Part shown: one piece after another, positions 1 to 64,000 of the stretch | How the letters are laid out: every line of letters begins with the position of its first letter | Position numbering within the stretch: position 1 is the stretch's first letter | Assembly (NCBI RefSeq): GCF_024714495.1 | Contig: NZ_JAMZMJ010000011.1 | Coordinates: 62,001-126,000 of the forward strand | DNA length: 64,000 bases | DNA from: Marinoscillum pacificum | Lineage (GTDB): Bacteria > Bacteroidota > Bacteroidia > Cytophagales > Cyclobacteriaceae | Direction: 5' to 3' | The notes under the pieces: model-generated | Seen by the model: the letters and a program-made list of their open reading frames with translations, nothing else | Told to the model about the DNA's origin: nothing | Database searches by the model: none | Made by a program: the position numbers and the translations under genes

Positions 1-240
1 TACCCAATCATATTCACCCTGTGGCACTATTTGCCAAGGTCTGTTGGATCTCACTACATATTTCTGACTCACTCCTTCTACTCCTGCATTGATCCCTGTC
101 GGATTATCTTCGATGATGAAGTATGGTTCTCCTGAAAATCCCTCCTCTTCTTCGCAGGAAGAAAATATCAGCACACTTACAGATGCTACCATAAGTAGCA
201 TGAGCAAGTTGATAGTCGTTTTTAATCTATTAAAAGTCAT
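1..240 (-). CDS. BACON-domain lipoprotein of the SusCD locus, partial (N-terminal 80 residues)
   Basis: The window edge truncates this gene; the ATG is at 240. The first ~30 residues are a hydrophobic signal peptide ending in a lipobox (FSSC), followed by an acidic EEEE stretch. This is the usual signal for a surface-exposed lipoprotein in Bacteroidota. Residues ~57-75 (YVVRSNRPWQIV) match the strand that opens BACON domains, which are carbohydrate-associated Ig-like folds. It lies 23 nt after the SusD gene on the same strand, so it is probably the surface glycan-binding protein or a secreted enzyme of the same polysaccharide locus. The catalytic part, if any, lies outside the window. Confidence 0.75.
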   Translation of the reverse strand, partial: MTFNRLKTTINLLMLLMVASVSVLIFSSCEEEEGFSGEPYFIIEDNPTGINAGVEGVSQKYVVRSNRPWQIVPQGEYDWV

Positions 241-263
241 TATTTCTAAAATCTTGAATTGAA

Positions 264-1832
264 TTAATTACCTGAATCGATGGCTTGCTTGCTCCACCAC
301 ACTGGGGTCAACATGTTGTTGTCGCCACCCATTCTAGCCAATGCTGCTTCTGCATTGTCTGAATTGGTTGCCATAGTTGTAGTAGGGTAAGCAAACCGAG
401 TAGGCAAAGTGTAATTATTAAAGACAGTACCAGCTCCAATAGTCAACTCAGGATATCCTGTTCTGCGGTACTCATGATAGGCTTCCATGCCAATCCAGAA
501 TAGCGCCAAATGTTTTTGATTAGCAATTAACTCCGCTTTATTAGCAGCTCCAGACCAGGAAGCTAACTCAGAGTTAAGGAATGTAGTGATATCCTCATCT
601 GTTATAGAAACGGGCGCTTCACTGTAGTCACCAAACTCAGCCCATTTTTGGATAGATGCAGTCACAGCATTGGTATAGTAAGTTTGTGCCGCAGTTTCTC
701 CACCACTGATTAGACCATTTAGGGCTGCTTCAGCCAATATGAACTGTACTTCTGCATAATCCATGAACCAGCCTGGAGCATCTGCTCTACAGAATACCGC
801 CGCATTGAGCCAAGAGCTTCCCCGATCAACTACTGTGCGTTCTTCTTCCGTACACCCCGCTACCGTACCTATCCACAAGCTGTCAGGATTTGTATCAATG
901 CTTGGGTTTTTCTTAGCAAAAATCGCCAGACGAGGGTCCTCAAAAGTTTGATCACTTCCTTCAGTTACCACAGTCATTTTAATCAACTGCTCTGTGATCT
1001 TCCTACCAGAGCTAGTCAGATCACCTTCACTACTCAAGGCAAACTCATTCCTATAAGGATCATTCCCTGAAAACTGAACAGTTGCATTATCTGCATTGGA
1101 AGTGAATATAGGGTATTGACCAGGGCTGTCGATTATGGTCTGAATTTTCGCACCTGCTTGCATTTCAGCTCTGCCACTCACACGGCATAGCAATCTCAGG
1201 TACAGCGAGTTATTGAACTTTCTCCAACCGGCCATATCACCACCATACATACCATCCAGTGCTGGTTTAATGAATATGGGATCTGTGGCATATAGGTCAT
1301 TAGCTGTCTCCAAATCCGCAAACATTTGCTGATACACCTCCATTTGAGAATCAAACTTCGGCTTAGTTGTTCCTCCAAATCGCGCCATAAACGCTTCTGA
1401 ATAAGGAATATCGCCAAACATGTCTGTCAAATTGGACATATAAAGAACTTTCAATGTTAAAGCAATGGCCTGAAGGGATGCATCCTCCTGCTCTACACTC
1501 AAATCATACATATGAAGGGCATTGTTGGCATAGCGTGCATACAGATTCCATACACTCTGCCAGTTGCCGTCACTGATAAAGTATCTGTGCTCCTGACGTG
1601 TAGTACCGCCTGTGAAGGCTGTGAACTGTATCAGCTCATTATTCCAAAACCAGGTATAATTAAGCCATGCATTAGCTCCATTGTAAAGCAATGGCTCGAA
1701 CATGCCACTCGCTTTGATATCCCCAACATTGGTCGTATTGGGATTCGTATTGATTTCTTCAAAATCGGAGGTACAGCCAAGTACAGCAATAGCCAACCAT
1801 CCAAATATTACTATTCGACTAAATTTATTCAT
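264..1832 (-). CDS. SusD/RagB-family nutrient-binding outer-membrane lipoprotein
   Basis: A 522-residue protein with a signal peptide and lipobox at the N-terminus (AVLGC), then the FEEINTNPN segment typical of the SusD-like_2 group. The rest is the helical, TPR-rich SusD fold, including a YMSNLTDMFGDIPYSEAF region found in this family. It is known to sit as a lid on the SusC channel and deliver oligosaccharides or peptides to it. It starts 14 nt after the SusC stop, so the two are co-transcribed. The substrate cannot be told from sequence; no glycoside hydrolase is visible in the part of the locus shown. Confidence 0.93.
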   Translation of the reverse strand: MNKFSRIVIFGWLAIAVLGCTSDFEEINTNPNTTNVGDIKASGMFEPLLYNGANAWLNYTWFWNNELIQFTAFTGGTTRQEHRYFISDGNWQSVWNLYARYANNALHMYDLSVEQEDASLQAIALTLKVLYMSNLTDMFGDIPYSEAFMARFGGTTKPKFDSQMEVYQQMFADLETANDLYATDPIFIKPALDGMYGGDMAGWRKFNNSLYLRLLCRVSGRAEMQAGAKIQTIIDSPGQYPIFTSNADNATVQFSGNDPYRNEFALSSEGDLTSSGRKITEQLIKMTVVTEGSDQTFEDPRLAIFAKKNPSIDTNPDSLWIGTVAGCTEEERTVVDRGSSWLNAAVFCRADAPGWFMDYAEVQFILAEAALNGLISGGETAAQTYYTNAVTASIQKWAEFGDYSEAPVSITDEDITTFLNSELASWSGAANKAELIANQKHLALFWIGMEAYHEYRRTGYPELTIGAGTVFNNYTLPTRFAYPTTTMATNSDNAEAALARMGGDNNMLTPVWWSKQAIDSGN

Positions 1833-1846
1833 CGGAATGTTTCTTA

Positions 1847-4800
1847 TTAAAATGATAGTTGCACATTGACACCATAAGTTCTGGACATAGGAAAGGCCAT
1901 CGATTCTATTCCCTTATAGATATTAGAACCATTGAGCATCCCGGTATCAGGATCGTATTGAGGAAACTCCGTCAGACAAAACACATTGGTAGCAAATACT
2001 CCAACACTGGCTCCCTGTAAGAATCGAACCTTCTGACTGATTGAAGTTGGCAACTGGGCATCCAATCTCACTTCTCTTAATTTCAGATAAGAAGTACTGA
2101 ATGTGTTACTCTCCGTATTATTTCTATTCCACATGTAAGTGTTATAGTAAGTAAGGATATCGCTGGTTACAGTTTCATTCTTAGTGTAAGTCACATTGCC
2201 TTCCGCGTCAGTTACTGCGTTAACTCCTTCATGAACCAAACCATCATTTCTACCCTCCAGGGAGTTTTTCAGTTTGCCTTGATACGAAAGTGCAAAGTTG
2301 GTTACTGAGAAAGCATGACCGCCCATTTGACCTGTAAAGGCAGCAGTCAAGGTGAGATTTTTATACTTGATACGCTGCACCATACCTGCTCTCCAGTCTG
2401 GGTTTACTTTTCCTATCCTTCTATCTGGAGCTTCATCGAGCACTGGATAACCATCTGCATTTACAATATGCATACCTTCCGCGTCTACTTTGTTGCCATC
2501 CTCATCCAGATAAAACGCTCCCTCCGGTGCACGCTGGAATCCTCTTCCATAAATCACATGCATTTGCTCACCTACATAAGAGTAGATATAAGTTCGGTTG
2601 CCAATGGTAGTTCCCATATCTGTTTGTAGTGGCTCCTCAGGATCCCAACCATCTTGTAAGCTCACTAACTTGTTCACATTCTTAGACCAGTTGACATCAA
2701 ATGACCAGGCAAAATTGGAAGTCTTCACCGGCGTAATGGTAGAAGCTAATTCTATACCCTTGTTGGTGATCTCGCCGGCATTGATACGTACACCTGTTGC
2801 TCCTGTGATCTGATCTACGTTTACAGACACAATCTGATTTGTAGTGGATGAGCTATAAGCCGTTACATCAAATGTGAATCTATTTCGGAAAAACCTACCT
2901 TCTAAACCAGCTTCCCAGCTCTCTACATTCTCTGGTTTGATCAATGGATCTGGAATAGTCCCAGGTAACGCGTAACCTCCAGGATAAGACGTAGAACTGT
3001 AATATTGATCTAAGGAATACGGAGATGTATCGTTTCCTACATTGGCCCAAGACAATCTCGCTTTTAACATATCCATCCATCTAGCTCTTGAGTGAAGATC
3101 GAACACTTCATCCAGCAATACGCTGGCCGCTAATGAAGAATAGAAATAAGACCAGTTACCTTCTGATAAGGTACTTGACCAGTCATTTCTACCAGTAAAA
3201 TCAAGATAATACGTTTCATCCCAGCTAAGAGAAGTCATTCCATATAGACTATTGACCACTTTTTCACTTCTGTAATTGTAAGGATCTGGATTAACCCCTG
3301 TTGGCAAATTGGTAGTATGGTAAATACCTTCTTCACCTAATTGATCCAAAGTAATCTTACTGTTGTAGTATTTGTTGATTCGGTTGTTTCCTCCAAACAT
3401 CACTGACAACCCTAATCTCTTGCTAACCAGAGAATTGGTGTATCTCAGCATAAAGTCATTGTTATTTTCCAAAGTTCGTACTGTCTGCTCTCGGTAAAAC
3501 CCGTTCATATATCCAGCGGTGTAATATGGTCTACGTTGTGTACGAAACTCATCTGCCCAGTCAAGTCCAGATCTTAAATCCAATTCCAAACCATCCATTA
3601 AGTCGAATGTCAAGGTCATATTACCGATCACACGATCTTTGTCCTGAGTATTAAGTGCTTCATAAAGTGTTCTATATGGGTTGAACGAATTAGCACTTGG
3701 AAAAACTAATCCCTGACCATTCTCGCCAGCAGCGGACCAATTCGTATAGTTATACCTTCCATCGAAGTACTCGTTTTTCCAATCATCCATGCTGTTCACA
3801 TTGAATCCCCAGACCAAGGAATACATTGGATTGGTTTCGTCATAACCTCCACCTGGCATATTATCACTCTTACGATGATAGTAATTGACTTTAGTCTGGA
3901 ACCTTATTCGGTCGTTAACCGGAGTAGACAATGCTACAGATACCGCCTGTCGATCAAATCCTGTATTAGGAAGTATCCATTTATTTCGATAATCTGTGAA
4001 TGAGAATCTGGTAGTCGTTCCTTCTCCATTATTTCCACTAATAGAAATCGTATTATTAGTGGTTACACCTGTTTGAAAAAGGCCTGTATACCAGTCATCC
4101 TGATATTGCCATGGGAGTTTAGTAAACTCACCTGTTTCCCAGTTTTTGGAAGCGTAGAGGTATCTGTATTTGTCATCACCAAATTTCTCACCAAAAGTGT
4201 AACGCGAATAGTGTCTTGAAACAGGCATTGCATCCTCACTCATATCTGCGGAGAGCTCCCATAACGAGTAAGGATTTCTACCAAGATCTGAACCATTCCC
4301 ATATTCCGTTTGGAAATCTGGAAAGTACCCTGCTTTTTCGAAGGTCACAGATGAATTGATAGACACGCCAATACCCTTATTCTTTCTACCTGATTTTGTG
4401 GTGATGATAATGGCTCCATTGGCAGCACGTGAACCATAAAGCGCAGCTGCTGCAGGTCCCTTCAATACCGACACAGCTTCTATATCATCTGGATTGATAT
4501 CACTGGCACCATTACCAAAGTCAACTGGAGCATCTGCTTGTGCATAGTTACTAACACTTCTAGTGGCGGTCATACCTGACGAAATAGGCACTCCATCTAT
4601 CACAAAAAGTGGCTCATTGTTACCATAGTTCAACGACTGGTCTCCGCGAAGAGAAACACGTACAGAACCAGCAGGACCTGTTCCTGCGTTAGCAAAAAAC
4701 AATCCTGGCACCTGGCCAGACATATTATTTAACCAGTTACCTGAGACTGATTTGGTAAGATCTTCTCCCCCTACTTCAGCAACGGAGTAACCCAGAGCCT

Positions 4801-5416
4801 TTTCTTCTCTAGCAATGTTGAGCGCTGTTACCACCACTTCATTCATCACAGTAGTTTGCTCCTTCATAACAACATCTATCTGTGTCTGACTACCGACCTG
4901 CACTTCCTGGTTTTCCATACCAATGAATGAATATACCAATATCCCATGAGTAGGCACCGCATTCAGCCTGTAGTTGCCATCCAGATCGGTAGTTGTCCCA
5001 ACACCGGACCCCTTAAGCATAACAGTGGCGCCAACCAGGGCATCACCCTCTGGAGCTTTTACTGTTCCTTTGATCATGACATCCTTTCCAGATCTTAATT
5101 TGACAGAAATCACCTTGTTGTTGACTTCATAATCAATAGGAAACTGCTCACTCAGCAGCTCCATGACTTCTTTTACTGTTTTATCCGAAATATCCAGACT
5201 AACAGTCTTTGATTGCTCTACAACATCTTTTGAATAAGCTATCGCAAATGATGTTTGCTTCTCTATTTCTTTAAGAATTTCAGTCAGTTTAGCTCCCCTG
5301 ACTTCCAGATCAATACGCACATCAGATCCAATCTGAGCGCTCAAGCTTGCTATACCCACCATAAATAACATGAGGTATGCAAAAGCTTTTTTTAAGGTAA
5401 TGGTTAAAAAGTCCAT
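1847..5416 (-). CDS. SusC/RagA-family TonB-dependent transporter with STN domain
   Basis: A 1,189-residue outer-membrane transporter. After a signal peptide (to ~residue 28) comes an STN domain (~33-107), a carboxypeptidase-regulatory-like Ig fold (~113-187), a TonB box-like MNEVVVTAL, the plug (~200-335, with the NYGNNEPLFVIDGVPI segment typical of SusC proteins) and the 22-strand barrel to the C-terminus. The STN domain is the signature of transporters that signal to an anti-sigma factor when they load substrate, and FecR and an ECF sigma factor are encoded directly upstream on the same strand. Length and domain order fit the family; no disruption is seen. Confidence 0.95.
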   Translation of the reverse strand: MDFLTITLKKAFAYLMLFMVGIASLSAQIGSDVRIDLEVRGAKLTEILKEIEKQTSFAIAYSKDVVEQSKTVSLDISDKTVKEVMELLSEQFPIDYEVNNKVISVKLRSGKDVMIKGTVKAPEGDALVGATVMLKGSGVGTTTDLDGNYRLNAVPTHGILVYSFIGMENQEVQVGSQTQIDVVMKEQTTVMNEVVVTALNIAREEKALGYSVAEVGGEDLTKSVSGNWLNNMSGQVPGLFFANAGTGPAGSVRVSLRGDQSLNYGNNEPLFVIDGVPISSGMTATRSVSNYAQADAPVDFGNGASDINPDDIEAVSVLKGPAAAALYGSRAANGAIIITTKSGRKNKGIGVSINSSVTFEKAGYFPDFQTEYGNGSDLGRNPYSLWELSADMSEDAMPVSRHYSRYTFGEKFGDDKYRYLYASKNWETGEFTKLPWQYQDDWYTGLFQTGVTTNNTISISGNNGEGTTTRFSFTDYRNKWILPNTGFDRQAVSVALSTPVNDRIRFQTKVNYYHRKSDNMPGGGYDETNPMYSLVWGFNVNSMDDWKNEYFDGRYNYTNWSAAGENGQGLVFPSANSFNPYRTLYEALNTQDKDRVIGNMTLTFDLMDGLELDLRSGLDWADEFRTQRRPYYTAGYMNGFYREQTVRTLENNNDFMLRYTNSLVSKRLGLSVMFGGNNRINKYYNSKITLDQLGEEGIYHTTNLPTGVNPDPYNYRSEKVVNSLYGMTSLSWDETYYLDFTGRNDWSSTLSEGNWSYFYSSLAASVLLDEVFDLHSRARWMDMLKARLSWANVGNDTSPYSLDQYYSSTSYPGGYALPGTIPDPLIKPENVESWEAGLEGRFFRNRFTFDVTAYSSSTTNQIVSVNVDQITGATGVRINAGEITNKGIELASTITPVKTSNFAWSFDVNWSKNVNKLVSLQDGWDPEEPLQTDMGTTIGNRTYIYSYVGEQMHVIYGRGFQRAPEGAFYLDEDGNKVDAEGMHIVNADGYPVLDEAPDRRIGKVNPDWRAGMVQRIKYKNLTLTAAFTGQMGGHAFSVTNFALSYQGKLKNSLEGRNDGLVHEGVNAVTDAEGNVTYTKNETVTSDILTYYNTYMWNRNNTESNTFSTSYLKLREVRLDAQLPTSISQKVRFLQGASVGVFATNVFCLTEFPQYDPDTGMLNGSNIYKGIESMAFPMSRTYGVNVQLSF

Positions 5417-5550
5417 TAATTACAATACTTTTAATTCAGTTTAATTGAGTTACTAGATAATTCGATTATGAAGCTCGAAAGCGATGGCCGTCGATTTCGG
5501 GCTTTTCTTTTTTACTTCTCGTCAAGGTTTATTCATATAGTTTGGTTTTG

Positions 5551-6480
5551 TCAATTACATGATTTTGCTGTTAGTTGTATCACGCCTTCTTTATCGGAAG
5601 TGTGTTTTATTCCATAGATGAATTCAAGACTGTTTAGTACATCATCCAGGTTGTTGTCATAGTAGCTACCAGAGATAGTGCATGATTGATGGTTATCTGC
5701 ATTCAGACGAACTTCAACACCAAATCGTCTTTGGAGGGTAATTGCCACCTCTTTCAGATCTGCATCAACAAAGACTATTTTTCCATCTTTCCAACTATAA
5801 TAGTCAGTGGCATCCACCTGTGTAAAGGAGATCTTAGGATTGGCATAAATTATTTGTTGATTCATTTCCAGAATAGCCAGCTCCTCACCAGTTTTAGTAC
5901 TCACTCCTACCTTGCCCGACCTCACAGTCACTGAAGCCTCCTCTCCGGGATAGTCATCCACAACGAAGCGTGTACCCAATACAAGCGTATTAAGATTAGT
6001 ACTTTTGACGATAAAAGGTTTCTCTGGATTATGTGTTACCTCGAAATATGCTTCACCAGCAAGTTTTATTTCGCGTTTAGGCAACCACTCCATCCACTTG
6101 AAATAGCGGAGTTCGCTACCTGAGTTAAGATATGCGACACTTGCATCTGGCAACCTTACCTGAAGTTTTTGACCATTTTGTGCTATAACCTGAACAGTGC
6201 CAAATCCCGCCTGATGTAAAATGAATAACGCTGAACAAATAATAAGTAAAGTAGAAGCAGCTGCAAGCAGCACCCTTCTCTTTGTATTGGTTTTATAAAT
6301 AGTCTGCTCAAAAATCTTCTGATCTAATCGTAGCTTTAGCAAACGATCACTAATGATACGCTCTTCTGACAGACCTTCTTGTTGCGCCTGATCGAAAACC
6401 TGATCTACAGCTTTGCTTTCTTGTTCAGTAACTTTTCCTTCTGTATATCTCCTAAAAAGGTCTCTTATCCTTTCTTCCAT
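5551..6480 (-). CDS. FecR-family anti-sigma factor
   Basis: A 309-residue protein. The open frame reaches a GTG at 6489, but the ATG at 6480 (MEERIRDLF) is preferred. The N-terminal ~65 cytoplasmic residues bind the sigma factor, one membrane helix follows (~69-89, LLAAASTLLIICSALFILHQ), and then the periplasmic FecR domain (VQVIAQNGQKLQVRLPDASV... FEVTHNPEKPFIVKS). The C-terminal DUF4974-like part (KEVAITLQRRFGVEV) contacts the transporter's STN domain in this family. It lies between the sigma gene and SusC and relays the substrate signal from outer membrane to sigma factor. Confidence 0.93.
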   Translation of the reverse strand: MEERIRDLFRRYTEGKVTEQESKAVDQVFDQAQQEGLSEERIISDRLLKLRLDQKIFEQTIYKTNTKRRVLLAAASTLLIICSALFILHQAGFGTVQVIAQNGQKLQVRLPDASVAYLNSGSELRYFKWMEWLPKREIKLAGEAYFEVTHNPEKPFIVKSTNLNTLVLGTRFVVDDYPGEEASVTVRSGKVGVSTKTGEELAILEMNQQIIYANPKISFTQVDATDYYSWKDGKIVFVDADLKEVAITLQRRFGVEVRLNADNHQSCTISGSYYDNNLDDVLNSLEFIYGIKHTSDKEGVIQLTAKSCN

Positions 6481-6643
6481 ATTGCACACTACAGGTGTTG
6501 TTCACCAATAGAGTACTCGTATTTGGAGTAGCACCTATGCCATTTTTTTCATTTAATAGACAGGTAACCTCCAGAGAGAAATGGAAATTCTGAAGTGACT
6601 TAAGCGAAACATTCAGATAACAATGGCCAAAAAAACATGACGA

Positions 6644-7186
6644 TTATTGAAGTAAAACTGCAAGTACCACAAGTACACTTGCTTGCTGACTGAAGGATAG
6701 CCTGAGCACATTCAACGCTTTATTGATTTGATTCTCAACCGTACTTACAGATAGCCCTAGCTCTTCTGCTATTTCCTTATTGGTGAGCTGATGTTTAAAG
6801 CGCAACTCAAACACCTGGCGACATCTATCAGGGAGCAATGAAGTTGCCTTGTTGGAAATCTCTTGCAACAGCTCTTCTGCTTCCTGGATGGAGTAATCCT
6901 GCTCATTCGTTTTGAGGACATCTACCACAGACTCTAATTGCAAATGGTTGAATTTATGCTTTCGAAAATGTTTGGCACATTGGAATCTTGCTGCTTGTAA
7001 TAGATATGCCTTTGGTTCCTTAATTTCGACCTGATCAAACCGATTCCAAAGATTGATAAAAATCTCTTGTACAATGTCCTCGGAATGCTCTTGTTCAGCA
7101 ATAATGTTATAAACATAGGCATAAACTATCTGCCAATATTGCTCATACATTTGTCTAAACTCTAGCTCTTTGTTGGATTTTCTCAT
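6644..7186 (-). CDS. ECF RNA polymerase sigma factor (FecI-like)
   Basis: A 180-residue sigma-70 family protein. Region 2 includes SEDIVQEIFINLWNRF (core binding and -10 recognition). Region 4 has the helix-turn-helix LTNKEIAEELGLSVSTVENQ. A short hydrophobic tail ends the protein, as in many Bacteroidota FecI-type sigmas. It is the first gene of the minus-strand series sigma-FecR-SusC-SusD-lipoprotein, the standard trans-envelope signalling arrangement in which transport of a nutrient switches on its own uptake genes. Its target promoter is probably in the 134-nt gap before SusC, but no clear ECF box could be assigned. Confidence 0.93.
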   Translation of the reverse strand: MRKSNKELEFRQMYEQYWQIVYAYVYNIIAEQEHSEDIVQEIFINLWNRFDQVEIKEPKAYLLQAARFQCAKHFRKHKFNHLQLESVVDVLKTNEQDYSIQEAEELLQEISNKATSLLPDRCRQVFELRFKHQLTNKEIAEELGLSVSTVENQINKALNVLRLSFSQQASVLVVLAVLLQ

Positions 7187-7333
7187 CTCAGTAGCTTGCT
7201 GGGTTGTCAGTAAAACTAGAGTCAGAAAATGGTTAAGAGATCATGTGAACATTAACGAATGATGATGTTTTCTGCTGCCGTTGTGCTTTACTCTTTCTTA
7301 TTTAGAATTTTCACGGGACGACAAAAACCAAAA

Positions 7334-7361
7334 ATAGCATCGAAGAAATCCTCGATGCTAT
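7334..7361 (-). terminator. Rho-independent terminator of the chemoreceptor gene
   Basis: A perfect 10-bp stem (ATAGCATCGA / TCGATGCTAT) with an 8-nt loop. Read on the minus strand it is followed directly by TTTTTGGTTTTTG. It lies 59 nt after the stop of the chemoreceptor gene and separates it from the sigma-factor operon. Confidence 0.85.
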
Positions 7362-7419
7362 CTAAATTATTTATTCCTAAAAACTGTAATGTTTATTCAG
7401 GACTTGTCATTGTCATAGA

Positions 7420-9186
7420 TCAAACCTCCTCAGAATCATATTCATGCGCTGATTCCTTAACCTTAGTTTTCAACGTGAATCGAGAAATACCCGACTGTAA
7501 ATCTTGAGAAGTAGAATTTAACCAATGGAATTTGGTCATATAATTTTCCATACCAGAAGATAGCTCACTAGCTGAACTTGAAATCTGCTCAGAACCTGCC
7601 GCTGCTTGTTCAGCAATTACCACCACATCTTCTGTGATAGTCACTACCTTATTAATGCTTTCATTCTGAGATGAAGTAGAAGTCAATATAGTCTCAGAAT
7701 AACCCAAAGTTTGTGTCGAAGAACGCTCTATCTCCATAAATACAGACTGAGCATTGTTAGAAGCTTCTACTGTGGACTTCACTAAAATGTTCATGGAAGC
7801 AATTACTTTGGCTGCCTCACTTGTATCTTTCTGTACATCCAAAATTAGGTTTTCGATCTCGCTTGCAGACTTTCTAGAGCCTTCAGCTAGTTTTCTGATT
7901 TCTTCTGCAACTACTGCGAAACCTCTTCCAGATTCTCCTGCCTGCGCTGCTTCAATTGCCGCGTTCAATGCTAATAAGTTGGTTTGAGAAGCAATTTCTG
8001 TGATGACACCTAACACTCTAGAGATCTCTTTTGATCGCTCAGTAAGCACCTGCATAGATTTGGTCGTCATGTTAGAGAAATCCGCAATCTCACCAATACT
8101 CCTCACTACATAGCTTGACAGTTTAGCTCCTTCCTCACTATTAGACACTCCCTCTTTTGCTGCTTTGTTAATAGCATCGGATTTACTGCTCATGTCTTGT
8201 GAGTTTTTCATCATGACCTCCACAAGACCAGATGTCTCATCTACTTTACGTACCTGAGTCTGTGCACCGTTATTCATCTGGACAATTGACGTTGCGATTT
8301 CACGCATACTCACGTTCATCTCCTCACCTGAAGTCAACATTTCTTCAGCAGCAGCGCCAATCTCTCCTGCACTATTCGAGATTTTGAATAACAACTCACT
8401 AAGGTTATCTAATGCAAGATTCAAATTATCCGTCATTTGACGAATATGACCTTTAGCATCGTTATCATATCTTAAAGTAAGATTACCATCAGCCATGGCT
8501 GAAACTATCTGATTTACTTCCATGATTGGATCAACTATTGAAGCCAATAGATTATTAACAGATTGGCCCAACTCCAACCAAACACCTTCTCTATCAGATA
8601 CGTCTATCCTGGAATCTAGTCTTCCATGATCTCCAGCTTCTTGCACCACCATATTGGTTTCATTCACCACATCACTCAACTTATGTCTTAACGTAATCAG
8701 TGATTGACCAAGAATATCTTTATCTCCAAGCGCAGTATATTGAACACTCAAGTCCCCATTGCCCATTGAGTTAGCGAAGTAGGCAGATTTCTTTATTTGC
8801 TCTAAAAAAAGGTTCAATGATTTAAAGAAAGCACCAGCTTCATCTTTTCTTACTAAATCTGCCTGATCGATGGAGATTTCTAAATCCCCTTCTCTTAGCT
8901 GATCAAAAGAAGCATTGATTCGCGTCATCGGACGCTCGATACTTAAACTTAACGTTCTAAAAGTGAGGAAAACAGCTACAATACCGATCGGAATACTGTA
9001 GGTGAGATGGATCAATCCGAAGTGACCTACAGCATAGGCTTCAGTAACCACAATAAACATCGTAGCAATGATCCAAATTCCGGATTTATAAATGAACGAT
9101 TTCCTAAAAATCTTCCAGTTGATGTAAAGCAACGTAGGAAGCACTCCACCATAAATAATGGCAACAAAAATGATGAATTCGCGCAT
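7420..9186 (-). CDS. Methyl-accepting chemotaxis protein with a three-helix membrane part and tandem HAMP-like units
   Basis: A 588-residue chemoreceptor. Residues 2-22, 35-54 and 60-79 are membrane helices separated by only short turns, so there is no periplasmic sensor domain. A chain of HAMP-like units follows (~80-130, ~135-180 and ~190-265). The C-terminal cytoplasmic hairpin carries the invariant tip [20 protein letters not shown] (~397-416) and [15 protein letters not shown]. It would signal to CheA/CheW, probably to control gliding or a regulatory output, because no che or flagellar genes are nearby. The likely input is a membrane or cytoplasmic state, or a partner protein. Confidence 0.93.
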
Positions 9187-9412
9187 GGCTTTGGTTCTTG
9201 ATGATTAATACATTTTGACGTAGGACTAATGTACTGTCAAAAGGCGACCTAAGTTTAGAAATTAGCAGCTAAAATCCTTGAATTTTAAGATAAACCTGAC
9301 ATAAATCACATGAAGCGGAAAAATTCCAACATGAACCAATTTCCAGATTCACAAAAGAGGTGGGTTCAAATTTACATTTTTACCAATAAAACCATCTTCT
9401 GTAAACAAAAAA

Positions 9413-10039
9413 TCAAATATTCGTTTTTAGAAGTAGGCAAATCACGTAGATATCGGTAAAATCAGTAATTATTTTGAACTGGTCAGACAATGTACCCATC
9501 GCCCTGATTTTCACCTCTTTATCAACAATCTCAATTTCCAAATCTTCAAACTCCATTCCTTTGCGAGTTAGAGGATATTGCATTTTGAAAAAAGCTTCTT
9601 TCGCTGAAAACATCAATGTACTTAATTGCCTTTGATCATCGAATGATCGATTGTTTAGAAAGTCAATTTCCTTTTCAGTGAACAACACCTTCCATAGATC
9701 ACGATCTATTCTTCCAACACGTTCTATATCCAAGCCCACAGCATCAATTTCATTCGTCAATGCTACGACTGCTCCGGCTAAACCGAATGTATGACTGATA
9801 GACCCCCTTATATCTGATGGCCACAAAGGCACTCCATCTTTATCTCTTAGAATGGCCTGACGTTTTCCAAAATAGTTCAAGCACTGATGTGCGCAATACC
9901 TTCCTCTATTGAAATCTAGCTGACGATTTGCTTCATATTGATTGCACAAAGCAACCTCCTCATCATACAACTCTGACCCCCTTATTTCGGCAGATGTAAA
10001 ATGAGACACCACTCCTTCAGGGAGCTGCAGTGATATCAT
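9413..10039 (-). CDS. 4'-phosphopantetheinyl transferase (Sfp type)
   Basis: A 208-residue protein if started at the ATG at 10039; an in-frame GTG exists at 10063, but it lies in a hairpin stem. Family motifs are RGSISHT (~77), GLDIERV (~103, with the metal-binding Asp and Glu) and FSAKEAFFK (~143). It transfers phosphopantetheine from CoA to a serine of an acyl carrier protein. It lies 64 nt downstream of the polyketide synthase on the same strand, so its evident client is the synthase's ACP (Ser2071). Length and motif spacing fit the Sfp group rather than the shorter AcpS group. Confidence 0.92.
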   Translation of the reverse strand: MISLQLPEGVVSHFTSAEIRGSELYDEEVALCNQYEANRQLDFNRGRYCAHQCLNYFGKRQAILRDKDGVPLWPSDIRGSISHTFGLAGAVVALTNEIDAVGLDIERVGRIDRDLWKVLFTEKEIDFLNNRSFDDQRQLSTLMFSAKEAFFKMQYPLTRKGMEFEDLEIEIVDKEVKIRAMGTLSDQFKIITDFTDIYVICLLLKTNI

Positions 10040-10058
10040 AAAATAGCTGGTAATAAGT

Positions 10059-10087
10059 AACACCAGCGAGATATTCCCGCCGGTGTT
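10059..10087. other. Intercistronic hairpin between polyketide synthase and phosphopantetheinyl transferase
   Basis: A 10-bp stem with one G-T pair (plus strand AACACCAGCG / CGCCGGTGTT) around a 9-nt loop, filling most of the gap between the two genes. On the minus strand no U-run follows, so it is more likely a processing or partial attenuation element than a full terminator. It would set the transferase level below that of the synthase or protect the mRNA end. Confidence 0.5.
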
Positions 10088-10103
10088 TTGATTTAACTAA
10101 ATA

Positions 10104-13100
10104 TTAAGATTTACTTAGAGCTAATCGCTTCAAATCCTTAGCAATTTGCTCACGGATAAAGTCCTTGTTTCGAGTTACGAACCAGTGATCACCATGAACT
10201 AACTCCTGTCTGAATTTTGCATTGGTATGTTCTTTCCAAGGCTCCATTTCTTCAGGAAGCGTCACCTCATCTTCTATAGCAGAGAAGACTGTGATCGGAA
10301 ACTCAAACTTAGGCTCATTTGCATAGTCGTAATCCAATAGCAAAGCCATATCTAATCGTAGAATTGGAAGGATTTTCTTCACATAATTCACATCATCGAT
10401 GTAAGTCATCAATCCAAGCAGCTTTTGCTCAGAGTTAGACGAAATCGCCGACTGCTTCAACACGTCTCTATTTTTCCATGTAATGGTCATCTGAGGCGCC
10501 ATCGTAGCTGAACTAAAGAAATGAACTGGCTCTTTGCCATGCTTACTCCTTAGTCTTCTGGTCATTTCGAACGCAATGATTCCTCCAAAACTGTGACCGT
10601 AGATCACAAAATCACCATCCAAAAGTGGTAACATCGCCTCTTCCAGGTCATTCAACAGTTTTGTGAAATCAGTGTACAACTCTTCATCTTTTCGGTTTTC
10701 ACGACCAGGAAGCTGAACTGCATACACATCGGTTCCTTCTGGAGCTTCGTACATGAAGTCGTTGAACATAGATGCCCCAGCGCCCATTGAGTGGAACATG
10801 AAGATTTTCAACTTCCCAGTTTGATCTTCATCGGTTTTACGATGCACAAACCACTTATTGATTACTTCAATATCCTCTTCAGTTGTAATACCCGAATCAT
10901 CCTGATGTGTTTCAACAGCTCCTCCACTAGCTGCACCTTGCAAGCTTTGCATGATGTGCTCAGAAACTTCTACGATACTTGGACCTTTAGATAATTTCAT
11001 CAATGGATAATTGAATTCAAGCTTTTGCAGAATCCAGTTTCTCAACTGATTCATCATCAATGAATCCAAACCAATAGCTGAAATGGATTTGTTTTCATCC
11101 AACTTATCTGGTGTTGTTCCAAGTATTCTAGCCAAAGCTTCCTTCAAACTCACTGCAAGAATATTCTTACCTTCTCCATTCGCAGCTATCAATTGATCTT
11201 TTAAGCTTTCACCACCTCCTTTGGAAGCACCCACTTTAAGATTCTCATCAGAAAGCAATTCTTTGAACTTAGTATCAGATCTCAAGTGATGGAAGAAGTC
11301 ACGGAATCTCAACCAGTCGATATTGGCAGCCATTCTTACTACATCACCTTCCAAAAGAATCCTTTCGATTTTGCTAGTCACCTGCTTCATGGTCAATGGC
11401 AACCATCCTTGATTTTCCAGAACGTTCAACACGTTGCCACCTTCTTTGGACATACCTGCATACTGACCAAGTACCCCAAGATTCACACTTTGAGCATGCA
11501 AACCTTTTGTTTTACGGTATTGCACCAATTTATCCAGGAAGTTGTTCGCAGAAGAATAGTTAGACTGACCAGGCAAACCGAATACCGCTGAAATAGAAGA
11601 CAAGGACAAGAAGAAGTCCAGATCCAAATCCTCTGTTGCTAAATGTAGATTCCATGCACCCATTGCTTTTGGAACAAAAACCTTAGCAAATAGCTCCTTA
11701 TCCAAGCGCTGGATGGTAGAATCTTGAAGCACCGCGGCACCATGCATCACACCACCAACTGGAGCTGATTCACTTACGCGGATCACCATTTCTTTCACTT
11801 CTTCTACAGAAGAAAGATCCAGTTTTTCGATCATGACATTCACACCTCGCGATTCCATCTGCTCAATCCAACCAAAATCATATTCTGATTTAGGTCCACT
11901 TCTACTCACCAATGCCAGATGTTTCGCGCCATTGTCAGCCATCCATTTGGCTAACTCCAAACCAAATCCACTTGCACCTCCAGTAATAATGTAACTCTTC
12001 TCATCTGAGAATCTCATTTTAGCCGCAGGCAATGCTGTAACTTCCTGATCTTCCATATTGAGTACTACTTTACCAATGTGCTTTCCTTTAGCTATAAAAT
12101 CTATAGCATCACGGATTTCATTGATTTTGAAAGACGTATATGGATGTGGCTGAACCTCTTTGTTTTCGAATAACTCAATCACATCTTTAAACAGTACAGC
12201 TGCTTTTTTAGGACGCTGAGCCATCAATCGATCAATATCAACTGCAAAGTAGCTCAAGTTGTCACCGAAGCGTTTCAACTGCAGACTCATATCATTGTAG
12301 ATATCCGTTTTCCCAATTTCTACAAATCGGCCAAAAGGTCTCAGACATTTGACACTTTGAATGATTGCCTTTCCACTTAATGAATTAAGGACTAAATCAA
12401 CACCTTCGCCATTGGTATCACGCATGATTTCATCATGGAATGCAATGGTTCTGCTATTGTAGACATTTTTCACTCCCATTTTGCGAAGCAGCTCACGCTT
12501 CTCTTCCGTTCCGGCTGTAGCATAAACCTCTATTCCTCGAAGTTGAGCCAAAGCAACAGCAGCCATACCAACTCCTCCAGTAGCGGAGTGTATCAACAGG
12601 CGCTCACCTTCATCCATTTGTCCAAGGTTGAACATACAGTGATAAGCTGTCAGATAAACAAGTGTAATGGTAGCACCTTCTTCAAATGAAATATGATCTG
12701 GAAGTTTCACCACACAATGTTTCGGGGTTACCACCTTTCCAGCAAATGAATTTGGTGAGAACGCAATCACCCGATCACCCGGCTTCACATGCTCTACTGA
12801 TTTACCCACTTTAGAAACAACGCCACTACACTCCAAACCAAGTTGTGCTCCTACAAGTCCACCAATGACACTTTCTTCAGTAAGTAAACCATTCAGGTTC
12901 AATACATCCTTAAAGTTCAAACCAGCAGCTTTCACATCGATTTCCACTTCAATATCACCTAATCCAAATGGAGCGATTTGCTGGAATGCAATACTATCCA
13001 GGATGCCTTTTTCTTTCAACATAGTCTGATAGTAGCTACCAGAAGCTGGCAAAGAAACTGAAGCCTTTTCCTGAGCACTGTCTTTATTGACGGTTTTTAG

Positions 13101-16100
13101 TCGCTTCACGAAAATTTCATCACCTCTGAAGGCAAAGTCCGTTTCATCTCCACCATTGGAAGTAGATGCAATCAATTTGGTTAATGACTCCAACTCCTGA
13201 GCATTCTCACGATGGCCTAAATCTGCAATCTTTACAGACGCCAATGGATATTCGTTGATCATTACTCGACCCAGTCCATAGCTCACAGACTCCAGCAAGT
13301 TGATATCTTTATCAGAATCAACAACGATATCAGCCTTTTCATTGATTAACCACACAGACATCTGCTGTTCTTCTTCAATGATCGCGTTGAAAATATTCAA
13401 CACCTTCCATGACAAATCAACAGTTGAGTCTTTCAGTGATTCACTTTGCTCAGAAAGTGGTAAAGTGACGATCACACGATTCAAAGTAGGATGTGCTTCT
13501 TTGATTTCTCTCAGAACACCTCGAACCACTTCTCTATCTTCATAATTCGTAATTCCACTATCAATAATGGTGGTGCCTTTTGCTTCTAGAGCAGTCTGGA
13601 ATGAAGACCATTCGAATCCTTTCTCACCAAACAAAAGCACCTTATTATTCGCAGGTTTAAACGCTAACTCTCCAGCTTTTTCCCACTCATATTCGTAACA
13701 TCCAGAATAAGCCAGATCCTGCTCGTTGCTTCTAGATCCTTCGATGTACTTACAATCCAGACCTTGAATTTCTGCAATCAACGTACCATTCTCATCAATA
13801 ATCCAGAAGTCACCTTTCAGATACTCTGAACTTGCTTCAGCTACTTGAATGTAACTGTACACATTTTTAGAAGTCGGCTTAGCATGCAGCTTGTATCGAT
13901 CGATATGAACAGGCAAATAAATACCACGTTCTTCATCGTCATCACTCATTTTCGCTGCGAAAATCGTATGCAAACACGCATCCAAAATTGCTGGGTGCAA
14001 GTAATAATCCTGAATTCCATATTCAAGAGACTCATGCAATTCAATCTTACCTAGAATCTCCTGATCTACCACCCAAAGGTTTTTGATCGCTTTGAAAGTT
14101 GGGCCGTAGAACAAACCGCTTTTCTTTAATTCCAAATACATTGGCTGTACAGGCAAACGATCATTTACTCGCTCCTGAATCGCTTTCAAATCCACAGGCT
14201 GCGACTCAAACTGATCAGCAAGAACGTTCATTTTACCATTAGAGTGCTTGACCCACTCGGCATCTGAATTGCTCTTATCACGACTTAAAATCCAATATTT
14301 CTCTTCATCAGAGTACACCTCGATTTTCACCTCGTACATCTCTCCTTCTTCTGGAAGGAATAGTGCATTTTCAAAATTGACATCTTCCAGGAATCCAAAC
14401 TGATCTTTGAAAGCGCTCTTAGCCGCAGCTGTAGCAATCTCTAAGTGACCAGTTCCAGGGAAAATGATCACATCGTCTACTCTGTGATCATCTATGTATG
14501 GATCCACATGACGATCCAGCAATACATCGAAAGTATAAGTAGTATCATTCACACCTGACTGACTGAAGCCAGAAATCAACGGGTGTGGTTTTTTCTCCAC
14601 TCTGCGTGCCTTATGCTCAGAAACCTCATACCAGAATGACTTAAGATCCCAGGTATATTTAGGAAGGTCTTTTAGTGCATTGCTTTCCGGATAAATAGCA
14701 TCCCAGTTAAGATCAAAACCTTTAGCATACAATGATCCTAAGGTCTGTAAGAATCTCAATTTCTCATCTTCTTTTCTCTTGATGGATGGGAAGATGCTAG
14801 CATTGATACCTTTCTTCTGGAATAACTCTTGAGCTCCTCCAGATAATGCAGGGTGAGGTCCAATCTCAATGAACAGGTCATAACCGTCATTGATCATTTC
14901 ATCCAATGCATTGGAGAAATAAACTGGCTGACGAACATTTTGATACCAATACTCACTCAATAAATGTGAGCCGTCCTCTTTTTTTCCAGTTACTGTTGAA
15001 TATAGATCCAACTCCGCCTTTTGAGGCTGAAGCTCTAACAATGAACTAATCAATTCATCTTTCAATGGCTCCATATGGTGTGAGTGGAATGGCACCGTCA
15101 CTCTCAAGAACTTATTGAAAATGTCATTCGCCTCCATCAACTCAGAGATTCGAATCAATGGACGCTCATCACCTGAAAGCACAATCATCTCAGGACCATT
15201 AACTGCTCCGATTGAAACCACATCCGAAACATCTTTGATCAATTCCTCCGCTTTCTCCTGAGTGACACTGATGGCCAACATTTTACCTTTTCCTGTGGCC
15301 GCATGCTGCCCTCTACTTCTATGGTAGATTACCTGAACAGCTTGCTCCAAAGTCAAAGCACCACTAGTATAGGCAGCTGCCACCTCGCCAATAGAGTGAC
15401 CAACCACACCTTGCGGCACCACTCCGTGTTTTTTCCAAAGCTCTACCAGGGCAATCTGAATCGCCATGATAGCAGGTTGAGCAATACGCGTATCGTTAAC
15501 ACGCGAGTTTTCCTCATCCTTGTTCATCTCTTCTAATAGAGACCAACCAGCGATTTCTTTAAAATATCCTTCTATCTTTTGAATTACTTGTTTGAACAAT
15601 GGTTCGGTAGCAATTAACTCCTGACCCATCGCATACCACTGTGGTCCCTGACCGGTAAACACAAAGGCTAACTTACTTGGCTTAACGTCAACTTCATCTT
15701 CCACAACCCCAGCTAGAACTGTACCTTCAATATAGGCATCAATTTTAGCAATGATATCAGCAGCATCTTTTCCAGCTATAGCGATTCGGTATTTCAAATC
15801 CGAACGATGCTTACCCACATTGTAGCAGATATCTCTAAGGTCGTGACCTGACTCTTGAATATACTCCTTATGCGATGTTAGCAGGTTTTTCAAAGCCTCT
15901 TTGGTCATCGCACTGGTATGGAACAAGTACTGATTTTCCTTTTCGGAAGGTTTAACCTCAGCAACAGAAGCCACGTACTCTTCTAAAACCACATGAGCAT
16001 TGGTACCACCAGCTCCAAATGAGTTTACACCACCAACTCTTGGACTTCCATCAACTTGATCCGGCCAGCTAGTATTTTCACTCACTACTTTAAGCTTCCA

Positions 16101-17273
16101 GTTTTCCAGATCAATTTTCGGATTGATTTTCTGGAAATGCAGGTTACCAGGAATCGCTTTGTTCTTAATTGACAATGCAAGTTTGATCAATCCACCAACA
16201 CCTGCAGCACCTTCCATATGCCCAATGTTACTTTTCACCGAGCCAATCATCAACGGATTGTTTCTGCTTTCTGTAGCAAATACATTGGAGAAAGAACGCG
16301 TCTCAATTGGATCACCGACAGGAGTACCTGTACCGTGCGCTTCAATGTATTGCAGCCTATCTGTATCTATGCCTGCCTGCTTGTAAGCATCACCCAACAT
16401 TTTTGTTTGGGAGGTCTCACTTGGCACCGTAAAACCTTCAGAGGTAAATCCATCAGAATTACATACAGTCGAGCGGATTACTCCATATATCTTGTTTCCG
16501 TCTTCCAGAGCTTTGTCAAGCGATTTTAAATAAACGACTCCAACTCCTTCACTACGCACATAACCATTGGCACGCTCGTCGAAAGACTTACAATAGCCAT
16601 CAGGGCTCAAGAAGTTTCCTTTGGACATCATCAAGGTAGATTCAGGATTGATGATGATGTTCACACCTCCAGCAAAAGCCGCATCTGCACTACCATCCCA
16701 AATACTATGACACGCCAGGTGAACAGCCACCAATGAACCCGAACAAGCCGTATCAATAGATACACTTGGACCTTTTAAATTATAAAAATAGGAAACACGG
16801 TTAGCGATAGCAGTTAATGAGCTACCCATAGGCGTATGTGGACTAATACCGTATCGGTTATCTTGCCCTACTTGCATGTCCCAATAATCATTGGTAAACG
16901 TGCTCATAAACACCGCCGTGTTGGTATTCTTCAATGCATCCAGCTTGTCACCTGCATCTTCCATTGACTCAAAAGTGGTCTGAAGCAATAGCCTTTGCTG
17001 AGGATCTATCCGCTCTGCCTCTTTTGGGAACACCTTGAAGAATTCATTATCAAAAAGATCTATACCTTCAACAAATCCACCCTTATTGTTTTTGATTTTA
17101 CCCGCCTTATTTGGATTCGGGTCATAAAATTCTTCTACATCCCAGCGATCCTTCGGCACTTCAGTCACGCCGTTTACTCCCTTGGTCAGCTGGTTCCAAA
17201 ACTGCTCAGGGCCATGCACCTGTCCAGGTGTATGGCAGCCGATGCCAACTATGGCAATCTCTGTCTTTTTCAT
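10104..17273 (-). CDS. Single-protein highly reducing type I polyketide synthase (KS-AT-DH-psiKR-ER-KR-ACP-TE)
   Basis: A 2,389-residue megasynthase with every reductive domain and all key residues. KS ~5-435: Cys177 in DTACSGS, His313 in EAHGTGTP, His352 in NIGHMEG. AT ~535-850: Ser627 in GHSIGE; the specificity motif VPFH (727-730) favours malonyl-CoA. DH ~895-1180: His930 and Asp1098 (HPAILDAC). A structural KR-like fold without a cofactor motif (~1200-1395). ER ~1425-1740: GGVGM. KR ~1755-1970: ITGGASGFG, Tyr1906, Asn1910. ACP: Ser2071 in GLDSL. C-terminal GrsT-like thioesterase: Ser2228 in GHSFGG, His2363. One module with full beta-carbon processing implies iterative synthesis of a reduced, fatty-acid-like chain released by its own thioesterase. 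No methyltransferase is seen. The product is unknown. Confidence 0.95.
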   Translation of the reverse strand: MKKTEIAIVGIGCHTPGQVHGPEQFWNQLTKGVNGVTEVPKDRWDVEEFYDPNPNKAGKIKNNKGGFVEGIDLFDNEFFKVFPKEAERIDPQQRLLLQTTFESMEDAGDKLDALKNTNTAVFMSTFTNDYWDMQVGQDNRYGISPHTPMGSSLTAIANRVSYFYNLKGPSVSIDTACSGSLVAVHLACHSIWDGSADAAFAGGVNIIINPESTLMMSKGNFLSPDGYCKSFDERANGYVRSEGVGVVYLKSLDKALEDGNKIYGVIRSTVCNSDGFTSEGFTVPSETSQTKMLGDAYKQAGIDTDRLQYIEAHGTGTPVGDPIETRSFSNVFATESRNNPLMIGSVKSNIGHMEGAAGVGGLIKLALSIKNKAIPGNLHFQKINPKIDLENWKLKVVSENTSWPDQVDGSPRVGGVNSFGAGGTNAHVVLEEYVASVAEVKPSEKENQYLFHTSAMTKEALKNLLTSHKEYIQESGHDLRDICYNVGKHRSDLKYRIAIAGKDAADIIAKIDAYIEGTVLAGVVEDEVDVKPSKLAFVFTGQGPQWYAMGQELIATEPLFKQVIQKIEGYFKEIAGWSLLEEMNKDEENSRVNDTRIAQPAIMAIQIALVELWKKHGVVPQGVVGHSIGEVAAAYTSGALTLEQAVQVIYHRSRGQHAATGKGKMLAISVTQEKAEELIKDVSDVVSIGAVNGPEMIVLSGDERPLIRISELMEANDIFNKFLRVTVPFHSHHMEPLKDELISSLLELQPQKAELDLYSTVTGKKEDGSHLLSEYWYQNVRQPVYFSNALDEMINDGYDLFIEIGPHPALSGGAQELFQKKGINASIFPSIKRKEDEKLRFLQTLGSLYAKGFDLNWDAIYPESNALKDLPKYTWDLKSFWYEVSEHKARRVEKKPHPLISGFSQSGVNDTTYTFDVLLDRHVDPYIDDHRVDDVIIFPGTGHLEIATAAAKSAFKDQFGFLEDVNFENALFLPEEGEMYEVKIEVYSDEEKYWILSRDKSNSDAEWVKHSNGKMNVLADQFESQPVDLKAIQERVNDRLPVQPMYLELKKSGLFYGPTFKAIKNLWVVDQEILGKIELHESLEYGIQDYYLHPAILDACLHTIFAAKMSDDDEERGIYLPVHIDRYKLHAKPTSKNVYSYIQVAEASSEYLKGDFWIIDENGTLIAEIQGLDCKYIEGSRSNEQDLAYSGCYEYEWEKAGELAFKPANNKVLLFGEKGFEWSSFQTALEAKGTTIIDSGITNYEDREVVRGVLREIKEAHPTLNRVIVTLPLSEQSESLKDSTVDLSWKVLNIFNAIIEEEQQMSVWLINEKADIVVDSDKDINLLESVSYGLGRVMINEYPLASVKIADLGHRENAQELESLTKLIASTSNGGDETDFAFRGDEIFVKRLKTVNKDSAQEKASVSLPASGSYYQTMLKEKGILDSIAFQQIAPFGLGDIEVEIDVKAAGLNFKDVLNLNGLLTEESVIGGLVGAQLGLECSGVVSKVGKSVEHVKPGDRVIAFSPNSFAGKVVTPKHCVVKLPDHISFEEGATITLVYLTAYHCMFNLGQMDEGERLLIHSATGGVGMAAVALAQLRGIEVYATAGTEEKRELLRKMGVKNVYNSRTIAFHDEIMRDTNGEGVDLVLNSLSGKAIIQSVKCLRPFGRFVEIGKTDIYNDMSLQLKRFGDNLSYFAVDIDRLMAQRPKKAAVLFKDVIELFENKEVQPHPYTSFKINEIRDAIDFIAKGKHIGKVVLNMEDQEVTALPAAKMRFSDEKSYIITGGASGFGLELAKWMADNGAKHLALVSRSGPKSEYDFGWIEQMESRGVNVMIEKLDLSSVEEVKEMVIRVSESAPVGGVMHGAAVLQDSTIQRLDKELFAKVFVPKAMGAWNLHLATEDLDLDFFLSLSSISAVFGLPGQSNYSSANNFLDKLVQYRKTKGLHAQSVNLGVLGQYAGMSKEGGNVLNVLENQGWLPLTMKQVTSKIERILLEGDVVRMAANIDWLRFRDFFHHLRSDTKFKELLSDENLKVGASKGGGESLKDQLIAANGEGKNILAVSLKEALARILGTTPDKLDENKSISAIGLDSLMMNQLRNWILQKLEFNYPLMKLSKGPSIVEVSEHIMQSLQGAASGGAVETHQDDSGITTEEDIEVINKWFVHRKTDEDQTGKLKIFMFHSMGAGASMFNDFMYEAPEGTDVYAVQLPGRENRKDEELYTDFTKLLNDLEEAMLPLLDGDFVIYGHSFGGIIAFEMTRRLRSKHGKEPVHFFSSATMAPQMTITWKNRDVLKQSAISSNSEQKLLGLMTYIDDVNYVKKILPILRLDMALLLDYDYANEPKFEFPITVFSAIEDEVTLPEEMEPWKEHTNAKFRQELVHGDHWFVTRNKDFIREQIAKDLKRLALSKS

Positions 17274-17985
17274 AAATTTTGGTTCTTAATAAATTAATAG
17301 TCACTTCATCACACGTCTACTTATTTAAGATCCGTTACCGCTGGAATCTTATACATTCAAAATCATCAATACTATTAGCGAACCAATGATGATGTCATTA
17401 ACATTACACATACCCCATATTCAACGAAACACACCAATCTCATGCGAGAAAAAGCTCGTTTAGAGGCATTATTAGGCAAATAAGCAATACACAAGCATAC
17501 AAAATGCCATAGCTATTGCAAGCAATAAAAGTTAGGAGGAGATTATACGATCAAAGTCATGGATAGTACAACATAGCCTGATATAATTTTAAAGTGAGTA
17601 TCCAAACTGATTATAACAATTAACGCCGTTAAATATTATTAATCACGAAAAAGTTATAAGAATGGTTCGGGATTTGCAAATTGGATTTGCCAAACATGAC
17701 ATAAATCAGCTATTATTTTTCAGCTAGGTGTCATTTTACAAAATAAATGAAATACAACATTCAAATAATTCAATATTTCACCAAAATAGTAGTCATTATT
17801 TCAACACATAGAACAGTTAAGTATTATTCTATTAAAATAATCGCCTGTTTAATGAAAAACCACACCAACTTAAACAAAAAGTTTGGAATACATAATGTTA
17901 GCAGAGCAATATTAAAAAGTTCAGCGAATATTTTGCGTAACTCAAAAGTTACATATAATATTGAGTAACTTTTAAATTACGTATT
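17274..17985. other. 712-bp AT-rich intergenic region between divergent PKS and SRPBCC/ArsR genes
   Basis: No coding region is convincing; the plus-strand frame 17747-17968 has low-complexity AT-driven composition. The right end holds the SRPBCC/ArsR promoter and operator. The left part must contain the PKS promoter, but no clear TTTG / TAnnTTTG pair was found for it on the minus strand. A copy of GGATTTGCAAATTGG near 17670 may be a decayed member of the TTTGYAA hairpin family seen elsewhere in this window. Confidence 0.5.
17932..17973 (+). promoter_or_regulatory. Bacteroidota-type promoter overlapped by an ArsR-like operator
   Basis: A -33 box TTTG (17932-17935), a 20-nt spacer and a -7 box TAATATTG (17956-17963, 7/8 to TAnnTTTG) lie just ahead of the ATG at 17986. 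A perfect 9-bp inverted repeat AAAAGTTAC (17944-17952) / GTAACTTTT (17965-17973) brackets the -7 box, and a third half-site GTAACT sits at 17937-17942. The position suggests that the ArsR-family protein encoded second in the operon represses its own promoter. Confidence 0.7.
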
Positions 17986-18435
17986 ATGAAAAAGGAAATC
18001 CATCTAAACTGGTTTTACCCATATCCTACCGAAACTATCTGGAAATATTTAACTGATCCTGAACTTCTTAGACAATGGAGTTCTATTCACAAAACAACAC
18101 CTTTTGAAGCTAGAGAAGGTTTTGAATGGACAGAGCAACAAAAGCCCAGAAGAGGTTGGGATGGAATTATGTATTTGAAAGTATTGGAAGTAGTTCCAAA
18201 CCAGAAGCTTTCTTATTCACTTAAAGGTGGTCCAAAACCTGGCGAACTCAGCCTGGACACGATTGTTACTTATGAGTTGACCTCTGTGGACGGTGGCACC
18301 GAATTACATTTATCTCATACTGGATTTGAAGGATTCAAAGGTGCATTCACAGCTTTCATCATGGAAAAAGGCTGGATGAAGATCTTCAATAAACGATTTA
18401 GAAAATTCATTAATGAACAAATAGTCAATGTCTAG
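17986..18435 (+). CDS. SRPBCC/AHSA1-like domain protein
   Basis: A 149-residue single-domain protein of the START/AHSA1 fold: an N-terminal strand with the family's YPTETIWKYLTDPELLRQW, a central WDGIMYLKVLEVVPNQKLSY segment and a C-terminal long helix (MEKGWMKIFNKRFRKFI). These helix-grip proteins bind small hydrophobic ligands in a cavity. In Bacteroidota and Actinobacteria they often pair with an ArsR-family regulator, as here: its last 8 nt overlap the ArsR gene, which implies translational coupling. The ligand is unknown; sensing or detoxifying a small molecule is an inference from the pairing. Confidence 0.88.
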   Translation: MKKEIHLNWFYPYPTETIWKYLTDPELLRQWSSIHKTTPFEAREGFEWTEQQKPRRGWDGIMYLKVLEVVPNQKLSYSLKGGPKPGELSLDTIVTYELTSVDGGTELHLSHTGFEGFKGAFTAFIMEKGWMKIFNKRFRKFINEQIVNV

Positions 18436-18751
18436 AACAACTTACGATAGCTTTCTTGCTATTGCCGACACCAGTAGACGAGAAATACTCATGATGCTGA
18501 CCAAAGAAAAGAAGAGCATCAACACGATAGCAGACTCTTTTAACATCAGCAGACCTGCCATCTCCAAGCACATAAAGGTATTAGCAGACACAGGCTTCAT
18601 CAACATCGAGAACAAAGGCAGAGAACGAGTATGCAGTCTTAACTCGAAGGGATTTGAAGAAATACAGAACTGGGTTAATTACTTCGAAGAGTTCTGGACC
18701 AAAGAATTGGGCAACCTAGAAATGTTACTTAAGAAAAATGAAGAAGGTTAA
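18428..18751 (+). CDS. ArsR-family winged-helix repressor
   Basis: A 107-residue regulator. The DNA-binding helix-turn-helix is NTIADSFNISRPAISKHIKV (~32-51), followed by the wing (FINIENKGRERVCSLN) and an aromatic C-terminal helix (WVNYFEEFWTKEL) that is common in the subgroup paired with SRPBCC proteins. No cysteine metal-binding motif of the ArsR/SmtB type is present, so metal sensing is unlikely. It overlaps the preceding gene by 8 nt, and its probable operator is the inverted repeat at 17944-17973. Confidence 0.92.
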   Translation: MSRTTYDSFLAIADTSRREILMMLTKEKKSINTIADSFNISRPAISKHIKVLADTGFINIENKGRERVCSLNSKGFEEIQNWVNYFEEFWTKELGNLEMLLKKNEEG

Positions 18752-18772
18752 TTCATCAAAGCATTAACCTTC
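18743..18772 (+). terminator. Terminator-like hairpin between convergent genes
   Basis: A perfect 10-bp stem GAAGGTTAAT / ATTAACCTTC with a 10-nt loop. The ArsR stop codon (18749-18751) lies inside the 5' arm. The hairpin separates the ArsR gene from the convergent peroxiredoxin-like gene and could act on both strands, though flanking T-runs are weak. Confidence 0.6.
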
Positions 18773-18795
18773 AGCTTTATCATGAAATCCGTTAC

Positions 18796-19464
18796 TTAAC
18801 GACGCGCTCTTAAAACATACAAAATATCAGTAGGATCAACCCGATTTTTGTAATCTCCTCCTTCAGTCTTCGCCCAAAGTACCGTTTGATCTGTATCTAT
18901 AATGAATACTGAAGGAACAGGTAAGTCCTTCGACTTATCCTCATAAAAAGTTTCAAAGTCATAGCCCAATCCCTTTAATGTATCAACTGCTTCATCAGAA
19001 TACTTAAAAATCGTAGTATATTGTCTTGCTACATGATTTCCCGGATCACTCAAAATGGAGTATCGCAAATCATGTTTCTTTTGCATTAATAGAGATTTAT
19101 CTAAACGCTGCGGAGAGACAGCCAACAAAGAAGCACCCAGAGCCTCTAAATCACCCAAAGTTCTTTGATAGAGATTCAACTGAAGGTTGCAATACGGGCA
19201 CCATTCCCCACGATAAAACACCAAAACCACCTTACCATGTTTCAGCTGATCTTTTAATCGCACCCTATTTCCATGACCATCAGATAAGATAAAGTCTGGA
19301 GCCCGATCGCCTTCGTGTAATCGAAGTGGGTTAGGATATGATTGATTTAATTCTTGTTCGTACGTAGCAAAATCGTTTCTCGTTTTATCCGGCAACATGG
19401 TTTTCAATTGCTCCTTTAAATGATCTAAATTTTGTCGATAGTTAATGGTAGTTGTTTCCTGCAT
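18796..19464 (-). CDS. Peroxiredoxin-like (AhpC/TSA fold) protein
   Basis: A 222-residue cytoplasmic protein with a thioredoxin-like fold. The active-site stretch VVLVFYRGEWCPYCNLQL (~77-94) carries a CxxC, as in the peroxiredoxin-like group, not the single peroxidatic Cys in a PxxxTxxC loop. The earlier EGDRAPDFILSDGHG and the later SVFIIDTDQTVLWAK are standard AhpC/TSA strands. It probably reduces peroxides or disulfides with an unknown electron donor. A long N-terminal helix precedes the fold. It is a single-gene unit. Confidence 0.88.
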   Translation of the reverse strand: MQETTTINYRQNLDHLKEQLKTMLPDKTRNDFATYEQELNQSYPNPLRLHEGDRAPDFILSDGHGNRVRLKDQLKHGKVVLVFYRGEWCPYCNLQLNLYQRTLGDLEALGASLLAVSPQRLDKSLLMQKKHDLRYSILSDPGNHVARQYTTIFKYSDEAVDTLKGLGYDFETFYEDKSKDLPVPSVFIIDTDQTVLWAKTEGGDYKNRVDPTDILYVLRARR

Positions 19465-19632
19465 GATTAAGGTATAATTAAGGAGTTTCGCTATGATATC
19501 TCCATCTGGAGCTCATAAAAGCCCAATCATTAATCTGAGGTAAAAATTCCTGAAAGGTGAAATGACGCTATGAAATGTCTTTTGTGGAACATTTTAGGTT
19601 TTTAATGGCAACCTATTAAATATGAAACAATA

Positions 19633-19658
19633 AAAAAGGGCCCCTTCCGGCCCTTTTT
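19633..19658 (-). terminator. Strong terminator overlapping the rtcB stop codon
   Basis: A perfect 10-bp stem AAAAAGGGCC / GGCCCTTTTT with loop CCTTCC. On the minus strand the 3' arm ends in a T-run. The rtcB stop codon (19657-19659) lies in the outer stem, so ribosomes reaching the stop cover the hairpin. It ends the SPFH-TPR-rtcB operon. Confidence 0.9.
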
Positions 19659-21078
19659 AATCTCTCTGAGCAAATTCATTGCCTCCGCACATTCTCACCA
19701 CTTTCGGTGTGAACGTTCCAAGCACATCTACCAGATCTACTTGTTGCTTCATCACTTGATGAATGTCCTTGTAGGCCTGAGGAGCTTCATCCAATCCAGA
19801 CCCAATCACCGTCACACCAGCTTTCTTGAGATGCTTTCTCACTTCATCTCTGGATAGACTTTGCTTGGCTCTTGTTCTGGACATGACTCTACCTGCTCCA
19901 TGCGATGCGGAATTGATGGAAGCTTGCTCCCCTTTTCCTCTCACAATAAAACCGGGTGCAGTCATGGATCCCGGAATAATTCCCAGCACGCCTTTTCCTG
20001 CAGGAGTTGCTCCTTTTCTATGAACAATGATTTCCTCACCATCAGCATCCTGCTCTTTCCAGGCAAAGTTGTGATGGTTCTCCACCAGCGCTAGAGGTTG
20101 TTCGCCCAAGGCTTTAGCCATTCGTTCATAGATCTGATGATGACAAGCAGATGCATAGTCCCCTGCCAGATTCATCGCAATCCAGTACTCCTGACCATCT
20201 TCGGTATCCAAATCCAACCAGGCCAAATGCTTCGCCTCCGATGGAAGTTTACACTTATCCATAGCCAGTTTGGTATAGTGTCGAGCGATGTTCGCACCTA
20301 AACCTCTGGAACCAGAATGTGACAATACAGCTAGGTATTTACCCTTTGGTAATTTCAAGTCATTCTCATCACTTAGAAGCTCCGCTACTCCAAACTCTAC
20401 GAAGTGGTTTCCGCCACCAGATGAACCGATCTGAGAATACGCTCTATCCTTCAAGGATTTCAGAATATTGATCTCACCGAAAGACTTGTTCTCCAAGACT
20501 TCATGATCCATCGGTCTTCTGAAAGTCGCATTTCCAAATCGAGTGTTATCCTCCAGCATTTGCTTGAAGTCGGAGACTGCATCATATTGAAACAATGGAG
20601 GCAGATCATAAATGGTCATGCACATTCTACAACCAATATCCACTCCTACACCATAAGGAATCACCGCGTTTTTAGTTGCTAATACACCACCAATCGGCAG
20701 ACCATATCCCTGATGCGCATCCGCCATTAACGCTCCAGAGTGTGTCACTGGCAATTTCATTGCCACTTCCATCTGATGAACCGCACCCTGTTCGATTCCT
20801 TCAGCACCATACGTCTGGTACGGAATTCTTGAGGCATTCAACTCCAGCATTTTGTTGTGTTCGGTTTTGATAATCAAACCTTTAGCAACAGGTCCAAGAG
20901 ACTCATGCTTTTGGTAAAACGCCGGATTTTCCAACACTCTCTGCAATAGCTCTAGCTTATGCTTCTTACTTTTTCCTTTGAAATGAGCTTCCAACACCTT
21001 CATGGCCGTCCCGATCACTTTTCCTTCGGGGTAACCAAGTTGTCTCAGCTCTTTTCCTGTCAACTTTGTGGTTGCCAT
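19657..21078 (-). CDS. rtcB: RtcB-family RNA ligase
   Basis: A 473-residue GTP- and Mn-dependent ligase that joins RNA 3'-phosphate or 2',3'-cyclic phosphate ends to 5'-OH ends, the type of break left by tRNA-cleaving toxins. The active-site set is complete: Asp147 and Cys150 in GVDIGC, His225 in GGGNHFVEFG, His254 in LSHSGSRG, His335/336 in the NHH motif, and the guanylylated His393 in SASHGAGR. Length is normal. It is the last gene of an SPFH-TPR-rtcB operon, overlapping the TPR gene by 19 nt. No RtcA cyclase, archease or RtcR regulator is encoded nearby, which sets this unit apart from the proteobacterial rtc operon. A degenerate tRNA-like array lies upstream on the same strand. Confidence 0.95.
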   Translation of the reverse strand: MATTKLTGKELRQLGYPEGKVIGTAMKVLEAHFKGKSKKHKLELLQRVLENPAFYQKHESLGPVAKGLIIKTEHNKMLELNASRIPYQTYGAEGIEQGAVHQMEVAMKLPVTHSGALMADAHQGYGLPIGGVLATKNAVIPYGVGVDIGCRMCMTIYDLPPLFQYDAVSDFKQMLEDNTRFGNATFRRPMDHEVLENKSFGEINILKSLKDRAYSQIGSSGGGNHFVEFGVAELLSDENDLKLPKGKYLAVLSHSGSRGLGANIARHYTKLAMDKCKLPSEAKHLAWLDLDTEDGQEYWIAMNLAGDYASACHHQIYERMAKALGEQPLALVENHHNFAWKEQDADGEEIIVHRKGATPAGKGVLGIIPGSMTAPGFIVRGKGEQASINSASHGAGRVMSRTRAKQSLSRDEVRKHLKKAGVTVIGSGLDEAPQAYKDIHQVMKQQVDLVDVLGTFTPKVVRMCGGNEFAQRD

Positions 21079-21584
21079 TTTTTAAATATTGTTTTGAATC
21101 GCTTCATGCGAATTCGTTTTACATCTTTTTTCAATTCTGCTGAGTCGTTATTGTCAGTAGACTCCATCAAAGCTTCTCTATAATATTTGATAGCTTCAGG
21201 AAATTTACCCTGACGTTCAGCAATCTTGCCCATGGTTCGCAGGATGTACTCCTGATCCAATTGAGCATTTTTTCGAGCTATTAATAGTTTGCTTTGCAAA
21301 AACGCATAACGTTTTTGAGTCAATAGCAACTCCATCAATCCATTCCATGCATATTCATAGTCCGGATCGAAATGGATCGCAAGCAAGTAGTGTCGCTCGG
21401 ATAACCCATAGTTTTCCTGGTGATAATGATACATCCAGGCCAAAGTGCTGTGCAACTTCGGATAACCCGGTTCATCACATAGCGCCGAGTCAATCAAGCC
21501 TCGTGCTTTCACATACTCTCCTTCATAAATGGCATCTATGGCGATATCTATTAATTGCTCTATGGTTTGATCTACAATTTTCAT
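21060..21584 (-). CDS. TPR-repeat protein of the RtcB operon
   Basis: A 174-residue soluble protein made mostly of tetratricopeptide-like helical pairs: YEGEYVKARGLIDSALCDEP (~19-38), LAWMYHYHQENYGLSERHYLLAI, and near the C-terminus QGKFPEAIKYYREAL. The last 25 residues are basic (KKDVKRIRMKRFKTIFKKW), which could contact RNA. It has no signal peptide or catalytic motif. The 3' end overlaps rtcB by 19 nt, so the two are translationally coupled. It is likely an adaptor joining RtcB to the SPFH scaffold or to the RNA substrate; that role is inferred from the operon only. Confidence 0.82.
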   Translation of the reverse strand: MKIVDQTIEQLIDIAIDAIYEGEYVKARGLIDSALCDEPGYPKLHSTLAWMYHYHQENYGLSERHYLLAIHFDPDYEYAWNGLMELLLTQKRYAFLQSKLLIARKNAQLDQEYILRTMGKIAERQGKFPEAIKYYREALMESTDNNDSAELKKDVKRIRMKRFKTIFKKWQPQS

Positions 21585-21599
21585 TGGTTTTAGAATTAA

Positions 21600-21730
21600 G
21601 GAATGCCTTAAAGCCCTCTAAAGCTGTCATTCCGACGCAAGGAGGAATCTATCTTGAATCATGAGATTCACAATCCAATTAGTTAGATTTCTCGTTCCTC
21701 GAAATGACAATCAAAAATTCAAGGCATTCC
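21600..21730. repeat. Palindromic intergenic repeat, copy 1, nested in a larger inverted repeat
   Basis: The core (21625-21709, 85 bp) begins TGTCATTCCGACG and ends CTCGAAATGACA, so its ends pair, with an inner arm pair (GGAGGAATCT / AGATTTCTC). Copy 2 at 23771-23856 is highly similar and a shorter divergent copy lies at 23043-23109. Copy 1 is further enclosed by GGAATGCCTT (21600-21609) and AAGGCATTCC (21721-21730), giving an extended stem that fills the SPFH-TPR gap. It looks like a short non-autonomous mobile repeat, possibly serving as an RNA-processing element. Confidence 0.8.
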
Positions 21731-21731
21731 A

Positions 21732-22847
21732 TTATTTAGCTGGAGCGAAAATCTCTCTGAGTTGGTTGACCACATGTCCGTTTCCGGAAACAGTGATCTG
21801 ACCAATTTTCTCAGCGATCTTTTCTACATACTCCATCTCTTTGAGTTTCCACAACATTTCATTGTCTTCCATCAATTTTGCAGTGTTGAGCAAGCTCCGA
21901 GTAGAAGCTGTTTCCTCCCGTCTCATGATCACATTGGCCTGCGCTTTTTTCTGCGCCACCAACACTTGATTCATGATTTCTTTCACCTCGCCTGGCAAGA
22001 TGATATCTCGCACACCACAATCTTGCACCACAACTCCAAGATCCGCAGCTTTCGCCTGAATCTCTTTCATCACGAACGCTGAGATAGACTCCTTTCTTTC
22101 AAGGGTTTCATCCAGCGTGTAGGTTCCGATAAAGTCTCGAAGCGCCAGCTGCACCAACACATAGAGTTGTTTTTCATAGTCTTTGTTGTCAATGACAGCT
22201 TTTGTCACATTATTGACCTTGTATTGCACCATGAAGTTCACTCGAAGTGCGGCTTTATCTCCAGTCAGGATTTCCTGACCATTGATTTCCATTTGTCTAC
22301 TTCTCAGATCCACTTTTACCACTTTTAATGGCGTACTGTTTTTCCAGAAGTAATAGACACCTGCACCTAGCTCCCGATCGAATTTACCGTCCACGAAAAG
22401 CATTCCCTTTTCGTAATCTTCTACTGTAAGAATTCGGACATACCGCGCTACTTCTACTTTTTCCAAAATAGCAATTGGCACATCTTCTTTAATATCGACA
22501 GAAGTCAAATCCAGGATCTGAAATCTGAAGGCAATCAATCCTTTCCAATATGCATATCGACCTGGGATCAAGACATGCTTGAAGTTTTCATTTTCATAAA
22601 CCAGGCATAGCTCACCATCTTTTACATTGACAATGTCCAATAGTGATGCTAGCTCCTCATCCTTGAGCAACACATCCAGATTTACTGGCGCGTGAAATGG
22701 CTGAGCCATATTAAATTCACGAACAGTCTCCCATGGAGACAACCAGTAAACACCTGCTGTGATTACTCGCTGGTAATCACCTCCGCGAAACACTAGTCCC
22801 ACGTAGCCTACGTTGATTTTTACTCGATTCAACATTTGTTTACACAT
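21732..22847 (-). CDS. SPFH/band-7 (slipin-like) protein of the RtcB operon
   Basis: A 371-residue protein. The N-terminal half has three short beta-rich repeats with a common pattern (VGYVGLVFRGGDYQRVITAG, VKDGELCLVYENENFKHVLI, VEDYEKGMLFVDGKFDRELG), each ending in aromatic W/Y. A band-7 domain follows (~170-300: LRSRQMEINGQEILTGDKAA, VVVQDCGVRDIILPGEVKEI), then an Ala/Glu-rich helix (AQANVIMRREETASTRS). Unlike classical slipins it shows no N-terminal membrane helix. SPFH proteins form ring or cage assemblies, and this class recurs next to RtcB in other bacteria as far as I recall. It is the first protein gene after the tRNA-like array. An alternative start is the Met at residue 5. Confidence 0.88.
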   Translation of the reverse strand: MCKQMLNRVKINVGYVGLVFRGGDYQRVITAGVYWLSPWETVREFNMAQPFHAPVNLDVLLKDEELASLLDIVNVKDGELCLVYENENFKHVLIPGRYAYWKGLIAFRFQILDLTSVDIKEDVPIAILEKVEVARYVRILTVEDYEKGMLFVDGKFDRELGAGVYYFWKNSTPLKVVKVDLRSRQMEINGQEILTGDKAALRVNFMVQYKVNNVTKAVIDNKDYEKQLYVLVQLALRDFIGTYTLDETLERKESISAFVMKEIQAKAADLGVVVQDCGVRDIILPGEVKEIMNQVLVAQKKAQANVIMRREETASTRSLLNTAKLMEDNEMLWKLKEMEYVEKIAEKIGQITVSGNGHVVNQLREIFAPAK

Positions 22848-23042
22848 TTAAATAATTAAACATGTGATTCCAGCTTTTTTACCCCGATCTTTCAGATCAC
22901 CCTTAGCCAGGCGCCCCTAAATGGGAAAAGCTTGAATCAATTTGCTCTATTTAGGCCGGGCCGACGTTCGGTTGGGGTGAATCAAGTTGATTCAACACCA
23001 GACCCAGAAGAGCTATCACTATTGGCCAATAATATTTTTAAT
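22848..23042 (-). promoter_or_regulatory. Structured leader upstream of the SPFH gene
   Basis: The ~195 nt before the SPFH ATG are rich in inverted repeats on the transcribed strand. GCTCT near 23013 can pair with AGAGC near 22945. Inside lie TGAATC / GATTCA arms, CCGA-ACG-TCGG and GGCC-C-GGCC. Nearer the gene, GAT-CTGAAAG-ATC forms a small hairpin whose 7-nt loop has the form of a tRNA-Phe anticodon loop (U33, GAA, A37), preceded by CGCC/GGTG arms around a TGG-containing loop, like a D-arm. No T-arm follows, so a tRNA origin is weakly supported. A regulatory or processed 5' UTR is the broader reading. Confidence 0.4.
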
Positions 23043-23109
23043 TGTCATCCCGCCAGCACAAGAAAGATCTCTCCTGCGCCTGCCAGTCGGCAGACAGGTC
23101 GAGATGACA
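23043..23109. repeat. Palindromic intergenic repeat, divergent short copy 3
   Basis: A 67-bp relative of the repeats at 21625-21709 and 23771-23856. It starts TGTCATCCCG and ends TCGAGATGACA, so the terminal arms pair as in the longer copies. The middle is different and contains GCCTGCCAGTCGGCAG, a small palindrome that resembles the CGCCTGCCGGCGAGGCAGG motif at 51061 and 52821. Confidence 0.6.
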
Positions 23110-23137
23110 AATCGTTTTCATTTAAAAGAAAATGATC

Positions 23138-23350
23138 TCAGCGGTCCATCTGAAAATTTGGCGGAGTATCAAATTGAGCAGATATTTCAATGGACAGTTC
23201 ATTCATGCTTCTCTTCCCTGCTTTCAACCACACAGAAGCAAACCTGAAGTACCCAATGATCAACCCACGATATCCTTTACACTCAAAGCCATTTTCAGAC
23301 TTTTCAGTAAGACTATGACGGTGAACCTTACCAAGGATCACTGCGATCAT
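23138..23350 (-). CDS. Possible small protein between the tRNA-like array and the SPFH leader
   Basis: A 70-codon frame from the ATG at 23350, on the operon strand, with no recognised domain. Its C-terminal half (MNELSIEISAQFDTPPNF) has a protein-like composition with mixed charged and aromatic residues. No ribosome site or family match supports it. It could be a remnant of a transposed gene or chance coding in structured RNA. It is the only candidate gene in 23110-23394. Confidence 0.25.
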   Translation of the reverse strand: MIAVILGKVHRHSLTEKSENGFECKGYRGLIIGYFRFASVWLKAGKRSMNELSIEISAQFDTPPNFQMDR

Positions 23351-23394
23351 TTTCTATAGGCGCCTTTTGTAGAGTAGGCATCTCTTTTTTGAAT

Positions 23395-23460
23395 GATGAA
23401 TTTTAAGCTCATCTTCCACATCCAAATTGTGGTGCTCTACCAACTGAGCTACAGTATCCA
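23395..23460 (-). ncRNA. tRNA-Gln(UUG)-like element lacking a proper acceptor and T-arm
   Basis: The minus strand reads as a nearly perfect tRNA 5' half. The D-arm is GCTC-AGTTGGTA-GAGC (23434-23449). A perfect anticodon stem CCACA/TGTGG encloses the 7-nt loop ATTTGGA, with U33, anticodon UUG (23423-23425) and purine 37. The 3' half is degenerate: where the T-arm should be, GATGA and TCATC pair around a loop without TTCGA, and no strand complements the acceptor CAGTATC side. It cannot be a functional tRNA. It is the promoter-distal member of the tRNA-like array. Confidence 0.75.
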
Positions 23461-23473
23461 ACCTTACAGGCAC

Positions 23474-23542
23474 GATAAAGATGGGATTCGAACCCACGAC
23501 ATTCACAGAGTTGTTGTTCTAACCAGACTGAACTATCCTAAC
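23474..23542 (-). ncRNA. tRNA-His(GUG)-like element with a shortened anticodon arm
   Basis: The minus strand shows a D-arm GTTC-AGTCTGGTTA-GAAC (23516-23533), an anticodon-loop sequence CTGTGAA with U33 and GUG (23504-23506), and a perfect T-arm GTGGG-TTCGAAT-CCCAT (23481-23497). After the loop only TGTC separates it from the T-arm; a normal tRNA has about ten nt here, so the 3' strand of the anticodon stem appears deleted. The acceptor (GTTAGGA / CTTTATC) pairs only in part and no CCA is encoded. The total is 69 nt. It resembles tRNA-His in the anticodon and the TGTC-GTGGG junction. Confidence 0.75.
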
Positions 23543-23548
23543 TTTTAC

Positions 23549-23626
23549 ATCAGGAGAGGGAATCGAACCCTCGACCTACAACGTGATTGGAAACCCTCCA
23601 GCCAAAGCAGCATATCTCCACCTAAT
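23549..23626 (-). ncRNA. tRNA-like element with good acceptor and T-arm (Gly-UCC or Trp-CCA type loop)
   Basis: The minus-strand acceptor ATTAGGT pairs with TCCTGAT at 6 of 7 positions. The T-arm GAGGG-TTCGATT-CCCTC (23556-23572) is perfect. The D region lacks a 4-bp stem. The stretch TTTCCAAT can be read as an anticodon loop with UCC or CCA, but its flanks form at most two pairs. The spacer to the His-like element is 6 nt, as in tandem tRNA genes. So it keeps the 3' half and the acceptor while the D and anticodon arms are lost. Confidence 0.7.
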
Positions 23627-23689
23627 GGCGGACACTATGGTGCCTTACAGAAACACTCATCTGGTCTTTGTCCTTTCGGTTTTTCCAGT

Positions 23690-23759
23690 GGGAGTAGTAA
23701 GATTCGAACTTACTTCAAAATGATCCCTATGAATACAGCAATCATTTTCCGACATACCT
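23690..23759 (-). ncRNA. tRNA-like element: intact T-arm, remodelled anticodon arm
   Basis: The minus strand has a perfect T-arm GTAAG-TTCGAAT-CTTAC (23697-23713) followed by the acceptor-like TACTCCC. The middle is replaced by an 8-bp stem AAAATGAT/ATCATTTT (23717-23724, 23741-23748) closing a 16-nt loop that contains TTCATAG, a CAU-type anticodon context. No D-arm is visible and the proposed acceptor pairs at 4 of 7 positions. The ~60-nt spacer to the next element holds CTGG...CCAG arms around a CC-GAAA-GG tetraloop hairpin. Confidence 0.65.
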
Positions 23760-23770
23760 TAGTGTAAGGA

Positions 23771-23856
23771 TGTCATTCCGACATTAGGAGGAATCTTCCT
23801 TGAATTATGACCTCCACAATTCTTTTAAGAAAGATTTCTCGTTCCTCGAAATGACA
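23771..23856. repeat. Palindromic intergenic repeat, copy 2
   Basis: An 86-bp copy of the element at 21625-21709: the same TGTCATTCCGA start, GGAGGAATCT arm, GATTTCTCGTTCCTCGAAATGA end and terminal pairing, with a diverged centre. It is inserted within the tRNA-like array, between the 23690-23759 element and the 15-bp hairpin. Three copies within 2.3 kb and none noticed elsewhere in the window indicate local spread or retention. Confidence 0.8.
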
Positions 23857-23885
23857 GCTTTCCAAGATAACTGCACTCCCATTTA

Positions 23886-23929
23886 GATCGTCGCATGGAT
23901 TTCACTATCACCACAATCCATGGACGACC
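23886..23929 (-). ncRNA. Long hairpin in the tRNA-like array
   Basis: A 15-bp stem: outer 7 bp (plus strand GATCGTC / GACGACC, one G-U) and inner 8 bp (CATGGATT / AATCCATG) separated by one bulged base, around a 13-nt loop. No T-run follows, so it is not a terminator. It is the most stable hairpin of the array by eye. It may be a processing signal, a small RNA or a further remodelled anticodon arm; it has no D- or T-arm. Confidence 0.55.
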
Positions 23930-23934
23930 TCTCG

Positions 23935-24005
23935 CTTCTATAAACAGAGCTTTTACAAACATCACTGAGCGAACGAAACTCAGCTTGTGGTTCCCACCCA
24001 CTCTC
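23935..24005 (-). ncRNA. Weak tRNA-like element (D-arm-like stem plus one hairpin)
   Basis: The minus strand has GTTC...GAAC arms like a D-stem, with a GG-containing 13-nt loop. Six nt later comes a perfect 5-bp hairpin CTGAG/CTCAG with a 9-nt loop that contains TTCG. A three-arm tRNA fold is not possible without more stems. It is included because it continues the array in the same orientation; on its own it would not be called. Confidence 0.3.
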
Positions 24006-24055
24006 TGAACTTAAGGAAGACACTCGTTCTGCCTCCTCCCAAGCGAATTGCAGCC

Positions 24056-24152
24056 GATGATAGATTCGAATCGCAGCGGCGAACCGTTACCACCCCCAGA
24101 GCCAAACCTACCCGGCAGGATTCTGGTATCCTAACCCTTAGACCAATCAACT
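24056..24152 (-). ncRNA. tRNA-Glu-like element with the anticodon loop apparently deleted
   Basis: On the minus strand GTCTAAGGGTTAGGATACCAG closely follows the D-arm and start of the anticodon stem of bacterial tRNA-Glu. Where CCAG would continue through a UUC-containing loop to CCTGG, it runs directly into AATCCTG, as if the loop had been removed. A GATTCGAATC T-loop-like core lies ~60 nt further, within GCCG...CGGC arms. It is the promoter-proximal element of the array. The Glu comparison is from memory of the consensus, not an alignment. Confidence 0.5.
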
Positions 24153-24161
24153 TTAAAACAA

Positions 24162-24197
24162 AGAACCCCGACCCGCCAGTTGGCGAATCGGGGTTCT
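24162..24197 (-). terminator. Strong hairpin before the tRNA-like array
   Basis: A 10-bp stem AGAACCCCGA / TCGGGGTTCT encloses an inner CGCCA-GT-TGGCG hairpin. On the minus strand it is followed by TTGTTTTAAAG. It ends the short unit upstream and lies 10 nt before the first tRNA-like element. Read-through or processing here would release the array RNA. Confidence 0.75.
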
Positions 24198-24218
24198 CAG
24201 TGCACATAACAGTATATG

Positions 24219-24368
24219 TTACACAAAGTATCCTTTCATTCGCAACTGCGATTTTCCATCATTTTCATCTCTGTCTGCACGTAATTCCGACTGGACATAC
24301 TTCTCCCATCGACTTTCAGTCGCAAACAAAATATTATTCTGCACGATATGTATTTTCACCAAATCCAT
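24219..24368 (-). CDS. Possible 49-residue protein upstream of the tRNA-like array
   Basis: A short frame from the ATG at 24368 between two hairpin terminators. The product is hydrophilic and charge-rich (YVQSELRADRDENDGKSQ) with no recognisable domain. The placement, terminator on each side and same strand as the array, is the only support; a non-coding RNA with incidental frame is equally possible. Confidence 0.3.
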   Translation of the reverse strand: MDLVKIHIVQNNILFATESRWEKYVQSELRADRDENDGKSQLRMKGYFV

Positions 24369-24378
24369 AAGCAACAAA

Positions 24379-24404
24379 AAACCCAGACTGGAAGGCCTGG
24401 GTTT
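24379..24404 (-). terminator. Rho-independent terminator
   Basis: An 8-bp stem AAACCCAG / CTGGGTTT with a 10-nt loop. On the minus strand it is followed by a run of T (TTTTTTG). It lies 22 nt after the stop of the 30-codon frame at 24427-24519. Confidence 0.75.
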
Positions 24405-24426
24405 CAATATCTTTAGTAATGATAAA

Positions 24427-24519
24427 TCAACTTTCACCAGGCCAATATCCATCATAGCATACTAATAGCATCCCTTCCGGGTTACTATCTGCTTTTATAT
24501 GTTGAATAAATTGACGCAT
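24427..24519 (-). CDS. Possible 30-residue leader peptide
   Basis: A short frame from the ATG at 24519, ending in DGYWPGES, placed ~70 nt downstream of a predicted promoter and directly before a terminator. The promoter-peptide-terminator order resembles an attenuator leader for the transcription unit that continues into the tRNA-like array. There is no homology evidence, and coding potential is unproven. Confidence 0.3.
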   Translation of the reverse strand: MRQFIQHIKADSNPEGMLLVCYDGYWPGES

Positions 24520-24592
24520 TTGTTCTATTTTTAATTGTGATGCAATAATCGGAAAAGGATTTTTAAAAACCAAATATTATTTTGAATACTAA

Positions 24593-24623
24593 CAAATATT
24601 CTTCTTTCGCTAACACACTCAAA
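24593..24623 (-). promoter_or_regulatory. Predicted promoter for the leader / tRNA-like array unit
   Basis: On the minus strand TTTG (24623-24620) is followed after 19 nt by AATATTTG (24600-24593), 7/8 to the Bacteroidota -7 box TAnnTTTG. Transcription would begin near 24588 and run through the small units toward the array and the SPFH-TPR-rtcB operon. No sigma-54 type box, as used by RtcR-controlled operons, was noticed. Confidence 0.45.
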
Positions 24624-24713
24624 CAATACTTACTTCACTTCCAATAGACAATCATCAAGAGTATTTACCATGAAGATTGCATTAAGCAATGCAAATCAGG
24701 ATCTTTACCATTC

Positions 24714-25283
24714 ATGAAACCTACCGAAGTACTTTCTCAAATCACACCACTCTCAGCTGACTGCATGCAGGCGATAGATGAGCTCACTGAGCAGAAACAC
24801 TATACCAAAGGAAGTATCATTCATCCTTCGGGTAAAGTATGTAAGCATCTGTACTTTATTGAATCGGGTTTACTAAGGTTTTTCTATCACGATCGGGACG
24901 CTAAAGATGTGACCTACCAGTTTTTTGGAGAAAACCTATTCACCAGTGTCATCAATAGCTATTACACCCAGACTCCAAGCCTCTACAATATCGAAGCAAT
25001 GGAGGACTCATCGCTGTACGTACTTCGGTTTGCTGACTTTGAAGCATTACTTTCCAGATTTCCAGAATTGGACAAAGTGTACCATAGTGTTTTACGGGAA
25101 TTTCTTCTCAGTGCGGAGCAGCGAATCATCTCACTGCAGTTTTACAGCGCAGAAGAACGCTACAGAAATCTTCTCGAAAATCAACCCTCCATCCTCCAAC
25201 GTGTTTCACTGGGACACATCGCCTCTTACCTGGGCATCAATCAGGCAACTCTGAGCAGAGTGAGATCCAAAGTACGGCTTTAA
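24714..25283 (+). CDS. Crp/Fnr-family transcriptional regulator
   Basis: A 189-residue regulator. The N-terminal cNMP-binding fold includes HYTKGSIIHPSGKVCKHLYF and the aromatic strand SGLLRFFYHDRD. A dimer helix follows, then a C-terminal winged helix with the recognition motif LGHIASYLGINQATLSRVRS (~166-185). The iron-sulfur cysteine cluster of true Fnr is absent, so it is not an oxygen sensor of that type. It lies 100 nt upstream of the RND efflux genes on the same strand, with a Fnr-type palindrome between them, and probably controls that operon. Confidence 0.92.
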   Translation: MKPTEVLSQITPLSADCMQAIDELTEQKHYTKGSIIHPSGKVCKHLYFIESGLLRFFYHDRDAKDVTYQFFGENLFTSVINSYYTQTPSLYNIEAMEDSSLYVLRFADFEALLSRFPELDKVYHSVLREFLLSAEQRIISLQFYSAEERYRNLLENQPSILQRVSLGHIASYLGINQATLSRVRSKVRL

Positions 25284-25302
25284 ATCAATTAAACCGCACT
25301 TT

Positions 25303-25316
25303 TTGACTTTTGTCAA
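25303..25316. promoter_or_regulatory. FNR/CRP-type operator upstream of the RND efflux operon
   Basis: TTGACTTTTGTCAA matches the FNR consensus TTGAY-N4-RTCAA exactly, and symmetry extends outward to TTTTTGAC / GTCAAAAA (25300-25319). It lies 20 nt after the Crp/Fnr gene and 68 nt before the adaptor gene. The neighbouring regulator is the natural candidate to bind it. Confidence 0.65.
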
Positions 25317-25383
25317 AAACATTCTCGAAACGTAAACGGAACTTTGCGAGCAAGTTAAACAAGCAAAAACACATACGTTTCGC

Positions 25384-26415
25384 ATGAACAATTCATTCTT
25401 TTCAACTACACTCCTTCTTAGTCTAATGACTTTGCTAGTAGCATGCAACAAACCCACAACTAAAGAAGAAACCCCAATCCCTGTAATAACTCAACAGGCC
25501 AAAGAATCGACCATTGAAAACTCCATCAACATTAGTGGCAATGTGATGGGACAGCAAACAGTTCAATTGGCTTTTATGGTAGCTGGACAAGTCAATCAGG
25601 TAACCCTGGAAGAAGGTCAATCCATTCAAAAAGGCAAACTATTGGCATCCTTAGATCCAACCAGTTACCAACTCGCCAGAAATATCGCGAAAGCTAAATA
25701 TGATGAGATTCAGGATGAATACAACAGACTCTCAGCCATGCACAAATCTGGCAGTTTATCAGAAAGTGATTTCGTTAAAATCAGCAGCGGACTAGAACAG
25801 GCAAAGGCCAACTACCTACTGCAAGAAAAGAACCTGAAAGACACTCGTTTGCACGCACCTATCTCGGGCGTATTACTCAAACGAGGCGCCGAACCAGGTG
25901 AGATCATTGGTCAGGGAACAAGAATTTTTGGGCTTTCTGACATAGACACGGTGCAGGTGAATGCATCTGTACCAGAAGGTGAATTAAATAGCATACATCT
26001 TGGTGACACTTGTGTGGTAGAAATTCCTTCACTAGGTCAATCATGGAAAGGAAGCATAACACAAATTGGTGCCGCAGCAGAACCAACCACTCGGACATTC
26101 AACATCAAAATTGACTTACCTAACCCGGATCAAAAACTAAGACCAGGAATGGTTGCCGAAGTGAAGATCCTAGAAGCTACTACATCATCCAAAATCGCCA
26201 TTCCAGCTTCAGCGATTTTAACCAACATGGACAATACCCACTATGTCTATGTAGCGGATAAAGAAAAAAAGAAAGCTTACAAACGCAAGGTGACCATTGG
26301 AGCCATCCAACAAAACAACATCAGCATACTATCTGGGCTCAACCCGAATGAATGGATTGTAACTGGTGGCCAGGAAAACCTACAAGATGCCAGCTCCATC
26401 AACATTTCAAAATAA
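25384..26415 (+). CDS. RND efflux periplasmic adaptor (membrane fusion) lipoprotein
   Basis: A 343-residue HlyD/AcrA-type protein. The signal peptide ends in a lipobox (LLVACN). It has the barrel-sandwich segment QVTLEEGQSIQKGKLLASLD, a short alpha-hairpin (~residues 95-150) and the matching lipoyl half LHAPISGVLLKRGAEPGEII. The beta-barrel and membrane-proximal domains complete the C-terminus. It bridges the RND pump and the outer-membrane channel. It ends 8 nt before the pump gene, so they form one operon. Confidence 0.94.
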   Translation: MNNSFFSTTLLLSLMTLLVACNKPTTKEETPIPVITQQAKESTIENSINISGNVMGQQTVQLAFMVAGQVNQVTLEEGQSIQKGKLLASLDPTSYQLARNIAKAKYDEIQDEYNRLSAMHKSGSLSESDFVKISSGLEQAKANYLLQEKNLKDTRLHAPISGVLLKRGAEPGEIIGQGTRIFGLSDIDTVQVNASVPEGELNSIHLGDTCVVEIPSLGQSWKGSITQIGAAAEPTTRTFNIKIDLPNPDQKLRPGMVAEVKILEATTSSKIAIPASAILTNMDNTHYVYVADKEKKKAYKRKVTIGAIQQNNISILSGLNPNEWIVTGGQENLQDASSINISK

Positions 26416-26423
26416 TCTGAGGC

Positions 26424-29400
26424 ATGAATTTTATTAAAGCATCCTTGAAGTATCCACAGGTTACTGTGACGATACTGGTTATCACTTTTGCCATAGGTAT
26501 CAACTCGCTACTGCACATGCCTAGACGAGAAGATCCTAAAATCACCATTCGTCAGGGCTTGGTTATCGCCTATTATCCTGGTGCCAACTCCGTGCAAGTG
26601 GAAGATCAGGTAACCAAAAAAGTGGAGCAATACCTTTTTCAATTTGAAGAAGTTCGAAAAGAAAAAACTTATTCCACCACACGTGATGGAGTGGTAGTAG
26701 TGAATGTAGAGCTAGAAGAAAACATCAAAAAACCGGATATTTTCTGGAATAAACTCAAACATGAATTGCTGCTTGCCAGACAAATGGATCTACCACAAGG
26801 AGTGATTGGACCTATTGTCAATACGGATTTTGGTGATACCAAAGCACTCGTTATCGGAATAGAATCTGAGAGCGGAAATTACGCTCAGCTGAAAAATCAC
26901 ATTGAAAAACTGGAAGACGAACTACGCACCATTGACGCTGTATCCAAAATAAAACGGATTGGAGAACAAAATCAGCAAGTGATCATTTCATCCAATTCTG
27001 AAAAACTAGCGCAATACGACATCCCACTAACACAGGTTATACAAGTACTACGTTCGCAAAATTCCATCAATGCTACCGGAAGTGTGAAAACGGGTCAGCT
27101 GGAAGTACCACTCTACACGAACGGTTATTACACCACAGAAGACGAGATCTCCAATCAAATCATAGGAACCTCCTCGGCTGGAGACGTGGTGAGAATCAGT
27201 GATGTTGCCGAAGTAAAGCGCGTGTATGAAGATCCGCGCACCAAAACATTCATCAATGGTCAAAATGCTATGATGCTGGCCATCGAAATGCATGCAGGTA
27301 ACAACATTGTGGAATTCGGAGAAAATGTCCAGCATAAACTGGATGAATTCAAAGCGCAACTGCCAACTGGCTATTCGCTTAATACCATTATCAATCAACC
27401 ACAGATTGTAGATGAGAACATCTCACACTTCTTTAAAGAGTTTTTCCTGGCTATCATTTCGGTGGTGATTGTAGTGATCTTACTCATGCCATTCCGTATT
27501 GCCGCAGTAGCAGCAACCGCCATCCCAATGACCGTGGCAGCCACTTTCGCTTTGCTTCACGCCTTTGGCATAGAGTTGCATCAGGTTTCTCTGGCAGCCC
27601 TTATTGTTGTTTTGGGGATGGTTGTGGATGACGCCATAGTGGTAGCGGACAACTATGTAGAGCTACTGGACAAAGGCGTGGAACGATGGACTGCCGCCTG
27701 GAGAAGTGCATTTGACTTGATTGTTCCAATCCTTACAGCCACAGCCACCATCATAGCAGCGTTTTTACCGATGATTATCCTAACAGGTTCCGTTGGTGAA
27801 TTCATTTTCGCACTACCAATTACTGTTGCGATAGCACTTACAGCCTCCTTCATCGTTTCCATGATTTTGACTCCAATACTGTGTTATGCATTCATCAAAA
27901 AAGGACTGCACAATCCAGATCATCAGGAAACCAGGAAGCGTAAATCCGTCTTGGATCACATGCAGGACGCCTATGACCGATCATTGGGCTGGGCGATGAA
28001 GCATCCAAAGCTGACTTTGATTTCGTCTATACTGAGCATATTCCTGGCAGTAGGCTTGTACACCACTATCAAGCAAAAGTTCTTCCCAGCTGCAGAACGG
28101 AACCAATTTGTAGTGGAGCTCTGGATGCCAACCGGAACCCAACTGGACGAAACAGAAGAGGCAGTTATCAAACTTCAAAACCTGATTCAATCGGATGAGC
28201 GAGTTACGAATTACACTTCTTACATTGGGTCGAGTGCACCACGTTTTTACTACAATTTTGCTCCAGAGTTTCCCGTCAGCAACTATGGACAAATATTGAT
28301 CAATACAACCACCGATGCTACTGCTGAAGAGCTAAGCACGGAGCTCAATGAGCAAATGAGTACTCTCCTCCCTCAAGCGAGAGTACAAGCCAAACTGATG
28401 CAACAAGGCTCCCCAACGAAATCTCCTGTTGAAATCAGAATCGTGGGGACTGAACTCAACACCCTTCGAAAAATCGGAGATGAAGTAAAAACCATTCTTC
28501 AAAAAGCACCTGGCAGTCGATTGGTGCATACTGACTTTGGTGAGAACATGTTTGGAGTAGCAATTCAACTGAACAATGAAGCTAGCCGTCTGGGCTTTAC
28601 CACGGGAAGCATCGCCCAAACCATTTACACAGGTTTTAGTGGCGCACCTGTTACCACTATGTATGAAGGGTCAGATCCGGTAGACATTGTATTGAGACTG
28701 GAAGATGAGGAACGAGAAACTTTTACAGACCTACAAGACACCTACTTACCATCTCCGGCAACCGGAGCACCAGTACCGCTTCGTCAGGTAGCAAATCTGG
28801 AACCACAATGGCACATCGGCCGCATCATGCACCGAAATGGCCTGCGCACATTAACAGTTGGTAGTGAAACCACAGCGGAAGTATTGCCAGCACAACTGCT
28901 AAAAAGCATCCGTCCTGAACTCAACCAGATCGATTTACCTCATGGGTATCACCTGGAAATCGGTGGAGAGCATGAAAACAAAAAGGAGACTTTCAGTCAG
29001 ATGGTAGTCGCACTAGCGATCAGTCTTTTACTAATCTTCCTGATCCTGCTACTTCAGTTCAAAAACCTGAAAGAATCCAGTATTGTGATGTTCTCTATCC
29101 CGCTGAGCTTGTTTGGTGCTTTGGCAGGCCTTCACCTTACAGGAAACAACTTTGGTTTTACTGCCTTTGTCGGGCTAATTAGTTTATCTGGGATAGTAGT
29201 AAGAAATGCCATCATCCTGGTGGATTACACCAATGAATTGATGGCCAAAGGTACGGATATGAAAACTGCAGCCATTGAAGCAGGTAAACGCCGATTGCGG
29301 CCGATTTTCCTAACAGCAAGTGCTGCAGCTATCGGAGTAATTCCGATGATTGTTTCCGGTTCACCCATGTGGAGTCCCTTGGCCAGCGTGATTGCTGTGG

Positions 29401-30854
29401 GCGTATTGTTCTCCATGTTCATGTCACTGATTGTGGTACCGGTTCTTTATGCCGTTTGGATGCGAGAAAAAGACAAACCAGCCTTTTTCAACAACTCAGC
29501 GTCTATCGCAAAAGCGTTGATTCCTTTGATTGCTGTGGGTCTTGCATTGGTTAGCCCTACTCCATCCTCTGCACAATCAACGCCCATCAGTTTGGAAATG
29601 GCTGTTGACTCGGCTCTAATCAACAATCATTTGTTAACCATCAAGGAACTGCAAATACAGGAACACCAGTCCATGGTGAGTGAAAGCAAAATCAAGTACT
29701 TCCCTACTGTCAATGTAATGGGTGGCTATTTATACATGCCCAACTTACCTTCATTGACGATCCCACAAGGAGCACTAGGTGCTTTGCCCATGCAGAGTGG
29801 AACCGTACTTCTTCCTCAAGCTGATCAAACGTATGAATTAGGCGAAAACAACTTTTTCACTGTTGGAGCAATGGCCTATCAACCCATTTCTCAACTCTCA
29901 CGAATCAAAATTGGAGTAGACCTGGCCAAAACTGAAGTAAGCATTGCGGAACAAGAAAAGCATCAAGCTGTTCAGCAAATTCAGCTGGGAGTGGAAAAAC
30001 TCTACTACGGTATTCTGATTGCCCAAAAACTAAAAGAGGAAGCTGAAACTAGACTTCAATTAGCTAAATCCCAATTTGGCGAAGCGGAAGACGCTGTAAA
30101 TGCGGGTAAAATCATCGATGTGAACATTGCGGGTTTGATGGCGCAAATAGCCGATGAGCAACAGAAGGTTCTCAAAGCAACTACCTCACTAACCAACTAT
30201 CAGGAAGAGCTCAAGCACCTTATGGGTTCACACCATTCGGACAGCCTGGAGATACAAGAAGTCTCTATGGAATTTATCCCAGAATCAGCTTCCGCAGAGG
30301 ACTTTGTGCAGCAAGCGAAAACCAGCAATCACGAACTACAGATTGCCCAACTCACCAGCAGCAAAGCATTACTCGGCGTGAAAGCATCGCAAAATGCTTA
30401 TGTCCCGGATCTGGGTTTGGTTGGTGGTTATTCCTATCAGGATGGTGTATCTCTTTTGCCTGACAACTTTGCCTTTGCAGGTATTTCTCTACAATGGAAC
30501 CTGCAACATGTGTTTAGCAATAGTCAGACCCTGAAACAGCGAAAACTAAAACAGTATCAAGCGGCAGAAAATCTAAAAAACACGGAAGAAGAACTGGCTA
30601 ACGAAGTGCGAGCTGCTTATCGTGAACTGAAACAGTCAGAGCAACTGATTATAGTTGCACAAAAGGTGGTTTACTACCGCAAGCAAGCTTATCAGTTAGA
30701 GCAAAACCGAAAGAAGAATGGACTCAGCACCACTCCTACACTAATGGAAGCTCAAGCGGATCTAACCAAAGCAGAAGCAGACTTGTACGCTGCACAGCTC
30801 AGTTACCGAATAGCGAAAACAAACCTGAACGTTCTTTCCGGACAAGCTTATTAA
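26424..30854 (+). CDS. RND efflux permease fused to a TolC-like outer-membrane channel
   Basis: A 1,476-residue fusion. Residues 1-~1015 are a complete AcrB-like proton-driven pump with 12 membrane helices. The TM4 motif LGMVVDDAIVVADN has the paired Asp402/403 of drug-exporting (HAE1) pumps, not the metal (HME) signature. Residues ~1027-1051 form a further hydrophobic segment ending PSSAQ, like a signal peptide with a cleavage site. Residues ~1052-1476 are a TolC/OEP-type channel with two repeats of long helices (KLKEEAETRLQLAKSQFGEA; VRAAYRELKQSEQLIIVAQK). Processing at the internal site would free the channel for the outer membrane. Pump-channel fusions are known among Bacteroidota CusA/CzcA-type pumps; here the pump half looks drug-type. 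Confidence 0.92.
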   Translation: MNFIKASLKYPQVTVTILVITFAIGINSLLHMPRREDPKITIRQGLVIAYYPGANSVQVEDQVTKKVEQYLFQFEEVRKEKTYSTTRDGVVVVNVELEENIKKPDIFWNKLKHELLLARQMDLPQGVIGPIVNTDFGDTKALVIGIESESGNYAQLKNHIEKLEDELRTIDAVSKIKRIGEQNQQVIISSNSEKLAQYDIPLTQVIQVLRSQNSINATGSVKTGQLEVPLYTNGYYTTEDEISNQIIGTSSAGDVVRISDVAEVKRVYEDPRTKTFINGQNAMMLAIEMHAGNNIVEFGENVQHKLDEFKAQLPTGYSLNTIINQPQIVDENISHFFKEFFLAIISVVIVVILLMPFRIAAVAATAIPMTVAATFALLHAFGIELHQVSLAALIVVLGMVVDDAIVVADNYVELLDKGVERWTAAWRSAFDLIVPILTATATIIAAFLPMIILTGSVGEFIFALPITVAIALTASFIVSMILTPILCYAFIKKGLHNPDHQETRKRKSVLDHMQDAYDRSLGWAMKHPKLTLISSILSIFLAVGLYTTIKQKFFPAAERNQFVVELWMPTGTQLDETEEAVIKLQNLIQSDERVTNYTSYIGSSAPRFYYNFAPEFPVSNYGQILINTTTDATAEELSTELNEQMSTLLPQARVQAKLMQQGSPTKSPVEIRIVGTELNTLRKIGDEVKTILQKAPGSRLVHTDFGENMFGVAIQLNNEASRLGFTTGSIAQTIYTGFSGAPVTTMYEGSDPVDIVLRLEDEERETFTDLQDTYLPSPATGAPVPLRQVANLEPQWHIGRIMHRNGLRTLTVGSETTAEVLPAQLLKSIRPELNQIDLPHGYHLEIGGEHENKKETFSQMVVALAISLLLIFLILLLQFKNLKESSIVMFSIPLSLFGALAGLHLTGNNFGFTAFVGLISLSGIVVRNAIILVDYTNELMAKGTDMKTAAIEAGKRRLRPIFLTASAAAIGVIPMIVSGSPMWSPLASVIAVGVLFSMFMSLIVVPVLYAVWMREKDKPAFFNNSASIAKALIPLIAVGLALVSPTPSSAQSTPISLEMAVDSALINNHLLTIKELQIQEHQSMVSESKIKYFPTVNVMGGYLYMPNLPSLTIPQGALGALPMQSGTVLLPQADQTYELGENNFFTVGAMAYQPISQLSRIKIGVDLAKTEVSIAEQEKHQAVQQIQLGVEKLYYGILIAQKLKEEAETRLQLAKSQFGEAEDAVNAGKIIDVNIAGLMAQIADEQQKVLKATTSLTNYQEELKHLMGSHHSDSLEIQEVSMEFIPESASAEDFVQQAKTSNHELQIAQLTSSKALLGVKASQNAYVPDLGLVGGYSYQDGVSLLPDNFAFAGISLQWNLQHVFSNSQTLKQRKLKQYQAAENLKNTEEELANEVRAAYRELKQSEQLIIVAQKVVYYRKQAYQLEQNRKKNGLSTTPTLMEAQADLTKAEADLYAAQLSYRIAKTNLNVLSGQAY

Positions 30855-30862
30855 CATAAAAC

Positions 30863-30892
30863 ATCCAGACCTGATCCTTATCAGATCTGGAT
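30863..30892 (+). terminator. Terminator of the RND operon
   Basis: A 13-position stem with one mismatch (ATCCAGACCTGAT / ATCAGATCTGGAT), loop CCTT, followed by ACTTTTATTTTTT. It lies 9 nt after the stop of the fused pump gene. Confidence 0.88.
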
Positions 30893-30964
30893 ACTTTTAT
30901 TTTTTCTACTAACCTCTTTGAGCTAGCCTCGTATGTTTTAATGGTCTCTTAAAATCCACATACC

Positions 30965-31315
30965 ATGCCTCACTTGATCATCGAATGTTCCGCCAATGTG
31001 GTAAGCCAGACTTCTACCCAGCAATTAATGAATACCGTTTATGCTGCAGCAGAGTCAACCAAGCTATTTACACCGGGGGACATCAAAGTACGGATTAGAC
31101 CTTTCGAGACCTATCGTTTAGCAGAGGGACAAGATTCATTTCTCCATGTATTTGGCTACATCATGCAAGGCAGAACAGACGAACAGAAAAAACAACTTTC
31201 TGAAGTAGTAGTTACGGCATTGAACCAACTAATCCCTGACACGACCTTTATCTCCATGAATGTGATGGAATTTGAAAAAGCCAATTACTTCAACAAGGGG
31301 ATGATTAATAGTTAA
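30965..31315 (+). CDS. 5-carboxymethyl-2-hydroxymuconate isomerase-like (tautomerase superfamily) protein
   Basis: A 116-residue protein starting MPHLIIECS; Pro2 is the catalytic base of the tautomerase superfamily once Met is removed. The body matches the CHMI group: VKVRIRPFETYRLAEG-type strand, DSFLHVFGYIMQGRTDEQKK, and a C-terminal MNVMEFEKANYFNKGMI. CHMI acts in homoprotocatechuate breakdown, but no other genes of that route are nearby, so the physiological substrate may differ. It is a single gene after the RND terminator. Confidence 0.85.
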   Translation: MPHLIIECSANVVSQTSTQQLMNTVYAAAESTKLFTPGDIKVRIRPFETYRLAEGQDSFLHVFGYIMQGRTDEQKKQLSEVVVTALNQLIPDTTFISMNVMEFEKANYFNKGMINS

Positions 31316-31373
31316 CCAGTAAGATTCTCTCTTTAGCAATATCACTGAAAAACCAAACTCATTAATTACAACT

Positions 31374-31850
31374 TTAAACAGTCAGTTCTTTCAGTTGCAC
31401 TTCAAAGTCAAACTGAAGATCTTCATGAAGAGACTTAATTACCTTTTTGGTAGACAATAGCTCACGATTGTACAAGTTCTTTAACTGGGTACTCTTCTTG
31501 AGATAACTGCCGGCATTCTTAAGCTCGTAGAGAAAATGCAAGATCAGCTCCGCCTGGGTATGCTTGTTTTTGGAATAGCGGATATACTTCTTCGTTTCCC
31601 TTAAAATTTTACGAACACTCTTCTTCACGAAGTAAATATTCGAAGTATTCATATCCATGAATCCTTCGGTAATCTCAGCTTTCACTCCAGAGATATAACT
31701 CGCTTCGTCCTGCGCTTCAAACAGCAGATAAGTCAGTAGTTCTTTGCTTTCTTTCTTGAACCTGGCTAGGGACAAACACAATTCTACGAGCTCTTCTTTC
31801 TCTTTATACTTTAGTTCGTCTTTAATCTGTTTGATCGTGGCTGTAATCAT
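31374..31850 (-). CDS. Conserved hypothetical cytoplasmic protein, all-helical
   Basis: A 158-residue, lysine- and glutamate-rich protein predicted to be almost entirely alpha-helical (ELKYKEKEELVELCLSLARF; KHTQAELILHFLYELKNAG). There is no signal peptide, membrane segment or catalytic motif. It resembles Bacteroidota proteins of unknown function by general look only. It is a single-gene unit, convergent with the CHMI-like gene and divergent from the DUF6807 gene. Confidence 0.65.
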   Translation of the reverse strand: MITATIKQIKDELKYKEKEELVELCLSLARFKKESKELLTYLLFEAQDEASYISGVKAEITEGFMDMNTSNIYFVKKSVRKILRETKKYIRYSKNKHTQAELILHFLYELKNAGSYLKKSTQLKNLYNRELLSTKKVIKSLHEDLQFDFEVQLKELTV

Positions 31851-31928
31851 CTGGCAAAGGTAGATGATCGAGCTTAGACATCAGACTCATTACTTTTACA
31901 TACATTCACGTGACACAACTCAACCAGA

Positions 31929-32843
31929 ATGAAAACGCTCCTATTTACCTTCTTGTTAGTTCCTCTGCTTTCCTATGCTCAAGGAATAAGAACAGAAATA
32001 TCCGACGAAGGGATTCTATTTACGGATAACGCAGACACTATCCTTTTCTATCAAACAGCTCCAAAGTCACTGAATGGAGAATACACCCGATCCAACTACA
32101 TTCATCCACTCTATAACTTGCGAGGTGAAATATTAACCGAAGACTTCCCTGAAGATCATCCACATCATCGAGGCATTTTCTGGGCATGGCATCAACTTTA
32201 CATCGGAGACAAAAGAATTGGTGATGGATGGGAAATCAAAGATTTCAGCTGGGAAGTTACCGATGTAGAAACAGTATTATCCCTCAATGAATCCCAAAGC
32301 ATCAAAGTGCACGTGTTATGGAAATCCCCACTCTGGACGGATGAGAACGGCTCTCTAAAACCAATAGTTGAAGAAACAACTACAATAACCGTTCAACCAA
32401 AACAGGAAGACTACCGAGCCATTGATTTAGAAATCTCCCTTCTGGGCTTAGAACCCAATATGCGAATCGGTGGATCGGAAGATGCTAAGGGCTATGGCGG
32501 ATTTTCTCCGAGAGTTAAACTCCCTGCAGATGTGGTCTTCACTGATCCCAATGGTATTGTCACTCCTCAAAACTTACCTGTAGAAGCTAATAGCTGGATG
32601 GATATTTATTCCGAAACTTTGGGAGGAATAACCATTTTTAGCCATCCACAAAATCCAGGCTATCCTAATCCATGGATTCTCAGATCAAAGAATAGTATGC
32701 AAAATGCTGTGTATCCACATCCCGGAGCAACACCTGTAAGTCTTTCAAATACTACACCCACAGTATTAAAATATCGATTATTGGTTCATGAGGGGCTAGA
32801 GGCTAATGTATTAAACGAGCTATTTAAGAGTTATTGTAAATAA
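31929..32843 (+). CDS. DUF6807 (PmoA-like) secreted protein
   Basis: A 304-residue protein with a signal peptide (cleavage after SYAQ). The core has the family's NYIHPLYNLRGEILTEDFPE, then DHPHHRGIFWAWHQL, rich in His and Trp, and later GFSPRVKLP and SHPQNPGYPNPWILR. These proteins are common in Bacteroidota and Planctomycetota near sugar-metabolism genes. The old 'methane oxygenase PmoA' label comes from domain naming and is not evidence of such activity. The function is unknown; a carbohydrate-related role is a guess. Confidence 0.85.
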   Translation: MKTLLFTFLLVPLLSYAQGIRTEISDEGILFTDNADTILFYQTAPKSLNGEYTRSNYIHPLYNLRGEILTEDFPEDHPHHRGIFWAWHQLYIGDKRIGDGWEIKDFSWEVTDVETVLSLNESQSIKVHVLWKSPLWTDENGSLKPIVEETTTITVQPKQEDYRAIDLEISLLGLEPNMRIGGSEDAKGYGGFSPRVKLPADVVFTDPNGIVTPQNLPVEANSWMDIYSETLGGITIFSHPQNPGYPNPWILRSKNSMQNAVYPHPGATPVSLSNTTPTVLKYRLLVHEGLEANVLNELFKSYCK

Positions 32844-33042
32844 GAATATCTACAACACAAAACCCAACCACGCTTGTATATAATGGAATGTCATTTAGCA
32901 GTAAACCACTGCCGTTCAGCTAATTAATTTTAGCGGTAACTAACTGTTTTATACCTTACTTTCACCTTTTTCCACCACAGCTCATTTATCGCGATAACAT
33001 GTAGCTAGTCTGTTTTACTCAAACGCAAAAACTAGAGCTACT

Positions 33043-36000
33043 ATGTTTAAACTTTATGCTAGAATGACCGGGGTCTGGAAAGTTTTCCTACTTGGACTTA
33101 CTATGTCTTTTGGTCTACAAACCATTGCCCAGGTGGACACCGGCGGACCTAACACCACCGCGGACCACAACAAACAAATAGTTGGGTATATCACCAACTG
33201 GGACGCCTGGAAAGCAGCCAATGCCGGCTTACCAGCGCAAGGAGCATTGACTCACCTCAATATTGATTATTCGAAATACACCATTCTGAACTACTCATTC
33301 TTTGGTGTAGCACAAGATGGATCCCTACACAGCGGAGATCTACGCAACAAGAACATCTACCAACCTGGTGCCGTGCAGCAGCCTGGTGATATCTTTTTCA
33401 CAGACATCTACAGTAGCTGGGACATGCACATTCTCTTCGGAGAGATTGACCCGATCCAATACATCAGCCAGGCTGCTGCAGACCGTGCTATCGCACAGGG
33501 CTTTGACGTACAAGTCAACGGCACCAGCTGGTCGCATCCAGACTGGGGACTGAGCGGTAACTTGCCTGTTCCTCTTCACAAGGAAGATGGTGCACCTGGC
33601 GTGCTCGAACTAGCTCACCAAAATGGCGTAAAAGTAATGGCCTCTATAGGCGGATGGAGTATGTGTAAGCACTTCCCAGAAATGGCCGCCGACCCTGCTA
33701 AACGAGCAACTTTCGTGGCAGACTGTCAAAAGCTGATCAACACAGGATTTGATGGTATAGACCTGGATTGGGAATACCCCGGCCCATACTCAGGCATGAA
33801 CTTTACGGGCACCCAAGCTGATTTTGAGAACTTCAAAATCCTCGTGCAGGAAATCAGAGCGGCTATTGGCCCCGACAAATTAATCACTGCAGCATTCTCT
33901 GCAGACCCTGTAAAGCTGGCCGGATTCGATTGGGCAGCATTATCCAATACGATAGACTATTTCAACATGATGACGTATGACTTCAATGGCGGTTTTTCTG
34001 ACATTGCAGGTCACAACGCACCAGTTTACTCCTATGACGGTGCAGAATCTCCTACTTTCAACTGGCAATCGACTTACAATGCACTGATGTCTTATGGCGT
34101 TCCTGCTGCCAAAATCAACTTCGGTATTCCATTTTATGGGAGAGGTGTGGTAACTGACGGCACTGCAGCCCTCAACGCTCCAACACTAAAAAGACAGGAA
34201 ACAGTACAGCCTGACGGACCTATTTCCACAGCTTCTGACTTTACCAACTGGCCAAGAGACGTTTATGACGGCACACCTAACTATTACTACATCAAGCAAC
34301 AAGCACTAGGCAGCGGTAGCGGCTGGACACGTCATTGGGACAACCAGGCACAAGTACCGTACCTGACTAAAGGCAACTTCTTCCTGAGCTACGATGATGT
34401 AAAGTCTATCGGTATTAAAGCGGACTATATTGTCAATAATAACCTTGGCGGAACGATCGTCTGGACGGTTTATGGAGACCTGGAAATCGGCGGTTCTGTG
34501 ACCAATTTCGGCACCAAGCTCAAAAGATGGTCAGATGTTGATTCAGAACTCATCAACAAAGTCAATGAGCAATTTGCGGCTGGTGGCACTGGTGGCAATG
34601 TCAATCCTGTTACTTCTATCACCTCGCCAACTAATGGCGCCACTTATGAGGTAGGTGACAACATCACTATTTCAGCTTCCGCTAGTGATCCTGACGGCAG
34701 CATCGCATCAGTAGAGTTTTATGAAGGCTCCACCCTGCTCGGCACAGACACTTCTGCTCCTTACGAATACACTATTACCAATGCACAGGAAGGAAGTTTC
34801 GCACTGAAAACCAAAGCTACAGACAATGAAGGAGGCACAGCATTTTCGACTACAGTCAATGTAACCGTAGGTGACGTACCTAATCAGGTACCAACGGTGA
34901 GTGTTACCAGTCCTGCCAATGGCGCCACTTACTCAGAAGGCTCAGCAATAAACATTTCCGCAACGGCATCTGACAGTGATGGATCAGTAGCCGCTGTTGA
35001 GTTCTTTGCCAATGGCACAAGTATCGGCACGGTTACCAGCAGCCCATACTCGGTGAATTGGACACCAGCTATGACCGGCAGCTTCTCTCTGACAGCTATA
35101 GCTACTGATGATCAAGGAGCTACTTCCACTTCTACTGCAATCACGATTACAGTAGAAAGTCAAGGAGGCGGAAATTGCTCTTCCGTTTCTCAGTATGTAG
35201 AAAACGGTGGTTACGGTCCAGGCAGCGAAGTTTACAACGATGGATCAGTCTATACTTGTAAAGATTATCCATATTCCGGATGGTGTAATGGTGCTGCATG
35301 GGCATATGAGCCTGGTACTGGTGCTCACTGGCAAGATGCATGGACTCTAAGTGGTGAATGTGATGACACTGAGGAAAACGTAGCTCCAACTACTACCATT
35401 ACCACTCCTTCGAATGGCGCATCATTTGCAGCAGGTGCGACTATTGCTATCACAGCGAGTGCATCTGACAGTGATGGCACGGTAGCTAAAGTAGCATTTT
35501 ACCAAAACGGAACACTTCTAGGTGAAGACACCTCAGCTCCGTATGAGTTCAGCTGGACCACTGCAAGTGCGGGTACTTACAGCCTCACTGCGGTAGCAAC
35601 AGACAATGACAATGCTAGCGGAACCTCTGCGGCAGTTTCCGTAACAGTAACTTCTACGAACGATAACCCTGCTCCTACCATAAGCATAACTGCACCAGGC
35701 GCTGGATCATCTTTCGATGAAGGATCAACGATTAGCGTCACTGCAAACGCAAATGACGATGAATCAGTCAGCAAAGTCGAGTTCTTTGTAAATGGATCGA
35801 AAGTAAGTGAAGACGATTCTGCACCTTATGCATACACCTGGTCTCCAACAGTTGGCAGCTACAGTCTAACTGCAGTGGCTACAGACAATGAAGGTGCGAC
35901 TGGAAATTCCGCTATTGTTTCTGTCACAATCAATTCGGTAGGTGGATGCTCTTCTGATTTCAAAATAGTTGGTTATATGCCTTCATGGAGTGGTTCTGCC

Positions 36001-37551
36001 AATGCCATTCAATATGATAAGCTTACGCACATCATCTACGCTTTTATCCGACCTACTACTACCGGTGGATTAACAGCTGTAGAGCAACCAGCCAAGCTAC
36101 AGTCTATCGTAACGCAAGCACATGCACAAGGAGTAAAAGTACTCATCGCTGTTGGTGGATGGTCTGATTTGAACAATGCAGACTTTGAAGCAATGTCAAA
36201 CAATGCAACTGGTCGTCAGAACTTTGCTAGCAACCTCCTCAGCTTATGTAATCAATACAATCTGGATGGTGTAGATATCGATTGGGAATACCCAAGAGAA
36301 GGTAACACTCCACAAGATTACCTGGCGATGATGCAAGTGTTGAATACCACAATGCATGCTAACGGAAAACTATTAACTGCAGCAGTTGCAGCGCAAGGAT
36401 ATTATGCTGACGGTATTTTGGATGGTGTGTTCCCAATCGTGGACTTCCTGAACCTGATGGCTTATGATGGTGGTAGCGGAGCTACACACTCTCCTTACAG
36501 CTATGCCACTTCTACTTTAAACTACTGGTTAGGACGTGGTTTACCACAATCGAAAGCAGTATTGGGTGTACCATTCTATGCCAGACCATCCTGGAAATCC
36601 TTCGCAACATTGGTGAGCGAAGGAGCTGATCCATATGCAGACACTTACAATGGCGACTACTACAACGGAATCACCACTATTCAGCAGAAAACAGCATTGG
36701 CCGAAAGTCAGGCGTCTGGTATCATGATCTGGGAGATTTCTCAAGACATTACCAACAACAACTCTCTGTCTTTGCTTAATGCTATCTATCAGGCTGCTCC
36801 AGACAACTGCGGTGGCGGAGGTAACCCGAGCGTGTATATCATCAGTCCATCCAATGGCAGCTCTGTGGCTACAGGCACTGCACTAACGCTAACTGCCAAC
36901 GCTTCAGACGATGGCAGCATCACTAGTGTGGTTTTTGACGTGAATGGACAAACCATTAACGCTTCTGGATCAGATGGAACTTATACTGCTTCATGGACTC
37001 CAACAAGCGATGGCAGCTACACCATCACGGTTACAGCTACTGACAATGAAGGCAATACTGATAGTGAGCAAGTGACGATCACTGCAGGATCTTCAGTATG
37101 TAATGCATCAACTTGGAGCGCTAGCGCTGTATACCTAAAAGATGACGAAGTAGAGCAAAACGGCACACTGTATCGTGCAAAATGGTGGACGCAAAACGAA
37201 AGTCCCGATACGCACTCAGCATCTTGGGATGTGTGGGCCAACCTGGGAACATGTGGCGCAGGAGCCAGACTGGGAACTTCTGCAAGAGAAACTCCTCAGT
37301 TAAACATCACTTCTTATCCGAACCCATTCAGCGATTCATTCACGCTTGATTTTAAGCTGGAAAACAGCAATGTTGTGAATCTGACCATCTACAATGCGGC
37401 AGGAAAAGAAGTGTTCCATCAGGAAATTGGAACGATTGGCAAGGGAACTCACCACCACTCGATCAACGCTACTGGATTCCCGGAAGGGGTGTATTTCTGT
37501 AAAATCCAGATCGGAAGCGACACTCAAACCATTAAGATGGTGAAACAATAA
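33043..37551 (+). CDS. Secreted chitinase with two GH18 domains and a type IX secretion tail
   Basis: A 1,502-residue modular enzyme. The signal peptide is residues 1-29. GH18-1 (~44-498) has the catalytic FDGIDLDWEYPG, Glu244. Two Ig-like domains (~522-608, ~617-705) follow, then a Trp/Cys-rich chitin-binding-like module (~711-775) and two more Ig-like domains. GH18-2 (~972-1254) has LDGVDIDWEYP, Glu1082. An Ig-like domain, a CBM5/12-like module (~1352-1403, WSASAVYLKDDEV...YRAKWWTQNESP) and a type A type IX sorting domain (~1421-1502, SYPNPFSDSF...IKMVKQ) end the protein. It is exported through the type IX system to hydrolyse chitin. The two GH18 domains differ in length, so they may act as exo- and endo-type enzymes on one chain. 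Confidence 0.95.
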   Translation: MFKLYARMTGVWKVFLLGLTMSFGLQTIAQVDTGGPNTTADHNKQIVGYITNWDAWKAANAGLPAQGALTHLNIDYSKYTILNYSFFGVAQDGSLHSGDLRNKNIYQPGAVQQPGDIFFTDIYSSWDMHILFGEIDPIQYISQAAADRAIAQGFDVQVNGTSWSHPDWGLSGNLPVPLHKEDGAPGVLELAHQNGVKVMASIGGWSMCKHFPEMAADPAKRATFVADCQKLINTGFDGIDLDWEYPGPYSGMNFTGTQADFENFKILVQEIRAAIGPDKLITAAFSADPVKLAGFDWAALSNTIDYFNMMTYDFNGGFSDIAGHNAPVYSYDGAESPTFNWQSTYNALMSYGVPAAKINFGIPFYGRGVVTDGTAALNAPTLKRQETVQPDGPISTASDFTNWPRDVYDGTPNYYYIKQQALGSGSGWTRHWDNQAQVPYLTKGNFFLSYDDVKSIGIKADYIVNNNLGGTIVWTVYGDLEIGGSVTNFGTKLKRWSDVDSELINKVNEQFAAGGTGGNVNPVTSITSPTNGATYEVGDNITISASASDPDGSIASVEFYEGSTLLGTDTSAPYEYTITNAQEGSFALKTKATDNEGGTAFSTTVNVTVGDVPNQVPTVSVTSPANGATYSEGSAINISATASDSDGSVAAVEFFANGTSIGTVTSSPYSVNWTPAMTGSFSLTAIATDDQGATSTSTAITITVESQGGGNCSSVSQYVENGGYGPGSEVYNDGSVYTCKDYPYSGWCNGAAWAYEPGTGAHWQDAWTLSGECDDTEENVAPTTTITTPSNGASFAAGATIAITASASDSDGTVAKVAFYQNGTLLGEDTSAPYEFSWTTASAGTYSLTAVATDNDNASGTSAAVSVTVTSTNDNPAPTISITAPGAGSSFDEGSTISVTANANDDESVSKVEFFVNGSKVSEDDSAPYAYTWSPTVGSYSLTAVATDNEGATGNSAIVSVTINSVGGCSSDFKIVGYMPSWSGSANAIQYDKLTHIIYAFIRPTTTGGLTAVEQPAKLQSIVTQAHAQGVKVLIAVGGWSDLNNADFEAMSNNATGRQNFASNLLSLCNQYNLDGVDIDWEYPREGNTPQDYLAMMQVLNTTMHANGKLLTAAVAAQGYYADGILDGVFPIVDFLNLMAYDGGSGATHSPYSYATSTLNYWLGRGLPQSKAVLGVPFYARPSWKSFATLVSEGADPYADTYNGDYYNGITTIQQKTALAESQASGIMIWEISQDITNNNSLSLLNAIYQAAPDNCGGGGNPSVYIISPSNGSSVATGTALTLTANASDDGSITSVVFDVNGQTINASGSDGTYTASWTPTSDGSYTITVTATDNEGNTDSEQVTITAGSSVCNASTWSASAVYLKDDEVEQNGTLYRAKWWTQNESPDTHSASWDVWANLGTCGAGARLGTSARETPQLNITSYPNPFSDSFTLDFKLENSNVVNLTIYNAAGKEVFHQEIGTIGKGTHHHSINATGFPEGVYFCKIQIGSDTQTIKMVKQ

Positions 37552-37568
37552 AAACTTGGAAATGGATG

Positions 37569-37604
37569 GGTGACATCAAAAGTCTCATAAGCTTTTGAGT
37601 CACC
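37569..37604 (+). terminator. Terminator between the two chitinase genes
   Basis: A 13-bp stem with one bulged A (GGTGAC-A-TCAAAAG / CTTTTGA-GTCACC), a 9-nt loop, then TTTCCTTTC. It lies 17 nt after the first chitinase stop, so the second gene probably has its own promoter, although the remaining gap is only 43 nt. Confidence 0.75.
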
Positions 37605-37647
37605 TTTCCTTTCTACATCGCCATTCACTTCAAACAAACCTCAGATT

Positions 37648-40008
37648 ATGAAAACTCTTTACTCATTTGACAGGAAGGCAAATATCCTATTGATACTGCT
37701 TTCCTTTTTGATTACCCAATTGGTGCAAGCCCAGGTAGACTGCTCCAGCTTACCGGTTTGGACTTCCTCTGGCGTCTACACAGGAGACACAAGGGTGCAA
37801 TACAACAATGTGGCTTATGAAGCCAACTGGTGGACACAAAATGAAAACCCAGCCAGCAACTCCGGTCAATGGCAAGTATGGACCAGCCTCGGAACGTGTG
37901 GTACAGGTGGTGGCAATAGCGCTCCAACCGTAAGCATCAACACTACTGGCACTTCCTTTACCGAAGGAGAAAACATTACTATTTCCGCATCGGCATCTGA
38001 CTCAGATGGCACTGTTGCTAGTGTTTCTTTCTATCAAAATGGTAGCCTACTAGGCACAGATAGCAGCAGCCCATTCAGCTATAGCTGGACCAATGTTGCT
38101 GCGGGGAATTACTCGCTGACAGCTACTGCTACTGACAATGATGGCGCTTCTACCACCTCTTCGACCCTTGCCATCACCGTACAGTCAGACAACACCGGTG
38201 GCGGTGGAGACTGTGAAGGAACAGCCTCCTATGTGGAAAATGGTGGTTATTCGCCAGGTAGTGAGGTTAGCAATAACGGAAACATCTACCAATGTAGAGA
38301 CTATCCTAACTCAGGATGGTGTAATGGCTCTGCATGGGCTTACGAGCCTGGCACTGGAGCACACTGGCAAGATGCCTGGACACTTGTCAGCGAATGTGGT
38401 GGTGGAACAGGAGGAGACAATCTAGCTCCAGACGTCAGCATCACCAGTCCGTCTAACGGGGCTTCAGTTACTCCAGGTAGCACGGTAAATATTGAGGCAA
38501 GTGCCTCTGACAGTGATGGAAGCGTGACCAAAGTGGCCTTTTATCAGAATGGAAACTTACTTGGTGAAGACACATCAGCTCCATACACCTACTCATGGAC
38601 CAGCGTAGCTATAGGCAGCTATGCGATCACAGCAATTGCTACCGACAATGAAAGCGCTACCACTACTTCCAGTCAGGTATACATCAATGTTTCTGATGGA
38701 GGTAATCCAAACACTGCCCTCCCAGACAGAGTAATGGTGGGTTACTGGCACAACTTTGACAATGGGTCTGGCGTGGTAAAACTACGTGACGTTTCGGACA
38801 AATGGGATGTGATCAACATTGCCTTCGCAGAACCAACCACCCAGGGCGGAGCTAGCATGACCTTTACTCCTGACAATGCAATTTATTCCTCCACTCAGGA
38901 GTTCAAAAACGATGTAGCTTACCTAAAAAGCCAGGGCAAAAAGGTATTGATCTCTATAGGTGGTGCTAATGGAACCATCCATATCGAAAATGCTGCAAAT
39001 GCTCAAAGCTTTAGCTCTACCATGATCAATATCATTAATGAATATGGTTTTGATGGATTAGATATAGATCTGGAAGGAAGCTCACTTTCTCTTGGTGCTG
39101 GTGATACAGACTTTAGATTCCCAGCTTCTCCTAGAGTGGTTTATTTCATTCAGGGAATGGAAACAATACTCAACAACTATGGATCTGACTTTGTACTGAC
39201 AGCTGCTCCAGAAACTGCTTATGTGCAGGGAGGTTACAGCACTTATGGAGGCATCTTCGGTGCTTACTTGCCAGTATTGTATGCATTAAAAGATCGTATG
39301 GCGCTTATCCATGTACAGCACTACAACACCGGATGCATGCTTGGACTAGACAATCAGTGTTACTCACAAGGAACTGCGGACTTCCAGGTAGCAATGGGCG
39401 AAATGCTCTTGCAAGGATTCTCAGTAGCTGGTAATCCGACAGCCTTCCCTCCTTTCAGAGAAGATCAGCTAGCTATAGGCTTACCTGCATCGCCATCTGC
39501 TGCTGGCGGTGGATACACCAACCCAAATACCGTGAAGCAAGCGTTGGATTACCTAATAAAAGGCATTTCCTATGGAGGCAATTATACTTTGATCAATTCT
39601 GGAGGGTACTCAGGCTTCAGAGGCATGATGACCTGGTCCATCAACTGGGACATAAACTTCGGATATGAGTTTTCGAATAACTACCGAGCTTACCTGGATG
39701 CTCTTCCATCATCAAGATGGACATTGGGAACGACCCAGAAAGATTTAGGTCTTCATGACGGCTTAACCATTGGACCAAATCCATTTGTCAATCAGGTAAA
39801 ACTTACACTAACTGTTTCTGAAGAGCGAGAAATCTATCTTGGATTGTACAACCAGTTAGGACAAGAAATCAAGGTTCTTCGAAAAGGTATTACAGCGAAA
39901 GGCATTCATGAGTCTATGTTCAATACCAGCGAACTGAATACCGGCATGTATTTCATTCGAATGATAGATGGCGAAAAAAGTGAGACTTTCAAACTACTTA
40001 AGGAATAA
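37648..40008 (+). CDS. Secreted GH18 chitinase with carbohydrate-binding modules and a type IX secretion tail
   Basis: A 786-residue enzyme. It has a signal peptide (to QAQ, ~29), a CBM5/12-like module (~30-86, NVAYEANWWTQNENP), an Ig-like domain, a Cys/Trp-rich chitin-binding-like module (~190-252) nearly identical to that of the first chitinase, and another Ig-like domain. The GH18 domain (~360-695) has the catalytic FDGLDIDLEGS, Glu476. The type IX sorting domain (~707-786, IGPNPFVNQ...ETFKLLKE) is last. The GH18 is of the bacterial type with DLEG in place of DWEYP, unlike both domains of the first enzyme, so the pair likely have complementary cleavage modes. Confidence 0.95.
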   Translation: MKTLYSFDRKANILLILLSFLITQLVQAQVDCSSLPVWTSSGVYTGDTRVQYNNVAYEANWWTQNENPASNSGQWQVWTSLGTCGTGGGNSAPTVSINTTGTSFTEGENITISASASDSDGTVASVSFYQNGSLLGTDSSSPFSYSWTNVAAGNYSLTATATDNDGASTTSSTLAITVQSDNTGGGGDCEGTASYVENGGYSPGSEVSNNGNIYQCRDYPNSGWCNGSAWAYEPGTGAHWQDAWTLVSECGGGTGGDNLAPDVSITSPSNGASVTPGSTVNIEASASDSDGSVTKVAFYQNGNLLGEDTSAPYTYSWTSVAIGSYAITAIATDNESATTTSSQVYINVSDGGNPNTALPDRVMVGYWHNFDNGSGVVKLRDVSDKWDVINIAFAEPTTQGGASMTFTPDNAIYSSTQEFKNDVAYLKSQGKKVLISIGGANGTIHIENAANAQSFSSTMINIINEYGFDGLDIDLEGSSLSLGAGDTDFRFPASPRVVYFIQGMETILNNYGSDFVLTAAPETAYVQGGYSTYGGIFGAYLPVLYALKDRMALIHVQHYNTGCMLGLDNQCYSQGTADFQVAMGEMLLQGFSVAGNPTAFPPFREDQLAIGLPASPSAAGGGYTNPNTVKQALDYLIKGISYGGNYTLINSGGYSGFRGMMTWSINWDINFGYEFSNNYRAYLDALPSSRWTLGTTQKDLGLHDGLTIGPNPFVNQVKLTLTVSEEREIYLGLYNQLGQEIKVLRKGITAKGIHESMFNTSELNTGMYFIRMIDGEKSETFKLLKE

Positions 40009-40119
40009 CTGACTCAAAATCAATTGAATTTGCCCCAGTGGTCGTACACCTAAAGGCTGTTCAATTGATTCTTTGTTAAAAGTTAACCTAATTCAACCCG
40101 ACTGAAAGGGTAAAAAAAC

Positions 40120-40226
40120 ACACCCGCTACCATGGTAGTAAAGGTTACACTACCTCAGATATAGAAGTTTGTTCCAAAGAAATCAAAGTGGAAAAAGGTA
40201 TTTCGGCGGAGCCAGGTAGCGGGTGT
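40120..40226 (+). other. Long-range inverted repeat, possible structured RNA or terminator
   Basis: ACACCCGCTACC (40120-40131) is perfectly complementary to GGTAGCGGGTGT (40215-40226), closing 83 nt. The left arm overlaps a separate perfect palindrome, CTACCATGGTAG (40128-40139), so two mutually exclusive folds are possible. It lies 112 nt after the second chitinase stop. There is no coding potential. Confidence 0.5.
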
Positions 40227-40344
40227 TATTTTGAATTCAAGCACTATGCACTCAACAATGTTCAGATTTGAAAAACAGACAAATGAGCAGTTCTTCCCTA
40301 CAATAAACAATCTCTATATTATAACTACTTCAACCCTCGCTCTA

Positions 40345-40390
40345 ACGGATTTGCAATCCGTAAGTCTAGAGACATGGAATTTACAATTCC
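40345..40390. repeat. Two hairpins with a TTTRCAA/TTTGCAA loop
   Basis: ACGGA-TTTGCAA-TCCGT (40345-40361) and GGAA-TTTACAA-TTCC (40376-40390) lie 14 nt apart. The stems differ but the 7-nt centres are alike and match the larger cluster at 50349-50465. A decayed third member (CAGATTACAATTCAG) follows near 40402. Confidence 0.6.
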
Positions 40391-40489
40391 CTGGAAACTA
40401 ACAGATTACAATTCAGTTTCACTTCACTTCGTGATTCCAAATCCCGAAGAACTATGGGTTTTCAAACGCACTAGAACAGATCTATGATA

Positions 40490-41329
40490 TCATCTTACCA
40501 ACTCATCAACAATCTTTTGGCTCAGCCTCGCCACATCAGCATTACCTGATTTTAGGGCTAGTTCCTTGGCTCGTCTGGCTGCTTCAATAGCCTCATCATT
40601 TCTATTCAAGTCTTTTAAATTCAACGCCTCTCTATATACCTGAAAAAACAAGGCCGACTCACTCTGCGTTACTTTTTGGATGTAGCTCAAAGCAAGCGGC
40701 AAATCCGTCTGTGTTTCGTGCAAATAAAGAGCTGCTTGAAAATAATTGAAGTCAGAAGGTCCCTGGAGCACCTTTTGGATATTGGCCATAATTGCCTCAT
40801 GTTCGTCTATTTTGACAGGCACTTCCACTTTATAATTGCCCCACTGCAATACCAAATTGCTACTATTTAAATCCATTGATTCGAAATGAAGGGAGAAGGT
40901 TTCTAAATAGTAATCTATATGCTGAGAGGGTACGGTAATTTCTAAAATAGGCTTCCTTTCCAAAAATGCGGTATGAAAAAGCTTCTCATAAGCGTAAAAA
41001 TGAAAAGTCCAGGTAGACTCTGAGGGAGTAGTCAGCAAAGCATAGCTACCTTTCAGCAGCACCTGCCCTCCTATCTCTATATCACCGGATATCTCGAGTT
41101 TGGTGGTAGCATTGGCACCCGTTCGCCATTTCTCACCTAATATCAGAACACCATCTTTTCCAAACAGATCACGCCCTCTCAAGCTTGGTCTGGAATAGGA
41201 CAAAGTGGCTGTGGTCAAGCCTATTTTTTGCGAGATTTCCACCGCAGGACTTAAATCGGGTAGTTTAATTTGAGCATAACTTACCCATCCGATGCAAAGC
41301 ATCAGTACATTTAAAGTAATTTTTAACAT
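40490..41329 (-). CDS. DUF2911 secreted protein
   Basis: A 279-residue exported protein. After the signal peptide (SYAQ) comes the DUF2911 core: LTTATLSYSRPSLRGRDLFG, GEKWRTGANATTKLEISGDI, LLKGSYALLTTPSESTWTF. The C-terminal ~90 residues form short helical pairs like a TPR (SYIQKVTQSESALFFQVYRE). The family is widespread in Bacteroidota and has no known function. It is the last gene of a minus-strand group with the 7TM-AraC regulator (24 nt) and the barrel protein, so co-regulation is likely. Confidence 0.85.
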   Translation of the reverse strand: MLKITLNVLMLCIGWVSYAQIKLPDLSPAVEISQKIGLTTATLSYSRPSLRGRDLFGKDGVLILGEKWRTGANATTKLEISGDIEIGGQVLLKGSYALLTTPSESTWTFHFYAYEKLFHTAFLERKPILEITVPSQHIDYYLETFSLHFESMDLNSSNLVLQWGNYKVEVPVKIDEHEAIMANIQKVLQGPSDFNYFQAALYLHETQTDLPLALSYIQKVTQSESALFFQVYREALNLKDLNRNDEAIEAARRAKELALKSGNADVARLSQKIVDELVR

Positions 41330-41353
41330 GATTTATGTGATTAATTGATAATT

Positions 41354-42463
41354 CTAAGTGACTGTTTGCTTTTTGAGGTATTCGGATGGCGGACACCCCA
41401 TGATTTCCTTAAACGATTTATTGAAGGTAGATTTTGAATTGAATCCGGCATCCTGAGCAAGCCCCACTAGCGTTTTCTGTGCGCCCGTAGGTGATTTGGC
41501 CAATCTAATAAACTCATGAATCCGATGATAATTGACATAATCGAAAAAGTTCATTCCTATCCGTTCGTTGAGTAGTCTTGAGAGTTCGGGAGCATTAATA
41601 CTCAACAGCTCTGCCAGATCCGACTTGAGCAACCTGGCATTTAAGTAAGGCTTTTTCTGCTCCATGATTTGCTCCAACTCCAATTTCAACTTATCCAGAT
41701 CATCTTTTGAAAACTGAGATTGCGCATACTTCACCTTGTTGGATATGGGTAGCAATTGGAAAACACCCGGCGCAACCATTTGGTAATAGGCTATAAAAAG
41801 CATGATCAAAGCAACAGCCAGCCAAATAAATTCCCTGGATATGATTTCGATCTGAGAACGATGACCAAAGCTGATGAGATATACCGTCAGCCACGTCAAC
41901 AAGCAACCACCGATAGCAATCAGAAAATTTCGTACAAAACCTAAATTCAACACATAACTCACTTCTGACTGTAGCGAGTTCTTTAGCTCTTTGAATTTGA
42001 GCACGCTAAATACAAAATAGATGATATTAACAGTCAACCCAAAGCCAACCAAAATATGAACCACGCGAAATAACTCTCCACTTAGGACACGTGCCTGAAT
42101 GACCTCCTGTGGCGGAAGGATATAGTAAAAAGTAACCACCAAACTATAAACCACTCCAGGCACATAATGAAGCAGCACCGATTTGGAAAAGCGTTTGTCT
42201 GATAAAGTGGACTCTACGAACAGGTATACTGTAGGTCCAAAGAGTAAAATAGAAAACTCAGATATCCCTTTCAACTGTCTCTGCCAGCCCCAGGAATGGA
42301 GACCTATTTTGGCAACTAAACCCAACATAAGTATCGCAACCAAAACCAATACATAGCCATTTATAACTTGCCGTTTGCTATAGGACACACCATAAATAAC
42401 TAACAGAAACAACCCCTGAAAAAAGGCAAAATAGAGTAGATGATCAATCATTGAAGAGGCCAT
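41354..42463 (-). CDS. Membrane-anchored AraC-family regulator (7TM-HTH)
   Basis: A 369-residue protein. About seven membrane helices fill residues ~5-235, starting LLYFAFFQGLFLLVIYGVSY. A cytoplasmic linker leads to the C-terminal double helix-turn-helix of AraC type, with LVGLAQDAGFNSKSTFNKSF and the family end CPPSEYLKK. Such 7TM-AraC proteins are common in Bacteroidota and probably regulate near-by genes from the membrane in response to an unknown ligand. It starts 3 nt after the stop of the upstream gene, so they are translationally linked. Confidence 0.9.
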   Translation of the reverse strand: MASSMIDHLLYFAFFQGLFLLVIYGVSYSKRQVINGYVLVLVAILMLGLVAKIGLHSWGWQRQLKGISEFSILLFGPTVYLFVESTLSDKRFSKSVLLHYVPGVVYSLVVTFYYILPPQEVIQARVLSGELFRVVHILVGFGLTVNIIYFVFSVLKFKELKNSLQSEVSYVLNLGFVRNFLIAIGGCLLTWLTVYLISFGHRSQIEIISREFIWLAVALIMLFIAYYQMVAPGVFQLLPISNKVKYAQSQFSKDDLDKLKLELEQIMEQKKPYLNARLLKSDLAELLSINAPELSRLLNERIGMNFFDYVNYHRIHEFIRLAKSPTGAQKTLVGLAQDAGFNSKSTFNKSFKEIMGCPPSEYLKKQTVT

Positions 42464-42466
42464 TGA

Positions 42467-43174
42467 CTATTCTAATATAAATTCATTGATGTGCTGAATA
42501 ATATCTAGCTCAAGTTGCTTCATCTTGACCTGAAAAGCATCAAAAGCATTTTTATTTTCCCAAGAAGATATGACAAAATATTCAGGATCGTACTGGTAGC
42601 CAAAGGGAGATTTCCCTTCACTGAGCTCAATTAGTATTTGACCACCAGAGCTACTGATTTCTGCCAACCATTTTTCATAAAAGTCGCTTGATAGCTCACC
42701 TGCTTCCAACCAAAAAGCAGTAGCCACTTGAAACTGATCCCGGTGAATTTCAAAAGAAATATCTTCCTCCATTTCATAATACCTTAACCCAAAGTAAGAC
42801 CAGATTTTTCTTCTTCGCTCGTGGAAATCTTCTACTTCATTTAGGATATGATCTAAAAAAGCCTCTCTAGTCGCCATATTGTCCCATTTCGCCAGAATTA
42901 GCTTTTCAGGACCATGATTACCCTGAGTGTATTTGGTGATGTTATACCATCCCGGCAAAGGCTGGTATGACATCCTTCTGGCCACAGGTGAAGCAGTTTC
43001 GAAATAAGACTTTACATCAGTTTCTGTATTTGGATATCGACTCAGCAACAAAATATCAAATACCTCCCCCTTTTTGAGCGTGATGGTATCTACCTTTTCT
43101 TGAGCTATCGCCTGACTCATCACATAACTAAGGAGTGTGATCGAAAGCATAATTTGCTGAATCTTTTTCATCAT
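42467..43174 (-). CDS. Secreted protein with two dimeric alpha/beta-barrel-like repeats
   Basis: A 235-residue protein with a signal peptide (AIAQ). The two halves each show a strand-helix pattern like ABM/DUF1330 ferredoxin-type folds: 'GWYNITKYTQG...ILAKWDNMATREAFLDHI' in the first, and 'ATAFWLEAG...FVISSWENKNAFDAF' in the second. That fold is used by small oxygenases and stress-response proteins, but no catalytic residue can be assigned. It is the first gene of a minus-strand group with the 7TM-AraC and DUF2911 genes, with a palindrome 86 nt upstream. Confidence 0.65.
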   Translation of the reverse strand: MMKKIQQIMLSITLLSYVMSQAIAQEKVDTITLKKGEVFDILLLSRYPNTETDVKSYFETASPVARRMSYQPLPGWYNITKYTQGNHGPEKLILAKWDNMATREAFLDHILNEVEDFHERRRKIWSYFGLRYYEMEEDISFEIHRDQFQVATAFWLEAGELSSDFYEKWLAEISSSGGQILIELSEGKSPFGYQYDPEYFVISSWENKNAFDAFQVKMKQLELDIIQHINEFILE

Positions 43175-43558
43175 TTTATCATCGAAAGTTTGGTGTTCTT
43201 AATCGCCACAAACCTGCTCTGAAAACTCTAAATATTCGAATTATTGAGGTCCGAATGGATCCGAATACCGTATTCGGACTCCTTATGAACACAAAGTTGA
43301 GATGCATTGACCTAAGTTCGTTTCTCCTGGTCATGATTCCGTCAGGGCACAAATCCGAGGATTGAACGAGTAGAATTAAATCTTATGTCCATCATCTGCA
43401 TAACACTATGTATAGTGGGTACACTTCCTACCTCCAAGCAGGTGTTGTGAGGATTTGACAGTTTATTTACCTTTCTGCTCTTAAAGAGGTTATAACCAAA
43501 CCTCTCTATCCAATGTAGGATTAGCGTTTATTGATTGTTTCAAAAATAATATCACACC
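43175..43558. other. 384-bp divergent intergenic region
   Basis: It contains the perfect palindrome at 43260-43278, with extra half-sites (GGTCCGAATGGAT) just before it. No clear TTTG / TAnnTTTG promoter pair was found for either flanking gene. There is no coding potential. Confidence 0.5.
43260..43278. promoter_or_regulatory. Perfect 19-bp palindrome, operator-like
   Basis: TCCGAATACCGTATTCGGA has 9-bp arms around one central base. A third copy of the half-site, TCCGAAT, occurs at 43249-43255. It lies 86 bp upstream of the barrel-protein/7TM-AraC operon. It has no T-run, so operator use is more likely than termination. Confidence 0.5.
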
Positions 43559-44236
43559 TTGAATAAAAAGAGCGTGCTAAAGACAACCCTTCACTACTTA
43601 GGTGAAGTATTAGTTGTAACCATAGGGATTTTTATCGCCTTTCAATTAAATAATTATTCAGAAAACCAAAAGTTAAAGAGCAGAGAAGAGAATGCCTTGA
43701 AAAGAATTGCTTCGGATCTGGAAACAGAAAAAGCCTGGCTCCAAAAGGTTCATCGCAATTACACCAGAAGTAAAGAAAAGTTAGAGAGCATTCTTAATGA
43801 AAACGACAGAGAAAACTTAGACTCTTTGTATTATCATTTGGCAAAAGAATATGTGCACTTCAATTACAATGTAGAATATTCTACCCTCAAATTCAGCGGC
43901 AATTTGTATCTGATCACCAACGACTCCATAAGATCAAGCCTTGTGAAGCATTATGAATTAAACTATGCTTATTCTGAAGAGGTTGCAGAAAGGCACAAGG
44001 CATTTGTGGAGACCTACATTTTGGGCTATTTGTCCGATGAACTTTCGTTAAATGCTACTTACCTATATGACCCTTTGGAAGTAGAAAAGAAACTAAAGAA
44101 TGAGGAACTCCAAAGTAAAATGAGAAGTCAATCCAAATGGTATGGCATGGTGCTTACCGCCGTAAAACTCAAATTTATCAACGATCTTCTTGACCTTATC
44201 GACCATGAGATCCAATCAAAAACGAGCGATTCTTAA
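43559..44236 (+). CDS. DUF6090-family membrane-anchored protein
   Basis: A 225-residue protein read from a TTG start at 43559; no suitable ATG is available and the domain begins at once. The N-terminus matches DUF6090: LHYLGEVLVVTIGIFIAFQL is one membrane helix (~12-31), then NNYSENQKLKSREENALKRI begins a long helical extracytoplasmic part. The family is almost confined to Bacteroidota and has no known function. It is a single gene ending 62 nt before the Nudix gene. Confidence 0.8.
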   Translation: MNKKSVLKTTLHYLGEVLVVTIGIFIAFQLNNYSENQKLKSREENALKRIASDLETEKAWLQKVHRNYTRSKEKLESILNENDRENLDSLYYHLAKEYVHFNYNVEYSTLKFSGNLYLITNDSIRSSLVKHYELNYAYSEEVAERHKAFVETYILGYLSDELSLNATYLYDPLEVEKKLKNEELQSKMRSQSKWYGMVLTAVKLKFINDLLDLIDHEIQSKTSDS

Positions 44237-44349
44237 CATGTTCGATGCATGAGAACTCTTACATAGGCTTTAATGCTCCTCCTCCAAACCAACTTTAGAT
44301 GACCAATACCGTTCAGAGAGGTGGACCTAAAACAAATCTTCGCTCCTAT

Positions 44350-44934
44350 ATGAACGAAAACATTAAAATTCTCAACACAGAAGTCCTTTCTGACAATTGG
44401 TACACCCTCAACAAAGTCACTTTCGAGCACCGAGATCAGCAAGGCAACTGGACCCAACAGACCCGAGAAGCCTATGATAGAGGAAATGGCGCCACCATCC
44501 TTTTGTACAACAGTTCTACCAAGAAAGTCATCTTGACCAGACAGTTTCGTCTCCCCACTTATGTGAATGGAAACGATGATGGCATGTTGATCGAAGCGTG
44601 TGCCGGTCTACTGGATAAAGACAATGCCGAAGATTGCATCCGAAAAGAAACGGAGGAAGAAACAGGCTATAAGGTATCCAATGTCAAAAAGATTTTTGAA
44701 TCGTATATGTCCCCGGGATCGGTTACTGAAATACTGTACTTCTTCGTGGCTGAATACACCAAAGACATGAAAGTAAGTGATGGCGGTGGACTGGATGAAG
44801 AAAATGAGCATATCGAAGTATTGGAACTGGACTTTGAAGAAGCATACAACATGATTGCTAGCGGAGAGATCAAGGATGGCAAGACCATCATGCTGCTGCA
44901 ATATGCGAAGTTGAATGGGTTGATATCTTCTTAA
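44350..44934 (+). CDS. nudK: NudK-like Nudix hydrolase (GDP-mannose pyrophosphatase family)
   Basis: A 194-residue enzyme if started at the ATG at 44350, which gives the length of E. coli NudK (191); an in-frame ATG at 44299 would add 17 residues without similarity. NudK-type segments are YTLNKVTFEHRD, ILTRQFRLPTYVNGN and FESYMSPGSVTEILYFFVAE. The Nudix box GLLDKDNAEDCIRKETEEET keeps the metal-binding EExxE-type glutamates, with Asn at the first conserved Glu. It would hydrolyse GDP-sugars or related nucleotide diphosphates. Confidence 0.85.
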   Translation: MNENIKILNTEVLSDNWYTLNKVTFEHRDQQGNWTQQTREAYDRGNGATILLYNSSTKKVILTRQFRLPTYVNGNDDGMLIEACAGLLDKDNAEDCIRKETEEETGYKVSNVKKIFESYMSPGSVTEILYFFVAEYTKDMKVSDGGGLDEENEHIEVLELDFEEAYNMIASGEIKDGKTIMLLQYAKLNGLISS

Positions 44935-44988
44935 ATCTCGTCCCCTTAACTCTTCAACTATTTTAATGCTATTCCCTAATTTACATGC

Positions 44989-46278
44989 ATGAAGTGGAGA
45001 GCAATCATTGCAGTAGTTACGGTATTCATTAGCATTACCTTATCAGGACAAAATCAACCAAAATACGCCACACAAGATGGCACCTGGTGTTGGTTTTCCG
45101 ATCCGCGGGCTATCAAGGTAGATGAATCGATCATTACCGGTTGGGTAAAAGCAGATGGCACTATAGAATCTGCCAGGATCAATCTGCAGACCGATTCCAT
45201 TTCCTTCAGCGAACTCTACTACAAGCTGGAAGCAGATGACCATGACAATCCAGCATTTGTCCTGGCAGGAAATGGAGACATACTGTCCATGTACACACGC
45301 CATAGCCGCAAGGATTTGTTCATCAATCGACTGGATGCTACCAGCCATTTCACCTTTTCTGGTGCACAATTGATCCATCCCTGGAGTGATGATGAGTTGG
45401 CTCGATTCCCGCGCATGACCATGACGTATGCCAATCCATTTCATCTGGAAAAGGAAAATAATCGGATCTATTGTTTCGGACGGTGGACAGGCTTCAAGCC
45501 CAACATGATGTGGTCTGATGACCATGGACAGACCTGGTCTGAGAGCAAGGTTTTCATCACCAACTATCCCTTTGACAGCAACAACCGGCCCTATGTGAAG
45601 TATTTCTCTGATGGACAATCCAAAATTCATATTGTCTTTACGGACGGACACCCACGCGACGAACCGACCAACTCGGTATATTATGTATACTATGAAAACG
45701 GTGCATTCTACAAGGCCAATGACGAGCAAATCGCTACGATAGAAACGCTACCCTTTGAACCCAAAGACGCCTCTGTGGTTTTCACTTCCAATGAAAAAGA
45801 AGGGCGTGCATGGATAGCAGATATTGGTCAGGACAAACAAGGAAATCCCGTACTGCTGTACACCAAAAGCCCAACGGAGCAAAACCATGAATACTGGTAC
45901 GCTTCATATTCCGATAAGGGCTGGAACAGCTCCAAACTATGCGACTCTGGCAAGTGGTTTCCACAAACACCAGAAGGACAAAATGAGCGCGAGCCACACT
46001 ACTTTGGCGGCATGACCATTCATCCGGACAACAGCAATGTGGTCTACCTATCCAGACAAATCAACGGCGTTTTCGAAATAGAGCGATGGGAAACTGCCAA
46101 CAATGGCAAAACGTGGCAGCAGGAACCAATTACCCAAAATTCTGAATTGGACAATGTGCGTCCATATGTACCGAGAGGGCTTGAAGCATCAGATCAGGAG
46201 GTAGTCTTATGGATGGAAAATCAAAAATACATTCACTACACAGACTATAAGACTTCTATTAAGTATTGGGTGAGGTAA
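44989..46278 (+). CDS. BNR-4 repeat secreted protein
   Basis: A 429-residue protein with a signal peptide (LSGQNQ). It has the BNR-4/beta-propeller core: GTWCWFSDPRAIKVDE, DDHDNPAFVLAGNGDILSMY and WSDDHGQTWSESKVF, the last a true Asp-box, and a second NGKTWQQ. Proteins of this group in Bacteroidota act on or bind polysaccharides; some relatives are lyases. No catalytic residues can be assigned by eye, so only the fold and export are supported. Confidence 0.85.
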   Translation: MKWRAIIAVVTVFISITLSGQNQPKYATQDGTWCWFSDPRAIKVDESIITGWVKADGTIESARINLQTDSISFSELYYKLEADDHDNPAFVLAGNGDILSMYTRHSRKDLFINRLDATSHFTFSGAQLIHPWSDDELARFPRMTMTYANPFHLEKENNRIYCFGRWTGFKPNMMWSDDHGQTWSESKVFITNYPFDSNNRPYVKYFSDGQSKIHIVFTDGHPRDEPTNSVYYVYYENGAFYKANDEQIATIETLPFEPKDASVVFTSNEKEGRAWIADIGQDKQGNPVLLYTKSPTEQNHEYWYASYSDKGWNSSKLCDSGKWFPQTPEGQNEREPHYFGGMTIHPDNSNVVYLSRQINGVFEIERWETANNGKTWQQEPITQNSELDNVRPYVPRGLEASDQEVVLWMENQKYIHYTDYKTSIKYWVR

Positions 46279-46398
46279 TAAGAACCAAACATCCCTCCAA
46301 CAACCTGACTAAAACGCTAGAAAGCACCATTAATCCGGTTGCGTCAACCTTTCTTTGACCAGGAAGTATACTGTAATCACAGTCTAACCAATTTCCTG

Positions 46399-47262
46399 AT
46401 GTTGAGATATAGTTTCTGTCTGGCCTTGATCCTGATCGTTGCACAATCAAGTAACGCTCAGGAATCATATTCCGGTACCATTCTTTTCAAAATCACGCAT
46501 CCGGAAAGCACTAACACCTCTTACCTGTTCGGTACACATCATGCGTTTGGAAAGGTATTTTTCGACTCCTTGGCAAATACCACAGAAGCTCTGAAGTCTT
46601 GTAATCTGGTCTTGAAGGAAAACCTCAACATTCCCGGTGAAACGGCTGACGACATCATCCAAGCGAGAAGTAAGGAAACCAACTGGAAGTCATTCCTCCA
46701 AAAGGACGATCTGCTCTACCTACGGCAACTGTTGGCGAACAGTAGTGCCTTCCAAAAAATGACCCCAGCAGAGCTTCATGCTTTTCTGATTCGCCGATAC
46801 AATCAGACTGTTTGCTTGCAGCGAGATGAGGAAGACAACTCCACTTCTCTGGATGATTACATTGGTCGTTTGGCTGAGAGCTGGGATACGCCATTACTCG
46901 GTCTGGAGACCACTGCCGATCAACTGCAATACATCAATGAAGACATTGCAGGCATGCCAGCCAAGGTTCACAAGAAACGACTACACACCACCATCAACCT
47001 TTTACAAGCCCAGGACAACTCCAGCTGCAGTAGCATCGACTGGTACAGCGCCATGAACTTTGACTATCAGCTTCAGTCTCCATGTGCGAATACCTTAATG
47101 TTCATCGACAGAAACAACCAATGGATGAAAAAGCTGGAAAACAAACTCCAAACGAACAACTGCTTCATTGCTGTAGGTCTGAGTCACCTGATGTACGATT
47201 GTGGCTTGATCAATCAGATTAGGGAGCTGGGATATGAGGTAAGTCCTGTAGCGGTGAGGTAA
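46399..47262 (+). CDS. TraB/GumN-family protein
   Basis: A 287-residue protein from the ATG at 46399; the open frame runs further upstream without a signal peptide. The signal peptide is MLRYSFCLALILIVAQSSNA. Family motifs are SYLFGTHHAFG near the N-terminus, TPLLGLETTADQ in the middle and CFIAVGLSHLMYDCGLI near the end, whose Gly, His and Glu positions are the conserved TraB/GumN set, as in metalloprotease-like Tiki relatives. Activity is unproven for bacterial members. It is a single gene. Confidence 0.85.
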   Translation: MLRYSFCLALILIVAQSSNAQESYSGTILFKITHPESTNTSYLFGTHHAFGKVFFDSLANTTEALKSCNLVLKENLNIPGETADDIIQARSKETNWKSFLQKDDLLYLRQLLANSSAFQKMTPAELHAFLIRRYNQTVCLQRDEEDNSTSLDDYIGRLAESWDTPLLGLETTADQLQYINEDIAGMPAKVHKKRLHTTINLLQAQDNSSCSSIDWYSAMNFDYQLQSPCANTLMFIDRNNQWMKKLENKLQTNNCFIAVGLSHLMYDCGLINQIRELGYEVSPVAVR

Positions 47263-47327
47263 TAATCGCGGCATTGGTTTGTCTCCTCATAAACCTAAAA
47301 AGCATATAGATCGAGAAAAGAAAAAAG

Positions 47328-47382
47328 GGTATTTTTCTCCAATATTTTAAATAACGTGACCTGGTGTCAGGTATACGGTTGT
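47328..47382 (+). repeat. Duplicated leader, copy 1
   Basis: A 55-bp sequence containing TATTTTAAATAACGTGAC and GGTGTCA, placed 37 nt before the ATG of the gene at 47419. A copy about 87% identical lies at 47867-47921 before the next gene. It probably carries the promoter of both genes. Confidence 0.75.
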
Positions 47383-47418
47383 TGTACTACACTTTGCAAA
47401 TTCAAACCGATTATTGTT

Positions 47419-47850
47419 ATGACTAGAGAAGAAGCTCAACCAGCATGGGAGGCAATTGTTAACAAGGGGTTTTCGAACTACCAATCTTTATCCCGTGACG
47501 AGCGAATCTGGTTCAACTTAGAACCTCTAACAACTGATGGAATAACTGATCACTATATCAATTATGGAGCGGAGCACAACAAGGACACAATTAGGGATTT
47601 GGAATATCTGGGATGTTCTGACATTGCTAAACTCTTGAAGCGAGTGAACAAACACTTCTTTTGGGGCAAACCTTCCAAGGATATTGATAAGAGGAACGTT
47701 CAGATGATGAAAATAAATGATAAGCATCCCAACTTCTTTGACGACATAGACGACACTTACTGGGATTTGAATAATAAATTAGAAAACGCCTTACTCGAAC
47801 ATATTAATAAAACTGGAATTGGAGAATCCCCAAACACATCCAGCATATAA
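47419..47850 (+). CDS. DUF4375/DMP19-like small cytoplasmic protein
   Basis: A 143-residue protein from the ATG at 47419. The segment GITDHYINYGAEHNKDTIRD, then ILGC-type helix SDIAKLLKRVN and the acidic C-terminal FFDDIDDTYWDLNNKLENAL, match the DMP19/DUF4375 pattern, an acidic all-helical fold. Members appear among immunity proteins of polymorphic toxin systems and as DNA mimics. No toxin gene is nearby. It shares a duplicated upstream sequence with the next gene. Confidence 0.6.
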   Translation: MTREEAQPAWEAIVNKGFSNYQSLSRDERIWFNLEPLTTDGITDHYINYGAEHNKDTIRDLEYLGCSDIAKLLKRVNKHFFWGKPSKDIDKRNVQMMKINDKHPNFFDDIDDTYWDLNNKLENALLEHINKTGIGESPNTSSI

Positions 47851-47866
47851 ACTTTAAGTGAAAAAT

Positions 47867-47921
47867 GGTATTTTTCTTCAATATTTTAAATAACGTGACT
47901 AGGTGTCATGTGTATAGTTGT
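47867..47921 (+). repeat. Duplicated leader, copy 2
   Basis: The second copy of the 47328-47382 sequence, ending 9 nt before the ATG at 47930. Substitutions lie mostly in the right half; TATTTTAAATAACGTGAC is fully conserved, which marks it as the functional core. Confidence 0.75.
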
Positions 47922-47929
47922 CATCTGTC

Positions 47930-48289
47930 ATGAGCATTTTTCAAAAGTTATTCGGAACGTCAAAGCCAAGAATGTCAAAAGTAGAATATTGGCATAAGTG
48001 GAGATTTTTCGAACTTCTGGATTTGTTGCATCAAGCTGAAAAACTCTTAGAAAATTACAAAGGTGGATACTCCGGAGAATTTTTATCCGCTGAAGAATTT
48101 CACGGATCTTTACTAGAGGAGATAGACAATATTGAATTCGGCAATCAACATGATCTTACGAACATTGCTATTTGGTTCGCACCAACTCAACAATGGGATG
48201 ATTTTGTAGGAGAAGAAGGCCTTGAACTTGGTAACAAGATTTATGATATTGCCAACCAATGGTATAAAAGCGAAAAAGGATATTCCTAA
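47930..48289 (+). CDS. Small orphan cytoplasmic protein, possible immunity-type
   Basis: A 119-residue acidic protein from the ATG at 47930. It is not recognised. It has a helical N-terminal half (FFELLDLLHQAEKLLENYK) and a C-terminal part with conserved-looking aromatics (IAIWFAPTQQWDDFVGEEGL, NQWYKSEKGY). Size, acidity and placement after a duplicated leader resemble orphan immunity genes, but there is no family match to confirm it. Confidence 0.6.
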   Translation: MSIFQKLFGTSKPRMSKVEYWHKWRFFELLDLLHQAEKLLENYKGGYSGEFLSAEEFHGSLLEEIDNIEFGNQHDLTNIAIWFAPTQQWDDFVGEEGLELGNKIYDIANQWYKSEKGYS

Positions 48290-48323
48290 ACATCAATTGC
48301 AACCCATTAAGTAACATTCTGCC

Positions 48324-48806
48324 TTGAAAGAAACATCATTTGGATATGAGCAAGCGCTTGAAAAGATCAAGGGAATCGGCCAAAAACCAATTGTAATTGA
48401 AATCCAATGGGATGGAGATACACAAGGTTGGTTTATAATGATGTTTCTTATAACAGAATCTGGATTTTGGAAATTCAAAAGAACACATGTTCATCATTTG
48501 GGAAATATCAGTAGTGGTCATGGCGATTTAAGGTTATTTAATGGTCAGGTTCCTCCATGGCCTGAAGCAAAACAGGCAATGAATATTGCTGAAGAACTTA
48601 AAAAAGAATTGGAATTGGAAATTTACTTTCCTTCACCAAACGAACCCGATGATGATTGCCCGAGATGGTGGGAACAAGATAAAGCCATCCATTGTGCAGA
48701 TTGCAACAAGCTAATTATACCTACTACCAGCCCATATCTATCAAAAGAAGTATGTTACAACTGTCATCTAAAAAGAAAACGCAAGAACAGGGAAGACATT
48801 CACTAA
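48324..48806 (+). CDS. Orphan protein with a C-terminal zinc ribbon
   Basis: A 160-residue frame from a TTG at 48324; no ATG is suitable. The N-terminal ~110 residues are a mixed alpha/beta domain (PIVIEIQWDGDTQGWFIMMF) unlike anything I recognise. The end holds CADC-x16-CYNC, a four-cysteine zinc ribbon, then a lysine/arginine-rich tail. It follows the previous gene by 34 nt and likely belongs to the same group of small accessory proteins. Confidence 0.6.
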   Translation: MKETSFGYEQALEKIKGIGQKPIVIEIQWDGDTQGWFIMMFLITESGFWKFKRTHVHHLGNISSGHGDLRLFNGQVPPWPEAKQAMNIAEELKKELELEIYFPSPNEPDDDCPRWWEQDKAIHCADCNKLIIPTTSPYLSKEVCYNCHLKRKRKNREDIH

Positions 48807-48875
48807 AAAAGCAAGATGGGAAATTACCACCCACACTCCCATTTTCCCCCTCCAAAATCCCAAAAACGCCCAAAA

Positions 48876-49103
48876 CTGGAGTTTTGGACTCATCGCAGTT
48901 CCGCATAAGCCCACTTCTGCAGTTTTGGACCTATTTCAAGTCCGCAGAGGCAAAAGTCCAGAGTTTTGGACTTATTTCAGATTCGCAGAGCCCCAAATCT
49001 GGAGTTTTGGAGCTATTTCACCTTGGGATATGCCCATTACTACAGATATAGACCTATTTCCATACAAAGTAGCCTCAAAACTGGAGTTTTGAGGCTAAAA
49101 AGC
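48876..49103. repeat. Tandem repeat, 41-bp period, about 5.5 copies
   Basis: Units start at 48876, 48917, 48958, 48999, 49040 and 49081, with no length variation. A typical unit begins CTGGAGTTTTGGAC, then TATTTCA, then TCCGCAGAG. Several units carry short palindromes across the boundary, for example CCAAAAC-TGGA-GTTTTGG at 48870-48887 and CTCAAAAC-TGGA-GTTTTGAG near 49074-49093. It lies between convergent genes. Confidence 0.85.
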
Positions 49104-49114
49104 ATGAAAGCCAT

Positions 49115-49134
49115 GGCTAGAGTCGCCACGAGCC
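49115..49134. repeat. Degenerate REP-like palindrome
   Basis: GGCTAGAGTCGCCACGAGCC is identical at 16 of 20 positions to the palindrome beside the RAYT gene at 57728-57747, and both are followed by a T-run and GC. The left arm is mutated, so the hairpin is weak. Confidence 0.5.
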
Positions 49135-49189
49135 TTTTGCGCTCGATTTGTGAGACCAATAGCTGAGGCACGTGGCTAAAAAGTGAAAA

Positions 49190-49837
49190 CTATTTGTAAG
49201 CCTCCATCAAGGTGATCAACTCCTTGTAGGCTTTGATCAGCGACTCACTTCCGCTGATTTGCACATGGGCAAACAGCATGGTGAAGAGGTTATTGACCGC
49301 ATCCACCAGGGCTGGAGCCGCATTGGTAGCCGCCACCGTCTCTCCCGAGGCAGTGAGATCCTTGATGTAAGCCTCAGATGTCGACTTAAACGCATCATTA
49401 GCAGCCTTGATCGGTGCCAGCCATCTAGACAATGCCGGTAGAGACTTTAGATTCAAAGCTTCCAGCTCTTTCAGCATGTTATCCGTCTGAGCAGTCTGTT
49501 CGTCATAGCTCAGTTTGCTCAACCCAAAACCATATTCACTGGTGATCTTCACCACCTGATCCAGTAGCTGCTGCACAGCTCCAGCATGTGGAAACTGCTG
49601 CTCTGATTCCACACCTTTAAAGAAACCTGAATTGAGTACATCCCGGGTGCGGTCCAGGACAGGCTTGTTTGATGAAGCGGCAGACCGAGTCATCCCATCC
49701 TTGAACGCTTCAAAATGCGACTCTACTGCAGCAACCTGTGCACTTACTTCGGCCAGATCTTTGGTGGTTTGTAATACTCCTTCGGTGAATGATTGTAGCT
49801 GCGCCCAACGCAGCTTAGGTACTTTAATCATTTGCAT
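49190..49837 (-). CDS. DUF6261-family protein
   Basis: A 215-residue cytoplasmic protein with start MQMIKVPKLRWAQLQSF (Met3 is an alternative start). It is all-helical with Ala-rich amphipathic helices (VSAQVAAVESHFEAFKDGM; PALVDAVNNLFTMLFAHVQI), as in DUF6261, a Bacteroidota family with no known function. Paralogues are usually scattered in these genomes near mobile elements. It converges on the tandem repeat. Confidence 0.75.
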   Translation of the reverse strand: MQMIKVPKLRWAQLQSFTEGVLQTTKDLAEVSAQVAAVESHFEAFKDGMTRSAASSNKPVLDRTRDVLNSGFFKGVESEQQFPHAGAVQQLLDQVVKITSEYGFGLSKLSYDEQTAQTDNMLKELEALNLKSLPALSRWLAPIKAANDAFKSTSEAYIKDLTASGETVAATNAAPALVDAVNNLFTMLFAHVQISGSESLIKAYKELITLMEAYK

Positions 49838-50008
49838 GGCAATAAATGTTTAATGATTGAAAAAAAATTAAACGTAGAAGATAACGCATTCGTCTAAAAA
49901 ATCCATGCTTCCCGCGTAACGTGTTGACTGGTAGTGGGGAAAAGGGTATTTTGAGGGATTGTTTGATCAAGACCAAAATGGATTAGATTGGTCATGATAT
50001 AATAAAAC

Positions 50009-50026
50009 AACATGACCGATCATGTT
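50009..50026. promoter_or_regulatory. Operator-like palindrome upstream of the gene at 50060
   Basis: AACATGACCGATCATGTT has perfect 7-bp arms and a 4-nt centre. It lies 34 nt before the ATG at 50060, and a related GGTCATGATAT occurs at 49990-50000. No T-run follows. Confidence 0.4.
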
Positions 50027-50059
50027 ATAACTATGTTGAATGCCACATAGACTTCAACA

Positions 50060-50350
50060 ATGAATATAAGAGATACTTCACAAATCGTTAAGCAAGCATA
50101 TCCTAACATGAAGCTTAATGTAGAATTCGACTTTGGAAAAGACAAAGGAAGGGTAACTGGGATTAAAGAGACCAAAGAAGCAATTAGGATTCTGCATAAT
50201 AATGAGTTATTCCCAGAACAGGTTAAAACCCTATGGAGCAACTTTTTTGTTCGTCAGACTGCTGATGTAACTGAAATAAATAGTGATGAGAGAAGAATGC
50301 TTGACACTAATTATGGGTATTTGAAGATTGCAATTGATGCCCCCTTCTAG
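50060..50350 (+). CDS. Small hypothetical protein
   Basis: A 96-residue protein from the ATG at 50060. It is not recognised: a mixed alpha/beta composition (MKLNVEFDFGKDKGRVTGIK; NYGYLKIAIDAPF), no signal peptide and no cysteine motif. It ends at a cluster of repeated hairpins whose first stem begins just before its stop codon. Compositional quality suggests a real gene. Confidence 0.5.
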   Translation: MNIRDTSQIVKQAYPNMKLNVEFDFGKDKGRVTGIKETKEAIRILHNNELFPEQVKTLWSNFFVRQTADVTEINSDERRMLDTNYGYLKIAIDAPF

Positions 50351-50465
50351 TCCGCGTTTGTAACGCGGACTCACTAAAAAATCAAGTTTGCAACTTGAAC
50401 ATATGCAAACCCCGCTCATTCGGATTTGTAATCCGAATGTAAAGAGTCAGGGAATTTGTAATTCC
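50349..50465. repeat. Cluster of four hairpins with a constant TTTGYAA centre and unrelated stems
   Basis: AGTCCGCG-TTTGTAA-CGCGGACT (50349-50371), TCAAG-TTTGCAA-CTTGA (50382-50398), CATTCGGA-TTTGTAA-TCCGAATG (50417-50439) and GGAA-TTTGTAA-TTCC (50451-50465). Every stem is perfectly paired although the stem sequences share nothing. Relatives lie at 40345-40390, and decayed ones near 51832 and 52013. Confidence 0.8.
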
Positions 50466-50548
50466 ATACACGACCTCCCCACAAAAAATCACGCTCCATT
50501 TCCAGCAAATTATAACTACCTTTCCAATCCATTTAATTGACCCTACCC

Positions 50549-51007
50549 ATGAAAAGAATTCAGTTTCATAAAGACATCAAGGCGCCAGTAGCTCATGTTT
50601 ATAACATCATGCTCGGCATAGAAAACAAAGCTACCTACGAGCAATGGACAGCTGAATTCAACCCTACATCTACCTATGAAGGCAACTGGGAAAAGGGCAC
50701 TAAAATGTACTTCGTAGGAACGGACGAAAACGGCAAAAAAGGTGGTATGATCTCCAAAATAGAAGATAACATCCCCAACCAACTCGTTTCTATCTGCCAC
50801 CTGGGCATGCTAGACGGAGACAAGGAAATCACCGAAGGACCAGAGGTAGAGCCCTGGGCTGGATGCATGGAAATCTACTCGCTGGAGGAAAATGATGGCA
50901 TCACCACGGTCACCGTATCGCTAGATGTCACCGAAGAACATGAAGACTACTTCAATACCTCCTGGGTGAAAGCATTGAACAAACTACAGGAACTATCGGA
51001 AGGGTGA
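50549..51007 (+). CDS. SRPBCC-domain protein
   Basis: A 152-residue protein from the ATG at 50549. It has the helix-grip fold: MKRIQFHKDIKAPVAHVYNI at the start, GMISKIEDNIPNQLVSICHL in the middle and TTVTVSLDVTEEHEDYFNTS before the C-terminal helix. It is similar in class to, but not a copy of, the protein at 17986. The ligand is unknown. It is a single gene within a repeat-rich stretch. Confidence 0.85.
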   Translation: MKRIQFHKDIKAPVAHVYNIMLGIENKATYEQWTAEFNPTSTYEGNWEKGTKMYFVGTDENGKKGGMISKIEDNIPNQLVSICHLGMLDGDKEITEGPEVEPWAGCMEIYSLEENDGITTVTVSLDVTEEHEDYFNTSWVKALNKLQELSEG

Positions 51008-51032
51008 TTTATCCTGCAAGCTCTACCAAACG

Positions 51033-51099
51033 CTAATCACCAACAACTCAATAGGCAACCCGCCTGCCGGCGAGGCAGGAAGGCAAGTACTCAATAGGC
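51033..51099. repeat. 66-bp direct repeat, copy 1
   Basis: It shares CTAATCACCAACAACTCAAT and a 31-bp exact block (51056-51086) containing CGCCTGCC-GGCGA-GGCAGG with the copy at 52793-52859. It is followed by the short motif CAATAGGCAA. The two copies bracket the TA pair and the GNAT-like gene, as after a local duplication or insertion. Confidence 0.75.
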
Positions 51100-51194
51100 A
51101 AGTAGAGCTCTTGGCGGTCATTTCAAGAAAATTTCTTATTCTCAAGAAACGAGAATAGGAGAACACTTCTAGCTAAGAATTCGTAAATTTGAAT

Positions 51195-51398
51195 ATGGAC
51201 ATTCAGAGAACAGATAGTGAAATTCTTTTCAAGCTACCTGCTAACGTTGATACCCTCGGACTTCAACGCATGATCGACTATCTACGCTACAAGGAAGCTA
51301 CCGCTGAGAGTACTGCGGATCAGGCACAAATAGATAAACTGGCAAAAGAATCTAAGGAAAATTGGTGGAAGGAAAATAAGCACCGATTTGTTAAATGA
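51195..51398 (+). CDS. Antitoxin of a PIN-type toxin-antitoxin pair
   Basis: A 67-residue protein from the ATG at 51195. It has a short N-terminal strand (ILFKLPANVD) and a helix (LQRMIDYLRYKEATAES), then a charged C-terminal tail (KESKENWWKENKHRF) that would wrap the toxin. The stop overlaps the toxin start in ATGA, typical of TA operons. No standard antitoxin DNA-binding motif is obvious. A palindromic ATTCTC / GAGAAT pair at 51138-51156 is a possible operator. Confidence 0.75.
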   Translation: MDIQRTDSEILFKLPANVDTLGLQRMIDYLRYKEATAESTADQAQIDKLAKESKENWWKENKHRFVK

Positions 51399-51816
51399 GG
51401 GTAGTTGTTGACACCAACATTGTTTTCAGCGCAATTTTGAATTCAAACGGGCTTATTGGAGAACTCCTATTCAATTCAGAGGATCAGTTTGAATTCTACT
51501 CTACTGAGTTCATCCTTGATGAACTGGCAAAATACAAAACCAAGCTTCAGTCACTAACCAAAATGTCAGAGGAAAAAATTAACGTTTCGATTCATCAGGT
51601 TCTAAAAAATATAGACCTAATTTCATCTGAAGCAATTTCCAAAGCTGATTGGAATAGGGCTTATGAACTGGCTTCCGTGACACTCCATTCCTGGCCATTG
51701 CCATCGGAATAGACGCGATCATTTGGACAGGAGACAAGAAGTTGATCACAGGATTAAGAGCAAAAGGCTTTCATGACATTTACTCTACAGCAGAATTATA
51801 CGAAAAACGAGTATAG
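51395..51816 (+). pseudogene. PIN-domain toxin, frameshifted
   Basis: The first frame (51395-51712) starts MRVVVDTNIVFSAILNSNG, with the first catalytic Asp of PIN ribonucleases and a mid helix EFILDELAKYKTKLQ, but ends in out-of-frame residues. From 51679 a second frame encodes DTPFLAIAIGIDAIIWTGDK and runs to TAG at 51814-51816, with the expected PIN C-terminus including TGDKKL. A one-base loss near 51671-51679 explains the break and removes the third acidic site from the first product. The antitoxin is intact. The protein is probably inactive. Confidence 0.8.
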
Positions 51817-52131
51817 CAAACATCAAGTTTGCAAAGTGAACTAAAGCGAATTACCGACTCACCTATTAGCGAAAACGGACCTACCGAATACCCTAATTCA
51901 ATTGACAATATTCAAATAATCAATATGCAACATCAAAACACCCAATAAGCAAGCAGAAAACTTTGACTGATCACTGATCTACCAATTCACCGATCACCAA
52001 CTCACAAGAACATCAAGTTACGAACCTGAACTAGAGCAAGCCCCCATCACATTCATAACTTCATTAAATTCGCCATTTTCTGCACGAAATGACTCAAGAT
52101 CATTTCGCTTAGCCATAATCAACCGTCAAGC
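51817..52131. other. 315-bp intergenic stretch of decayed repeats
   Basis: No gene. It contains degenerate copies of CAAGTTTGCAA..TGAAC (near 51832 and 52013), the short motif CAATATGCAA / CAATAAGCAA, and a run of related ATCAC/TCACC words (TGATCACTGATCTACC, CACCGATCACCAACTCAC). The sequence resembles 52680-52920. Confidence 0.5.
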
Positions 52132-52662
52132 ATGAAAATTGCCTTCAAAGAAGACTTCAGTTACCAACTTCATACACAATTCGAAGAATCCTTATACCAT
52201 CCCATCAAAGTATATGTAGACTGGAAACGCCAAAACCAATGGGACGACTATGATGAATACACTCATTCATTGGATTTCATCAATCAAACCATCGACAGTG
52301 AAATATGGTATCACATTCACACCGTAGAAAAGCAGCAGGAAATCAAAGGAGTATTAACGATCATTGATGGTCATTCCGCAGATGCAGACTTACTAAAAGA
52401 TTTTGTCCCTGCAGAAACCATTTGCTTGAAGTATTTCCACATTGTGGACAAAGGAGCAGGTATTGGACGGTATTGGTTAGAGTCAGTCATCATGCCTTAT
52501 TACCGGGAAAGAGGATTCAAAAACATCCTGGTCAGTAGCAGCCATCCATTATCATTCAAATTCTATTGTAAATTCGGATCGGAACTGAAAGCATTCACCA
52601 AACCAAGTGACAATAAGCTATTCGAAAGAGCATGCAAATCGTTTCTGATTCCAATTGTATAA
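52132..52662 (+). CDS. GNAT-like N-acetyltransferase
   Basis: A 176-residue protein. The C-terminal half fits the GNAT fold: LKYFHIVDKGAGIGRYWLES (strand 4 then the pyrophosphate-binding loop, Q/RxxGxG/A-like GAGIG), YRERGFKNILVSSSHP (strand 5) and FKFYCKFGSEL (the usual FYxKxGF motif). The N-terminal half is diverged. The acceptor substrate is unknown. It is flanked on both sides by repeats. Confidence 0.75.
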   Translation: MKIAFKEDFSYQLHTQFEESLYHPIKVYVDWKRQNQWDDYDEYTHSLDFINQTIDSEIWYHIHTVEKQQEIKGVLTIIDGHSADADLLKDFVPAETICLKYFHIVDKGAGIGRYWLESVIMPYYRERGFKNILVSSSHPLSFKFYCKFGSELKAFTKPSDNKLFERACKSFLIPIV

Positions 52663-52792
52663 GAGCCTTTCGGCTTACCAATCACTTTTTGTTCAATAGG
52701 CAACAAGCAACTAAAATTCAATAGGCAGTAAGCAACTAATCAATATGCAAAGAAAAACTCAAAACGAACATTTAGAGCTCCTCTTCTCATCA

Positions 52793-52859
52793 CTAATCAC
52801 CAACAACTCAATTGACAACCCGCCTGCCGGCGAGGCAGGAAGGCAAAAATTCAATATGC
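52793..52859. repeat. 66-bp direct repeat, copy 2
   Basis: The partner of 51033-51099, with the exact 31-bp block at 52816-52846. Several CAATAKGCAA words flank it (52691, 52741, 52855). Confidence 0.75.
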
Positions 52860-52916
52860 AAGAAAGTACCCCTTCTAATCACGAAGCTACTGATCACCAA
52901 TTCACCGACCAACCGA

Positions 52917-53924
52917 TCACTGATTCACTAACTCCATCACTTCTCTCCAAATCTTATCATCCACAATCATTCCGTTCGCCAGATTACGCTCTCTATTCAT
53001 AAGAGCTCTTTCTCCCGGATAATAAACTTTGTCACCAGAATTCATCGGAGGCACATCGTGTGTATAGTCTATGATTTCGTTGAGCAGCTTTTCTGAGATA
53101 TTTGGATCACTGAATTTGCCAGGATCAATGCAGAGGTAAATCTGAGAAACTCCAGTTTCTTCTTCTTTTTGACTGATTTTATAAGTAGAATCACCTGCAG
53201 AAAGTAAAGTCGCCAACATGTCCAAGATCATCGAGAGCGCTGAACCTTTCCAATAGCCAATTGGCAATCCACGCTGCTTCTTTCTTAATTCCACAGGATC
53301 ATCGGACAATTCATTGTTTTCATCCCATCCGCCCGCAAAGGGAAGTTTCTCATCCTTCAGTGCATATTCCTGGATTTTACCAAAAGAAAACTGAGAGATC
53401 GCCATGTCCAGCACCACATGACCCTCAGCTCTGGGAATAGCCACGATAAACGGATTATTGCCAATTCGGCTGTCACGTCCTCCCCAGGGAGGCATATTGG
53501 GCTGCGTGTTGGTAAATAGAATTGCAATGCATCCGGCATCTGCAGCTTGCCAGCCATACGCACCTCCTCGCATCCAGTGATTGGTATTGCGCAGGGCCAC
53601 GAGCCCCATCCCATGTGCTTTTGCTAATTCAATTGCCCTATCGGTACACTTACGAGCGTTGATCACACCAGAACCATATCGACCATCCCATCGCTCTATG
53701 CTTCCGAAAGCATCCACTGGCTCCGCTTCTTCATTGATTTTGATAATCCCTTTTCTCACCAGATTGATAAATGCGGGTACACGATTAACCCCATGCGAAT
53801 TGACACCCATCAAGGTGTTTTCGGTATGCGTGTCCGCAAGGATTTTGGCTCTGGTTTCGCTAAATCCATACTTTAGGAATAGTTCATAAAGCACGGACTG
53901 CATTTCAGCACTTGATATCGTCAT
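52917..53924 (-). CDS. yiaK: 3-dehydro-L-gulonate 2-dehydrogenase-like (Ldh family) oxidoreductase
   Basis: A 335-residue NAD(P)H-dependent enzyme of the malate/L-lactate dehydrogenase (type 2) fold. It matches E. coli YiaK closely in memory: SHGVNRVPAFI near the N-terminus with the catalytic His, DRAIELAKAHGMGLVALRNT, NHWMRGGAYGWQAAD, MPPWGG and RIGNNPFIVAIP, then GYWKGSALSMILDMLATLLS. YiaK reduces 2,3-diketo-L-gulonate. No other gulonate or ascorbate genes are visible, so it may act on a uronate-derived keto acid. It is a single gene. Confidence 0.85.
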   Translation of the reverse strand: MTISSAEMQSVLYELFLKYGFSETRAKILADTHTENTLMGVNSHGVNRVPAFINLVRKGIIKINEEAEPVDAFGSIERWDGRYGSGVINARKCTDRAIELAKAHGMGLVALRNTNHWMRGGAYGWQAADAGCIAILFTNTQPNMPPWGGRDSRIGNNPFIVAIPRAEGHVVLDMAISQFSFGKIQEYALKDEKLPFAGGWDENNELSDDPVELRKKQRGLPIGYWKGSALSMILDMLATLLSAGDSTYKISQKEEETGVSQIYLCIDPGKFSDPNISEKLLNEIIDYTHDVPPMNSGDKVYYPGERALMNRERNLANGMIVDDKIWREVMELVNQ

Positions 53925-54241
53925 TAGCTAGGAATTGATGATTAATCTTATTCCAAGATAACCATAGACCGATTAGCCACAGGTTTCCTTCCAACAAAAA
54001 AGCCCAACAACCTGTTGACTTTAATAAAAAAGATGCCATCATCACCCTGTCAGTATTAGGATTGTTAACTTTAGTTTTGAGCTTAAGAAAAGTTATGTAG
54101 GTACATGATAAGTCTTGTCTACACATATGACAAAAGTTAACTTCACCATTCAGCGAACCTTCTACTTTTGCTCCGAATTCAAACGGGGAACCTCTCCATT
54201 GAATTCATTCAAAAACCAACAAAATGTAAATTCATCAAGTC
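53925..54241. promoter_or_regulatory. 317-bp divergent intergenic region upstream of pta
   Basis: A -7-like TACTTTTG (54163-54170) matches TAnnTTTG exactly and would start transcription ~65 nt before pta, but no TTTG lies at the right distance upstream. Inverted copies of GTTAACTTT (54064-54072) and AAAGTTAAC (54133-54141) flank the region and may be a regulator site. No coding potential is seen. Confidence 0.4.
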
Positions 54242-56347
54242 ATGAATAAGTCGATATACATCAACCCGACTGAAGCGTACTGCGGCAAGTCATTGATTAC
54301 TTTAGGCCTCATTGAGCATTTACTGCGTTCCACTCAAAAAGTAGGCATTTTTCGTCCAATCATTAAGAGTCGTCCGGGAGAGGAAAGAGATAGAGATATC
54401 AATCTTTTCCTTACGCACTTCAACATCAATGTGGACTATAAGGAAACGTACGGTTACACCACCGACGAACTCCAAAACCTGGAAACCAAGGGCAAGCACG
54501 ATGAAATCCTGGATGGTATCATCGCCAAATACAAAGCGCTGGAAGAGAAGTTTGACTTTGTGGTAATAGAAGGATCTGACTTTGAAGGCAAAAACTCTAT
54601 CTATGAGTTTAACCTCAATCTGGAAATTGCCAAAAACCTGGGCAGCCCGGTAATCATGGTTGGCAAAGCCGATAAGAACTTACCAATTGAAGAGCAGTCC
54701 TACAACATCGTCCAATCTGTAGACAACTTCATCAACAGTGGCTGTCAGGTGGTAAAGGTGATTGTGAATCTTGTTCCTGAGGAAATTCATTCTGATCTGG
54801 AAAAAGAACTGAAAGCCAATCTCCCAAAAGATCTGCTGAATGTAGACTTCTTGCCAGATGATCACGTACTTAGCAGCCCGAGTATCGCGGAAATTGTGGA
54901 TGCATTAGACGCTCGAGTATTGTATGGCAAAGATCAGCTGAATCGCCTGGCATATTACTACACCATCGCAGCTATGCAACCTCACAATTACTTGCAGCGA
55001 ATGAAGGAAAATTCACTGGTAATCACTCCGGGGGACCGTGGGGACATTGTGATGACTACTTTACAGGCACACCAATCCAGCAACTATCCTTCTCTTGCTG
55101 GGATTGTTCTATCAGCTGGTTATGAGTTAGAAGATGCCTATCATAAATTACTAGAAGGTCTTCAGGATATTGTTCCGATCATGTCTGTAGCATCTAACAC
55201 ATTTGATACAGCGAATAAGATAGCCAATATCAGATCTTATCTGAAGCCGACAAGTCACCGCAAGATTTCATTAGCCAAACAGCACTTTGACCATCATGTG
55301 GGCATGACCCAATTGATGGAAAAGCTGAAAGTGATGGCTCCGAGCAGTGTATTGACACCTAAAATGTTTGAATACAGCTTATTCAAAAAAGCTAAATCTG
55401 ACAAAAAACGAATTGTACTACCAGAAGGTGAAGATGAACGCATCTTGAAAGCAGCCGAAATTCTGGCTTCTCGTGGGTTAGTAGATTTGATCATCCTGGG
55501 TAATGAGGAGCAAATCCAAAAAGACATTACTCGTCTTGGACTTACGTTTGACTCTAAGAGCATTCAAATCATCAATCCATTAAAGCATCCAAAGTTCTCC
55601 GACTATGTAGTGGAGCTATACGAACAGCGTAAACACAAAGGAGTAAACACCGATATGGCCAAAGACTTGTTATCTGATGCTACCTATTTCGGCACCATGA
55701 TGGTACACATGGGTGATGCTGATGGCATGGTTTCCGGTGCGATTAACACCACCCAGCACACTATCCGCCCAGCGCTTCAACTGATCAAAACTAAGCCAGG
55801 CTACAGCACGGTTTCTTCGGTATTCTTTATGTGTCTGGAAGATCGGGTATTGGTCTATGGTGACTGTGCTGTTAATCCAAACCCAACTTCTGAACAACTG
55901 GCAGAGATTGCTCTTTCTTCTGCAGAGACTTCCACCGCCTTCGGTATTGACCCGAAAGTTGCGATGCTCTCTTACTCTTCCGGTTCATCTGGAAAAGGTG
56001 AAGAAGTAGAAAAAGTACGCGCAGCTACCGAGTTGGCGAAAGCTAAAAATCCAAATCTCAAACTGGAAGGTCCTATCCAATACGACGCAGCAGTAGACAA
56101 AGAAGTAGGTCAGAAAAAAATGCCAGGATCTGAAGTGGCTGGCCAGGCGAGTGTCTTGATCTTCCCTGATCTCAACACTGGTAACAACACTTACAAAGCC
56201 GTGCAGCGTGAAACGGGTGCGATTGCCATCGGACCAGTATTGCAGGGCTTAAACAAACCGGTGAACGACTTGAGTAGAGGCTGTACCATCACGGATATTG
56301 TGAATACCGTGGTAATCACCGCTATTCAGGCACAATACGAAAAATAA
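54242..56347 (+). CDS. pta: Phosphate acetyltransferase
   Basis: A 701-residue long-form Pta. The N-terminal BioD-like P-loop domain (~1-210) starts IYINPTEAYCGKSLITLGLI. A DRTGG domain follows (~215-335, LVITPGDRGDIVMTTLQAHQ). The catalytic PTA_PTB domain (~380-700) has KRIVLPEGEDERILKAAEIL, VSGAINTTQHTIRPALQLIK and the C-terminal INDLSRGCTITDIVNT-type motif (VNDLSRGCTI). It interconverts acetyl-CoA and acetyl phosphate. It lies 54 nt before ackA, forming the acetate overflow / substrate-level phosphorylation operon. Confidence 0.97.
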   Translation: MNKSIYINPTEAYCGKSLITLGLIEHLLRSTQKVGIFRPIIKSRPGEERDRDINLFLTHFNINVDYKETYGYTTDELQNLETKGKHDEILDGIIAKYKALEEKFDFVVIEGSDFEGKNSIYEFNLNLEIAKNLGSPVIMVGKADKNLPIEEQSYNIVQSVDNFINSGCQVVKVIVNLVPEEIHSDLEKELKANLPKDLLNVDFLPDDHVLSSPSIAEIVDALDARVLYGKDQLNRLAYYYTIAAMQPHNYLQRMKENSLVITPGDRGDIVMTTLQAHQSSNYPSLAGIVLSAGYELEDAYHKLLEGLQDIVPIMSVASNTFDTANKIANIRSYLKPTSHRKISLAKQHFDHHVGMTQLMEKLKVMAPSSVLTPKMFEYSLFKKAKSDKKRIVLPEGEDERILKAAEILASRGLVDLIILGNEEQIQKDITRLGLTFDSKSIQIINPLKHPKFSDYVVELYEQRKHKGVNTDMAKDLLSDATYFGTMMVHMGDADGMVSGAINTTQHTIRPALQLIKTKPGYSTVSSVFFMCLEDRVLVYGDCAVNPNPTSEQLAEIALSSAETSTAFGIDPKVAMLSYSSGSSGKGEEVEKVRAATELAKAKNPNLKLEGPIQYDAAVDKEVGQKKMPGSEVAGQASVLIFPDLNTGNNTYKAVQRETGAIAIGPVLQGLNKPVNDLSRGCTITDIVNTVVITAIQAQYEK

Positions 56348-56360
56348 TTACCAGCAATAC

Positions 56361-56386
56361 ACCAGATCAGAGATTATTGATCTGGT
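56361..56386 (+). other. Hairpin between pta and ackA
   Basis: A perfect 9-bp stem ACCAGATCA / TGATCTGGT with an 8-nt loop lies between the two genes, without a T-run. It may protect the upstream mRNA or tune ackA expression. Confidence 0.55.
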
Positions 56387-56401
56387 TAAATTAAAAGAAC
56401 C

Positions 56402-57598
56402 ATGAAAATCTTAGTAATCAATACGGGAAGCTCTTCCATCAAATATGTCGTCTATGAAATGGAGGGTCATCAAGTTTTAGCGAAGGGATTAGTAGATCGA
56501 ATTGGAGATCCCGCCTCCTCATTGACCAATTCATTTTACACTCCGGAAGAACATAAGCAAAAGATCGAGATTTCCATTCCTAACCATGCTGTCGGATTGG
56601 AGTTGGTTGTCAAAACTTTGATGGATCCTGAAAAAGGCATCATCAAAGACACCAACGAAATCAGTGCAGTAGGACACCGGGTAGTACATGGTGGCGAGCG
56701 TTTTAGTGCTCCAGTGGTGATCGATGAGGAAATCAAAGCGAAGATTAAACAACTCATCACTTTAGCACCACTTCACAACCCATCAAATCTGGAAGGCATC
56801 AAAGTCGCGGAGAAATTCTTCCCGAACGCCAAACAAGTGGCAGTGTTTGATACTGCATTTCACCAGACCATGCCTCCAAAATCCTACAGATACCCGATAC
56901 CTAACTGGCTTTACACTGAAGAAAAAATTCGAATTTATGGAATGCACGGAACCTCGCACTCCTACGTGAGCAAGCAGCTCATTGCACAGCTGAACAAACC
57001 AGTAGAGAATACTTCTGTAATCTCCATTCATCTGGGAAATGGCTGCAGTATGGCCGCAGTACACGGAGGTAAATGCATCGATACTTCCATGGGATTAAGC
57101 CCGCTGGCTGGCTTGATGATGGGAACGCGATCAGGAGATTTGGATCCAGCAGTTCCATTTTACCTGGGTACCACGCTCGGAATGAAATTGGAAGATATTG
57201 ACAAAATGCTCAATAAGGAAAGTGGACTGAAAGGAATTGCCGGCAGCAATGACATGCGCGACGTACTGGAGCAAAGAGAAACTGGAAATGCAAACGCTAT
57301 CCTTGCAATTGACATGTATGTGCAGCGTATTAAGAAATACATCGGTGCATACATGGCTGAGTTAGGCGCTCTTGATGCTATTGCTTTCACAGCAGGAATT
57401 GGAGAAAACAGTGTTAAGCTTCGTGAACTTGTTTGCGAAGGTCTTGGAGTTCTAGGTATTGAATTGGATAAAAGCAAAAACGCTGCATCAGGCTCAGGCA
57501 ACAGACGCATCAGCACGGATAATAGCAAGGTGGAAGTCTGGATTATCCCGACTAATGAAGAATTGGAGATTGCACTACAGTCAGAAAAGCTATTATAA
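56402..57598 (+). CDS. ackA: Acetate kinase
   Basis: A 398-residue sugar-kinase/actin-fold enzyme with all family signatures: MKILVINTGSSSIKYVVYEM at the N-terminus, HRVVHGGERF, the DTAFHQTMP loop, YGMHGTSHSYVS, SIHLGNGCSMAAVHGGKCID, and GLMMGTRSGDLDPAVPFYL. It makes acetate and ATP from acetyl phosphate and ADP. It is second in the pta-ackA operon and followed by a strong terminator. Confidence 0.97.
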   Translation: MKILVINTGSSSIKYVVYEMEGHQVLAKGLVDRIGDPASSLTNSFYTPEEHKQKIEISIPNHAVGLELVVKTLMDPEKGIIKDTNEISAVGHRVVHGGERFSAPVVIDEEIKAKIKQLITLAPLHNPSNLEGIKVAEKFFPNAKQVAVFDTAFHQTMPPKSYRYPIPNWLYTEEKIRIYGMHGTSHSYVSKQLIAQLNKPVENTSVISIHLGNGCSMAAVHGGKCIDTSMGLSPLAGLMMGTRSGDLDPAVPFYLGTTLGMKLEDIDKMLNKESGLKGIAGSNDMRDVLEQRETGNANAILAIDMYVQRIKKYIGAYMAELGALDAIAFTAGIGENSVKLRELVCEGLGVLGIELDKSKNAASGSGNRRISTDNSKVEVWIIPTNEELEIALQSEKLL

Positions 57599-57628
57599 TA
57601 TTTTGGAGTTTAAAGCAGGTTGAATTAA

Positions 57629-57658
57629 GCCGTTCTCAGTTTTGGGAGCGGCTTTTTT
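57629..57658 (+). terminator. Terminator of the pta-ackA operon
   Basis: GCCGTTCTC / GGGAGCGGC form a 9-position stem with two G-U pairs around loop AGTTTT, followed by TTTTTTA. It begins 30 nt after the ackA stop. Confidence 0.88.
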
Positions 57659-57670
57659 ATTCAAGAGTGA

Positions 57671-57688
57671 TTCGTGAGGATACGAACC
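57671..57688. repeat. REP-like palindrome, left-outer copy
   Basis: TTCGTG-AGGA-TACGAA (one G-U pair) continues with CC and a T-run. It has the same core as the palindrome right after the RAYT gene (58381-58402). Confidence 0.65.
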
Positions 57689-57726
57689 TTTTTTGGCTAG
57701 ATGGTTATCTTCCAATATTGAAGCCT

Positions 57727-57748
57727 AGGCTCGTGTCTCCACGAGCCT
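57727..57748. repeat. REP-like palindrome, left-inner copy
   Basis: AGGCTCGTG-TCTC-CACGAGCCT, a perfect 9-bp stem, followed by TTTTTTGC. In inverted orientation relative to the right copy it reads GTGGAGACAC against GTGAGGACAC. Confidence 0.75.
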
Positions 57749-57834
57749 TTTTTTGCATCATATTTCCTTCAAAAAGTTGGTATACACTAATGCACTCTCC
57801 GTGAAGTATCGTATTAATTATTAACTTCATTAAA

Positions 57835-58380
57835 ATGGACAAATTCACAACTCCTCGAAACTCATACATGGAGTTTGACAAAATCTACTTCTGGACAGCA
57901 ACAATCAATAATTGGCAAAAACTATTACTTCCTGACTCTTTTAAGGATGTCATTATTGATTCTCTAAATTATCTATCAAAGAAAAACCTAATTGATGTTT
58001 ACGGATTTGTAATCATGCCCAATCATATCCATTTACTTTGGCGCATGAATGAAATGAACGGTAAAGAAACTCCAAAAGCCTCTCTACTCAAGTTTACTGC
58101 ACATCAATTTAAATCGATGTTAACTCCAGCTGAGCTCTCAAAATTCCGAGTAAACGCAGTTAACAAAAAGTATGAATTTTGGCAAAGAGACCCTTTAGCA
58201 ATTGAGGTTTACACTCCAGAAGTTGTCTATCAAAAACTAGATTACATCCACAGAAATCCAATAGCAAAGAATTGGAACCTAGCGAGTGAACCCAGTCAAT
58301 ACAAATACTCATCAGCGTGTTATTATGAGGAAAATAATCAACAATTTGATTTTCTTAAACATATAGGCGAGCAACTCTAA
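57835..58380 (+). CDS. REP-associated tyrosine transposase (RAYT, Y1_Tnp/IS200-like HUH)
   Basis: A 181-residue protein. It has the HUH motif His64-Ile-His66 in FVIMPNHIHLLWR, and a later LDYIHRNPIAKNWNLA in which Tyr137 is the likely nucleophile; the ending SQYKYSSACYY is typical of RAYTs. RAYTs act on REP palindromes as single-strand hairpins and are usually domesticated, one copy per locus. REP-like palindromes lie at 57671 and 57727 on the left and at 58381-58402, one base after its stop codon, on the right. Confidence 0.9.
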   Translation: MDKFTTPRNSYMEFDKIYFWTATINNWQKLLLPDSFKDVIIDSLNYLSKKNLIDVYGFVIMPNHIHLLWRMNEMNGKETPKASLLKFTAHQFKSMLTPAELSKFRVNAVNKKYEFWQRDPLAIEVYTPEVVYQKLDYIHRNPIAKNWNLASEPSQYKYSSACYYEENNQQFDFLKHIGEQL

Positions 58381-58402
58381 CGGTTCGTGAGGACACGAAC
58401 CG
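58381..58402. repeat. REP-like palindrome, right copy
   Basis: CGGTTCGTG-AGGA-CACGAACCG, a perfect 9-bp stem, starts directly after the RAYT stop codon (58378-58380). Confidence 0.8.
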
Positions 58403-58587
58403 CAGCAACAGGTTCATTAGGACTCTAACTCGGCGCACAAACCTGGCCGTAGAATTAACACATTCTTTACATCAACACACAGTACATTATTCGTCATTTA
58501 ATAAAATAGCTTAAATTGCATATAACAAATAATGTTTTGAACTAATCAAAGAGCTTGATCTCTTTTAACACTTAAATCACTCCTTAT

Positions 58588-59298
58588 ATGAAACTACCAG
58601 GAATCAAATTATACTCATTCCTAACTATATTGATCATACTATCTGCTTGCTCTGGCGGAAGCAAAACCAATTCAGAATCCGATTATGAAGAAGATGAATA
58701 CACAGAGTACGATGAAGCGGAAATAGAAGAATATACCACTGACGAAGAACCATCATTTGAAATCTCAATAAATGATCAAACTGGTAATGCCAACTACGAA
58801 CTCAGAAGCTCTAATGCAATAGGCAACGAAAAACTTGCAACGACATTGAATATTTACTGGAATGATGAGTTATACGAAGAATTCCCATTTGATCTTAGTT
58901 TGGCGATGATTTCCGATTATACATCAGCGGAATTAAGCACTGGAAGCTATCCAGTAAAAGGATACTTTGATACCACCAAGTTTACGACAAAAAGTTTCGA
59001 ATTGATAGGAGATTTTCTTGATCAGAGCTTGTACAAGAGCTATTTAGAAGCAAACGCTACTGAAGAGATTGCAGAGGAATATGTTTTCCTGTCAGAAGAA
59101 AATAATTTCGTCACAATTGATTCTGCAGACAAATTAGGAAGTGAAGAAGACAGTAAGTATTACGTAGAAGGAAGTCAATCACTGAGTGGAAAACTTGAAT
59201 TGCATCTTTACCAAATTGCTACCAAAAAGGAAATAACTATTACCGCCAATTATGACATGCAGCATGATTGGACACTCTCAAAAAGTTCAGATGAATGA
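58588..59298 (+). CDS. Hypothetical acidic lipoprotein
   Basis: A 236-residue protein. The lipobox is ILSACSGG, followed by a very acidic stretch (DYEEDEYTEYDEAEIEEY), consistent with export to the outer leaflet. The rest is beta-rich (NYELRSSNAIGNEKLATTLN; SLSGKLELHLYQIATKKEIT) and not recognised. It is a single gene after the RAYT region. Confidence 0.7.
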   Translation: MKLPGIKLYSFLTILIILSACSGGSKTNSESDYEEDEYTEYDEAEIEEYTTDEEPSFEISINDQTGNANYELRSSNAIGNEKLATTLNIYWNDELYEEFPFDLSLAMISDYTSAELSTGSYPVKGYFDTTKFTTKSFELIGDFLDQSLYKSYLEANATEEIAEEYVFLSEENNFVTIDSADKLGSEEDSKYYVEGSQSLSGKLELHLYQIATKKEITITANYDMQHDWTLSKSSDE

Positions 59299-59420
59299 CA
59301 GCATCACGGTGAAACAATAAGTCGCAATTCACCTGTCAGTTAGTCGCATTTACGGCAAGAGCATTCAGCATATTTTACAGACATTTGATTTGTCAAATAA
59401 CGCAAAACAAATCAGAAAAT

Positions 59421-59849
59421 ATGACTCGAATCAATCCTTATATTCACTTTAATGGTAATGCTGAAGAAGCATTTACTTTTTACAAAGCGTCATTCGGTGG
59501 CGAGTTTGCTGCGATAAATCGCTATGGAGATTTCGCTAGCCCTGACCACCCTAAAGCCGAGGAAGACAAAAAAAGAATAATGCACATCGCCTTGCCTATC
59601 GGTGATCATAACCTCTTGATGGGAAGTGACACCTTATCCGTAATGGGTAGGGTAAACGAAAAAGACAATCGAAACAGCATTGCCATCAATGTAGACAGCA
59701 GAGATGAGGCTGATCGATTGTTTAAAGGACTCTCCGAAGGTGGTAAGATCGAAATGCCTCTAGCTGATAGCCCCTGGGGATCTTATTTCGGCATGTTCAC
59801 TGACAAGTTTGGTGTGCAATGGATGCTTGACTGCAATCCAAACGCCTAA
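59421..59849 (+). CDS. VOC-superfamily (PhnB-like) protein
   Basis: A 142-residue protein from the ATG at 59421. It matches the PhnB/glyoxalase-like group: INPYIHFNGNAEEAFTFYKA, FGGEFAAINRYGD, MHIALPIGDHNLLMGSD and the end PWGSYFGMFTDKFGVQWML. These proteins bind small ligands or metals in a paired beta-alpha-beta fold; PhnB itself lacks a proven enzyme activity. It is 10 nt upstream of the RibD-like gene, in one operon. Confidence 0.9.
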   Translation: MTRINPYIHFNGNAEEAFTFYKASFGGEFAAINRYGDFASPDHPKAEEDKKRIMHIALPIGDHNLLMGSDTLSVMGRVNEKDNRNSIAINVDSRDEADRLFKGLSEGGKIEMPLADSPWGSYFGMFTDKFGVQWMLDCNPNA

Positions 59850-59859
59850 CTTTCATAAC

Positions 59860-60408
59860 ATGAGAAAAGTAATTGCTGCGATCAATACCACTATAGATGG
59901 GTTCTGCGATCATACAGCAGGCATAGCTGATCAGGAACTCCATGATCATTATACCGGTTTGCTCAACAACTCAGGAGTAGTACTCTATGGGAGGGTTACG
60001 TTTGAATTGATGTCCTATTGGAAACCATTCCTGGATAAACCGTCAGGAGATTCATCCTTGGATGATTTTGCTAAAGCTATTGATCGAATACCTAAAGTAA
60101 TCTTTTCTCATACTCTAAGTAACCCTCATTGGGATACTGCAACCCTGGCACAAAAACCAATTCAGGAAATTGTAGAAGACCTCAAGAATCAATCTGGAAA
60201 AGACATTTTGGTCGGCAGCAGAAGCATGATCAATCAGCTGATGAAGCTAAAACTAATTGACGAATACCAATTGTGTATTCACCCGGTAGTTATAGGAAAA
60301 GGTTTACCACTTTTTGATGAAAACATTGATCGTACTGTTTTTCAATTAACCAAAACAAAAACATTTAAATCCGGAGCAATAATCCTTCATTATCAAAAAT
60401 GTGAGTAA
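59860..60408 (+). CDS. RibD C-terminal / dihydrofolate reductase-family protein
   Basis: A 182-residue protein from the ATG at 59860. It has the DHFR-like fold: MRKVIAAINTTIDGFCDHTA at the start, GVVLYGRVTFELMSYWKPFL, KVIFSHTLSNPHWDT, KDILVGSRSMINQLMKLKLI and DEYQLCIHPVVIGKGLPLFD. Such stand-alone members are common and reduce unknown substrates with NADPH; riboflavin synthesis is not implied. It is paired with the VOC gene. Confidence 0.9.
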   Translation: MRKVIAAINTTIDGFCDHTAGIADQELHDHYTGLLNNSGVVLYGRVTFELMSYWKPFLDKPSGDSSLDDFAKAIDRIPKVIFSHTLSNPHWDTATLAQKPIQEIVEDLKNQSGKDILVGSRSMINQLMKLKLIDEYQLCIHPVVIGKGLPLFDENIDRTVFQLTKTKTFKSGAIILHYQKCE

Positions 60409-60555
60409 ACATCTTGCCGTTTATTTTGATAATCACATTACTAATACGTTATATTTGATGCCAGATATGAATTACTAACCTTCAGCAAGTTAGTACCCCC
60501 AGATATGTAGTTAATAAGTGAACACTTAAATTTTTGTTAACTATATATTACACCT

Positions 60556-61380
60556 ATGCGCTACATAGCATTTTTAGTACTTATTATCTTCATTTTTCAA
60601 GGATGCAAAGAAGAAGATTCTGCACCGAGTAATGTACACGAAGGCAACTTAAAACTGACAACTCAAGAAGAAATTGATGCCATGGCCTCCTCGCCAATCA
60701 CAATCATCAATGGACATCTCACAATCGGAAATTTACTCCGCAGTAATGATGACATTACTAATTTAAAGGGATTAAGTAATATTATTCAGGTCAACAATGA
60801 TCTAGAAATCTTTTCTAATGATGCCCTTACTAGTCTGGAAGGACTTGAAAACATTGAGATAGTACCGAGCGATTTATCAATTGTCTCTAATTCGAATCTG
60901 ACGAACCTCGATGGATTGAACAATCTTAAAGTCATCGAAGGAGGTGCTTTTATTTGGGATAACGACAACCTGGAAAGTCTGGCAGCATTGGCCAATTTAG
61001 AAGAAATTGGAAGAGACCTATATCTGACTGAAAATCACAAACTCCAAGACTTAAAAGGTTTAGAAAAAATCACCATTCTAAATAGAATAGTAGATATCGG
61101 AGACAATGCATCCTTGGCCTCTTTGGAAGGATTACAAAACGTAGTTTCTATAGACACCGTAATGAATATTTTCCAAAATCCTATGATGTCCAATTTAGAT
61201 GGCTTGAGAGGCTTAAAATCTGTAGGTCATTACATAGCCATCTGGGAAAACGACCAACTGGCTGACTATTGTGGGATTCAGGAAGTATTTAACAATGGTT
61301 ACTCTGGAAAATACAGTGTACATGATAATACATACAATCCGACTCAAACTGAATTGAAAGAAGGAAACTGTAGTCAATAA
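60556..61380 (+). CDS. Receptor L-domain-like / leucine-rich lipoprotein
   Basis: A 274-residue lipoprotein (lipobox FQGC). After ~50 residues it consists of ~22-25-residue solenoid repeats with the pattern L-x-x-L-x-x-I/L-x-x-I: NLKGLSNIIQVNNDLEIFSN, SLEGLENIEIVPSDLSIVSN, NLDGLNNLKVIEGGAFIWDN, and similar, ending in a Cys-containing cap (YCGIQEVF...GNCSQ). This is the receptor L-domain type of right-handed beta-solenoid. It probably serves in surface adhesion or recognition. Confidence 0.85.
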   Translation: MRYIAFLVLIIFIFQGCKEEDSAPSNVHEGNLKLTTQEEIDAMASSPITIINGHLTIGNLLRSNDDITNLKGLSNIIQVNNDLEIFSNDALTSLEGLENIEIVPSDLSIVSNSNLTNLDGLNNLKVIEGGAFIWDNDNLESLAALANLEEIGRDLYLTENHKLQDLKGLEKITILNRIVDIGDNASLASLEGLQNVVSIDTVMNIFQNPMMSNLDGLRGLKSVGHYIAIWENDQLADYCGIQEVFNNGYSGKYSVHDNTYNPTQTELKEGNCSQ

Positions 61381-61395
61381 GATCATGTTATGACG

Positions 61396-61422
61396 AGAAG
61401 TAAGTAGAGCCTACTTACTTCT
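61396..61422 (+). terminator. Perfect hairpin between convergent genes
   Basis: A 12-bp stem AGAAGTAAGTAG / CTACTTACTTCT with loop AGC. The J-protein stop codon is its 61411-61413 bases. On the plus strand a T-rich tail (TGTTCTTCTC) follows, so it most likely ends the L-domain lipoprotein transcript. Confidence 0.7.
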
Positions 61423-62127
61423 TGTTCTTCTCTTCATTTTCGCAATTCGGTCGAGGTAATACTCTCGCAGCTCATCGATAAAAGTATTCGGATCCTCGTA
61501 AGTGGTCCAAACCTTGTAGGTGTATCTATTTTTTGCTGCTTCCAACTCCGATTGTAAACGAGCAATTTCATTCTTAAGATGCGCCAGCATATCCACATCA
61601 GCCGTTACCAGCTTCGCAGCGCTTTCCTTCTGAACCAAGCCTACTGCAAGAATATGATTAACATAAGCCTGTAGTGCAGCCAAATCTCCCTGCTGATACA
61701 GCTGGATGAGCTGAGTTGTGGCTTCATGAGCAAGGTCTTGTTTATCTTCCTGCATGGTAAATTTGTCCGGATGCACATTCAGCATCGCTTCGCGATAGAG
61801 CTTTTTCAGAGCCTTTGCTTCTTCTGAGCTTGAAGTTACCTTTGAAGGTCTAGTTTGCGGAACTAACCCCTTAGGTTCTTTATAATTTTTACCACGCTTC
61901 TTCTGCTCCAGGCGTTTTTCCTTTTTAGCCTTCTTCTGCTCCTTATATAATGCTGTAAGCTCCTGCTCCAAAATCAACTCTTCGATCAAAGCAGCCCTAA
62001 GTGTCGCTTCAAAAGCTTCTGTAACTTGCTCTACTTCCCTCAACTGAGCCTTGAGCGACTCCAACTCTTTTTGCAAAGTGTTTCGCTCGACTTCATTGAT
62101 CCTCGATAGCTGATTTTCTGACTCCAT
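61411..62127 (-). CDS. J-domain protein with an N-terminal coiled coil
   Basis: A 238-residue cytoplasmic protein. Residues ~1-90 are coiled coil rich in Glu and Lys (ELESLKAQLREVEQVTEAFE). The J-domain lies at ~110-165: KALKKLYREAMLNVHPDKFT with the HPD motif that stimulates Hsp70, and AHEATTQLIQLYQQGD. A second coiled coil (LKNEIARLQSELEAAKNRYT) follows and a basic tail (KMKRRTRSK) ends it. It is not DnaJ itself (no Gly/Phe or zinc region); it likely targets DnaK to a specific client. Confidence 0.88.
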   Translation of the reverse strand: MESENQLSRINEVERNTLQKELESLKAQLREVEQVTEAFEATLRAALIEELILEQELTALYKEQKKAKKEKRLEQKKRGKNYKEPKGLVPQTRPSKVTSSSEEAKALKKLYREAMLNVHPDKFTMQEDKQDLAHEATTQLIQLYQQGDLAALQAYVNHILAVGLVQKESAAKLVTADVDMLAHLKNEIARLQSELEAAKNRYTYKVWTTYEDPNTFIDELREYYLDRIAKMKRRTRSK

Positions 62128-62148
62128 GCAGCAAAATTACTTAAGAAG

Positions 62149-62859
62149 TCATTCTATCACTCGCTTATTCTCCACACTGATTTCAGAGCCTTCGGCCAAC
62201 AAAACGCTTGTTGGCTCTAGTGAATTCATAAGAGCAAATCGAGAGCCATAATTCTGTTCGAAATCTACATCTACGTTGAAGGATTGGACGGGATATATCT
62301 CCCAACTCGGATGTTTCACTTCATATTCCACTGTAGTTCCTTTTGGCCCTTTGGAATATCCCCAATAATGCTCAGCGATAAACTGTTCTTCTGACCCAGC
62401 GATCATTGGCATTGAATTGCTTTCACAAACTACCTGCATGAAATGTCTTTTGCCGCCTTTCCGCCAGAAATAGCTAACATCAAGAACTGAAACATTCTTA
62501 TCCCATTGATGACCCATTCGCACCGTCTCGTAATGCTCTTTGTAAATTGTGTTAGCCACAAAAGTAATAGCAGGTTTAGGCACAAGCTCTTTAATAAAGA
62601 CCACACCACGTTTCCAATGTGCACCTTCTCTCCTCCTCACATAAAAGCGGAGATTGACTTCTTCAAAATTGATATGAAATGGCACCTTAATTCCTAACAG
62701 TTTGGTGTTCTGAAACATGAATCCGACCAAACTCACGTAGCATTTTCCTTCAAATGCATCCAGTTCCGTACCTGGCGGAACATACGGCTCCAAAATCTTC
62801 GGGTCAATTACATAATTGAACATGGCTAGTTTGCGCCACTCTGCTTTTAGAAAAGACAT
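62149..62859 (-). CDS. DUF2071 (YqjF-like) protein
   Basis: A 236-residue protein from the ATG at 62859; an in-frame TTG lies 6 nt upstream. DUF2071 features are WRKLAMFNYVIDPKILEPYV, PPGTELDAFEGKCYVSLVGF, NFEEVNLRFYVRR, and the later YYWGYSKGPKG-type strand. The fold is related to acetoacetate decarboxylase. The function is unknown. It is followed by the J-protein gene 22 nt later on the same strand. Confidence 0.88.
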   Translation of the reverse strand: MSFLKAEWRKLAMFNYVIDPKILEPYVPPGTELDAFEGKCYVSLVGFMFQNTKLLGIKVPFHINFEEVNLRFYVRRREGAHWKRGVVFIKELVPKPAITFVANTIYKEHYETVRMGHQWDKNVSVLDVSYFWRKGGKRHFMQVVCESNSMPMIAGSEEQFIAEHYWGYSKGPKGTTVEYEVKHPSWEIYPVQSFNVDVDFEQNYGSRFALMNSLEPTSVLLAEGSEISVENKRVIE

Positions 62860-62961
62860 AGTCAAACCTATTGTGTTTTGATGTCAAATCGAGATTTATC
62901 AACTACTAAATGAGACTCCCCTGTAATCGTGTCAAAATAAACGACAAGATATTTATTTACT

Positions 62962-63882
62962 TTAAACGATTCGGGAAGTGACGTTTTCCAGTGTTTCAGC
63001 AATGGTAGAGAAAATAAATTGAAACCCTTCTTCTCTCAATCGAGTAGGCACCACTCTTCTACTTTTCAAAATCAACTCTGTTTCTGTACCTATTAACCAG
63101 GCACCAATAGTGAGCAACCACTTAGGTGAAGGTAAACCAAAAGGCACTTTCAATGCTTTACTCAACTGCTTCATAATTACTGCATTCGGAACAGGATTTG
63201 AAGACGCGACATTGTATATTCCTGTAGCTCTTTCATTCTGTATGACCCAATTGACTACTGCAACAAAATCCTGCTCATGCACCCAACTGAAGTATTGTTT
63301 TCCACTTCCTTGACGTCCACCCAATCCAAATTGTGTCAGTCTTTTCAATGGAATCAAAGCTCCTCCACTAGCTCCCAAAACAATGGATATTCGCAAAGCA
63401 ACTTGTCTGACGTTAGGCATTTCAAATTCGAAAAACGTTCGTTCCCATTTCTTGCAAACATCAACTGAAAAACCATCTCCAATCTCTCCCGTTGCTTCAT
63501 CCATTTCTCGATCTTCTGCATGGCGATAGATGGTAGCTGAAGAGGCGTTAATCCAAAGTTTTGGTGGGGCCTGACACTTTTTGATCGCCTCACCAAGGAT
63601 ATACGTTGCCTGGATCCGTGTATCGTAAATGGCTTGTTTGTTGACTTCTGTATACCGACAGTCCACAGACTTGCCATTAAGATTGATGAGGACATCTGCA
63701 TTCTCAAGTTCTCTCGTCCAACTTCCAAACAATCTTCCATCCCATTTTACATATCGGATACCATTTTGATCCTCTACTTGTTTTCTGGTCAGAACAACTA
63801 CTTCAAAGCCTTGCTTCACGAAGTTTTCACTTAGCAACTGACCCAGAAACCCTGTTCCTCCGGCTATGATGATCTTATTCAT
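62962..63882 (-). CDS. TIGR01777-family epimerase-like SDR protein
   Basis: A 306-residue extended short-chain dehydrogenase. The N-terminal NAD(P) motif is KIIIAGGTGFLGQLLSENFV (GxxGxxG). Family-specific features are VLINLNGKSVDCRYTEVNKQ, a WINASSATIYRHAEDREMDE active-site region, QYFSWVHEQDFV, and a C-terminal FQFIFSTIAETLENV (DUF1731). It overlaps the upstream gene by 8 nt, so they are translationally coupled. The substrate is unknown. Confidence 0.92.
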   Translation of the reverse strand: MNKIIIAGGTGFLGQLLSENFVKQGFEVVVLTRKQVEDQNGIRYVKWDGRLFGSWTRELENADVLINLNGKSVDCRYTEVNKQAIYDTRIQATYILGEAIKKCQAPPKLWINASSATIYRHAEDREMDEATGEIGDGFSVDVCKKWERTFFEFEMPNVRQVALRISIVLGASGGALIPLKRLTQFGLGGRQGSGKQYFSWVHEQDFVAVVNWVIQNERATGIYNVASSNPVPNAVIMKQLSKALKVPFGLPSPKWLLTIGAWLIGTETELILKSRRVVPTRLREEGFQFIFSTIAETLENVTSRIV

Positions 63883-64000
63883 TTGCTTCCTTTAAATTTT
63901 TATACAAACTCATCAAGACAAATCGATGTTCCTGTTCTATTCCCCAAATCTCTAACGGCTTCCAATAAAATCTTGGTCTCAAAACAGACGAATAGGAACT
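63875..64000 (-). CDS. C-terminal end of an unidentified gene upstream of the TIGR01777 gene
   Basis: An open frame of 41 codons runs from the right edge to TAA at 63875-63877, overlapping the next ATG by 8 nt. The visible end is RFYWKPLEIWGIEQEHRFVL plus a basic tail. It is too short to name. The overlap supports a real gene that continues beyond the window. Confidence 0.6.
   Translation of the reverse strand, partial: SSYSSVLRPRFYWKPLEIWGIEQEHRFVLMSLYKNLKEANE

What the first reader, a model, noticed from the sequence alone, without database searches (positions are those of the whole stretch)
23395..24152. Array of degenerate tRNA-like elements upstream of an SPFH-TPR-RtcB operon
Seen: on the minus str., in the same direction as the operon, at least four elements keep tRNA parts to the base (perfect T-arms with TTCGA at 23481, 23556 and 23697; canonical D-arms at 23434 and 23516; a perfect UUG anticodon arm at 23416-23432), yet none can fold as a full tRNA and none encodes CCA. 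Known: RtcB rejoins broken RNA such as cleaved tRNAs; in proteobacteria, rtc operons can carry tRNA-mimicking Y RNAs and are switched on by tRNA fragments. Inference: these RNAs may be decoys, sensors or substrates of the neighbouring system, a Bacteroidota counterpart to the RtcR/Y-RNA design. Whether it has been described I cannot check. Alternative: relics of a phage-type tRNA cluster.
Basis: partly seen in the sequence, partly recalled or inferred. Interest (0 to 1): 0.92.

Follow-up and report, generated by a model that had tools for sequence, protein, structure and literature searches.

The report
tRNA-mimicking leader of RNA-repair operon
The scrambled tRNA pieces are mostly not wreckage: they fold into back-to-front tRNA look-alikes inside a conserved RNA that sits in front of an RNA-repair gene set in many bacteria, so cells may carry a built-in tRNA dummy as damage sensor or decoy.

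Summary
Read T-arm, acceptor, D-arm, the pieces at 23582-23428 (minus strand) form two circularly permuted tRNA cloverleafs, the first perfect. They lie in a ~0.5-kb RNA (5' three-way junction, permuted units, anticodon-arm hairpins, pseudoknot, 3' domain) upstream of an SPFH gene. De novo folding of 25 sequences gives 39 pairs, 32 with compensatory changes; covariation exceeds all 500 shuffles. A covariance model hits 68 of 68 SPFH loci from other genomes; a protein-blind search of 390 genomes gave 30 fetched loci, all with this SPFH gene, 25 of them new. RtcB is nearby in 45 of 68 loci. Several loci add tRNA arrays, spare in the one genome checked. Five SPFH relatives outside Bacteroidota also have tRNA-like elements upstream, one beside rtcR (84, 88, 93). 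No Ro60 or RtcR was found in the window's genome. Best reading: a tRNA-mimic leader acting as sensor or decoy of an SPFH-RtcB repair system, similar in principle to YrlA/RtcR. Function is inferred. The T-arm at 23697 is a broken tRNA-Tyr; 24152-24050 lies in an insertion absent from the sister species.

The parts
23603..23670 (-). 5' domain of the RNA: predicted three-way junction P0 (23670-23666 with 23607-23603), P1 (23660-23637), P2 (23635-23612)
   Evidence: covarying helices 1-3 in A1; coordinates; 5' domain 0.93 identical to sister L031
23510..23582 (-). Permuted tRNA unit 1: anticodon-stem 3' strand, variable loop, T-arm, acceptor 3' strand, 6-nt loop, acceptor 5' strand, UA, D-arm, anticodon-stem 5' strand
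   Evidence: 21 of 21 pairs; unconstrained fold of the unit; covarying helices 4-7; R1 hit 23498-23676, 147.3 bits (window was in the training set)
23428..23507 (-). Permuted tRNA unit 2, same order, 15-nt acceptor loop; 5/7 acceptor and 4/5 anticodon-stem pairs
   Evidence: weaker than unit 1: unconstrained fold alters the acceptor
23416..23432 (-). Anticodon-arm-like hairpin CCACA-AUUUGGA-UGUGG (UUG); its 5' strand is shared with unit 2's anticodon stem
23396..23412 (-). Second anticodon-arm-like hairpin AUGAG-CUUAAAA-UUCAU (UAA)
   Evidence: hairpins with other anticodons in related loci
23362..23385 (-). H-type pseudoknot: S1 AGAG/CUCU, S2 GCCU/AGGC, A-rich third loop
23110..23361 (-). 3' domain of the RNA (approximate borders); conserved end motif around 23167-23124
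   Evidence: 0.91 identical to L031 over 180 nt; TTCCG...GATGG...CTTTCTTTT-like end near SPFH in relatives
21732..22847 (-). SPFH/Band 7 gene, 371 aa: three beta repeats, SPFH domain, long helix in the model; constant partner of the RNA
   Evidence: Pfam; A3; AF2 model; Foldseek
21060..21584 (-). TPR protein, 174 aa; TPR proteins are also found in 21 of 68 related loci
19657..21078 (-). RtcB-family RNA ligase; the only RtcB match in this genome
   Evidence: Pfam E 1.2e-80
23688..23713 (-). 3' end (T-arm and acceptor strand) of a broken tRNA-Tyr(GTA) gene; not part of the RNA
   Evidence: homologous to the intact tRNA-Tyr in L031
23771..23856 (-). Repeat-like insertion that splits the tRNA-Tyr gene; its 5' acceptor and D side remains near 23881-23862
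   Evidence: alignment with L031, coordinates
24050..24152 (-). D-arm- and T-arm-like relics inside an insertion absent from sister L031; not part of the RNA

Best explanation
Shown: minus strand 23670 to about 23120 encodes a conserved structured RNA whose core is a variable cassette of circularly permuted tRNA mimics plus anticodon-arm-like hairpins, followed by an H-type pseudoknot; it lies upstream of, and is almost strictly linked to, one family of SPFH proteins, often with RtcB, sometimes with TPR proteins and tRNA genes. Inferred: it is transcribed as the 5' leader (or a processed 5' product) of the SPFH-TPR-RtcB transcript and presents tRNA look-alikes, with acceptor ends closed and anticodon side open, to whatever cuts or binds damaged tRNA. 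Most likely mechanism: under tRNA-cleaving stress the mimics are engaged or cut, which alters the pseudoknot/3' domain before the SPFH start and changes expression of the SPFH-RtcB repair genes; RtcB can reseal cut tRNAs and, in the same way, the leader, which would reset the sensor. The RNA would thus do in Bacteroidota the job that the RtcR CARF protein does in Pseudomonadota.
For: Structure: 39 pairs predicted de novo on 25 sequences, 32 with compensatory changes; 95.8% of cells paired, covariation 0.632 against 0.245 +/- 0.013 shuffled (0/500) and at most 0.163 when slid. Re-pairing strands across the 37 of 69 loci where a T-arm followed by a D-arm could be placed: acceptor >=6/7 in 21 (re-paired mean 4.0, max 9), anticodon stem >=4/5 in 29 (mean 14.4, max 20; the variable-loop length, 4 or 5, was chosen by pairing, which favours the real set). 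Pseudoknot: S1 anchored in 49 of 69 loci, S2 paired in 38 of these (permuted mean 7.9, max 16); 4 of the 38 (L045, L049, L062, L077) are other hairpins or misplaced. Linkage: model R1 hits 68 of 68 SPFH loci on the strand and side of SPFH, 44 of them not in training; 10 of 11 strong SPFH loci (three of the ten are the window or loci already in the set; the 11th is cut by its contig end) and 0 of 19 loci of other Band 7 proteins; 30 of 30 loci fetched by the RNA-only order search carry the SPFH gene, 25 of them new. RtcB: downstream on the same strand in 35 of 68, anywhere in the stretch in 45 of 68. No terminator-like site between pseudoknot and SPFH on the minus strand. Outside Bacteroidota: rtcR beside SPFH in Citrobacter, RtcB directly downstream in L170-L172, T-arms (4 or 5 pairs) within 400 nt upstream in 5 of 5 where 0.086 are expected, sigma-54-like TGGCAC boxes upstream of the tRNA-like elements in 4 of 4 pseudomonadotal loci, read by eye against a recalled consensus. 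Literature (passages): RtcR operon regulated by damaged tRNAs (PMC7790460); in Anabaena a 26-tRNA operon, rtcB and a slipin gene are co-repressed by TrcR and repression is relieved by translation stress (PMC10272220).
Against: No transcript data; leader versus separate small RNA is undecided. Cutting, binding and switching are untested. RtcB was not found in 23 of 68 loci (some stretches are cut short), so the RNA is tied to SPFH rather than to RtcB. One R1 hit at E 3.3e-13 (L143) has no SPFH and no ARAGORN tRNA in its stretch and is unexplained. Unit 1 is missing in L083, L087, L088, L092. 20 of 69 loci have no strict anticodon loop, and the Burkholderia element has a GAAA tetraloop in that place, so an anticodon bait cannot be general. 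Some flavobacterial loci score only 45-51 bits, while matches elsewhere in genomes, many covering only the T-acceptor-D half, reach 61 bits; there only position supports them. The energy fold of 23582-23340 does not keep unit 2. The E. coli leader folds only slightly better than shuffles (z -1.71, 9 of 200 at least as good), and R1 is not significant in E. coli or Citrobacter.
Confidence: 0.5

Rival explanations
1. The RNA acts in trans as the partner of the SPFH protein in a ribonucleoprotein (Y RNA/Ro60-like or vault-like), and its place upstream only secures co-expression.
For: Pairing with SPFH rather than RtcB; in L044, L058, L067, L073 and L081 no RtcB was found and the next long ORF after SPFH is on the other strand. 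The AF2 model shows three beta repeats before the SPFH domain, and major vault protein is among the Foldseek matches (E 6.6e-10 for 9z4w; TMq 0.44 for 6bp7, the highest TMq in the 50 rows shown).
Against: Best E-values are stomatin and HflK, not vault protein; TMq is low throughout (0.28-0.44 in the rows shown), with large rmsd for the vault matches. No RNA-binding data. The VIA-align comparison was not available.
Confidence: 0.25
2. The RNA is a decoy that titrates tRNA-cleaving nucleases; no switching is involved.
For: The cassette is the least conserved part in 16 of 24 sister pairs (means 0.88 / 0.65 / 0.78 for 5' domain, cassette, 3' domain; 3 further pairs with L077 have a misplaced border); window versus L031 0.93 / 0.47 / 0.91. 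Variable position 34 in otherwise fixed anticodon loops. Hughes et al. name YrlA as a possible competitive inhibitor of the nuclease (passage of PMC7790460).
Against: In several sister pairs the cassette is as conserved as the scaffold (L069-L070, L080-L084, L074-L078, L086-L091). Anticodon loops are missing in part of the family; the conserved pseudoknot and 3' domain are not explained.
Confidence: 0.2
3. Relics of a tRNA or phage-type tRNA cluster under decay.
For: The tRNA-Tyr next to it is such a relic; real tRNA arrays lie at this place in many related loci, and adjacent tRNA genes there match the permuted half of the model, which suggests that the mimics arose from tandem tRNA genes.
Against: Compensatory changes throughout, model hit in 68 of 68 loci, no SPFH match in 50,697 phage records at E 1e-10.
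Confidence: 0.03
4. Genuine circularly permuted tRNA genes that mature into working tRNAs.
For: The order of parts is permuted.
Against: Unit 1 has no anticodon loop: its two anticodon strands are the open ends; the acceptor is closed by a loop without CCA.
Confidence: 0.02

Closest known systems
YrlA, bacterial Y RNA of rsr-yrlBA-rtcBA operons (Rfam RF02553)
   Same: T-arm > acceptor > D-arm order, tRNA mimicry, RNA-repair operon with RtcB (PMC7790460 passages)
   Different: Scores 30.5 and 26.1 bits against a cut-off of 69; no Ro60/TROVE match in the genome; two units in tandem, a 5' junction, a pseudoknot and a 3' domain outside that model's match; constant partner is SPFH
RtcR-controlled RNA-repair loci of Pseudomonadota
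   Same: Full-length SPFH relative beside rtcR in Citrobacter; an SPFH gene in the P. aeruginosa rtc locus (passage; family not tested); tRNA-like elements upstream of SPFH
   Different: No RtcR match in the window's genome; the Bacteroidota RNA is larger and its units permuted
Anabaena TrcR regulon (trn operon, rtcB, slipin)
   Same: Spare tRNA operon, rtcB and a slipin gene in one stress regulon (PMC10272220 passages)
   Different: Genes scattered, protein repressor; no tRNA-mimic RNA in the passages read
tmRNA (RF00023)
   Same: tRNA-like part plus pseudoknots; tmRNA is reported as the most frequent RtcB target (passage of PMC11090510)
   Different: 19.7 bits against 47; the genome has its own tmRNA elsewhere
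Vault particle (major vault protein)
   Same: Beta repeats plus SPFH-like domain in the AF2 model; Foldseek matches
   Different: 371 aa, three repeats; assembly untested

Membership tests
Y RNA / YrlA (RF02553) | Permuted tRNA-like module | tested here: met
Y RNA / YrlA (RF02553) | Rfam gathering score of 69 bits | tested here: not met
   30.5 and 26.1 bits
Y RNA / YrlA (RF02553) | Ro60 (TROVE) protein in the genome | tested here: not met
   no match to PF05731 in G000 (listed as 100% complete); control rings in Deinobacterium
Y RNA / YrlA (RF02553) | Binding to Ro60 | not testable with these tools
   needs experiment; no Ro60 match in this genome
tRNA gene | Full cloverleaf in ordinary order | tested here: not met
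   ARAGORN 0 in window; one Rfam match at 29.9 bits with cut-off 29, with three pairs marked non-standard; unit 1 folds permuted
Circularly permuted tRNA gene | Anticodon arm and acceptor ends that can mature to a tRNA | tested here: not met
   unit 1 has an open anticodon side and a closed acceptor; processing itself not tested
tmRNA (RF00023) | Model score of 47 bits | tested here: not met
   19.7 bits; own tmRNA on contig C26
RtcR-type regulated rtc operon | RtcB in the operon | tested here: met
RtcR-type regulated rtc operon | RtcR activator in the genome | tested here: not met
   no PF06956 match; control rings in E. coli
RtcR-type regulated rtc operon | RtcA cyclase | not tested
   not searched
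Vault particle | MVP-like fold of the protein | tested here: inconclusive
   E 6.6e-10 but TMq about 0.4; stomatin and HflK have better E-values

The most novel reading that the evidence does not exclude
A self-resetting damage gauge: the leader shows a quickly changing set of tRNA look-alikes to tRNA-cutting enzymes; cutting it switches on SPFH and RtcB, and RtcB reseals both the tRNAs and the leader, which turns the system off. The beta-repeat SPFH protein (no N-terminal membrane segment seen by eye; not predicted with a tool) may form a small vault-like cage that holds the RNA, so that a tRNA-like RNA, an SPFH cage and an RNA ligase make a bacterial vault-like repair particle.
Probability: 0.15. 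Interest if true: 0.96.

Novelty: new variant of a known kind. Interest (0 to 1): 0.86.

Why it matters
It points to an apparently undescribed structured RNA in Bacteroidota, with possible relatives in Pseudomonadota and Clostridia, that mimics tRNA by circular permutation and is tied to an SPFH protein of unclear role. It would give RNA-repair operons without RtcR a plausible sensor, link three designs (RtcR/YrlA, TrcR/trn, this one) by one principle, and make the question of what bacterial RtcB systems respond to testable in harmless strains: a stretch of tRNA-like leader plus SPFH start is covered to at least 80% in 1623 of 5426 complete E. coli genomes, and the laboratory strain E. coli W carries the leader (318 of 320 nt identical to L168) and the SPFH-nucleotidyltransferase pair.

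Tried and rejected
Rejected: decaying tRNA cluster (covariation); ordinary tRNAs; tmRNA; classical Y RNA with Ro60. Phage origin of the SPFH gene found no support (no match in phages at E 1e-10). Anticodon bait as a general rule was tested and does not hold (20 of 69 loci without a strict loop; Burkholderia tetraloop).

Led nowhere or partly: an anchor search for the CCATAGTG motif found it with my pattern in 23 of 69 loci, so I went over to a covariance model. A first sister-pair comparison (74 pairs) had wrong borders in many pairs and was replaced (24 pairs), in which 3 pairs are still unreliable. The sigma-70 promoter scan is no better than shuffles (3 found, mean 3.7). Of the four terminator-like sites in 22850-24620 (mean in shuffles 1.3), one is unit 2's T-arm itself and one lies at 23984-23964. 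In one search, 311 of 390 genomes have an R1 match at E <= 0.001; I counted only the 31 hits above 65 bits and did not check what the weaker ones are (many cover only the T-acceptor-D half, as adjacent tRNA genes would). In one search, 18 of 395 genomes match at E <= 1e-12; 17 have SPFH in the fetched stretch, L143 has not. Papers: passages only, of PMC10272220, PMC7790460, PMC7824862, PMC2636767, PMC11090510, PMC9650030, PMC13086221, PMC9938897; the rest were search listings. Chen et al. 2014 (Y RNAs mimic tRNAs) and Burroughs and Aravind 2016 (RNA repair systems) are recalled and not held, so I cannot say whether either mentions this RNA. That I found no description in print rests on the searches.
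Full report
1. What is there. ARAGORN finds no tRNA. Rfam gives one tRNA match just over its cut-off and, with permissive settings, two partial YrlA matches. YrlA is a tRNA mimic in which the T-arm precedes the D-arm. Read in that order, two units appear: 23582-23510 and 23507-23428. A scanner for this arrangement finds these two and no other in 64 kb on both strands; 4 of 1000 shuffles of the region give any unit and none a score of 18 or more. Unit 1 is perfect, and folded alone it takes the permuted cloverleaf; unit 2 is weaker, and in the energy fold of 23582-23340 most of it pairs otherwise.

2. It is a conserved RNA. 68 loci with SPFH relatives were fetched. Upstream of SPFH they share a 5' motif, units, hairpins and a 3' part. 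On 25 sequences (24 loci and the window) RNAalifold, without being told, finds a 5' three-way junction and all four helices of the permuted tRNA: 39 pairs, 32 with compensatory changes. Against 500 shuffles all five measures are out of reach, and sliding the partners removes the signal. A caution: the structure was derived from the same alignment. Two tests that re-pair strands across loci agree. Acceptor strands: 21 of 37 loci against a mean of 4.0 (max 9); anticodon strands: 29 of 37 against 14.4 (max 20), here with a small bias for the real set, since the variable-loop length was chosen by pairing (32 of 69 loci could not be placed). Pseudoknot: 38 of 49 anchored loci paired against a mean of 7.9 (max 16 in 1000 permutations); 4 of the 38 are other hairpins or misplaced, and 20 of 69 loci had no anchor.

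3. Linkage. Covariance model R1 hits the window at 147.3 bits and all 68 loci, each on the strand and side of SPFH; 44 of the 68 were not in the training set. Of the 11 strong SPFH loci it hits 10 (three of these are the window or loci already in the set; the 11th starts at its contig end), and none of 19 loci with other Band 7 proteins at a meaningful score (L026 has 9 bits, E 0.96). Searched without any protein in 390 genomes of the order, 31 hits exceed 65 bits; the 30 that were fetched all have SPFH next to them; 25 of the 30 are new, five are the window or loci. In a phylum sample 18 of 395 genomes match at E <= 1e-12, all in the window's class; one of these, L143, has no SPFH. RtcB lies downstream on the same strand in 35 of 68 loci, upstream on the same strand in 9, and anywhere in 45; a TPR protein in 21.

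4. Anatomy. Behind unit 2 come hairpins with anticodon-arm geometry. Selected by stem alone, 29 hairpins in 27 loci keep U33 (27 of 29), C32 (23), A37 (25) and A38 (25), while position 34 is G 11, U 8, C 5, A 5; a second class of 24 hairpins has U33 in 23. The window has two, with UUG and UAA. Then follows an H-type pseudoknot. No terminator-like site lies between the pseudoknot and SPFH on this strand, whereas two strong ones lie upstream at 24198-24161 and 24405-24378. In L097 the 3' motif runs up to the SPFH start as aligned, which leaves little room for a separate promoter; hence the leader reading, unproven.

5. The cassette turns over. Against sister L031 the 5' and 3' parts are 0.93 and 0.91 identical, the cassette 0.47, with its permuted order kept in unit 1. 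Over 24 sister pairs the mean identities are 0.88 (5' domain), 0.65 (cassette) and 0.78 (3' domain); the cassette is lowest in 16 of 24; 3 of the other 8 have misplaced borders, and in some pairs the cassette is as conserved as the rest. L045 and L049 share a nearly identical leader (0.99 / 0.99 / 0.95) with SPFH DNA of 84.5% identity, while L044 and L045, with SPFH of 98.6%, have different cassettes: exchange between lineages is likely.

6. tRNA arrays. Of 68 loci, 37 have at least one ARAGORN tRNA upstream on the same strand within 3.6 kb and 19 have five or more; a few of these calls are probably units of the RNA itself. The 210 calls are rich in Tyr, Glu, Gln, Asp, Phe, Arg(ACG), Leu, Lys, Ser, His, Asn and Cys, with no Ala or Thr, 1 Gly and 3 Val. 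Many of these are known targets of anticodon nucleases (recalled). In the Winogradskyella echinorum genome of L050, the one genome checked, all 10 array anticodons are also found among 32 other tRNAs. Anabaena has a comparable spare tRNA operon, co-regulated with rtcB and a slipin gene (passages of PMC10272220; also changing together in PMC9938897).

7. Beyond Bacteroidota. SPFH relatives at 33-43% identity occur in nine plasmid-collection records, seven of them covering at least 80% of the query; five were opened. RtcB follows directly in L170 (Burkholderia), L171 (labelled Subdoligranulum) and L172 (Photobacterium); rtcR precedes, divergent, in Citrobacter L169; a nucleotidyltransferase follows in Citrobacter and E. 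coli. All five have T-arms of 4 or 5 pairs within 400 nt upstream (expected 0.086); R1 gives E 4e-8, 1e-5 and 0.003 in L172, L171, L170 and nothing significant in L168, L169. By eye, a T-arm is followed by a closed acceptor-like hairpin in L168, L169 and L171, while L170 and L172 have ordinary-order tRNA-like bodies; sigma-54-like boxes (recalled consensus) lie upstream in the four pseudomonadotal loci. Rfam gives two tRNA matches in the L172 leader and none above cut-off in the leaders of the other four. The E. coli leader folds only slightly better than shuffles. A 461-nt stretch of leader and SPFH start is covered to at least 80% in 1623 of 5426 complete E. coli genomes, and E. coli W has the leader. 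These relatives share the principle; common descent of the RNA is not shown.

8. The protein. AF2 (pLDDT 82.4, pTM 0.57) shows three five-strand repeats, an SPFH domain and a long helix. Best Foldseek matches are stomatin and HflK; major vault protein appears at E 6.6e-10 with TMq 0.40, and the highest TMq in the 50 rows shown (0.44) is a vault protein. By sequence profile only stomatin-type, QmcA and HflK chains match. This is a hint only.

9. Reading. The RNA is a tRNA mimic tied to an SPFH-centred system that often includes RtcB. It works like YrlA in presenting a permuted tRNA, but is not a member of RF02553 by score and lacks the Ro60 partner. That it senses or baits tRNA damage is inferred from the gene neighbours, from the changing cassette and from the RtcR parallel; nothing here shows transcription, cutting or switching.

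Noticed in passing
window 24606-24210 (minus): About 400 nt, 95-99% identical to sister L031, with a terminator-like hairpin inside (24405-24378) and another just after (24198-24161); coding not tested; may encode further small RNAs ahead of the leader.
   Followed up: no
L044:7307-7888, L058:6888-7448: A TPR protein gene stands upstream of the tRNA array on the same strand, so TPR, tRNA array, RNA and SPFH may form one transcription unit.
   Followed up: partly
L045, L049, L044: Near-identical leaders in lineages with diverged SPFH genes, and different cassettes in lineages with near-identical SPFH: probable recombination of the leader.
   Followed up: partly
L143: Strong R1 match (61.1 bits) in a genome of the same class with no SPFH and no ARAGORN tRNA in 3.1 kb: a stand-alone relative of the RNA or a false match.
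   Followed up: partly
L173:7961-8887 (E. coli W): A zeta toxin family gene lies convergent to the slipin-nucleotidyltransferase pair.
   Followed up: no
L031 (PBTY01000038.1): The closest relative is titled Rickettsiales, although its SPFH is 97% identical to this window's and nearly all other relatives are titled Bacteroidota; the title looks wrong.
   Followed up: no
window 10104-17273 (minus): A 2389-aa ORF that reads like a type I polyketide synthase with thioesterase (judged from its letters, not searched).
   Followed up: no
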